NCBI GenBank assembly: GCA_014379585.1
Contig: JACMLN010000091.1
Span: 1 to 34,380 of the forward strand
From: Gloeobacterales cyanobacterium ES-bin-313
GTDB taxonomy: Bacteria > Cyanobacteriota > Cyanobacteriia > Gloeobacterales > Gloeobacteraceae
DNA length: 34,380 bases
Direction of reading: 5' to 3'
The number at the start of each line of letters is the position of its first letter. The first letter of the stretch is position 1. Below are positions 1 through 34,380 of this stretch, in pieces. The notes under the pieces are model-generated. The model saw only the letters and a program-made list of their open reading frames with translations, was not told the DNA's origin and did not search any database. The translations under genes were made by a program, and so were the position numbers.

Positions 1-93
1 AAAAGCTAGAAAATAGACAAAACTGGCGCAACTACGGACAAGATTTCAGCTGACATGCCAGAATAAGAGGGTCATTCTCAGTCAGGTCTCGCT

Positions 94-294
94 ATGTTCG
101 GTCTGGGTCCTTTCGAAATTTTGCTGATCGGCATCGTCGCACTCGTGATCTTCGGCCCTAAAAAGTTGCCAGAAATGGGTAGCTCACTCGGCAAAGCAAT
201 CAAGAACTTTAAGAGCGGTGTGAGTACGGAAGAAACACCGGCTCCCAAAGAAACTGTTCAGCAACCCACCTTACCAAGCGGAAAAGATTCTTAG
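94..294 (+). CDS. tatA: Sec-independent translocase subunit TatA
   Basis: TatA forms the pore-like part of the Tat pathway, which exports folded proteins across the cytoplasmic or thylakoid membrane. The 66-residue product has the family layout: a short N-terminus beginning MFGLGPFEILLIG, one membrane helix at about residues 5-20, the FGPKKLPE hinge at about 20-27, an amphipathic helix (GSSLGKAIKNFK), and a polar Pro/Thr-rich tail. The length is normal for the family. The ATG at 94 fits the conserved N-terminus, although no strong Shine-Dalgarno is visible. An intrinsic terminator follows about 75 bases downstream, so the gene looks monocistronic. TatB/TatE-type naming cannot be excluded, but the short tail favours TatA. 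Confidence 0.93.
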   Translation: MFGLGPFEILLIGIVALVIFGPKKLPEMGSSLGKAIKNFKSGVSTEETPAPKETVQQPTLPSGKDS

Positions 295-371
295 AGCCTT
301 TCTGTGCTGCCGCCAGAGTTTCTAAGCCAAGGTACGAAGCTGCGCTAAATCGCTAACATTCAGCAAGTTAC

Positions 372-401
372 CCGCCCCAGAGGTTGTCTAGGGCGGTTTT
401 T
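372..401 (+). terminator. Intrinsic terminator after tatA
   Basis: An interrupted stem pairs CCGCCC (372-377) with GGGCGG (391-396), with an inner AGA/TCT pairing, and is followed by five T residues (397-401). It lies between tatA on the plus strand and the 3' end of ndk on the minus strand, and its T tract serves tatA. Confidence 0.8.
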
Positions 402-407
402 GCATGG

Positions 408-863
408 CTACACTTTTTCGTAGATCCACTTTGCTTGGTTTGCTTGCCAATCGATCACTTCTGAAGGTGCAAACCACAGGGCAATTTCTCGCTCTGCACT
501 GGCGACGCTGTCGGAGCCATGGATGATGTTGCGGCCAACATCGATCCCGTAGTCGCCCCGAATCGTCCCTGGCGCAGAACTGAGGGGATTGGTCGCTCCA
601 ATCATCGTTCTGCCAGTTGCCACCGCATCTTTTCCTTCCAGGACGATGGCGACCACTGGCGAAGAGGTAATAAATGCGACTAACCCTGGAAAGAATGGGC
701 GCTCGCTGAGGTCAGCGTAGTGGGACTTAGCCAGTTCTTCGCTCACTTGCACACACTTTAAAGCAACGATTTTGTAGCCGCGACGCTCAAAGCGCTGCAA
801 AATTTCTCCAACGAGACCGCGTTGTACGCCGTCCGGTTTAATCGCAATGAATGTCCGTTCCAT
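408..863 (-). CDS. ndk: Nucleoside diphosphate kinase
   Basis: The enzyme transfers the gamma phosphate from ATP to nucleoside diphosphates through a phosphohistidine, keeping cytosolic NTP pools balanced. The 151-residue product begins [20 protein letters not shown] and carries the active-site signature NIIHGSDS with the phosphorylated histidine at about residue 115. It also has the conserved RPFFPGLV and GATNP segments. The reading frame stays open upstream to 965, but that extra 34-residue stretch (MQDLRP...) is not NDK-like, so I start at the ATG at 863, which gives the usual family length. It is divergent from lexA across about 150 bases. Confidence 0.97.
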
Positions 864-1013
864 ACTTATCCACCCAAAAAAACCACCATCGGCCATTGTA
901 AAGGCAAGCTCGGCTCGACTTGCAGCAAAAGTTGTTTTATAGTTGTTGGGACGAAGGTCTTGCACTTCTTTTTAGTTAATGCCAAACTGTGGACAGACGT
1001 TCATTGAAGGGCA

Positions 1014-1589
1014 ATGATTACACTTCGTCAAAAAGAGTTTTTGACTCAACTGATTGAGACCTACGGTTCGACGCCATTGCCGCCGATTCGGACACTTGCG
1101 TCGGACTTAGACCAGCATCGGACAACGGTTTATCGCTGGTTGCAGATTCTTGAGGAAGTCGGCTACCTCAAGGCTCAAGGCAATCGTTACTACATCGATC
1201 CAGATCTTTTGGGCATTCCGCTGCTCGAAAATCGCGTTCCCGCTGGTTCACCGATCACTGTGGAAGAAGACCTGCTCAACAGTCGTCTTTCCCTTGATGA
1301 ATATCTGGTGGAGGACCGCAACGGCACGTTCTTGCTGCGCGTCAAAGGCGACTCGATGATCGATTTGGGCATCTTCGAAGGCGATATCGTCGTCGTCAAC
1401 CAAAATCGTCGTCCTCAAGACAACGACATCGTCATCGCTCGTATCGACGGGGAAATGACCCTCAAGACCCTGCGGCGACGCAACCAGCAGTCCTGGCTCG
1501 AACCCGCGAATAGCAAATATTCTGCGATTCATCCAGCCAGTGGCCTCGAAGTTTTGGGCGTTGTCGTCGGCATGGTACGCAAGTACTAA
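1014..1589 (+). CDS. lexA: LexA repressor with intact self-cleavage residues
   Basis: LexA is a dimeric repressor with an N-terminal winged helix-turn-helix and a C-terminal S24 serine-protease domain. Residues 1-60 hold the DNA-binding domain (helices around TLASDLDQHRTTVYRWLQIL). VPAGSP at 75-80 contains the Ala77-Gly78 bond normally cut. GDSM carries the nucleophile Ser114, and MTLKTL carries the general base Lys151. All elements for RecA-stimulated autocleavage are therefore present. In some cyanobacteria LexA has lost these and acts in redox or carbon control instead, so a classical SOS-type response is plausible here. The gene converges on ubiC and overlaps its end by four bases. I saw no clear LexA box upstream. 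Confidence 0.9.
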   Translation: MITLRQKEFLTQLIETYGSTPLPPIRTLASDLDQHRTTVYRWLQILEEVGYLKAQGNRYYIDPDLLGIPLLENRVPAGSPITVEEDLLNSRLSLDEYLVEDRNGTFLLRVKGDSMIDLGIFEGDIVVVNQNRRPQDNDIVIARIDGEMTLKTLRRRNQQSWLEPANSKYSAIHPASGLEVLGVVVGMVRKY

Positions 1590-2074
1590 AAAAGGGCAAT
1601 GGGAAAGCGCTCTGTAATCCGCATCATTGCCAGCCCTTGGCAGTAAACATCGTAGGTGCGTCCAAGCAGTTGGTCTTCTTGGCGAAGTGCAAAGGAACCT
1701 GCTAGCGGCCCAGCAGGTTCTGACCAATAGCTCAACAGTTGGCGGTAAGTCTCGATGCGATACTCTCGCAACAGACGGCCAATTCCGCGATCCGTGTCGA
1801 GCAATCCAGAGCGCAGATCTTTACTGAGCCTCTCTAGCCAAATGGTTGAGCAGGCGTGAACATAAGTACGATTGCTCGTTTTACCGACGAGTAAGACTTC
1901 GCGCTCATAGCGATCTTGGGTAATCTCAGGAAGCGTGGTCAGTTTGCGGATTTCAATTGTTTCTAAAAAATAGGCTTCAAGAAACTCAGTGACTGTTCCA
2001 TCGGTGACGACAAAAGCCCGCAACAGGGGTGTCAAGGCGGCAAGATCCAGAGTATTTATGGGCAGGGCATCCAT
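1586..2074 (-). CDS. Chorismate--pyruvate lyase, DUF98 type
   Basis: This enzyme splits chorismate into 4-hydroxybenzoate and pyruvate, the first committed step of cyanobacterial plastoquinone synthesis. The 162-residue length is close to E. coli UbiC. Recognisable elements are the YEREVLL strand, the WLERLSKDLRSGLLDTDRGI segment and the following RLLREYRIETYRQL. These match the cyanobacterial DUF98/UbiC-like family better than the proteobacterial enzyme. The ATG at 2074 lies 21 bases after the protoporphyrinogen oxidase stop on the same strand, so the two are probably co-transcribed. Its stop overlaps the lexA stop tail to tail. Assignment is by family pattern, and the exact catalytic residues were not verified. 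Confidence 0.8.
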   Translation of the reverse strand: MDALPINTLDLAALTPLLRAFVVTDGTVTEFLEAYFLETIEIRKLTTLPEITQDRYEREVLLVGKTSNRTYVHACSTIWLERLSKDLRSGLLDTDRGIGRLLREYRIETYRQLLSYWSEPAGPLAGSFALRQEDQLLGRTYDVYCQGLAMMRITERFPIALF

Positions 2075-2095
2075 TCGTCATTTATATTTCTTTAC

Positions 2096-3496
2096 TTATT
2101 CTGCCACGGCGCTTAAAAAGATCTGAGGACTCGCCAGAAAAGCTTGTATAGCCGAACTTTGCTTCAAAGCGTTGTTGACACAGTCTCCAATCGAGATGCC
2201 GCCGAAGTAGTTGCCACAGAGAAATAATCCTGGCCACCGCTCCAATCGCAGCTCGACACGTTTTTGTTTGGCGAGATGTCCGAGGGCGTATTGGGGGATG
2301 CCTTGTTGCCAGCGGGTGACTCGCAGACAGCGGTAGGTTCCTTGGATACCGAGCACACTTTGTAATTCTTGGTGGGCAAGGGTGATCAATTCCTGATCCG
2401 AAAGTCCTGCTGAGGCTGTGTCAGTTGTCCCACCGATAAAAGTAGTGAATTGTCGCCAGCCCGAGGGAGCGCGGTGGGGAAAAAGACTACAGTTCCAAAT
2501 ACTGCCGAGGGTGCGCAGACCTTGCCCTCTCGGTATGAGATGACCAAAGCCTTCAAGGGGTTGTGGGATTTGGGTCGTCTGATAGCCAAGACTGATCACT
2601 GCAATAGGGGGAGAATAAATACTTGCCAAAGAGCGATACAGTGCGTCATCCAAAGGGGCTAGCAATTCCGCCGCAGCCATGGCTGGAGTTGCTAGCAAAA
2701 CGCTGCGAGCATGGATCGTGATCAGATCCCCCCTGTAGCTCACAACCGCGCGCCAACCAGCCTGTATCCGCTCCAAACTGATCAGGGTTCTCTCGCACCA
2801 AAGTCGGCTACCGAGCGAGGAACCCAAAGCGTTTGTGAGCGTCTCCATCCCCTCTTTAAAAGTGCAGAAGGTCGTCCCGGCTCTTACTCTTTCGCGGGAC
2901 AGCCATAGACTGCGTAGGATACTGCCGTAGTTCGTTTCCGCTGCGACTGCCCGCCCCAAAGTGGCTGATGCACTCAGTTGGCCGATATCCCCAGCAAAAA
3001 TGCCCGAAATGAGCGGTTCAAATAATCGCGAATGGATTTCTTCGCCGCATCGCCGATAGATAAATTCCGAAACCGTTTCTTCGCGATTAACATCGTCGAG
3101 GCGTGGTACAAGCAGTTCGCGCATGAATCGCGTCTTGCCCCCCCAACTCAGCAGATCTGAGCGCAGAAATTGACTGACATTAAAAGGAATTGCCCGCAAA
3201 CGACCTTCCCACCACACATAACGGGGGAGACGGGCATCTGCGTCGCAGCGCTGATCTTCAATACCGAGCGAAGCAATCAGTTCATCAAGATTTGTCGTGC
3301 GTTGAAAACTGTTCGGTCCACCTTCACAGAGAAACTCGTCGCTTTGCTCTGTGGTGATTGCTCCTCCAAACCGTTCACTACCGTGGCAGAGAAGGACTAG
3401 GTAGCCGCTGCTGTGGAGTCGCCAAGCTGCCGTTAAACCGCTCACGCCACCACCGACAACCAAGACATCAAGGGATCGATCTAAATCAACTTCCAC
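2096..3496 (-). CDS. hemY: Oxygen-dependent protoporphyrinogen oxidase (HemG/HemY type)
   Basis: This FAD enzyme oxidises protoporphyrinogen IX to protoporphyrin IX, the last common step of heme and chlorophyll synthesis, at the membrane. The 466-residue product starts with the dinucleotide-binding fold VLVVGGGVSGLTAAW (residues 11-25). It has the substrate-side GGPNSFQ motif near residue 60 and ends with the family's second FAD-contact region (GLFLCGNYFGGISIGDCVNN), which includes the NYxGGxSxGDC pattern typical of the family. Length is normal. It lies 79 bases downstream of the DUF2811 gene and just upstream of the chorismate lyase gene on the same strand, suggesting a tetrapyrrole/quinone transcript. 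Confidence 0.93.
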   Translation of the reverse strand: MEVDLDRSLDVLVVGGGVSGLTAAWRLHSSGYLVLLCHGSERFGGAITTEQSDEFLCEGGPNSFQRTTNLDELIASLGIEDQRCDADARLPRYVWWEGRLRAIPFNVSQFLRSDLLSWGGKTRFMRELLVPRLDDVNREETVSEFIYRRCGEEIHSRLFEPLISGIFAGDIGQLSASATLGRAVAAETNYGSILRSLWLSRERVRAGTTFCTFKEGMETLTNALGSSLGSRLWCERTLISLERIQAGWRAVVSYRGDLITIHARSVLLATPAMAAAELLAPLDDALYRSLASIYSPPIAVISLGYQTTQIPQPLEGFGHLIPRGQGLRTLGSIWNCSLFPHRAPSGWRQFTTFIGGTTDTASAGLSDQELITLAHQELQSVLGIQGTYRCLRVTRWQQGIPQYALGHLAKQKRVELRLERWPGLFLCGNYFGGISIGDCVNNALKQSSAIQAFLASPQIFLSAVAE

Positions 3497-3575
3497 GAAT
3501 CGGCCACCCGATAGCGACTGCTACTCTCTCGCAAATTCTATCCGGGTGGACTGAAACAGTGGCTAGTTCTCAAGA

Positions 3576-3776
3576 TTACGAACTTTTTTGGAACAGGGTA
3601 TTCAAGTAGGTGCGCGCGGCGCGGCGATCACCATTGCCATTTTGTAAAAGAAAGAGCGAAAGGGCGGCTGTGAAAATACGATTTTGATCCCAATCTGGAT
3701 GGCCGTCCAAATAGAGTTGGAGTGTGTCATGCAATTCTTCGGGGATTTCAGCTAGGATACTTACCATTGTTTTCAT
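3576..3776 (-). CDS. DUF2811 family small protein
   Basis: This is a 66-residue protein of the cyanobacterial DUF2811 family, whose function is unknown. The family pattern is clear: MKTMVSILAEIPEELHDTLQ, then YLDGHPDWDQNRIFTAALSLF and a C-terminal NGNGDRRAARTYLN helix. The open frame reaches back to 3866, but the extra residues (MCAVRMTCQ...) look non-coding and Cys-rich, so I start at the ATG at 3776; a second ATG is at 3767. It sits 79 bases upstream of hemY on the same strand and may share its transcript. No catalytic motif is visible. Confidence 0.85.
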   Translation of the reverse strand: MKTMVSILAEIPEELHDTLQLYLDGHPDWDQNRIFTAALSLFLLQNGNGDRRAARTYLNTLFQKSS

Positions 3777-3901
3777 AAGAGTCTCACTCGACGGACACAG
3801 GTTGCAGACCATTGTTGGCCCGAGAGATGACTGTGTCAATTGGCATGTCATCCTTACAGCACACAATTGCTTCCATCACTTCATTGATCCAATCGTACTA
3901 T

Positions 3902-4030
3902 GTCAAGTATTTTATTTACTTAAGTTTACAAAATGCTGCTCGACCTGTGGAAAACTTTTTCCACAGGCAGCTCCTCGAAAAGGAGGTTTAGCGTAAGTAC
4001 CCTGTGGAGAATCTGTGAGTAACCTGTGAG
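3902..4030. other. Gene-free stretch with DnaA-box-like cluster beside AT-rich DNA
   Basis: The 425 bases between the DUF2811 start and the gene at 4202 hold no convincing gene. Within them an AT-rich run (3902-3933) lies next to two head-to-head copies of TTTTCCACA, which matches the DnaA-box form described for cyanobacteria: the complement at 3946-3954 and the direct copy at 3957-3965. A one-mismatch copy TGTGGAGAA follows at 4003-4011, and further CTGTG words occur to about 4030. This arrangement resembles a small replication origin or a DnaA-controlled promoter. No dnaA or dnaN lies nearby, so the origin reading is only a hypothesis. Confidence 0.35.
3944..3967. repeat. Perfect 24-bp inverted repeat containing two DnaA-like boxes
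   Basis: CCTGTGGAAAA (3944-3954), a two-base centre CT, and TTTTCCACAGG (3957-3967) form an exact palindrome with 11-bp arms. The centre is too short for a good RNA hairpin and there is no T tract after it, so a DNA-binding site is more likely than a terminator. Confidence 0.8.
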
Positions 4031-4157
4031 GAACCGAGAGGGGCATGGGGAAATCTCTGATCATTGTTAACTTTTGCAACGATTTCCGTGTGATTACCTA
4101 GGGTGCTGTTCTCGTAGCATTAGTAACAATTCTCAGGGAAGGCTTTGGTGGGTAGGG

Positions 4158-4163
4158 TACAAT
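4158..4163 (+). promoter_or_regulatory. Possible -10 element for the membrane protein gene
   Basis: TACAAT lies 38 bases before the GTG start at 4202, a normal distance for a short leader. No good -35 hexamer is seen at 16-18 bases upstream. A five-codon ORF (ATG at 4165) sits in the short leader. Confidence 0.3.
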
Positions 4164-4201
4164 CATGAACGAAGATTTGTAACTAGCACTGGGCTGGGTG
4201 T

Positions 4202-5122
4202 GTGGATCAAAGAGTAAAGTTTGGCCTCAAGGTTCTTTTTAGTTTGTTGCTGCTTGGGTTGATAAGTCGCATTATCGATATTCCCAGGACAGCCCAAGTG
4301 CTCACCAGTGTGGATGCACGCTTTCTTGGTCTGGCCATTGTTGTCTTTGCCATAGGCCAAGGGCTCAACGCTGTGAAATGGTTTTGGCTGGGTCAAGCAC
4401 TGGCTTTGCCCTGTAGCCTGGGAAACTACCTGCGCCTTTACACCATGGGCATGTTTTTGGCGATTTTTCTGCCAGGAAGCATGGGGGGTGATTTAGGGCG
4501 GGCTGTCTTGCTCACGCGAGAGGGTTTACCAGGATGGACGACGACCTACTCAGTTCTGGCGGATCGCTACAGTGGCCTCTTATTTTTATTGATTTTAAGC
4601 AGTGTGGCCTGTCTGAATGTTCCGGCTTACAGCAGTCTTTCGCCCTGGCTTTGGGCGTTGACTGGGCTTGTTTTGCTCGTATGGCTGCTCTTAGGGCGAG
4701 GAAGCAGGCTGCTCTTGCCTCTCCTACCCAAAAAGCTGAAGTCCTACGCAGAGCCGATCCCAGGTTGGGAAAAGCAACTGCGCAACTGGCCAAATCTGCT
4801 GCGCATCGGCGGTGGTAGCCTTGCTATTCAGGCAATCAACTGGGGAGTGCTGTTACTTCTGGCTGGAGCTATGCATCTCCAGGTCAGTGCACCTGCCTTG
4901 ATGACCGCCTACGGTTTAATTACCCTAGCAAGCCTTGCTCCCCTGAGTTTGAATGGTCTGGGGATTCGCGAAGGCGGTTACGTCCTGCTCCTCAAGCAGG
5001 TGGGGGTGGCCGGAGAACAGGCAGTGAGTTTTGGTTTTTTGTGGTTTATCGTCTACACGTTTACGGGGCTGTTATCTGGCACTGCTTGGTGGGTGAAGGC
5101 TCCCGAGACATCTAAGGCTTGA
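4202..5122 (+). CDS. LPG synthase transmembrane-like (UPF0104/AglD) membrane protein
   Basis: This is a 306-residue polytopic membrane protein with about seven or eight hydrophobic helices. It contains family landmarks: FLAIFLPGSMGGDLGRAVLL at about residues 85-104 and LSLNGLGIREGGYVLLLKQ at about 247-265. These match the integral membrane region of lysylphosphatidylglycerol synthases and the UPF0104/AglD group, whose stand-alone members are often linked to lipid or glycolipid transfer or export. The soluble aminoacyl-transferase domain of true MprF is absent, so lysyl-PG synthesis should not be assumed. Translation starts at GTG (4202). The 3' end overlaps the convergent dehydrogenase gene by 11 bases. 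Confidence 0.8.
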   Translation: MDQRVKFGLKVLFSLLLLGLISRIIDIPRTAQVLTSVDARFLGLAIVVFAIGQGLNAVKWFWLGQALALPCSLGNYLRLYTMGMFLAIFLPGSMGGDLGRAVLLTREGLPGWTTTYSVLADRYSGLLFLLILSSVACLNVPAYSSLSPWLWALTGLVLLVWLLLGRGSRLLLPLLPKKLKSYAEPIPGWEKQLRNWPNLLRIGGGSLAIQAINWGVLLLLAGAMHLQVSAPALMTAYGLITLASLAPLSLNGLGIREGGYVLLLKQVGVAGEQAVSFGFLWFIVYTFTGLLSGTAWWVKAPETSKA

Positions 5123-6194
5123 TCAAGATTTTGCAAGTGCGTTCGCTGGGGTGAATAGCTTGCTCGACCGCAGCGGAAAGGTCGCTGAGGGGATAAAAAT
5201 CTGAGATCAAAGCAGCCACATCGATCCGCTTTTCGAAAACCAGTTGGGCCGAGAGCGCCTGTACTTTGTAAGATGAGCTGTAGGAGCCGAGCAAATCAAT
5301 TTCTCGTCTGTAGAGAATATTTGGATCGAGAGGAATCTCGACGGCTTCTGGAAACTCGGCAAAAAAGAGGATCTTGCCACCTTTGCGAGTGGCATCGAGT
5401 GCCTGGGTAAAGGCTTGGGTGCTTGGCACCGCCAGCAATGTGACATCGACACCGAGACCGGTAATTTCTTGGATCTGTTCTGTCAGGTTCACTGCACGGG
5501 CATCGAGGGCAACATCAGCGCCCAGTTGTCTCGCCCGTTCTTGGCGGCTGGGCAATAAGTCAGTGACGATTGTCCGTGCCCCAAAGTGACGGCAGAGCAT
5601 GGCAAACATCAAGCCGATCGGTCCTGCCCCTGTGATCAAGACCCACTGTCCCGGCTGAATCTGCGCTTTCTTGACGGCTTTGAGACAGCAGTTGGTCGGT
5701 TCGACGAAGCTTGCTTCCTCGAAGCTCACCAAGTCTGGGATCGAGAGCAGGCCACCGCAGCGGACAATATGACCAGGAACTTTGACGTACTGGGAGAAAC
5801 CACCCCCTGACGGGATATGGCCGGCAGTGGTTGTCACTTCTTTGTAGACTTTGCACATCGAATAGTTTTCATTCAGGCAGTAGGCACAGTGAAAACAGGG
5901 GATATGGTGCATGACCACGACCCGATTTCCCGGTTGCCAGTTCTCGACTGCCTCGCCAACTTTAACGATCGTCCCGCTGGTCTCATGGCCAAAAATACGC
6001 GGTGGATCCAAGAGAGGATAGCGAAGTTTTTTAATATCCGACTGACACAGACCGCAGGTTTGCACCTGAACCAAGACTTCGTCGGCTTCAAGGGTAGGCA
6101 CAGGCAACGCTTCGTAGCGCAGATCGCCAACGCCGTAAAACACGGCTGCGTACATTGTCTTAGGAATTTCCATCGCTTTTCCATGGCTGGGCAC
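5112..6194 (-). CDS. Zinc-dependent medium-chain alcohol/polyol dehydrogenase
   Basis: This is an NAD(P)-dependent MDR-family dehydrogenase of the sorbitol/threonine dehydrogenase type; the substrate cannot be read from the sequence. The catalytic-zinc region has Cys50 in TCGLCQSD, His70-Glu71 in FGHE, and the EP motif near residue 166. The structural-zinc loop has all four cysteines (C100, C103, C106, C114). The nucleotide-binding glycine motif is GAGPIGLM at about 191-198. At 360 residues the length is typical. The start may be ATG 6194 or the downstream ATG at codon 8 or 14, since the conserved domain begins near MYAAVFYG. It lies 38 bases after the small gene ending at 6233 on the same strand. 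Confidence 0.88.
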   Translation of the reverse strand: MPSHGKAMEIPKTMYAAVFYGVGDLRYEALPVPTLEADEVLVQVQTCGLCQSDIKKLRYPLLDPPRIFGHETSGTIVKVGEAVENWQPGNRVVVMHHIPCFHCAYCLNENYSMCKVYKEVTTTAGHIPSGGGFSQYVKVPGHIVRCGGLLSIPDLVSFEEASFVEPTNCCLKAVKKAQIQPGQWVLITGAGPIGLMFAMLCRHFGARTIVTDLLPSRQERARQLGADVALDARAVNLTEQIQEITGLGVDVTLLAVPSTQAFTQALDATRKGGKILFFAEFPEAVEIPLDPNILYRREIDLLGSYSSSYKVQALSAQLVFEKRIDVAALISDFYPLSDLSAAVEQAIHPSERTCKILIKP

Positions 6195-6232
6195 AGTTCA
6201 ATTGTTGGCTGTTTTAGGGCAAACAGCAAGGT

Positions 6233-6616
6233 CTAGGCAACAAGCACAACGGTCAATTGTTCAGCGAAGTAAGCACAGACTTGAGCGGAAAATTGATCGC
6301 GTTGGTCAAAGTTATCGCGCTTTTCGACTTTCCCAGAAGCAGTGCGCTCTAGGCCAAAATTGCTACTTAGGCGCAGTTGTTCCCCCCAATTGAAAACTTC
6401 GACGATGGTTCCTGAAGGCGCACCCTCGATGACCCGAAAGACATAGTTAAACGTGTTTTGGGGAGCAGCGGCCACTGTCGATGCTTGCCCATAGCGATTT
6501 TTGAGCTGGTCAGCGAGTTGCTTGACGAGCACCGCATCGTTCCAACTTTGCAGAAGCCGGGTATCGAGGGTGAGGGCAAAGAAAAATTCTTCGACGGAAA
6601 CAAATTGCAACTGCAT
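6233..6616 (-). CDS. Hypothetical protein upstream of dehydrogenase
   Basis: This is a 127-residue soluble, mixed alpha/beta protein that I do not recognise. It begins MQLQFVSVEEFFFALTLDTR and has no signal peptide, membrane helix or cysteine cluster; its one Cys is near the C-terminus (AQVCAYF). The central FNYVFRVIEGAPSGTIVEVFNWG segment looks like beta strands. It is transcribed toward the zinc dehydrogenase with a 38-base gap, so an operon is plausible. It is divergent from the DUF2996 gene, with about 90 bases between starts. The frame is long and uninterrupted with neighbour-like codon use, which supports a real gene. Confidence 0.6.
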   Translation of the reverse strand: MQLQFVSVEEFFFALTLDTRLLQSWNDAVLVKQLADQLKNRYGQASTVAAAPQNTFNYVFRVIEGAPSGTIVEVFNWGEQLRLSSNFGLERTASGKVEKRDNFDQRDQFSAQVCAYFAEQLTVVLVA

Positions 6617-6708
6617 AAGTTCATTTGAGCTGTTAAGACCTTATCAGACAGGGTTGCCCAAAGAGCATAACTTTGCGCACAATGAAGCCAGTTCTCTGGA
6701 AAACGACG

Positions 6709-7284
6709 ATGCCTGAAGAAACACCGCCTGAGATGCCCCAAGAAACTGCCCCAGCGGCTGAGACTGTGAAAGCGGCTGTCGAAAAACCGATTCAAGCTCC
6801 AGAGACACCCGTTGATCCCTCAGAGACACCCGTTCCAAGCCCTACTCCAACGGCGGCGGTTGAACCTGCGCCTGCTCGGGCAAAGCCTGCGGCAGTGGAA
6901 GCAAAACCACTCGCTGATTACCTCAAAGAAGATCTTCAACCGCTCTTGCTAAAGCGCCTGCAGGCGGAGGGTGCCGCAGATCTGGAAATTACGACGGGAG
7001 AGGCTGAACTGACTGCTACTTGGGACGCTGGGGACAAGACCTTCACCCTTTACTTTGATGAGGGCAGCTTAGATGGCCGTAAGACCATTGCTTCCTCGCG
7101 TGCAAAGTCTCGTGGCAAAAATGTCCAGATGTTTATGCCCCCCGAACGCGGTTTCAAGGGTGTCGACGCCAAGACGATTACAGCGATGATCGTGATGCAG
7201 TTTACGACCACTCTAAGTTGGATCAAAAAGCCTTTAGCAAAAGTCGGAGCGAAGGCTGGAGCGAAAGCTGGTAAACCAAAATAA
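6709..7284 (+). CDS. DUF2996 family protein with Pro/Ala/Glu-rich N-terminal extension
   Basis: DUF2996 is a cyanobacterial family of unknown function. The conserved part occupies the C-terminal half: PLADYLKEDLQPLLLKRL, then the signature strand TWDAGDKTFTLYFDEGSLDG, then FMPPERGFKGVDAKTITAMI and a final SWIKK. Before it lies a low-complexity stretch of about 70 residues rich in Pro, Glu, Ala and Thr, probably an unstructured linker. The tail is a short Lys/Gly/Ala repeat (KVGAKAGAKAG). I chose the ATG at 6709 because GGAAA lies just upstream; an ATG at 6682 and a TTG at 6673 are possible. It ends three bases before the comEC stop, tail to tail. Confidence 0.75.
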   Translation: MPEETPPEMPQETAPAAETVKAAVEKPIQAPETPVDPSETPVPSPTPTAAVEPAPARAKPAAVEAKPLADYLKEDLQPLLLKRLQAEGAADLEITTGEAELTATWDAGDKTFTLYFDEGSLDGRKTIASSRAKSRGKNVQMFMPPERGFKGVDAKTITAMIVMQFTTTLSWIKKPLAKVGAKAGAKAGKPK

Positions 7285-7287
7285 TCC

Positions 7288-9489
7288 TTAATTTGGATTC
7301 TTTGGCCTGTCTTCTCGGGTCGTTGTGATCGACCAATGCTCGCCACTGCTTTGCCAGGTAATCCCACCACTTTTTCCTGTGAACCAACAGGGAATTTTCC
7401 GCTCCTCTAGAATAGATTGGTTCACTTTCGTTAATCGATTGCCGGAAACGAGGACACCTTGTAGATTCGGCAGTTGAAGAATCGAATCACTCAGCTGTTT
7501 GCTGCTTGCCCACAGGAAATGCACTTTAGAAAGCGCATCGGGAGACGTTTGGGAGAGCCACTCCTGTTCCGCAAGACTGAGATTTCCCAACAATAAAATA
7601 TTCCAATTTTGGGTTTTCAGTAACAAGATGGGTGGCTCGCTGCTGGTCGCTTGAAGCTGTACTTGATTTTCGAAAAGGTTAGGTTTCAAGGATTGGAGTG
7701 GTTGGTAGAGGGTTTTCAATATTGGCAGTTGATCGAGGGTTTGCTGATAGTTTTTCGATAGGGGTGGCGTAGCACCATCTACGAATGTTCCAACTTCAAT
7801 AGAGGCAAGCAATGCATTCAATCCCCCGGTTTTTTGCGCTTGAGTACCAGTCGAAATCAGAGCATCTAGCTGTGTTCGCCCCCGACGCTGCAGGTAAGGA
7901 ATGAGAACTTGCGTGACTGCGTGATCATTGCCACCGTTGAGCAGCACAGTCTGGTGCTTGCTTTCGAAGACAGCCACTTCAGAAGAACCCGCAGCCAAAA
8001 TACTCAAAGCGACCTCTGGGCCACCGGGGAGCAAACCGGGCAAGACGAGAACACTCATACCTGCAAGGCCAAAAGGCCAAACTGGACGGAGAACATGGCC
8101 AATCACGATCAATCCATATAAACAAAACATCTGGATTGGCAGCAGGAGTCCAGGGTACAAAAGGCTTCCCGGCAACCCATTCACTTTTAGGACTGTCCCA
8201 TCGAGAACCTGTAGAATCCAGCCCAGGGGATAGTCGCCGATACGCGCCAAAGGGGGTGCAATCAGAGCAAGTAGGCTAGTAACCATACCGCCTAAGGTCA
8301 AAATCTCGACGCAGGGAACCGCAAAAAGATTTAAAGGCAAAGCGTAGGGACTCCACTGGCCAAAATCGAGGAGTTGGAGCGGCATTGTCCAGAGACTAGC
8401 AGCCAGCGTCACTGCGAGGGGCGTTGCTAGAAGCGGGGGCAGCCAGGACAGAGCACCGACAAGTTTCGGGGCTGTCACGATCAACCCCAAGGTTGCCAGA
8501 AAACTGAACAAAAAACCGAGATCCCAAATCCAAAGCGGATTCATCACCAACAACACTGCCGCCGCAAAGACAAGTGCCTTTAAAGAATCCACTTTGCGCT
8601 CAGTGGCAATCCCAACTAGGGTGGCCGCACCCATCAACCCAGCGCGCAAAATAGCAGGAGTGGCACCACTGAGGCAGATAAAAATGGCCAAACCTAGACT
8701 CCCACAGAGCACTTGGGTTTTCGGCGATCTCCCGCGCACGAAGGCAAGACAAGCAGACAGGACTAACGAAACTTGGGTACCTGAGGCTGCGAGTAGATGG
8801 GAAAGTCCAATATTGCGGTAGCGATCCTGGGTTGCTTTCGGTAAATCTACGACTTCACTTCCCAAGATCAGCGAAGTAAAAAGTGAACCTGTCTCCTGAC
8901 CCAGCGCGTTTTCGTGGCTACTCAAAATCTTTTCGCGGACTTGTTCAAGCCAACCTGGTGTTGCTTTGCGAAGCAAGAACACCTGCCGGGCTTGAAACGT
9001 GGCAAAAATTCCCTGTTTTTGCAAGTAATTTCTAAAATCGAAGGCTTGGGGATTTTGCGCTTCAAGCGGTTCTTGGAGGGTGCCTTCGAGCTTGAGCAAA
9101 TCTTGGAGATGCACTGTCACCGTCAAAGGTGCGCGGACAAAAAGCTTTCCTACATGGTTGTCAGCGTGAGCCTCAAGGACAAAGCTCTGAAATCCAGCAT
9201 GGAGGCGTGGAGATTCTAGAACTGTTCCTTGAATAATCAATGCCTTTTCTGGAGCTAACCAGCGCAGATCATTGGGTGCTGGATGAGGATTGCGCAGATA
9301 AAGATAAGGACTAGCACTGACTGCGAGTACCCCAGCGATTGCCCAATATCGCCAACTTGGAAGTGAAAATATTTGAAAAGAAGCTACTCCCCCAAGAATC
9401 GCTATAACGCCTACGAAAAGCCAGCCCCAACTCCATCCTGAAACCAGTAGTCCAAGGATAAATGCTCCAGAGATCAAATAAAATTCCAT
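7288..9489 (-). CDS. comEC: ComEC/Rec2-type DNA uptake channel
   Basis: ComEC conducts single-stranded DNA across the inner membrane during natural transformation. The 733-residue product has N-terminal hydrophobic helices, then an OB-fold-like DUF4131 region (about residues 80-165, ending ALEAQNPQAFDFRNYLQKQGI). The competence domain follows (about 200-470), with the hallmark GLSHLLAASGTQVSLVL and GATPAILRAGLMG. The C-terminal metallo-beta-lactamase-like domain (about 490-720) is degenerate: where active homologues read SHxDxDHxGG this one reads STGTQAQKTGG, and DGG becomes NGG. The domain is present but should not bind catalytic metals. No terminator separates its end from the DUF2996 gene. 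Confidence 0.9.
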   Translation of the reverse strand: MEFYLISGAFILGLLVSGWSWGWLFVGVIAILGGVASFQIFSLPSWRYWAIAGVLAVSASPYLYLRNPHPAPNDLRWLAPEKALIIQGTVLESPRLHAGFQSFVLEAHADNHVGKLFVRAPLTVTVHLQDLLKLEGTLQEPLEAQNPQAFDFRNYLQKQGIFATFQARQVFLLRKATPGWLEQVREKILSSHENALGQETGSLFTSLILGSEVVDLPKATQDRYRNIGLSHLLAASGTQVSLVLSACLAFVRGRSPKTQVLCGSLGLAIFICLSGATPAILRAGLMGAATLVGIATERKVDSLKALVFAAAVLLVMNPLWIWDLGFLFSFLATLGLIVTAPKLVGALSWLPPLLATPLAVTLAASLWTMPLQLLDFGQWSPYALPLNLFAVPCVEILTLGGMVTSLLALIAPPLARIGDYPLGWILQVLDGTVLKVNGLPGSLLYPGLLLPIQMFCLYGLIVIGHVLRPVWPFGLAGMSVLVLPGLLPGGPEVALSILAAGSSEVAVFESKHQTVLLNGGNDHAVTQVLIPYLQRRGRTQLDALISTGTQAQKTGGLNALLASIEVGTFVDGATPPLSKNYQQTLDQLPILKTLYQPLQSLKPNLFENQVQLQATSSEPPILLLKTQNWNILLLGNLSLAEQEWLSQTSPDALSKVHFLWASSKQLSDSILQLPNLQGVLVSGNRLTKVNQSILEERKIPCWFTGKSGGITWQSSGEHWSITTTREDRPKNPN

Positions 9490-9757
9490 ATTAATACGAC
9501 TTCTTTTATCAACACCCTGAGTTTAGAAGCGTATGCCGAGTGATTGCCAGAAAAGCGAAAAAAATGGGACAAAGAAGTGTGTGGCACCGTCTGGTTACCG
9601 CTTTTAACCTGTTAAAAATCTTTTCTTAATCAGACGATAAATTTGTATGCTTGTGCACTTTTTGGACTATTCCGAAGGGAGTAGACTGCCCGAAATACTC
9701 AGATCTTTATCTGGGTACGATTGCTCACACTCTCTAACTTTGAGGAGTCCTCAGTCC
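9490..9757. other. Divergent intergenic region, comEC / PEP-CTERM gene
   Basis: These 268 bases contain no credible gene. An open frame runs from 9647 into the PEP-CTERM gene but lacks a sensible N-terminus. Just before the ATG at 9758 the Shine-Dalgarno GAGGAG (9742-9747) lies inside the exact palindrome TGAGGAGTCCTCA (9741-9753). A short inverted repeat CAGAT/ATCTG occurs around 9700-9713. Confidence 0.5.
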
Positions 9758-10423
9758 ATGGTTTCTACACACTCCAAAATCTTTACAGGTCTAGCAGCCC
9801 TCACCCTATCGCTTTCTTCTGCATTGCCATCTATGGCAGCTACTTTTGCCGAAGGTATAGATGCTGGCCAAACCTTAGGCACAGCTAAAGTTGCCGATAG
9901 CTCTGCATTTGGTACTCCCCTCGATACGATCACCGGGTCGATCGCAGTCACAACTGGAAACGCCGATCTCTATCAGATCTACTTGACAGGGGGCACTTTC
10001 TCTGCCAATACAAATCTTACGACTGGCACCCTAACAGACACCCAATTATTTCTCTTTAATGCCAGTGGTATTGGAGTTGTTTGGGACGACGACACAGGAA
10101 CTGCTCTACTTTCGCAGTTCTCCATCTCAAATGTGACCGCTGGTATCTATTACCTGGGCATTTCTGGATACAACTACGACCCAATCAGCGCAGGTGGGCA
10201 AATCTTTGGAACTACTCCTGGTGGTCCAACGGGTGTAGGGGGTGCATCCCCCCTAACAGGCTGGGCTTTCACATCAGGTACTACGACAGGTAGTGGGCCG
10301 TATACCATTTCTCTAACGGGTGCGACCTTTGTTCCGGAACCTTCTGAAGTCTTGGGTTTACTCGCTTTCGCTGGTTTGGGTGGTGCGGCATTCATGAAGC
10401 GCCGTAAACAAGTGTCTGCATAA
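9758..10423 (+). CDS. PEP-CTERM sorting-domain protein, copy 1
   Basis: This is a 221-residue exported protein. A signal peptide (MVSTHSKIFTGLAALTLSLS... ending SMAA) is followed by a mature domain beginning ATFAEGIDAGQTLG. Its beta-rich repeats and paired Asp residues (VWDDDTGT) resemble bacterial pre-peptidase C-terminal-like beta-sandwich domains, although that similarity is only by eye. The C-terminus has the complete sorting signal: VPEPSE, a hydrophobic helix (VLGLLAFAGLGGAAF) and basic KRRK, which exosortase enzymes recognise. No exosortase is in this window. I start at 9758, where GAGGAG precedes the ATG and the signal peptide begins. A close paralogue follows at 10918. Confidence 0.85.
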   Translation: MVSTHSKIFTGLAALTLSLSSALPSMAATFAEGIDAGQTLGTAKVADSSAFGTPLDTITGSIAVTTGNADLYQIYLTGGTFSANTNLTTGTLTDTQLFLFNASGIGVVWDDDTGTALLSQFSISNVTAGIYYLGISGYNYDPISAGGQIFGTTPGGPTGVGGASPLTGWAFTSGTTTGSGPYTISLTGATFVPEPSEVLGLLAFAGLGGAAFMKRRKQVSA

Positions 10424-10447
10424 GTAAATTTGAATACGAGTGGCAAT

Positions 10448-10476
10448 ATCCTCAGAAAAATTTCTGGGGATTTTTT
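10448..10476 (+). terminator. Intrinsic terminator after PEP-CTERM copy 1
   Basis: An 11-bp stem pairs ATCCTCAGAAA (10448-10458) with TTTCTGGGGAT (10461-10471), with one T-G pair, and runs into a T6 tract (10471-10476). It lies about 25 bases after the stop and separates the two PEP-CTERM genes into independent transcripts. Confidence 0.88.
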
Positions 10477-10506
10477 GTGATCTCATTTCTTTCGTTTAAA
10501 CAAAGC

Positions 10507-10560
10507 TTAGTTAACCAGAATTTAGTTAACCAGAATTTAGTTAACCAGAATTTAGTGAAG
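10507..10560. repeat. Three exact 15-bp tandem repeats plus a partial copy
   Basis: The unit TTAGTTAACCAGAAT occurs at 10507-10521, 10522-10536 and 10537-10551 without mismatch. A degraded fourth copy starts at 10552 (TTAGTGAA). Each unit contains the palindrome GTTAAC. The array lies in non-coding DNA between the paralogous PEP-CTERM genes. Confidence 0.95.
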
Positions 10561-10917
10561 CCAATGCCTGCCCTTAACGATGGGCTGGTTAAATTTAGAC
10601 AATCCCCCAAGTTGCTAATGTCTAGTTGAATTGTCTTAGTAACTACAATCCTGCGATCAGCCAAAATAGCTTCATTTTCCTGAGTTTTCTGGGGAAAATT
10701 GCATGATTTAGCCTATCCCTACTGTGTGAGGGAAAGGATAAGCTTCTTCATCAAAAAACCTCGGAGCTTTTACTCTCGAAATTTTGTCGCGTAAATCACC
10801 ATTATTTGTCGCAATCCAAGTTAAATTTGGGTACTGGTGCGTTTTTTGCTGGGAAATCGATGGCTAGCTCATTGAAATGTCAGCAAAGTGCGCCCTTGGT
10901 TAAGCCTCGGAGTGCCC
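10561..10917. other. Intergenic region upstream of PEP-CTERM copy 2
   Basis: About 360 bases without a convincing gene. A possible hairpin pairs TTTTCC with GGGGAAAA near 10675-10699. The region before copy 2 shows no obvious similarity to the leader of copy 1, so the duplication covers the coding part rather than the control region. No clear promoter was found. Confidence 0.4.
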
Positions 10918-11577
10918 ATGAAATTCCTCACACACCTGCCAAGTTTCTGTTTAGCGCTTGCGACTGCAGCACTTATCTCTCCTCATAGTGCCCATGCTGC
11001 TACCTTTGCAGAAGGTACAGATGCTGGTCAAACGCTGGGAACAGCGAAGATTGTTGATACTTCTGCTTTTGGCACCTCCCTCGATACAATCACCGGGAAC
11101 ATCCCTGTTGGTCTTGGTCGAGCTGACCTCTTTCAGATCTATCTGACTGGAGGCACTTTCTCCGCCGATACAAATCTTACTACTGGTACCCTAACAGACA
11201 CCCAATTGTTTCTCTTTAGTGCCAGTGGCCTTGGCGTATTTTGGGATGACGACGCAGGAACTGGTCTACTCTCCCAGTTCTCCATCTCGAACGTGACCGC
11301 TGGCATCTATTACCTGGGCATTTCTGGATACAACTACGATCCAATCAGCGCAGGTGGGCAAATCTTTAGCGGTACTTCTGGTGGTCCAACTGGGCCAGGG
11401 GGAGCATCTCCTTTGACAGGCTGGGCTTTCACAACAGGTACTACTTCAGATAGTGGAGTTTACACGATTTCCCTTACAGGCGCGACCTTTGTTCCAGAAC
11501 CTTCGGAAGTTATGGGTCTACTTGCCTTTGCGGGTTTGGGTAGTGCTGCGTTTTTGAAGCGCCGCCGCCTCGTATAA
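10918..11577 (+). CDS. PEP-CTERM sorting-domain protein, copy 2
   Basis: This 219-residue paralogue of the gene at 9758 has a different signal peptide (MKFLTHLPSFCLALATAALI, cleaved near AHAA). The mature domain and sorting tail are nearly the same: ATFAEGTDAGQTLG, FWDDDAGT, VPEPSE, helix, KRRR. A run of more than 30 residues in the middle (from LLSQFSISNV to GGQIF) is identical in the two copies, and the DNA there differs at only a few mostly silent positions. The ATG at 10918 follows a CGGAG ribosome-binding site; the GTG at 10888 would add residues ahead of the signal peptide. The product is likely exported and processed by an exosortase encoded elsewhere. Confidence 0.85.
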   Translation: MKFLTHLPSFCLALATAALISPHSAHAATFAEGTDAGQTLGTAKIVDTSAFGTSLDTITGNIPVGLGRADLFQIYLTGGTFSADTNLTTGTLTDTQLFLFSASGLGVFWDDDAGTGLLSQFSISNVTAGIYYLGISGYNYDPISAGGQIFSGTSGGPTGPGGASPLTGWAFTTGTTSDSGVYTISLTGATFVPEPSEVMGLLAFAGLGSAAFLKRRRLV

Positions 11578-11602
11578 TCTGCTGACTGAAGAAAAGCACT
11601 TT

Positions 11603-11636
11603 AACTCCCTTTCCAAAGACTTGGAGAGGGAGTTTT
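11603..11636 (+). terminator. Terminator between PEP-CTERM copy 2 and the pilin gene
   Basis: A 14-bp stem pairs AACTCCCTTTCCAA (11603-11616) with TTGGAGAGGGAGTT (11621-11634), with one wobble pair and the loop AGAC, followed by a short T run. It lies between two convergent genes and may work for both strands, though the minus-side T tract is weak. Confidence 0.75.
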
Positions 11637-11638
11637 CA

Positions 11639-12199
11639 TTATTTGCTGTTGTCGTCGTCAGTAATCGGCTTTGGGCGGCTGCTGAGCGTCATGACACCAA
11701 GTTTTAATGTCTCGCCCTTAATGCCGTAGGCGCTCGATGTGAAGTCAGCAGCAGTGACCCCTGTTCCGTCTGCTGTGTCGGTTGGAATACCCAGTTCGGC
11801 AGTGCGCGGCATGGTCGTGAAGTTCCACCGATCTCCAGGAGTGCCTGTTCCTAAGTTGACACCGAGGACTTGACTAAAATTAACCTGCTGTTCAGCTGTG
11901 TTGGGTACAGGAGCCGGTGGTACGGTCGCAGTAAAAGTCGTAGAGCCATCGGCTGGCACAGAAGGCGCATCTGTGCCGATTTGATAATATTGGCCAGGAT
12001 GTTTGAAGCGGTACTCACTTTGGCCGTTGTTGATGGCACTCAGCGCTTGGGTAGCTTCAGTTAGCCGAGATTTATTGGTGTTGTTCAAGAAGTTCGGCAG
12101 CGCAACAGCAACCAATAGACCGACGATCACCACAGCAATCAACAATTCGACGAGAGTAAATCCCTTTCGCGCCAGAACCGATCTAAGCATGGGAGTCAC
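11639..12199 (-). CDS. Type IV pilin-like protein with prepilin peptide
   Basis: This is a 186-residue major-pilin-like protein. The class III signal is intact: RKG at 11-13, then the cleavage point before Phe14 ([20 protein letters not shown]), with the conserved Glu at mature position 5 (Glu18). The mature domain of about 170 residues has an alpha1 helix ending [19 protein letters not shown] and a Thr/Pro-rich globular part. This resembles cyanobacterial PilA-type pilins used for motility and DNA uptake. The GTG start at 12199 overlaps the hemH stop as GTGA; an ATG three codons later (12190) is an alternative. No other pilus gene is in this window. Confidence 0.85.
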
Positions 12200-13179
12200 C
12201 GAGAGTAGACACCGAGATTTTCACAGACCAACTCAGCGAGATCTTCGATGAATGTTTTTTGAATATTGAGGGCTTTAACCCGCCTGAAATCGTGGATACC
12301 GACCGATTCGGCTACTTCGCGGTACTCGATTTCGATCTCTTGAAGGGTCTCAATATGTTCGGAGATGAAGCTGACTGGCACCACTAACAAGGAGCGAACC
12401 CCTTGTTCTGCCAGGGAGCGAATCGTGTCTTCGGTATAAGGCTGCAGCCATTCCACCGGGCCAACCTTGCTTTGATAGGACAAAGAAATTTGATTGGGGC
12501 GGTTGAGCGATTGGCGAATCAGATCGACGGTTTCTTGGATTTGGCGTTGATAAGGGTCGCCGTCCTGTTCGATGTAGCTTACCGGTACCCCGTGAGCCGA
12601 AAAAAGAATATGGACATTATCGGGGTTTTCACACTTATCCAAGCCCTCTGTGATCCGCTCGATCATCGCCTGGATATAGCCAGGTCGGGCATACCAAGAA
12701 TTGATCGTGATGCGCTCAATCTTTTGCAATTCGGGGCTACGCGCCCAGAGTTGGTCGAGGAGTTTGAAGCTCGAACCACTTGTCGAGATCGAGTACTGCG
12801 GATACATCGGCAAGATCACAAGGCGGCGGATGCCATCAGCTTTGACTTTGACAAGTGCTTCCTCTGTAAAGGGGTGCCAGTAGCGCATTCCTATATAGAT
12901 TTCGGCATCGATATTGCGCTTTACCAGTGCTTTTTTGAGAACGCGGCCTTGCTGTTGGGTGATCGCCCGCAAGGGAGAGCCACCACCAATGGCAGCGTAG
13001 TTCTTGCGAGACTTTGGTGCCCGGAGGGTCGAGATCAGCCATGCCAGAGGTTTTTGCAATGGAGGGACTGGAATGCGAATGATTTCGGGATCGGCGAACA
13101 GATTGTACAAGAAGGGCTTCACGTCCTCTTGCTTGTCGGGACCACCTAGGTTCAGCAACAACACACCAACGTCAGCCAT
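12196..13179 (-). CDS. hemH: Ferrochelatase without the C-terminal chlorophyll-binding extension
   Basis: The enzyme inserts Fe2+ into protoporphyrin IX to make protoheme. The 327-residue product begins [20 protein letters not shown]. It carries the metal-site histidine in LFSAHGVP (about His196), the [11 protein letters not shown] segment and the [11 protein letters not shown] helix with the acidic residues. Most cyanobacterial ferrochelatases end with a linker and a chlorophyll a/b-binding helix; this one stops at ENLGVYSR without it. The frame extends to 13329, but that N-terminal stretch ([10 protein letters not shown]...) is not family-like, so I start at the ATG at 13179. The stop overlaps the pilin GTG by four bases. 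Confidence 0.94.
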
Positions 13180-13248
13180 GGGGTTCTCACAATGCACTCC
13201 TCCTAAACTAACGCCCTTTTGCCAAGCCGAAAAGCCATAATTTTGACT

Positions 13249-13746
13249 ATGAGTACCAAAATTGTGCAAATCGCCTCTGGATTTGTTGTTCTTGTTGGAA
13301 TGGCTTACATGGGAAGTTGGGGTGTTCAAGCCGAGCCGACGGAGAATCTACCCTCCCAGTACGCCCTGGGCCGCGACCTCTATCGTCAAGATTGCAGCAC
13401 CTGCCACCTGGCCATCCCCCCTGGGATCTTCCCGACCGAAACCTGGCAGTCTCTCCTCCAAGAAAGTTATCACTATGGCGCTCGCATCCAATTGCCGACT
13501 GGCCCAGAGCGCTTGTTGGTATGGCAATACCTCCGGGACTACTCCCGTACCCTTCGAGAAAAAGAAAAAATTCCCTTCACCTTCGCTGAATCGCGTTACT
13601 TTAGAGCGCTCCATCCCAAGGTCGATTTCCCCATAGCACCGACCTTCCGCAGTTGTTTACAGTGCCATCCTGGAGCGAGTGGGGGCGATTTTCTAAGCGC
13701 TAGCACTGATACACTCGAAAAGGCAAAATCTACAGAGCGAAAATGA
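13249..13746 (+). CDS. Diheme cytochrome c
   Basis: This is a 165-residue secreted or membrane-anchored c-type cytochrome with two heme sites, CSTCH at 49-53 and CLQCH at 136-140. The N-terminal hydrophobic stretch ([18 protein letters not shown]) is a signal peptide or anchor, placing the hemes outside the cytoplasm. The spacing and overall length match the DHC (diheme cytochrome c) family, a low-molecular-weight electron carrier of uncertain partner. I start at the ATG at 13249, because the longer frame from 13219 adds only ten poorly conserved residues. The stop overlaps the following FKBP gene start as ATGA. It is divergent from hemH, 69 bases away, so both may answer to heme status. Confidence 0.85.
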
Positions 13747-14228
13747 ACACAAAATTTGCTTCGGTGCTGCTGGGGTTGGCGGTTTTGCTCGCTGGCTGTG
13801 ACCAGGCTAGAACGACTAGCACCACAACGACGACTTCGACGACGACCACCACCACTGGGAGTACTACAATGCTCGACGAAAAAAATGCAACAACGACGGC
13901 TTCTGGCCTCAAGTACATCGACGAAGTCGTCGGTACTGGTGCTTCCCCCAAGGCTGGCCAGCAAGTCACCGTTCACTACACAGGCACCCTGACCAATGGT
14001 TCTAAATTTGACAGTTCCCGCGATCGCAACCAACCTTTTACTTTCGTGATTGGGCGCAGCCAGGTCATTAAAGGCTGGGACGAAGGTGTGTTGACGATGA
14101 AAATTGGCGGAAAGCGCCACTTGATCATCCCCCCCGATTTGGGCTACGGGGCACGTGGCGCAGGTGGTGGTCTGATTCCACCGAACGCGACATTGATCTT
14201 TGATGTGGAGCTTTTAGGCGTCCAGTAG
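13743..14228 (+). CDS. FKBP-type peptidyl-prolyl isomerase lipoprotein
   Basis: This isomerase speeds proline cis/trans isomerisation during folding of extracytoplasmic proteins. The 161-residue product begins with a lipoprotein signal ending VLLAGC, with the acylated Cys at 19. A spacer of about 20 residues is almost entirely Thr and Ser. A complete FKBP domain then runs from about 52 to 161, with [17 protein letters not shown] and [10 protein letters not shown] and the final LIFDVELL strand. The domain resembles cyanobacterial and chloroplast lumenal FKBPs. It overlaps the cytochrome gene by four bases, suggesting translational coupling. It ends three bases from the convergent START-like gene. 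Confidence 0.92.
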
Positions 14229-14231
14229 TTC

Positions 14232-14690
14232 CTACTTTTCTGCCAAGGGGGCTTGGGGGCGCTCTCGCTCAACCATGGTCTTGAAGCGCCTCAAGTCGTC
14301 GATCAAATTTTCATCGATCCATTTTTGAACACCCATCTGATCGAGAAAAATGCCCACGACTCCCCCCGGTATATCGAAGGCAAGGGTTAAGCGCAAATTG
14401 CAACCCATGTCGGTCGGAAAAAATTCGGCCATCCCCGAATTTTTGAGACCTGTCACCGATTCCCAGGCGATCAGGCGCAACGGAATACGGCGCACGATTC
14501 GAGAAGTCCATTCCACGATCAGTGGGGCACCCAGACCAAATTTCCAGCGGGAGAGTTCTTCTTTACCTGGGAGAATCTCGACTTCTTTGACGAAGCGCAT
14601 CCAGCGCGGCAAGTTTTCCATGTCGGCCCAGATTTCGTAGACTTCTGCAAGTGGGCAGGCAACTTCAAGTTCGACGGTGCGCTCGATCAT
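14232..14690 (-). CDS. SRPBCC/START-like (Coq10-type cyclase) protein
   Basis: This is a 152-residue single-domain protein of the SRPBCC (Bet v1-like) fold, as in polyketide cyclase/dehydrase and Coq10 families that hold hydrophobic ligands. Family signs are the opening IERTVELEVACPLAEVYEIW, NLPRWMRFVKEVEIL, the central RLIAWESVTGLKNSG strand pair, and the long C-terminal helix. There is no signal peptide. In cyanobacteria such proteins commonly neighbour carotenoid or lipid genes, but nothing here narrows the ligand. It faces FKBP tail to tail and starts at the ATG at 14690. Confidence 0.78.
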   Translation of the reverse strand: MIERTVELEVACPLAEVYEIWADMENLPRWMRFVKEVEILPGKEELSRWKFGLGAPLIVEWTSRIVRRIPLRLIAWESVTGLKNSGMAEFFPTDMGCNLRLTLAFDIPGGVVGIFLDQMGVQKWIDENLIDDLRRFKTMVERERPQAPLAEK

Positions 14691-14772
14691 TGATCACTCC
14701 AACGACGCACCGATTGAGTGCCCTAAACAAGTATTCGATGTTTGGGGCGAGAGGGCAAGAGCTAGATATTTG

Positions 14773-15243
14773 CTAATCATCAACAGTTGGTACGCTGTTT
14801 GCGGCAGGAGTTGCTGTAGAAGCAGCACCCGTCGCATTAATTGCACCTGTGGAAGTACTCGTACCCGTGGCAGTTGTCGAAGTCGAAACGTTCGTACCTG
14901 ATGCATTGACGACGGTAGCGGCGTTACCTGCCGCAGTTGGGCCAGAGTAGATTGTTGGCCCCGTTGCCGTCGTTCCCGGCACGATCGTCCCCGCAGGTGT
15001 TAGGTAGATCCCTGCTGAAGCAGGACTTGTGGCGTTTGCTCCTGGAGCTGTTGGCCCTAAATAAGTACTTTGCTGCGTTTGAAAAAGCGGAATGAACCCC
15101 GTGTTGGGATTATTCAGCCCTGTAATAGACAAACTTGTGCCTTGGTTTATTGCGGATGTGGTTGTGGGTATTTGTGCTACCGCAGGCAAACTTGCACTAC
15201 TGAAGACTACGACACCCCAAAAAGCCCAAAAAATTTTCGACAT
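14773..15243 (-). CDS. Secreted low-complexity Thr/Ala/Ser-rich protein
   Basis: No family is recognised. The product has about 156 residues. A signal peptide (SKIFWAFWGVVVFSSASLPAVA, cleaved before QIPTTTS) precedes a mature part built almost wholly of Thr, Ala, Ser, Gly, Pro and Asn, with no cysteine, few charged residues and short recurring ATGTST/TGxTI-like words. It looks like a disordered cell-surface or matrix protein and may be glycosylated; that is inference. I choose the ATG at 15243; a GTG three codons upstream (15252) is possible. It is divergent from the TPR protein gene. Confidence 0.6.
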   Translation of the reverse strand: MSKIFWAFWGVVVFSSASLPAVAQIPTTTSAINQGTSLSITGLNNPNTGFIPLFQTQQSTYLGPTAPGANATSPASAGIYLTPAGTIVPGTTATGPTIYSGPTAAGNAATVVNASGTNVSTSTTATGTSTSTGAINATGAASTATPAANSVPTVDD

Positions 15244-15252
15244 CTCGCCCAC

Positions 15253-15447
15253 AACCCCAAATATCGTTCTTTATATTGTCTATGTTCAAGAGCAATCCGG
15301 CTAGGGGTTCCTCATAATCTGCCTATATAAAAGCATCAAAGCGGCTCATGGGGACGACGAATTTAGAAAAGTGAGCAACTTTTGTGCAGAGAATTGGGTG
15401 ATGGCGGGTATCATGGATGCGTCTCTAGGATCTTTAAGAAGACAAAC
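15253..15447. other. Divergent intergenic region with AT-rich promoter-like elements
   Basis: These 195 bases separate two exported-protein genes. TATATA at 15324-15329 could be a -10 element for the TPR gene, but no fitting -35 is visible. No gene or strong hairpin was found. Confidence 0.3.
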
Positions 15448-16071
15448 ATGGACAAGAGTTTCTCTCGTTGCCTGGGCGCTTTCTTCGCCGTTTCGATGCT
15501 GATCACATCCATCCCCAGCTTTGCTCAGGAAGCTGACAAGGCCAAACCAGCTGCTCCCGCTGCCGCTGATCCTGCTGCCGAAGAAAAGGCTCGTCAAGAA
15601 GAGAATGAGCGCCAACGCAAGGCAGCCGAAGTCCGCAATAAGGCGATCGAGGCCAACAATCGTGGTGTTGAACTCCAGGCGAAAAATGATAATGCCGAAG
15701 CCCTCAAAGCTTTTCAAGAATCGCTTCAGATCGATCCTAGCTACGAGCGGGCACGGGAGAATTTAGCCATCGCCTACTTCAACCTTGGCAGCGAAAGCGT
15801 CAATGCGAAGAAGTGGGCAGATGCCATCGACAACTATGAAGCAGCTCGCACCTACGACCGCGAGATGCGCGAGCGGACGAGTGTTCCCCTCGCTGTTGCC
15901 TACAACAACCAAGCAGCAGCCCTTGTCGAAGCGAAGCGCCTCGACGATGCAGTGGCAGCAATGACCCAAGCCGCCAATCTTGATCCGAAGTACCAAGCGG
16001 AGTTGACGAAGTTAAAAGCTTACCGCGACCAGGTCGCTTCCACGAAGAAGCCAGCTAAGCCAGCTAAATAA
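15448..16071 (+). CDS. Exported tetratricopeptide repeat protein
   Basis: This is a 207-residue periplasmic TPR protein. A signal peptide (MDKSFSRCLGAFFAVSMLIT... ending SFAQ) precedes an Ala/Glu/Lys-rich charged linker (about 28-65). About three TPR units follow: AIEANNRGVELQAKNDNAEA with ALKAFQESLQIDP, the YERARENLAIAYFNLGSESV unit, and VAYNNQAAALVEAKRLDDAV with NLDPKY. The tail is a Lys/Pro/Ala repeat. TPRs mediate protein contacts; no partner can be named. I start at the ATG at 15448, where the signal peptide begins; upstream in-frame codons read poorly. A strong bidirectional hairpin follows. Confidence 0.82.
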   Translation: MDKSFSRCLGAFFAVSMLITSIPSFAQEADKAKPAAPAAADPAAEEKARQEENERQRKAAEVRNKAIEANNRGVELQAKNDNAEALKAFQESLQIDPSYERARENLAIAYFNLGSESVNAKKWADAIDNYEAARTYDREMRERTSVPLAVAYNNQAAALVEAKRLDDAVAAMTQAANLDPKYQAELTKLKAYRDQVASTKKPAKPAK

Positions 16072-16087
16072 TCTTTTGATTTTTAAA

Positions 16088-16125
16088 AGAAGCCCCTCCT
16101 CTGAAGATACAGAGGAGGGGCTTCT
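16088..16125 (-). terminator. Bidirectional terminator hairpin between TPR gene and speA
   Basis: A perfect 16-bp stem pairs AGAAGCCCCTCCTCTG (16088-16103) with CAGAGGAGGGGCTTCT (16110-16125), with a six-base loop. On the minus strand it runs into a T tract (the AAAA at 16085-16088 plus the TTTT further left), so it mainly ends speA. On the plus strand the T run is weak, but the stem is strong enough to act for the TPR gene too. Confidence 0.88.
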
Positions 16126-16129
16126 TGTG

Positions 16130-18055
16130 TCAGATTAGGGCTGGTTCGGTCTCAGGTTGTTGGCTGAGATAGGTGTACCCGCTCAAACTCCGCTCGTAGT
16201 GACGCAGCAGGAGCCGAGACTCGCTGAGGGTGATCCGTTTGTCCCGTAATGCTTTCTCGGCTTCTCGGCGGATACTCTCCAAAAGCGCTTCATGGTCGTA
16301 TTGGACGTACTTGAGTACCTCAGTCATCGTGTCGCCCTTGACGACGTGTTCGACCTGATAGCCCGCGCCGCTTGGATTGAGGTGAATATGCACTGTATTT
16401 GTGTCACCAAATAGGTTGTGCATGTCCCCAAGAATCTCCTGATAGGCACCACTTAAAAAGATGGCCAAGTAGTAGGTTTCGCCTTCGTTGACTGGGTGCA
16501 ACTCAAGTACGCTCTTGACATCGCGCAGATCGATAAATTGGTCGATCTTGCCATCGCTGTCGCAGGTGAGGTCGGCGAGAGTACCCCGTGCAGTCGGCTC
16601 TTCTTCAAGACGATGAATCGGCATGATCGGGAACAGTTGATCGATGGCCCAACTATCGGGGCAGGATTGAAAGACCGAAAAGTTGCAGTAGTAGGTGGAA
16701 GCCATGGTCTGCTCAAGATCCGCGAGTTCGTCGGGGATGTAGTCGAGTTCGCGGACAAGGCGCAGGATGCGTTCACAACTCGCCCAGTAGAGCTTCTCGA
16801 CCCGTGCGCGCTCCTGCAAGCTCAGGTAGCCAAGGGCAAAAAGACTGAGTGCTTCTTCTTTGAACTGCGAAGCATCGTTGTAGGCTTCTTGGACATTGTC
16901 TGGGCTGATGTTGGTATAGGTTTCGTAGAGATTTTGGATGATGACGTGCTCCCCTTTGCGCAATGCTTCTGGGGTACCGACTTTCATCCCGCTCACACCC
17001 ATCACATCGAATACTAAAACCGATTGGTGGGACGCAATTGCTCGTCCGCTTTCGCTCACCAAAATCGGCACGGGGACATCTTTGGCCTTGCAAGCCTCCT
17101 GGAATGCAGCAACAACGTCATAGGCGTACTCCTGCATGTTGTAGTTTTTGGAGGCGCGAAAGTTAGTTTTGGAGCCGTCGTAGTCGATGGCCAGACCACC
17201 ACCGACATCCACATACTGCATGGGTGCTCCCATCTGGGCGAGTTCGACAAACACTCTAGAAGCTTCTTTAAGAGCCGATTTGATCACATTGATCGCCGAA
17301 ATTTGCGAACCGATATGGAAATGCAGCAACTGCAAAGAAGAGAGCAGATCGTTTCGACGGAGGGTTTCAACAACTTCAACGATCTCACCAGCGTTGAGGC
17401 CGAACTTTGCTCTGTCCCCGGTCGAATCTCCCCAGCGACCAATGCCACGGGCAGTTAACTTTGCCCGCACACCTAAAATCGGGCGGATATTCAACTTGCG
17501 TGCCGCTTCAATAACGAGGTGCAATTCGTGGAAGCGCTCCAATACGATGATTGGCGTTTGGCCAAGGCGTTGAGCAAGGAGCGCTGTTTCGATATATTCG
17601 CTGTCCTTGTAGCCGTTGCAGATGATCAAAGCACCGGGGGTCTTGAGGGTTGAAAGGGCAATGAGCAACTCTGGCTTTGACCCTGCCTCCAAACCAAATT
17701 GAAACGGTCTGCCATATTCAACAAGTTCTTCAACGACGTGGCGTTGCTGGTTGACCTTAACGGGATAGACACCCTTGTAGACGTTAGCGTACTCGTACTC
17801 TTTAATGGCCTGGGAGAAACAATGATTGAGACGAGCAATGCGATCCGCGAGAATGTCCGAAAAACGAATTAGCATCGGCATACTGAGGCCGCGTTTTTCA
17901 AGATCTTGGACGAGATGGTAAAGGTCGATTTGACTTTCCGAGTCATTAGTCGGAGAGACAGCCACATGCCCAGCGGCGTTGATCGAAAAGTAAGGTTCAC
18001 CCCACCCACCGATCTGGTAGAGACCAGCACTCTCTTCCGTCGTCCATTCTTGCAT
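16130..18055 (-). CDS. speA: Biosynthetic arginine decarboxylase
   Basis: This PLP enzyme converts arginine to agmatine and CO2, the first step of bacterial polyamine synthesis. The 641-residue length fits the SpeA family. Landmarks are the opening GWGEPYFSINAAGHV, the PLP-lysine motif YPVKVNQQRHV (Lys100), the HIGSQI motif, the DVGGGLAIDYDG loop that binds phosphate, and a C-terminal region ending LLRHYERSLSGYTYL. The ATG at 18055 is preceded by a GAGG ribosome-binding site about nine bases upstream. A strong terminator lies five bases after the stop. It appears to be monocistronic. Confidence 0.97.
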   Translation of the reverse strand: MQEWTTEESAGLYQIGGWGEPYFSINAAGHVAVSPTNDSESQIDLYHLVQDLEKRGLSMPMLIRFSDILADRIARLNHCFSQAIKEYEYANVYKGVYPVKVNQQRHVVEELVEYGRPFQFGLEAGSKPELLIALSTLKTPGALIICNGYKDSEYIETALLAQRLGQTPIIVLERFHELHLVIEAARKLNIRPILGVRAKLTARGIGRWGDSTGDRAKFGLNAGEIVEVVETLRRNDLLSSLQLLHFHIGSQISAINVIKSALKEASRVFVELAQMGAPMQYVDVGGGLAIDYDGSKTNFRASKNYNMQEYAYDVVAAFQEACKAKDVPVPILVSESGRAIASHQSVLVFDVMGVSGMKVGTPEALRKGEHVIIQNLYETYTNISPDNVQEAYNDASQFKEEALSLFALGYLSLQERARVEKLYWASCERILRLVRELDYIPDELADLEQTMASTYYCNFSVFQSCPDSWAIDQLFPIMPIHRLEEEPTARGTLADLTCDSDGKIDQFIDLRDVKSVLELHPVNEGETYYLAIFLSGAYQEILGDMHNLFGDTNTVHIHLNPSGAGYQVEHVVKGDTMTEVLKYVQYDHEALLESIRREAEKALRDKRITLSESRLLLRHYERSLSGYTYLSQQPETEPALI

Positions 18056-18197
18056 TTCATATCCTCAGTGAGTCACAGATCTATTATTGGACATTTGTCG
18101 CCAAGCGGCTACTTCGCCCATGCTGTAGCGCTTTGGGCTATTTGCTTAGCATTTTTGGCGAAGAAAAGCATGTACTGAAGAACACTTGTTCGTGGAA

Positions 18198-18596
18198 TTA
18201 TGAGGGCAAAAGGCGTGTAAACCAGTTGCTCAACTGATCCGCCAACCCCAAAGGCTGCAGTTGGCCAGTTTCAAGTTCTTGAACGACGCGTATTCCAAGG
18301 GGAGTCAGCCGAAAGCGCTCTGTGATGCCCTGACCATCCACCTCTCGCCGCACCAATCCGACCCGAAATAACCACATCAATTCATCCTCAACAGCACTTT
18401 CGCTGAGATTTTTTTGGGTGAAACTGGAATGCTCAGTAAATGTACTCGCGGCAATACTCTCATTGGCCATGGCTTTGAGTCCTAACAACGTCAAAGTGCT
18501 GAGGCGAGCCGCTCTTGCCCCCCGCTCTATGGCTTCGCGATTCAGTTCCACAACAATCCCCGAATTTCTTTTTCGCAGTTTCCACACTCTCAGCAT
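18198..18596 (-). CDS. Winged-helix-like protein, Npun_F0494-type
   Basis: This is a 132-residue soluble protein. It begins with a basic stretch, then a helical region (AIERGARAARLSTLTLLGLK), and has a winged-helix-like C-terminal half. In that half, SAVEDELMWLFRVGLVRREVDGQGITERFRLTPLG recalls the cyanobacterial Npun_F0494 family, from memory and not checked. It could bind DNA, but no function is established. The ATG at 18596 gives the full length; the conserved part starts later, so a downstream start is possible. The start lies only 21 bases from the divergent small membrane protein gene, so their promoters would have to overlap the coding regions. Confidence 0.6.
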   Translation of the reverse strand: MLRVWKLRKRNSGIVVELNREAIERGARAARLSTLTLLGLKAMANESIAASTFTEHSSFTQKNLSESAVEDELMWLFRVGLVRREVDGQGITERFRLTPLGIRVVQELETGQLQPLGLADQLSNWFTRLLPS

Positions 18597-18617
18597 ATCT
18601 TTTGCTAACGTAAAGAT

Positions 18618-18791
18618 ATGTTAACAACCGTTCTACTCGCTGTCGTCTTGATCCTTTGGTCTCTCCAATTATTGGAGCGGGGCATCAAAGGTGGTGAGGG
18701 CTTTATGATGTTTGCTGGGGCGCTTATTGCCTTGACAGCGGTGGCAGTCTTCTGGGTACATTCTTTGCTAGCCCGAATTTTCACGATTTGA
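18618..18791 (+). CDS. Small two-helix membrane protein (57 residues)
   Basis: This short gene begins MLTTVLLAVVLILWSLQLLE and continues RGIKGGEGFMMFAGALIALT to a TGA at 18789. It has two hydrophobic helices (about 3-18 and 28-50) joined by a short charged turn with RGIKGGEG. No family is recognised. The uninterrupted pattern of helix, positive turn, helix and the sensible codon use argue for a real gene, but the ribosome-binding site is weak (AAAG just upstream). It lies between the divergent winged-helix gene and the atp operon, with 192 bases before atp1, so a link with ATP synthase is only positional. Confidence 0.5.
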   Translation: MLTTVLLAVVLILWSLQLLERGIKGGEGFMMFAGALIALTAVAVFWVHSLLARIFTI

Positions 18792-18983
18792 AGCAGCTCA
18801 GAGTCTTCTTAACTTAAATTTTCCCACGCAGAGAAATCGTGCTTTTCGCGTCGGTGTAATGCTTACACAATTCCAGATGAGTAAGCAAAAATTCCTACTC
18901 AAATCTTAAGGATTGTTTCATTGCCTGTGGTATATTGATGCCGGAAGCTTGGCTTTCAAAGCCTATCAGGTCGTCAGAGTAAG
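18792..18983 (+). promoter_or_regulatory. Upstream region of the atp operon
   Basis: This gene-free region should hold the operon promoter. TATATT at 18931-18936 is a possible -10, with no matching -35. An inverted repeat TGCTTAC (18860-18866) / GTAAGCA (18881-18887) separated by 14 bases lies about 50 bases further upstream and could be an operator. Confidence 0.35.
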
Positions 18984-19388
18984 ATGTTGAGCGATTCCTC
19001 GATCCAAGATGTTTCTTCTAGTGCACCTTCGGATCCTTTGGCAGAGTATGCTTCTCTCAAGAAGCATTTGTACACTACTGCATTGGTAATTACAGCGGTT
19101 GCATTTGTTGCCGTTTTCTTTGCCTACTCGCTCAGCACCGCGCTGTATTACTTGCTAGGTGCAGTGGGTGGGTTACTCTATTTTCGTATGCTAGATCGCA
19201 GCGTTCAGCGTGCAGATCTCGGTGGTGCGCATCTAGGGAGCGCGACGCGCGTTGGCATTTTCGCTTTGATTATGTTGATTGCGATTAAGTCAGGAACCCA
19301 AGCGATCTTGCCAACTTTTCTTGGTTTTTTAACCATAAAGCTGGCGATTTTGCTTTACGCCCTGCGCACACTGTTTGGTGAAGTTTAG
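18984..19388 (+). CDS. atp1: ATP synthase protein I
   Basis: This is the small membrane protein encoded first in many F-type ATP synthase operons; it aids c-ring assembly or Mg2+ supply and is not part of the mature enzyme. The 134-residue product has a polar N-terminus and about four hydrophobic helices (from TTALVITAVAFVAVFFAYSL to LGFLTIKLAILLYALRTLF). The LGAVGGLLYFRMLDRSVQRA segment is typical of cyanobacterial Atp1. Position settles the call: it directly precedes subunit a, 20 bases away. GAGTAAG before the ATG at 18984 serves as a ribosome-binding site. Confidence 0.85.
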   Translation: MLSDSSIQDVSSSAPSDPLAEYASLKKHLYTTALVITAVAFVAVFFAYSLSTALYYLLGAVGGLLYFRMLDRSVQRADLGGAHLGSATRVGIFALIMLIAIKSGTQAILPTFLGFLTIKLAILLYALRTLFGEV

Positions 19389-19408
19389 GGATCGGCACTG
19401 AGAGGTTG

Positions 19409-20155
19409 ATGGACGTGACGTTGGTTACTTTGACGAATCTGCCCCTCCTTGCGGAAATAGAGGTTGGCAAGCATCTGATCTGGCAATTAGGGCCGTTTAC
19501 GGTGCATGGAGAGACATTGCTGACGACTTGGGTCGTGCTGGCAATTCTCTTGGTATTGGCTTTCGTGGGCACACGCAAATTGCAACGCGTACCCAGTGGA
19601 CTTCAGAACTTTCTGGAGTACGTCTATGACTTCATCGCCGGAATCGCCCGCGACCAGATCGGTGAAAAAGATTATCGCTACTATGTACCGTTGGTTGGTA
19701 CGATCTTTTTGTTCGTCTTTATGTCCAACTGGTTGGGTCAATTGCCCCTAAAGCTGTTTCAACTTCCTGAAGGAGAATTGGCTTCACCGACCAACGACAT
19801 CAATACGACCGTTTCTCTGGCGTTAATTGCGCTGTGCGCCTACATCTATGCAGGGATTCGCAAATCAGGTTTTGGCTACTTCAAGCACTACCTGGAATCA
19901 CCAATTCTTGCCGCTGTCTGGGTGCTCGAATTTTTTACCCGGCCCCTTTCCTTGAGTATCCGGCTTTTCGGAAACATCTTGGCAGAGGAGTTGGTTGTGG
20001 GGGTACTCGTTTCATTGACACCTTTTTTGGTGCCTGCCCCCTTGATGATTTTGTTCCTGTTGACAGGGGCAATCCAAGCGTTGGTGTTCTCGACCTTGAC
20101 CGCTTCTTACATCGGTGAAGCTGTCGAAGATCACCACGATGACCACCACGAGTAG
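19409..20155 (+). CDS. atpB: ATP synthase subunit a
   Basis: Subunit a forms the proton half-channels of Fo next to the c-ring. The 248-residue product has five or six membrane helices. The essential arginine is in SLSIRLFGN (Arg185), preceded by VLEFFTRPL. The C-terminus is unusually His/Asp-rich (EDHHDDHHE). I use the ATG at 19409; a TTG immediately before it is in frame but less likely. In cyanobacterial nomenclature the gene is called atpI. It follows atp1 by 20 bases and precedes subunit c by 23. Confidence 0.97.
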   Translation: MDVTLVTLTNLPLLAEIEVGKHLIWQLGPFTVHGETLLTTWVVLAILLVLAFVGTRKLQRVPSGLQNFLEYVYDFIAGIARDQIGEKDYRYYVPLVGTIFLFVFMSNWLGQLPLKLFQLPEGELASPTNDINTTVSLALIALCAYIYAGIRKSGFGYFKHYLESPILAAVWVLEFFTRPLSLSIRLFGNILAEELVVGVLVSLTPFLVPAPLMILFLLTGAIQALVFSTLTASYIGEAVEDHHDDHHE

Positions 20156-20175
20156 AACTACATTAGGAGATTTGA

Positions 20176-20427
<252 letters not shown>

Positions 20428-20442
20428 GGACTATCGCGGGGA

Positions 20443-20967
20443 GTGACCACAGTGAATATCTTGATGTCCCTTGAGGGAACTGCTAGCACCTTTTTGCTAG
20501 CAGCTGAAGAAGCCCAGTCCGGTGGACTGTTCGACTTCGGTGGCACCCTAGTCTTGCAAATTGTACAGTTTTTACTGTTGATGACCCTTCTGAATCTGTT
20601 CTTTTTTAGACCGATTCAGCGGGTTGTCGATGAGCGAAGCGAGTACATTCGCTCCAATGCCAGCAATGCCCAACGCCGCCTTGACGAAGCCAAATCCTTG
20701 GCAGATCAGTACGAGCAAGAACTGCGAACGACGCGCCAACAAGCGCAACAAGTGATCGCCCAAGCAGAAGCTGAGGCCCAAAAAATTCGCTCCCAACAAG
20801 TTGCGGAAGCCCAGGCGGAAGCTCAGAAAAAAACGGAAGCAGCGGCAGCTGAATTGGAAGCACAGAAGCAGGCAGCCCTCGCCAATTTGAGCGGCCAGGT
20901 GGATATGATCAGTCGCTCTTTGACTGAGAAGTTGCTTGGGACTGCACGTAGTGGAGGGTATTTCTGA
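20443..20967 (+). CDS. atpF2: ATP synthase subunit b'
   Basis: This is the first of two b-type stator subunits that link Fo to F1 in photosynthetic organisms. The product has about 174 residues with one N-terminal membrane helix ([22 protein letters not shown]), then the [14 protein letters not shown] junction and a long Gln/Ala/Glu-rich coiled coil. GTG at 20443 is the longest start; GTG 20452 or ATG 20464 would shorten it by three or seven residues, and GGGGA at 20438 suits 20452 better. The stop overlaps the next ATG by one base (TGATG). Cyanobacterial name: atpG. Confidence 0.93.
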
Positions 20968-21497
20968 TGAGCTTCGTCTATGTCTTAGCGCAAGAAACAA
21001 CAGAAACAGCAGCCAAAGGTTTTGGTCTCAACCTAGACATCCCTTCCACGAACTTATTCAATATCGTGATTGTCCTTGGTCTGTTGATCTACCTAGCGCG
21101 GGGCTTTCTGACCCGTACCCTCGGGGAGCGCCGTCAAGAACTAGAAACGAGCATTAAGGAAGTCGAAAAACGGGCGAGCGAAGCGGAAACCCAACTCCAA
21201 ACTGCTCGTAAGAACCTTTCTACCGCGCAGGCTCAAGCACAGCAGATTCTCAGCGAAGCCCAACAGAATGCCCAACGCTTGCGCCAACAGATCCTTGAGC
21301 AAGCCCAAATGGACATTGCTAAGGTTAAAGAAAGCGTCGATAAAGATCTGCAAAATGAGCAGCAGCGGATTTTGACCCAAGTGCGCCTCAAAGTGGTACA
21401 AGATGCTTTGGCCCGCTTGAAAGAAACCCTGCCAGGGGAATTAGACGAACAAACTCAACGCCGACTGCTCGACCAGAGCATTCAGCAGGTGAGCTAG
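20967..21497 (+). CDS. atpF: ATP synthase subunit b
   Basis: This is the second stator b subunit, 176 residues. A short N-terminus precedes one membrane helix (NLFNIVIVLGLLIYLARGFL), the TRTLGERRQELETSIKEVEK junction, and a charged coiled coil rich in Ala, Gln and Glu. It forms a heterodimer with b' that holds the alpha3beta3 head against rotation. The ATG at 20967 overlaps the b' stop, giving translational coupling. The downstream delta gene begins ten bases after the stop, with the overlapping AGGAGG site (21496-21501). Confidence 0.95.
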   Translation: MSFVYVLAQETTETAAKGFGLNLDIPSTNLFNIVIVLGLLIYLARGFLTRTLGERRQELETSIKEVEKRASEAETQLQTARKNLSTAQAQAQQILSEAQQNAQRLRQQILEQAQMDIAKVKESVDKDLQNEQQRILTQVRLKVVQDALARLKETLPGELDEQTQRRLLDQSIQQVS

Positions 21498-21507
21498 GAG
21501 GCGGTTC

Positions 21508-22065
21508 ATGCAACAAGGCAAGATCAGCGAACAGGTTTCGCAGCGCTACGCTGAAGCGCTCAAGGGGCTGGCCCTCACCCAACCAGGACTTCTCGAACAA
21601 CTTGGCGATGAAACCGCTGGGATCATCGAAGTGCTGAAGGCTAACCCAGATCTCAGCCGCTTTCTGGCTTCCCCCCTGGTACCTCCCGGCGATAAGAAGA
21701 AATTGCTGGTTGGTGTGTTCGGCGGCAAAGTCAACAATTATCTACTCAGCTTCATGCAATTACTGGTCGATCGTCGCCGGATCGCCTTCTTGGCAAAAAT
21801 TTGTGAAAAGTACCAAGACTTGCTGCGTGGCATTCAGAAGACAACTTTGGTGCAGGTCATCTCCGCAGTACCGATTACGGACGAGCAAAAAAATACGTTG
21901 ATTCAGCGTGTGCTTCAACGTACTGGAGCGAAGCAGATCGAAATGCGCACCAGCACCGACCCTACCTTGCTCGGCGGCATGATTCTTAAGATTGGCGACG
22001 AGGTGATCGACGCTAGTCTGCGCGGTCAACTGCGCAAACTGACCCTCCAATTGACCACTTCATAA
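21508..22065 (+). CDS. atpH: ATP synthase subunit delta
   Basis: Delta caps the F1 head and joins it to the b/b' stalk. The 185-residue protein has the helical N-terminal domain ([20 protein letters not shown]...) and the C-terminal [20 protein letters not shown] region. It also has the conserved [20 protein letters not shown] end of the OSCP/delta family. An ideal AGGAGG lies seven bases before the ATG, overlapping the atpF stop. Length is typical. The cyanobacterial name is atpD. Confidence 0.96.
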
Positions 22066-22084
22066 CCCTAGAGGACAGGCCCTT

Positions 22085-23629
22085 ATGTTTAGTATTCGCC
22101 CCGACGAGATCAGTTCAGTCATTCTTGAGCAGATCAAGCAGTACGACAATACGCTTCAAGTTACCAATGTCGGTACCGTTCTCCAGGTTGGCGACGGGAT
22201 TGCCCGTGTCTACGGCCTTGAGAAGTGCATGTCTTCGGAACTCTTGGAGTTTGAAGATGGCACCATCGGGATCGCCCTCAACTTGGAAGAGGACAATGTC
22301 GGGGTGGTTTTGATGGGGGATGGCCGCACCATTCAAGAAGGTTCAACCGTGAAGTCCACAGGTCGGATCGCCCAGATCCCTGTTGGACCAGCGATGATCG
22401 GTCGGGTGGTTGATGCCCTTGCCCGTCCAATCGACGGCAAAGGTGAGATCAACTGTACTGAAACCCGCCTGCTTGAATCTCCTGCCCCTGGGATCATTAA
22501 GCGCAAATCGGTGTATGAACCGATGCAGACAGGGATCACGGCCATCGACGCGATGATCCCGATTGGCCGTGGCCAACGCGAACTGATTATCGGGGATCGT
22601 CAAACCGGAAAAACCACCGTCGCCCTCGATACGATTCTCAACCAGAAAGGCAAAGGCGTGGTCTGTGTCTACGTTGCCATCGGCCAAAAAGCGTCTTCGG
22701 TCGCCCAAGTCGTCGAGGTCCTGCGCGAACGTGGAGCGATGGAATATTCCATCGTGGTTGCCTCAAACGCCAACGAACCTGCCGCCCTCCAATTTTTGGC
22801 TCCCTACACCGGTTGCACCCTCGGCGAGTACGTCATGTACAACGGGGTGACATTGCCAGGTAGCGACAAAAAAGTAAATGCTGCCCTGCTGGTCTACGAT
22901 GACCTTTCCAAGCAAGCCGTGGCCTACCGCCAGATGTCCTTGCTCCTTCGCCGTCCACCAGGACGCGAAGCCTATCCAGGGGACGTATTCTACCTGCACT
23001 CGCGCCTCTTGGAGCGGGCTGCTAAGCTCAGTCCCGACTTAGGTGAAGGGTCTCTAACTGCATTGCCGATCATCGAGACCCAGGCCGGGGACGTTTCTGC
23101 CTACATCCCCACCAACGTGATCTCGATCACAGACGGTCAGATCTTCTTAGACTCCGGTCTGTTCAACTCCGGTTTGCGCCCAGCTATCGACGCAGGGATC
23201 TCGGTTTCGCGGGTCGGTGGTGCAGCCCAGACCAAAGCGATGAAGAAAGTCGCAGGCCAACTGCGCCTCGACTTGGCTCAATTCAGCGAACTAGAAGCTT
23301 TCTCTCAGTTTGCTTCTGACTTGGACAAAGCCACTCAGAACCAGTTAGCTCGTGGCCAACGCCTGCGGGAAATCCTCAAGCAGCCCCAGTACTCTCCCCT
23401 TTCGGTGGCGGAGCAAGTGGCGATTATTTACGCTGCCACCAATGGCTACTTGGACGAAATCGGGATCAAACAGATCTTCACCTTCAAGCAACAATTCCTT
23501 GCTTACTTGAGCAAGAGTGTCCCCGACTACGGCACCGAAGTTGAGACCACCAAGCAACTCACCGAGAAGGCGGTTGCACTGCTTAAGCAGGCGATTACCA
23601 ACTTCAAGAGCACCTTCGTCAAGGCATAA
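22085..23629 (+). CDS. atpA: ATP synthase subunit alpha
   Basis: This is the regulatory, non-catalytic nucleotide-binding subunit of F1. The 514-residue product begins with the N-terminal helix that contacts delta ([18 protein letters not shown]). It holds the P-loop GDRQTGKT (170-177) and ends with the usual helical domain. The signature [17 protein letters not shown], which includes the arginine finger region, is present. The length is normal. It is the last gene of this operon: the gamma gene that follows atpA in many cyanobacteria is absent and a terminator comes instead. Confidence 0.98.
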
Positions 23630-23646
23630 CTTGCGAAGAGTCTCGA

Positions 23647-23683
23647 AAAAACTTCCTGATTCCCAGAGGATCAGGAAGTTTTT
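23647..23683 (+). terminator. Intrinsic terminator closing the atp operon
   Basis: A 14-bp perfect stem pairs AAAAACTTCCTGAT (23647-23660) with ATCAGGAAGTTTTT (23670-23683), with a nine-base loop and the T run at the end of the stem. It sits 17 bases after the atpA stop. Confidence 0.9.
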
Positions 23684-23782
23684 CATCAAAGAAGTATTTG
23701 TGAGAACCGTTAAGATCTGTTAGAACTGGAGTCAGTTTCGTGGATTGTCCGCAACGGCGTTTAAGCCGCCCGAACTTCCCAT

Positions 23783-25207
23783 ATGCAAGATAACCCCTCA
23801 TTGTTAATGGCCACGGTGGTAGCCGAAATTTCTCTGTCGTGGCCTGAAATCCTTCTAAGACTTACTGCAGTTCTTTTTCTTGTTCTGCTGAACGCCTGCT
23901 TCGTCGCCACCGAGTTTGCACTTATTTCTGTGCGCCGCACGCGTATCGAACAACTTGTCGAAGCAGGCAACAAAGCAGCACTGTCTGTACAGCGCTCCCA
24001 ACAAGATTTAGATCGCTACCTCTCTACCTCTCAGCTGGGGATTACGATTGCTTCTCTCGCCTTGGGCTGGGTCGGGGAAGGGACCATTGCGGCACTTCTC
24101 GATCCGATCTTAAAAAGCATTCCAGCGCTTTCTTCGCCTGAAGTTGTGCATACGATCAGTGCTGGGGTCGCCTTTACTCTGATTACCTACTTCCATATCG
24201 TCCTTGGCGAACTTGCTCCAAAATCGATTGCGATCCTCTATCCAGAGCGCGTGGCACTTTTCTTTGCCCAGACCAATGAACTTTTTTACCGCTTGCTTGC
24301 ACCGTTCCTGAACTTTCTCAACTTTTCTTCGGCTCTGGTTCTGCGTATTGCCGGAGTCAAAGAAGTTCCGAATATTCACAATAACCAAATCAGCCCTGAA
24401 GAGCTGCAGCTTCTGATTGCGGCTTCCAGTGCCTCTGGCTCCTTAGATAAAGATGAAAAAGAACTGTTGGTCAACGTCTTCCAGTTCGGCGATTCTGTGG
24501 CCATCGACGTGATGATTCCCCGAACTTCCATCGATGCCATCCCGGTGACAGCCACGGTCAAAGAAGCCCTCGACGAAGTTGCCGACACCGGGCACACCCG
24601 CTATCCCCTCTACGACGACTCCCTAGACACGATTCGGGGCATGGTGCATATCAAAGACATCGTTACCCGCATCGCCCAGGGTGAACTTCAGATGACCGAC
24701 AGGATTCAGGCATTGTCGCGCCCCATCCAGTTCGTGCCTGAAAACAAACGGATTTCCGAACTTTTGACTCAGATGCAGCGCGAACGCCAAGCGATCGTGA
24801 TCGTGATCGACGAATTTGGCGGCACAGCTGGGCTTTTGACCATGGAAAATTTGATCGAACAGATCGTTGGCAATATCGCCGATGAAGGTGAACTGATCCC
24901 CCTCGATATCATCAAGCTCGACGATCTCAATGCAGTCGTTCAAGCCCAAACAGATCTTGAAGATGTCAATGATCGTTTAGGAATCAACTTGCCTCTCTCC
25001 GATGATTACAAGACCCTCGGCGGGTTTTTGATGTACGAATTGCGCAAAGTGCCCGAACCAGGGGAAAATTTCTTGTTCGAAGGCATTGAACTGACTGTCC
25101 TGGAAATGGAAGGTCCTCGATTAGAACGGATCAAGATTTCCAAGCGACCTCAAGAACAGGCAGAAAAGCCTAGCATCGATGTGGCAAGCCAAATGAAGGC
25201 TGAGTAA
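23783..25207 (+). CDS. CNNM/HlyC-CorC family membrane protein with CBS pair
   Basis: This is a 474-residue protein of the TlyC/CorC/CNNM group, linked to Mg2+/Co2+ export or homeostasis in characterised members. The order is: an N-terminal DUF21 membrane domain (about 25-215, including [20 protein letters not shown] and the [20 protein letters not shown] motif); a pair of CBS domains (about 230-355, [11 protein letters not shown] and [20 protein letters not shown]); and a C-terminal CorC_HlyC domain (about 370-455, [14 protein letters not shown]). Calling it a hemolysin, as older annotation did, is not supported. It stands alone between the atp terminator and hpf. Confidence 0.9.
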
Positions 25208-25393
25208 AGTCTTTAAGAAGATTAAATATAGCTTACAGGGCGCAAAACTTCTTATCCTGAGATTAATGAAGAACTCGGAAATTCGGGATCACCTGATGTT
25301 AACCTGAATCCACAGTTATATTCCTGGCTGCCAAAACCATTTCAAAATGGTTGATATTCTATTACAGGATGCTTTTCACCCTAGGAGGCGCGT
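25208..25393 (+). promoter_or_regulatory. Leader region of hpf with hairpin and strong ribosome-binding site
   Basis: The 186 bases before hpf hold no gene. A hairpin AACCATTT/AAATGGTT (25335-25352) lies 41 bases upstream of the ATG, and AGGAGG at 25383-25388 is an ideal Shine-Dalgarno. In Synechococcus the homologous lrtA has a long leader that controls mRNA stability in light and dark, so a similar role here is plausible but unproven. Confidence 0.5.
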
Positions 25394-25957
25394 ATGCAAT
25401 TGGCCATCCACGGTAAGAACATTGAGATCACCGAAGCAATCCGCGAATACATCAGTCGCAAGCTAGATAAGGTCCTCTCGCACTTCGATCAACTCACCGT
25501 TGGGATCGACGTACACCTATCTGTTGCTCGCAATCCGCGCATTGCCGATAGCCACTCCGCTGAAGTTACCGTCTATGCAAACGGCACGATTATCCGCGCC
25601 GAAGAAAGAACCGAAAACCTCTATGCCAGTATCGATCTTGTCTCCGATAAACTTCACCGCCAATTACGCAAATATAAGGAACGATTACAAAAGAAGCCAC
25701 GACCGAAGACAGCCCTTGCCGTCGTGGGTCAAGTCCCTGTCGATCCACCCAACCTCGAACAGTCCCCAAGTCTGCCACGGGAAGTCGTCCGCACGAAGTA
25801 TTTCGCCATGCCGCCGATGACTACCGAAGAAGCTGCCGATCGCCTTGCCTTGGTCGGTCATGACTTTTTCATGTTCCGCAATGCTGAGACAGGGGAAATC
25901 AATGTCCTCTACGAGCGGAACCACGGTGGTTACGGCGTGATCGTTCCCAGAAACTAA
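25394..25957 (+). CDS. hpf: Long ribosome hibernation promoting factor (LrtA type)
   Basis: This factor binds idle 30S subunits and dimerises ribosomes into inactive 100S particles during starvation or darkness. The 187-residue product has the N-terminal HPF/RaiA domain ([20 protein letters not shown] to about residue 100, with [13 protein letters not shown]) and a short linker. A C-terminal dimerisation domain follows (about 130-187, [20 protein letters not shown] then [20 protein letters not shown] and [11 protein letters not shown]). This is the long form typical of cyanobacteria and Gram-positives. The start is fixed by AGGAGG five bases upstream. Confidence 0.95.
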
Positions 25958-25980
25958 TTCAGAGCTTGCAATACATTTCA

Positions 25981-26015
25981 ATACGCCAGTAGAGTAAAGT
26001 TCTACTGGCGTATTT
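25981..26015 (+). terminator. Terminator-like hairpin after hpf
   Basis: A perfect 13-bp stem pairs ATACGCCAGTAGA (25981-25993) with TCTACTGGCGTAT (26001-26013), with a seven-base loop, followed by only TT and a G-interrupted T stretch. The stem is strong but the T tract is weak, so termination may be partial. Confidence 0.75.
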
Positions 26016-26081
26016 GCTTAAGACCCTTCTAGCTAACTTGTATGCTGATTTTAGAATCCTGGTAAACCTGAAAGGAACTCC

Positions 26082-26609
26082 ATGGCGACTGAAGTTCGAC
26101 TACTTACCCCCAATGAAGTCGAGGCAGGAATCACCAGTTTGGCTGCAATCCTCTTGGATGCTGTGACCAGTGGTGCCTCAGTGAGTTTCTTGGAAAATTT
26201 CACTTTAGAGATGGCCAAAAACTTCTGGATCGGGTTGCTTCCAGCGGTAAACCAAGGCCAGATTCTGATCCTGGGTGCTTTGCGAGATGGCCAATTGGTC
26301 GGCACTGTGCAGTTACACATCAATACACCACCCAACCAACCCCACCGTGCTGATGTCGCCAAGTTGCTGGTTCACCGCAGTGCCCGTCGTCTCGGCATTG
26401 CTCGAAAATTGATGCAATACGTTGAAGAGGTTGCCTTAGACTCTAACCGCTGGTTACTAACCCTCGATACCGTGCCAAATAGTCCAGCCGAACAGCTCTA
26501 TCTCTCCCTTGGATATGTGGGTATCGGTATCATTCCTGGCTACGCTCTGCTGACCGATGGCAGACTCGGTGACACCAAGATTTTCTACAAACAACTCGCC
26601 TCTGGCTAA
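26082..26609 (+). CDS. GNAT family N-acetyltransferase
   Basis: This is a 175-residue acetyl-CoA-dependent acyltransferase of unknown substrate. The GNAT core is clear: the beta4 strand region LVGTVQLHI (72-80), motif A VAKLLVHRSARRLGIARKLM with the pyrophosphate-binding RRxGIA loop (102-107), and motif B NSPAEQLYLSLGYVGIGIIP. The ending YALLTDGRLGDTKIFYKQL is like bacterial acetyltransferases that act on small molecules or antibiotics. AAAGGAAC precedes the ATG. The nearest downstream gene, pyrB, is separated by a terminator. Confidence 0.88.
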   Translation: MATEVRLLTPNEVEAGITSLAAILLDAVTSGASVSFLENFTLEMAKNFWIGLLPAVNQGQILILGALRDGQLVGTVQLHINTPPNQPHRADVAKLLVHRSARRLGIARKLMQYVEEVALDSNRWLLTLDTVPNSPAEQLYLSLGYVGIGIIPGYALLTDGRLGDTKIFYKQLASG

Positions 26610-26801
26610 CTTGTTTACCGGGATGTGTTTTGTATTTTGATTGGCGCAAAGTGTGGACTGCGGCCAATACGGAGGTTTCTTTTAAGGGTTTACGTGTATT
26701 TGCGATGGTATGTTTATGTGATCTTTGGGATGATGAATTTGTGGTTACGGAAGCGCAAGCACCTGAAGCCAATAAATTTGTAAGGGGAGATAGAGAGACG
26801 G
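26610..26801 (+). ncRNA. Candidate structured leader or small RNA upstream of pyrB
   Basis: The 190 bases between the GNAT gene and the terminator at 26802 carry no convincing protein. A weak TTG-started frame from 26630 runs through the terminator and into pyrB out of frame, so I reject it. The DNA is T-rich relative to its neighbours. A hairpin ATTGGCGCA/TGCGGCCAAT (26640-26668, one bulge) lies near the 5' side. CCTGAAGC (26762-26769) can pair with GCTTAGG (26806-26812) of the terminator with one bulge, a possible antiterminator. It could be a pyrB attenuator leader, a free small RNA, or simply the GNAT 3' region. Confidence 0.35.
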
Positions 26802-26825
26802 GGGAGCTTAGGCTCCCTTTTTTTT
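26802..26825 (+). terminator. Strong terminator 33 bases before pyrB
   Basis: GGGAGC (26802-26807), loop TTAG, GCTCCC (26812-26817), then eight T residues (26818-26825). It is a classical intrinsic terminator lying unusually close to the pyrB start. Confidence 0.9.
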
Positions 26826-26858
26826 GGTTTATACTAAGCGACGGAGTAAGAGCATTTT

Positions 26859-27833
26859 TTGACCCCGATTCCTTGGACCCGTCGTCACGTACTCACCCTT
26901 CGAGACTTCACTCGTCCCGAATACACGCTGCTTTTGCAGACGGCTAGCAGTTTTCAACAAGTTCTCGCCCGGCGCAACCGGAAAGTACCTACCCTGCAAG
27001 GCCGAATTGTCGTCAATCTCTTTTTTGAAAGTTCGACGCGCACCCGCACTAGTTTTGAGTTAGCTGCAAAAGCGCTCTCTGCCGATGTGGTCAACTTCAC
27101 TGCTTCGACCTCCTCGGTGACCAAGGGCGAAACAATTTTCGATACGACCCGCACTTTTTTAGCGATGGGCATGGACATTGTCACGGTTCGCCACCGTGAC
27201 AGCGGTGTTCCCCAAGCGATTGCCCACGATCTCGAACAGTTGGGGAGTACAGTGTGTGTGATTAACGCTGGCGATGGGCAGCATGAGCACCCTACCCAAG
27301 GGCTTCTGGATCTGTTTACCCTCTGCCACTTGCTAGATCCGACAGATCCGCGTCCTGAATTGCTGGCTGGCAAAAAGATCGCCATCGTGGGTGACATTCT
27401 CCATTCGCGGGTTGCTCGCTCTAACCTTTGGAGTCTTCAAGCCTGTGGGGCAGAAGTACACCTAGCTGGACCACCGACTCTCTTGCCGAAGGAATTTTCT
27501 AGCTTGGGGGCAACACTACACTACAGTCTTGAACCAGCCCTAGAGAACGCCGATTTTGTCATGACCCTGCGCTTGCAAAAAGAAAGGATGGGAGACTATT
27601 TGCTGCCAAGTTTGCGAGAGTATCACCATTTTTATGGTCTTACCCACGAACGCCTGAAATGGTGTCGCCCCGACGTGCGGCTTTTACACCCTGGCCCGGT
27701 GAACCGTGGGGTCGAACTCAGTTCGGAATTGCTCGACGATCCGCGCCTCAGCCTTGTTTCTCAGCAAGTCACCAGCGGTGTGGCGGTGCGGATGGCGCTG
27801 CTCTATTTGTTAGGCGGTGGCAAAGTTGCCTGA
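26859..27833 (+). CDS. pyrB: Aspartate carbamoyltransferase catalytic subunit
   Basis: This enzyme joins carbamoyl phosphate and aspartate to N-carbamoyl-aspartate, the committed step of pyrimidine synthesis. The 324-residue product has the carbamoyl-phosphate signature [11 protein letters not shown] (Ser59, Arg61 and Arg63 region), the [14 protein letters not shown] motif and the terminal [11 protein letters not shown] motif. The start appears to be TTG at 26859, because the conserved [12 protein letters not shown] begins six residues later and no in-frame ATG precedes it. GGAG lies 12 bases upstream. A TATACT -10-like element (26830-26835) sits just after the terminator. No regulatory subunit gene is adjacent. 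Confidence 0.94.
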
Positions 27834-27875
27834 GATAGAGATCTTTGCGATTGGCGTACAGGCACCGAAACCGCT

Positions 27876-28415
27876 CTAACTGCCAGCCGAAACCGCCTGG
27901 ATCTGGCTGGCATAGGCCAAACCCGACGCGTAGGAAGATTTCTGACCAACCAAATCGATCAGTTCGATGTAGAGAGCGGAACAGACGAGGCTGCCAATAT
28001 AGACACGCCTACCGTACTGGGGATGGACGACGACGTGGCAACCACCCACAGCTTCCACAGCAAAGCCGGACACAAGCCGAGCCGCCCGAATATCGCTCCA
28101 GTTCTGAGTACTCCAAAATCGAGGCGGATCGACATCGTTATCGCGCACCCGCACAGGCAGGCCGTCGATCGGGTCAAATACCGTCGAGCGATACCCCCGG
28201 CGCTGCAATCGGCGAGAAACTTTGAGGGCTTCGGCGATGAATCGTTCGCGGGCTTCGTCCTTTGCTTGTTCTGCTTCTGGGCCAAAAGTGATCAGATCGA
28301 CGCCGGTATCTTGGAAAAAAAGAGCCAAGGAATTGGGAGGCTCCGCCCAGCCAGGGAGCAGACCTTTCCAATCGCCTCGAAATACACCTGCTGCCGGATA
28401 CCAGAGAATCTGCAA
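27876..28415 (-). CDS. MMADHC-like (methylmalonic aciduria/homocystinuria type D) protein
   Basis: This is a 179-residue protein that resembles the cyanobacterial homologues of MMADHC, a human B12-trafficking factor. Family-like stretches are QAKDEARERFIAEALKVSRR, RRGYRSTVFDPIDGLPV and GGCHVVVHPQYGRRVYIGSL. The match is by memory and the bacterial function is unknown, so a cobalamin role is only suggested. Translation starts at TTG (28415), with GGAG and AGGG just upstream. It lies 38 bases downstream of the HutX-like gene on the same strand, likely one transcript. Confidence 0.6.
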   Translation of the reverse strand: MQILWYPAAGVFRGDWKGLLPGWAEPPNSLALFFQDTGVDLITFGPEAEQAKDEARERFIAEALKVSRRLQRRGYRSTVFDPIDGLPVRVRDNDVDPPRFWSTQNWSDIRAARLVSGFAVEAVGGCHVVVHPQYGRRVYIGSLVCSALYIELIDLVGQKSSYASGLAYASQIQAVSAGS

Positions 28416-28453
28416 TGTCCCTACTCCAGGGATTCGCCATTACTCAGATTCTA

Positions 28454-28879
28454 TCAGTGTGCTACGGCAGTCGTGGGAGCTGGAGTCGGTTGTGGAATCC
28501 ATGTTTCGCCGTACTTTTCCCGGAGGGCGACAAAGGCATCGACTTGACCCTCTGCGTACTCCCCTGGCTTATCCCACTGCAAAAATAAACTGAGACTTGG
28601 TTTTTCGCCATCGGCTTTCAAAAAGCGCACAGTGTAGGTGGTGAAATTGCCCCGTTTGGAGGGCAGTTCTTCAAAGCGCACGAGACCGACTTCGGCCATA
28701 TTCAGGTGAAACTCAAAATGCTCACTGTGCAGATTGGCGTAGTGGGGGAGGTGTGGGACAAAAAAGAGCCCTTCAAAGAAACCCCGTGCTTCCAGCACAG
28801 CGGTGTCGTTGGTGACAATGAAGCGCAGGAGTCCGAGGCTTGGGCATTCTTCTAAAAAAGTTTTGAGCGGTGCGTCCAT
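28454..28879 (-). CDS. ChuX/HutX-like putative heme-utilisation protein
   Basis: This is a 141-residue soluble protein with features of the ChuX/HutX heme-carrier fold. It begins MDAPLKTFLEECPSLGLLRF, has strands IVTNDTAVLEARG and HFEFHLNMAEVGLVRFEE, then TTYTVRFLKADGEKPSLSLF and the ALREKYGETW helix. The similarity is partial, and residues that bind heme cannot be assigned. The frame is open back to 28981, but GGAAGGAG seven bases before the ATG at 28879 decides the start. The tail is Pro/Thr-rich. With the MMADHC-like gene downstream it forms a likely two-gene unit in which both products may handle tetrapyrroles. Confidence 0.55.
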   Translation of the reverse strand: MDAPLKTFLEECPSLGLLRFIVTNDTAVLEARGFFEGLFFVPHLPHYANLHSEHFEFHLNMAEVGLVRFEELPSKRGNFTTYTVRFLKADGEKPSLSLFLQWDKPGEYAEGQVDAFVALREKYGETWIPQPTPAPTTAVAH

Positions 28880-28993
28880 GAATCTCCTTCCGTTTTTTTC
28901 ATAGTAGCGAAGTTTGAATGTCGCTTTGCCGTACTTTTTGGGGTTGGCATTGTTGGTAGAGTTGAAAGTGAACTCTCGCACAGGAAGATCACG

Positions 28994-29320
28994 ATGCGCA
29001 AACTACTCGCGGCTACTTTTGGAATGGCATTCTGTTTTGCTTGTCTACTGCCGGTCTCTGCCCAGCCAGCCGGAAATGGCCGCATGTTCGATACCTTCAC
29101 CGATGGGATTGTGCAGGGCATCAACAATTCCTCCTGCGAAGAATTTGCTTCTCGTATGCAAGAAGCCCGCAACAAAAAAGGCGGTTCGAATGGTGGGATG
29201 AAAGACCGTATGAAGGCGATGATGACCAAAAACCCCGAAATGCGCCGCCAACTCGTTAACAAGCTCGCAGGCCCAATCGCCAACAAGCTCTTCGACTGCA
29301 ACCTTCTACCAAGCTTTTAG
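28994..29320 (+). CDS. Small secreted helical protein with two cysteines
   Basis: This is a 108-residue protein of no known function. A signal peptide (MRKLLAATFGMAFCFACLLP, cleaved near VSAQ) precedes a mature part of about 85 residues. That part has exactly two cysteines, in NSSCEEFASR and LFDCNLLP, which could form a disulfide. Between them is a Lys/Met-rich helical segment (MKDRMKAMMTKNPEMRRQLV), then the NKLAGPIANKL helix. It is divergent from the HutX-like gene (114 bases) and 35 bases ahead of the NdbB-like gene on the same strand, so it may share that transcript. Confidence 0.72.
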   Translation: MRKLLAATFGMAFCFACLLPVSAQPAGNGRMFDTFTDGIVQGINNSSCEEFASRMQEARNKKGGSNGGMKDRMKAMMTKNPEMRRQLVNKLAGPIANKLFDCNLLPSF

Positions 29321-29355
29321 AGCGTTATCCTAGGAATAGCAACCTTGGGGGCACG

Positions 29356-30537
29356 ATGGCACGGATTGTAATTGTCGGTGGTGGCTTTGCTGGCCTGACC
29401 ACAGCATTAAGCCTCGAAAGCTACACGTGGAAAGGCGAACGCCCAGAAATCCTGCTCATCGACAGTAGCGAACGCTTCGTTTTTGCCCCCTTGCTCTACG
29501 AATTAATTTCTGGCGAACTCAAAAACTGGGAAGTTGCTCCCCGCTTCGAAGAACTTTTAGAAAATTCGCAGATTCACTACAAACAAGCAACGGTCGAAGG
29601 CATCGATCTCGACAATCGCAAGGTTCACCTCAGCGACGGTACTGCCGAATCCTACGACAGCCTCGCACTTACTGCTGGCGGCGTTACCCCTGTGGATTTT
29701 GTGCTTGGCGCTCGTGAATTTGCTCTGCCTTTTCGGGCGTTCGCCGATGCGCAAACTTTAATTGCCCGACTAAAATCTGCTCTGGAATCTGGCGCGGATC
29801 CTGTCCGCATTGCCTTGGTTGGTGGTGGTGCCAGTGGCGTTGAACTTGCCTGCAAACTAGCCGATGTCTTGAAGCTCAAGGCAAGCATTACGCTGTTTGA
29901 CCGCGAGAAAGAGATCCTGAACGAGTTTGGCGCACCAGCACAAACTTACGCCCGCAAAGAACTCAAAGACCGCAATATTCGTCTGAGCCTCGAAACGAAG
30001 ATTCTCTCAGTGAACAGCGATGGGCTAACGCTTCAAGCCCTTGGCAGAGAACAGGAGATGCTCCCCTTTGACATTGTCCTTTGGACTGTCGGCACAGCCG
30101 TGCCTGCCCTCGTCAAAGCCTTGGATGTGCCAAAAGATGCCACTGGCAGGCTCAAAGTCGAACCGACGCTTCAACTAAGTGGCTACCCCGAAGTCTTTGC
30201 CTACGGCGATTTAGCTGCAGTCCTTGATGACAAAGGCCAAAGCATTGGCTCCACAGCCCAAAGCGCCTACCAGGAAGGTCAATTTGCAGCATGGAATATC
30301 TGGGCAACTCTCGAAAAGCGTCCACTGCTCAACTTTCGCTACACTTCCCTCGGTCAGATCCTTGGTCTTGGCATAGACGGCGGCTTCGCTTCGTTGCTGG
30401 GTCTGCAAGTGAGCGGCAAACCCGCCTATGTTCTGCGCCGTCTTGTTTATCTGCTGCGTATGCCCACCCCCGAACAACGCCTCAAAGTTGCCCTCAATTG
30501 GGCTGCCGATCCGCTGGTTCGTTGGTTGGATCGATAA
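29356..30537 (+). CDS. Type II NAD(P)H dehydrogenase, NdbB-like
   Basis: This is a 393-residue two-dinucleotide-binding flavoprotein. The FAD motif RIVIVGGGFAGLTTAL is at residues 3-18, the NAD(P)H motif IALVGGGASGVEL is in mid-protein, and the second FAD contact is at EVFAYGDLAAV. The C-terminal membrane-association region includes LGQILGLGIDGGFASLLGL. The layout fits NDH-2 enzymes that pass electrons to quinone. In Synechocystis the NdbB member reduces demethylphylloquinone during phylloquinone synthesis, and this sequence looks closest to that branch, though that is inference. The start at 29356 is the ATG just before the glycine motif. Confidence 0.88.
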   Translation: MARIVIVGGGFAGLTTALSLESYTWKGERPEILLIDSSERFVFAPLLYELISGELKNWEVAPRFEELLENSQIHYKQATVEGIDLDNRKVHLSDGTAESYDSLALTAGGVTPVDFVLGAREFALPFRAFADAQTLIARLKSALESGADPVRIALVGGGASGVELACKLADVLKLKASITLFDREKEILNEFGAPAQTYARKELKDRNIRLSLETKILSVNSDGLTLQALGREQEMLPFDIVLWTVGTAVPALVKALDVPKDATGRLKVEPTLQLSGYPEVFAYGDLAAVLDDKGQSIGSTAQSAYQEGQFAAWNIWATLEKRPLLNFRYTSLGQILGLGIDGGFASLLGLQVSGKPAYVLRRLVYLLRMPTPEQRLKVALNWAADPLVRWLDR

Positions 30538-30652
30538 CTTCCAATCTCTTTCGGACTTGTTATAGCTATTCAGTCATTTGTCCTCAAGCCTTGGCAATGA
30601 GTGGCATAAGTGAGTAACCGCAAAACCTTGATTGAAAGCGAGTTTAAAGGGA

Positions 30653-30724
30653 TGGACGCGACAGGATTCGAACCTGTGACTTCTACCGTGTGAAGGTAGC
30701 ACTCTACCGCTGAGTTACGCGTCC
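30653..30724 (-). tRNA. tRNA-Val (anticodon CAC)
   Basis: On the minus strand the sequence folds into a full cloverleaf: acceptor GGACGCG/CGCGTCC, D-arm ACTC/GAGT, and anticodon stem CTACC/GGTAG with loop TTCACAC (anticodon CAC). The variable loop is AAGTC, and the T-arm ACAGG/CCTGT has the loop TTCGAAT. The discriminator is A and CCA is not encoded. It is 72 bases long and reads GTG codons. Confidence 0.96.
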
Positions 30725-30734
30725 GTGGTCTCCA

Positions 30735-30763
30735 ATCGTAGGCTAGAGAGCGAATATCGTCAA
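30735..30763 (-). promoter_or_regulatory. Consensus-like promoter for tRNA-Val
   Basis: On the minus strand TTGACG (plus 30758-30763) and TACGAT (plus 30735-30740) are separated by exactly 17 bases. The -10 element ends ten bases before the mature tRNA 5' end at 30724, which is ideal for a tRNA gene. Confidence 0.8.
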
Positions 30764-30868
30764 CGCTTGTGAACGCAATGGTGTTTACAACCAATGTCCG
30801 GTACCTGTGCGGCAGTTGTTGAAGCGTACAAGATCTTGCAATGCTCTGGAAGAGAAAAAAATGGAGCA

Positions 30869-31963
30869 ATGCGGGTGAACAATGAAAGGGCGTACTGGGT
30901 GGCATGGCGGCAGTTGCAGGGTGTTGGGCCAGTTGGTATCAAAGCCTTGCATGAGCATTTTGGTTCTTTAGAGACTGCTTGGAGAGCAAGTCCTATGGAA
31001 TTGCAAGCCGTTTCAAAGTGGGGAGAACTTAAAGTTCAGAACGTCGCTCCCCAACGCAATCGATGCGATCCCTTTAAAATTCTGGAGCGTTTTGAAAAAG
31101 CATTTCCTCCTTTTTGGACACCTGCTGATCCCGACTATCCTCCACTCCTGCGCGAAATTCCCGATCTACCCACAATGCTTTTTTATCGGGGGAAACCACT
31201 CTCCCATTGGCCCCCCACAGTCGCGATTGTTGGCACGCGCAAACCCACCGAATATGGCCGAACTTGGACAAAAAAGATTGCCCAAGCCCTCTCCCGTGCT
31301 GGTTGCCTCATTGTCTCAGGATTAGCTCTTGGCATTGATGGCGAAGCCCACCAGGCCACATTGGATGCTGGTGGATTAACAACTGCTGTTCTCGGCAGTA
31401 GCTTAGAGGCGATCTCTCCACCGACCCATACCGCCCTTGCCGGAAGAATTGCCCGTGTTGCCCCTTTGTTGAGCGAGTATCCCCCCGGTACTGAGACAAT
31501 TCCGACGAATTTTCCGTGTCGCAATCGCATTGTGGTTGGTATGAGCATGGCGACGATCTTGATCGAAGCCCCTGAGCGCTCCGGTGCTTTGATTTCCGCC
31601 CACCTTGCCTGCGAATACAATCGCGATCTGTACGTACTGCCTGGGAGTTTAGGCGTTGAGCAATCAGTTGGGGCCTTAAAACTGATCCAGCAAGGAGCAA
31701 GACCGATCTTGAGCGTTGAAGGATTGCTCAATGATTTGGGTCTCGCGGTTGTCCCTACGGGGCAAAATCTGGAAATTCCCATCGGGCTTCCTGACGAAGA
31801 AGCGGCACTCCTCAACCTATTGGGAAACGGAAGCCAAAGTTTTGACGAATTGGTGGCCAAAACTGGCCTCGCTACGGGCGAATTGGCGAGCCAATTGCTC
31901 ATGATGGAACTGAAAGGTCTGATTGCCCAAGAAGCAGGGTTACGTTACGCGAGGAGATGGTGA
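30869..31963 (+). CDS. dprA: DNA-processing protein DprA
   Basis: DprA binds incoming single-stranded DNA and loads RecA during natural transformation. The product has about 364 residues. It has an N-terminal helical (SAM-like) part with LQGVGPVGIKALHEHFGSLE and a central Rossmann-type DprA domain with IVGTRKPTEYG, VSGLALGIDGEAH, TNFPCRNRIVVGMS and the GALISAHLA segment. A C-terminal winged-helix domain (SFDELVAKTGLATGELASQL) completes it. The frame runs back to 30794, but I favour the ATG at 30869 or the GTG at 30875, which has GGAG eight bases upstream. Together with comEC and the pilin gene it indicates transformation potential. Confidence 0.93.
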   Translation: MRVNNERAYWVAWRQLQGVGPVGIKALHEHFGSLETAWRASPMELQAVSKWGELKVQNVAPQRNRCDPFKILERFEKAFPPFWTPADPDYPPLLREIPDLPTMLFYRGKPLSHWPPTVAIVGTRKPTEYGRTWTKKIAQALSRAGCLIVSGLALGIDGEAHQATLDAGGLTTAVLGSSLEAISPPTHTALAGRIARVAPLLSEYPPGTETIPTNFPCRNRIVVGMSMATILIEAPERSGALISAHLACEYNRDLYVLPGSLGVEQSVGALKLIQQGARPILSVEGLLNDLGLAVVPTGQNLEIPIGLPDEEAALLNLLGNGSQSFDELVAKTGLATGELASQLLMMELKGLIAQEAGLRYARRW

Positions 31964-31992
31964 AGGACGTGCTAGCGTGATCATGGCTTTGG

Positions 31993-32457
31993 ATGGTATC
32001 TATGCGGCGCATTGTTGGAATGTTGTGTGTGATCTCGCTCTTGGCGGGCTGTGGTACGACGAGTAAGCCAGCAAATATGGATGCGCCACGAGTCGCAAAA
32101 AAAGGTTTAGCAGGTAGTGCCCGCACGCCCGAAGGGATCATTCTTCGCGTAAAAACAGTCGAGCGCTTGTCAGATTCACAGGCAAAGCTGAATGTGGAGT
32201 TGTTTCATCCGGGGGCTGTGCCCATACCACAGATAGTGGGACCGAGTAATTTCTTTGTCGCCCCCCAAGGCAGTTCCGTCGTGCCGACGATGGTCACAGA
32301 GCTCGAAAAATCTAGCCTCAAAAAAATAACCCTTGCACCCCGCGAAGAAGCAACTGGCGAAGTTCTCCTAAAACTTCCGACGGCAGAAGCCTACCAGGTC
32401 TACTACGGCGCTACGCCAGAGGTTTCTGTGAGAGCCGTTGCTGTTCCAGGGAAGTAA
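31993..32457 (+). CDS. Predicted lipoprotein of unknown function
   Basis: This is a 154-residue (or 151 from the ATG at 32002) exported protein. A lipobox LLAGC near residue 20 marks the acylated Cys. The mature part is beta-rich, with ILRVKTVERLSDSQAKLNVE and a C-terminal VYYGATPEVSVRAVAV segment, and looks like an immunoglobulin-like or DUF4352-like accessory domain; this is a guess from strand pattern. It has no further cysteine. It starts 29 bases after the dprA stop on the same strand and could be co-transcribed. Confidence 0.7.
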   Translation: MVSMRRIVGMLCVISLLAGCGTTSKPANMDAPRVAKKGLAGSARTPEGIILRVKTVERLSDSQAKLNVELFHPGAVPIPQIVGPSNFFVAPQGSSVVPTMVTELEKSSLKKITLAPREEATGEVLLKLPTAEAYQVYYGATPEVSVRAVAVPGK

Positions 32458-32462
32458 ACGGG

Positions 32463-33065
32463 TTATTTCGAAAGTTGCAAATCGTATTCCATGCGCCGTG
32501 CTGTCCAAACGGCTGCTGCTTGACCGTGGAGTCGAGCAACCAACTGGAGCGCCATGTCGATGCCAGCTGAGATGCCTGCACTGGTGACGATGTTTCCTTG
32601 ATCCACAACCCGCTTATTACTCAGCACTTCTATTCCTGGATAGGATTTGCCTAAGCGTTCAATGCTCCCCCAATGGGTTGTCGCCTTTAAGCCAGAGAGC
32701 AAACCCGCTTCAGCGAGCAAAAATGCGCCTGTACAGACACTTGCTGTAATTTCTACCTGGCCAGCGATTCGCGAGATCCAATCGATCACGGTGCGATCAT
32801 GAACGAGGGCACGGGTTCCCCAGCCACCGGGGACGACGAGGAGATCGAGCTTTGGACAATCTGCAAAGGTGAACTGAGGCTGAACAGCCAGACCACCGAT
32901 ACAAGTAACAATTTTTTGCTCCGCTGCGATAGTCACTGCTCGAAAGAGTTGAGATTCAAAGTCTTCGTCGTCCTTGGGCAGACGCGCCACCGAAAAGACC
33001 TCGAATGGGCCACAAAAATCCAACACTTCGACATCGTCAAAAATTAAAATACCGACAGTGCGCAT
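32463..33065 (-). CDS. DJ-1/PfpI family protein (isonitrile hydratase-like)
   Basis: This is a 200-residue protein of the glutamine-amidotransferase-like DJ-1/PfpI superfamily. The nucleophile elbow SVCTGAFLLAEAGLL contains the conserved Cys, and VGILIFDDVEVLDFCGPFEV and VVPGGWGTRAL are family strands. TTHWGSIERL follows as in isonitrile hydratase InhA and the sensor half of AraC-type FtrA/GATase regulators. No DNA-binding domain is attached, so an enzyme or chaperone role is likelier. Three closely spaced ATGs exist; I choose 33065 because GGAG lies six bases upstream, inside the longer reading. It is divergent from the YnfA-family gene. Confidence 0.85.
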   Translation of the reverse strand: MRTVGILIFDDVEVLDFCGPFEVFSVARLPKDDEDFESQLFRAVTIAAEQKIVTCIGGLAVQPQFTFADCPKLDLLVVPGGWGTRALVHDRTVIDWISRIAGQVEITASVCTGAFLLAEAGLLSGLKATTHWGSIERLGKSYPGIEVLSNKRVVDQGNIVTSAGISAGIDMALQLVARLHGQAAAVWTARRMEYDLQLSK

Positions 33066-33136
33066 AGCCATCTCCATGTGTGGATAATTACTGAAAAACG
33101 TATTTTCTTGCTGTACCAACTGCAAAGATCACAGAT

Positions 33137-33157
33137 CCAATATTGGCTTGACAAGCC
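33137..33157. promoter_or_regulatory. Two overlapping palindromes between divergent genes
   Basis: CCAATATTGG (33137-33146) and GGCTTGACAAGCC (33145-33157) are exact palindromes sharing two bases. TTGACA in the second could serve as the -35 of the YnfA-family gene, but no good -10 follows. The site is a candidate operator shared by the PfpI and YnfA-family genes. Confidence 0.45.
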
Positions 33158-33188
33158 TTAAACTGTCTTCACTGACTGACCCATCAAT

Positions 33189-33518
33189 TTGGCAATCCTG
33201 CGTTCACTCGTTCTTTTTCTGGTTGCTGGCCTGTGTGAAATTGGGGGCGGCTATTTGATCTGGCGAACCCTTCGTTCCGGTGGCAGTCTTTGGCTTGGCA
33301 TCTTAGGTGGGGCGATTTTGATCCTTTACGGTATTCTCCCCACTTTCCAGACTGCAAGCTTTGGAAGGGTCTACGCTGCCTACGGCGGTATCTTTATTGC
33401 GCTATCGATCCTTTGGGGGTGGTTGGTGGATCGAACCGTTCCAGACCGCTATGAAATCATCGGTGGACTGATCGCCTTGATTGGCGTTGGCATTATCATG
33501 TACTGGCCAAGGAGCTAA
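33189..33518 (+). CDS. YnfA/UPF0060 family small membrane protein
   Basis: This is a 109-residue protein with four membrane helices, of the YnfA (UPF0060) family, related to small multidrug resistance transporters; its substrate is unknown. The family hallmarks are [40 protein letters not shown] and [20 protein letters not shown] with the final MYWPR. It starts at TTG (33189), which is correct for the conserved N-terminus, although no ribosome-binding site is obvious. The next small gene begins three bases after its stop. Confidence 0.93.
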
Positions 33519-33521
33519 TTT

Positions 33522-33728
33522 ATGCGTAACGATCAAGATATTGCTAACTTGATTCTCTACATCCAGACGGAAATTCAGTTGTTTCAAACCACAGGTGAAC
33601 AAAAACATCTTGAAAATTGCTTGCTCGAATTATCGAGATCGATCGATGACTTGGAAGTGCGTCCATGGTACGACGAACTGATTGCCCATCTTCGCGATCA
33701 ACTCGGCAGACTTGAAGAATGGGACTGA
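33522..33728 (+). CDS. Small hypothetical helical protein
   Basis: This is a 68-residue, acidic, all-helical protein with no membrane segment (MRNDQDIANLILYIQTEIQL ... SIDDLEVRPWYDELIAHLRD). I do not recognise a family. It lies three bases after the YnfA-family stop, with GGAG (33510-33513) upstream of the ATG at 33522, so it is almost certainly co-translated with it. A single Cys is in ENCLLEL. It ends ten bases before the convergent csaB gene. Confidence 0.7.
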   Translation: MRNDQDIANLILYIQTEIQLFQTTGEQKHLENCLLELSRSIDDLEVRPWYDELIAHLRDQLGRLEEWD

Positions 33729-33738
33729 ATCCAGCAAA

Positions 33739-34380
33739 CTATTTCAAGAGTACTCTTTGTAAAAATTCACCGTTAGTCGCTGCACGTTCAGCCCAAGCAG
33801 CACGCTGGGTATCGCTGAGGGCAGTACCTTTGGTGTAATGTTCGAACCATTGCCTATAGAGAATATCCGCTTGATTAGGGAGATCGCGCAATTCACACCC
33901 TGGTGCATCGATCTGCTGGAGCAAGTAGGCGACTTTTGGATCGTAGATCAGGCCCCAAACACGACTGCCACTAGCAGCGGCCATCAAGACACCATGAAGC
34001 CGCATTGCAATCGTAAATTTGACTGTTTGGAATAGCCCAATTAACTTTTGGGGATCTTCGATTACAACCACTTGACTGGGGCCACGCAGCTGATCACAGA
34101 TCTGCTGGGCTAGTTGCGTATCCGTATTTTGGAAAGGGACACAGAGTATATTGCCCCCTGTAGCGCGTTGAAACTGCTGAAGGGCTTCGATGATCGTGGC
34201 CAATCGTTCCGGGGTCAAATCGGTGTGGTTTCGCAAGATCACCGCAATACGGGGGGCAGGACCCTCAATGGCGTAAGGGGTAGCCTGCAAACCCCAGACA
34301 GGATCGCAGGTCATCTCAAAGGGAATCCCCCAATCCCCGAGCATCTTGGCGGAGCCTTGATCCCGTACCGAGATAGCTGT
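33739..34380 (-). CDS. csaB: Polysaccharide pyruvyl transferase CsaB, C-terminal part
   Basis: Only the last 213 codons lie inside the window; the gene runs off the right edge. CsaB adds ketal-linked pyruvate to cell-wall polysaccharide that anchors surface-layer proteins. The visible part starts in the conserved SVRDQGSAKMLGDWG region and has IAVILRNHTDLTPE, FTIAMRLHGVLMAAASGSRV and LIYDPKVAYLLQQI, all typical of the CsaB/pyruvyl-transferase C-terminal GT-B-like domain. An ATG at 34344 is internal, since the frame continues upstream with conserved residues. The target polysaccharide is unknown. Confidence 0.88.
   Translation of the reverse strand, partial: TAISVRDQGSAKMLGDWGIPFEMTCDPVWGLQATPYAIEGPAPRIAVILRNHTDLTPERLATIIEALQQFQRATGGNILCVPFQNTDTQLAQQICDQLRGPSQVVVIEDPQKLIGLFQTVKFTIAMRLHGVLMAAASGSRVWGLIYDPKVAYLLQQIDAPGCELRDLPNQADILYRQWFEHYTKGTALSDTQRAAWAERAATNGEFLQRVLLK

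Follow-up and report, generated by a model that had tools for sequence, protein, structure and literature searches.

The sites datA, DARS1 and DARS2 of E. coli are non-coding, carry IHF/Fis sites and are not bound to one gene family. They are short DnaA-box arrays away from oriC, and so is the locus described here. The action of DnaA as a transcription factor on box arrays is also already known, and the closest case in kind is the sda promoter. In Bacillus subtilis, sda is activated by DnaA and has an array of DnaA boxes upstream (PMC4447404). Our locus likewise has such an array upstream of a very small gene, and we propose for that gene, which encodes a DUF2811 protein, the same use of DnaA as a transcription factor linked to the state of replication. 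Sda is a sporulation checkpoint protein, whereas DUF2811 occurs almost throughout a single phylum and usually disappears together with dnaA. The cyanobacterial oriC lies as a rule next to dnaN and is built of TTTTCCACA boxes (PMC4674748), the same box as at our site.

How cyanobacteria control the start of replication is poorly understood, and DnaA has been given up entirely in several lineages. In Synechococcus elongatus, dnaA is an essential gene, DnaA ChIP is an established method and an HA-tagged DnaA has been described. The open-access literature yielded no account of a cyanobacterial cis cassette linked to DnaA. In this study, we believe that DnaA probably binds the stretch examined and controls the DUF2811 gene from there, and that the product of this gene would serve DnaA-driven replication.

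Box cluster and genes at the locus

The window, that is, the whole stretch of DNA analysed (34,380 nucleotides, 51% G+C), is contig C98 of the 198-contig assembly of Gloeobacterales cyanobacterium ES-bin-313. Its features are collected in Table 1. The initial annotation had reported two exact boxes facing each other, a one-mismatch copy about 40 bases on and an adjoining AT-rich run. All of these are present, the weaker box lying 37 bp beyond the facing pair. The repeat itself falls short of the perfect 24-bp palindrome that had been claimed, since its perfect arms are 11 bp long around a 2-bp centre. The gene layout was also described correctly, with two minus-strand genes on the left and the plus-strand LPG-synthase-TM gene on the right, and neither dnaA (contig C8) nor dnaN (contig C35) lies on this contig.

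Table 1. Coordinates of the features around the box cluster (positions in the window)
Feature	Position	Strand	Remark
Protoporphyrinogen oxidase gene	2096-3496	-	downstream of DUF2811
DUF2811 gene (PF10929)	3576-3776	-	66 aa; presumed target and partner
CAATGG	3809-3814	-	-10-like
TTGACA	3834-3839	-	-35-like; counterpart of the TTGACA upstream of other DUF2811 genes
AT-rich stretch	3899-3943		interval between boxes and promoter; 73% A+T; no DnaA-trio repeat
Inverted repeat CCTGTGGAAAA-CT-TTTTCCACAGG	3944-3967		22/24 matching
Exact DnaA box TTTTCCACA	3946-3954	-	left half of inverted repeat
Exact DnaA box TTTTCCACA	3957-3965	+	right half of inverted repeat
One-mismatch DnaA box TTCTCCACA	4003-4011	-	
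LPG-synthase-TM / flippase-like gene	4202-5122	+	divergent

Single boxes occur across the window at chance level (13 versus 11.6 expected). The whole genome of 4.26 Mb holds 45 exact boxes, from which only about 0.01 pairs as close as the facing pair are expected genome-wide, so the pair is above chance. An Rfam search of the region gave chance-level matches only. The initial annotation had proposed looking for the palindrome in close relatives. Among the 59 genomes searched, the palindromic arrangement was seen in this species only. The conserved feature is the cluster, not the palindrome, and the local arrangement of two exact boxes and one weaker box was seen in no other genome.

The 66-aa protein matched DUF2811 with 97.8 bits, against a Pfam gathering score of 26.6. 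An AlphaFold2 model showed three helices at moderate confidence. The PDB gave no match, either by sequence search or by Foldseek with the model, and NCBIfam gave no DUF2811 match. A guess that the protein has a ribbon-helix-helix fold found no support, with no such kinship in Pfam at E<=10. A phage copy of DUF2811 was looked for and none was found, and no open-access paper containing the term DUF2811 was found. Protoporphyrinogen oxidase neighbours DUF2811 also in G007, a member of a sister family. The divergent LPG-synthase-TM gene is probably not the conserved target, because sister families have a different neighbour in its place.

The box array upstream of DUF2811 in cyanobacteria

Boxes were present upstream of DUF2811 in all nine genomes of the order (9/9). 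For example, Gloeobacter has two inverted boxes 46 bp apart, and the sister families have 2-3 boxes in tandem at 11-bp spacing. The far-side gene changes from family to family, but the box cluster stays with DUF2811. We then considered 80 named cyanobacterial DUF2811 loci, 77 of which had enough upstream DNA. An exact TTTTCCACA or TTATCCACA box lay within 650 bp upstream of the gene in 76 of these 77 loci, and TTGACA was found upstream in 75. The box density there was 2.56 per kb, compared with 0.034 in the flanks (a 75-fold difference) and 0.02 in the reversed control. Of 101 distances between neighbouring boxes, 94 were 11, 12, 21 or 22 bp, which places these boxes on one side of the helix. 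The distance from TTGACA to the nearest box had a median of 174 bp (IQR 167-174). As at sda, a conserved DnaA-box array thus stands upstream of the promoter of the gene. An alignment of the control regions (n=31) has a conserved layout that starts with AT-rich TTTTg.AATTcTTat, followed by a graded series of boxes; after the boxes come GGGGAtt, GTaAc.aaaA and, last, CATTGACAA.CC with a -10-like element. The f18 and G006 lineages carry at the same place an array of TTATCCACA, the other classical DnaA box.

The plasmid-borne DUF2811 paralogues of Nostoc, Aulosira and Acaryochloris mostly have the same cassette, and the one plasmid exception is the copy on Acaryochloris pREC3, which is without boxes. 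Because the cassette travels with DUF2811 paralogues while the far-side gene changes, it belongs to DUF2811. This bears on the possibility that the site titrates or modifies DnaA, as datA, DARS and the DnaA-box clusters of B. subtilis do, rather than acting through DUF2811 transcription, and that the linkage is structural or selected for chromosomal position. The array geometry is similar to that of datA/DARS-type sites, and other recurrent clusters with 21-bp phasing exist, for example beside guaA. However, the cluster goes with DUF2811 to plasmids and paralogues at a fixed distance from the promoter, and loss of dnaA is accompanied by loss of DUF2811 itself, while a pure titration site needs no gene. 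We therefore consider a titrating or modifying site unlikely, although it deserves some weight.

The DUF2811 paralogues on large plasmids (L276, L277 and L279-L282) have DnaA-box arrays of their own, and in Nostoc C057 the gene is close to a ParM/StbA gene. In the small-genome family f4 (L203-L206), DUF2811 is present as 2-3 paralogues, and several of these are preceded by a separate box pair.

Comparison with the replication origin

DnaA-trios beside DnaA boxes have been described as the origin-unwinding element (PMC8287927). In the genome studied, seven boxes, none with more than one mismatch, are packed into about 170 bp upstream of dnaN, and the DnaA-trio-like repeat CTACTACTACTA lies upstream of the same gene. 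Six further genomes of the order (6/8 relatives) have 7-9 boxes and a CTA-repeat trio upstream of dnaN. Altogether, a 7-9-box cluster with a trio could be placed in eight of the nine genomes of the order (all but G008), this one included. In G007, unlike the related genomes, the densest box cluster, with seven exact boxes and a CTA-repeat trio, lies about 1.25 Mb from dnaN (L026 5041-5243; G007:C1 ~2,796,040-2,796,243); either the origin or dnaN may have moved in this genome.

The initial annotation had suggested an origin at a non-standard locus and proposed a genome-wide count of boxes. The count went against it: the denser cluster is elsewhere, with seven boxes upstream of dnaN against three here. 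The window holds no triplet run of the CTA/TAG type, whereas (CTA)4-5 occurs at dnaN-type clusters; no DnaA-trio of this kind stands beside a box at the site, and trios were found at only 2 of the 80 DUF2811 sites. Adjacency to dnaN or dnaA is likewise lacking, both genes being on other contigs. The oriC-type clusters of these genomes have 7-9 boxes and a DnaA-trio, whereas our site has two or three boxes, lacks a trio and is tied to DUF2811.

For three complete relatives, GC skew was computed from 40 samples per genome, each 20 kb long, and compared with shuffled samples by permutation. The sampled skew was no stronger than the shuffled one (P 0.59, 0.23 and 0.20). Within this non-significant skew, the minimum lay near the trio-bearing cluster in G001 and G007. 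The minimum of G004, equally non-significant, was at about 3.43 Mb, nearer to the DUF2811 locus (3.72 Mb) than to dnaN (1.29 Mb). Exact cyanobacterial DnaA boxes adjoining AT-rich DNA would also suit an origin. Given the trio-bearing clusters elsewhere, we hardly credit that the site is the chromosomal replication origin or a second one.

Joint presence and loss of DUF2811 and DnaA

DUF2811 was found in 190 of 194 genomes of the cyanobacterial class and DnaA domain IV in 189, and 187 of these 189 DnaA-positive genomes have DUF2811. A second sample, which overlaps the first, comprised 391 genomes with a completeness of 95% or more. Among them, 48 were without DnaA, which here means no PF08299 match and so either loss of the DNA-binding domain or extreme divergence; 28 of the 48 were scored so by absence from the positive list. 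DUF2811 was absent from 39 of these 48 genomes, broken by internal stops in 3 and intact in 6. A naive Fisher test of the co-loss gave 1e-37, a value that ignores kinship and draws on two overlapping samples. The losses of DnaA are scattered over several genera and families, and five genera are of mixed status (g147, g84, g210, g178 and g118). For example, in g84 the DnaA-positive G135 and G177 have DUF2811, and the four DnaA-negative members do not. Free-living cyanobacterial examples of DnaA loss have been named (PMC7198777). The loss appears wider than those examples, given the 48 of 391 genomes, the many families and the genera of mixed status.

The six DnaA-less genomes with intact DUF2811 had 1, 0, 0, 0, 1 and 0 exact boxes, compared with a mean of 1.66 elsewhere (P ~2e-4), and TTGACA was retained in the region in five of the six. 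Two of the broken copies have the AT-rich element immediately in front of what remains of the gene, which looks like a deletion of the part from the boxes to the promoter. The earlier claim of a DnaA-regulated site is thus well supported by the boxes found upstream of DUF2811 throughout the phylum and by their decay where dnaA was lost. The same decay bears on whether the site binds another regulator or is a chance cluster. DnaA binding has been deduced from sequence, and inverted repeats often bind dimeric regulators. However, the palindrome is not conserved, the boxes are enriched 75-fold and switch to TTATCCACA in some lineages, and in genomes lacking DnaA it is they that decay, with the promoter mostly kept. 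Another regulator or chance is therefore very unlikely in our opinion.

We return to the control of DUF2811 by DnaA. DnaA likely binds here and controls the gene, a step that the comparison of genomes supports well. We propose that DnaA would assemble on the short, helically phased array upstream of a sigma-70-type promoter, probably as an ATP-DnaA oligomer because the boxes are phased and graded, and that the bound DnaA would set the output of the DUF2811 promoter much as it does for sda in Bacillus subtilis. The position of the array upstream of the -35 element makes activation more likely than repression. DUF2811 would act in some process confined to DnaA-driven replication, the simplest being feedback on DnaA or on initiation. 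We infer in this way the binding of DnaA itself, the direction of the regulation and a role of DUF2811 in DnaA-dependent replication control. Points against this reading are the six DnaA-less genomes that retain an intact DUF2811, the pREC3 copy without boxes, the small number of boxes in the window genome itself and their singular arrangement, the moderate-confidence model of a protein with no match in the PDB, and co-loss counts uncorrected for kinship.

Because it is near-universal in cyanobacteria and usually lost with DnaA, DUF2811 is a strong candidate for a hidden part of cyanobacterial replication control. A small family that occurs in nearly all DnaA users, is usually lost with DnaA and is preceded by a conserved box array offers a concrete, testable component. 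For Synechococcus elongatus, the regulation of DnaA has been attributed to as-yet-unknown factors (PMC6478999). More tentatively, and at somewhat less than an even chance, DUF2811 may be one of these factors, a partner or regulator that is devoted to DnaA in cyanobacteria and stands under DnaA's own control from an ancient cis-regulatory cassette.

Other box clusters were also seen. In several cyanobacteria, three boxes 20-22 bp apart lie beside guaA (L196 2735-2785, L197 2332-2381, L198 2292-2343 and L199 2312-2361), and in L198 and L200 its neighbour is a conserved protein that matches no Pfam family. The cluster may be a second site of DnaA regulation or titration. A box pair also occurs at matching places in this genome and two others (G000:C175:31311-31331, i.e. 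L014 2312-2332; L027 ~2950-2971; G003:C1:185190-185211). It occupies the gap that precedes a short conserved reading frame, next to tatC and a frame that we take, by eye only, to be yidD-like.
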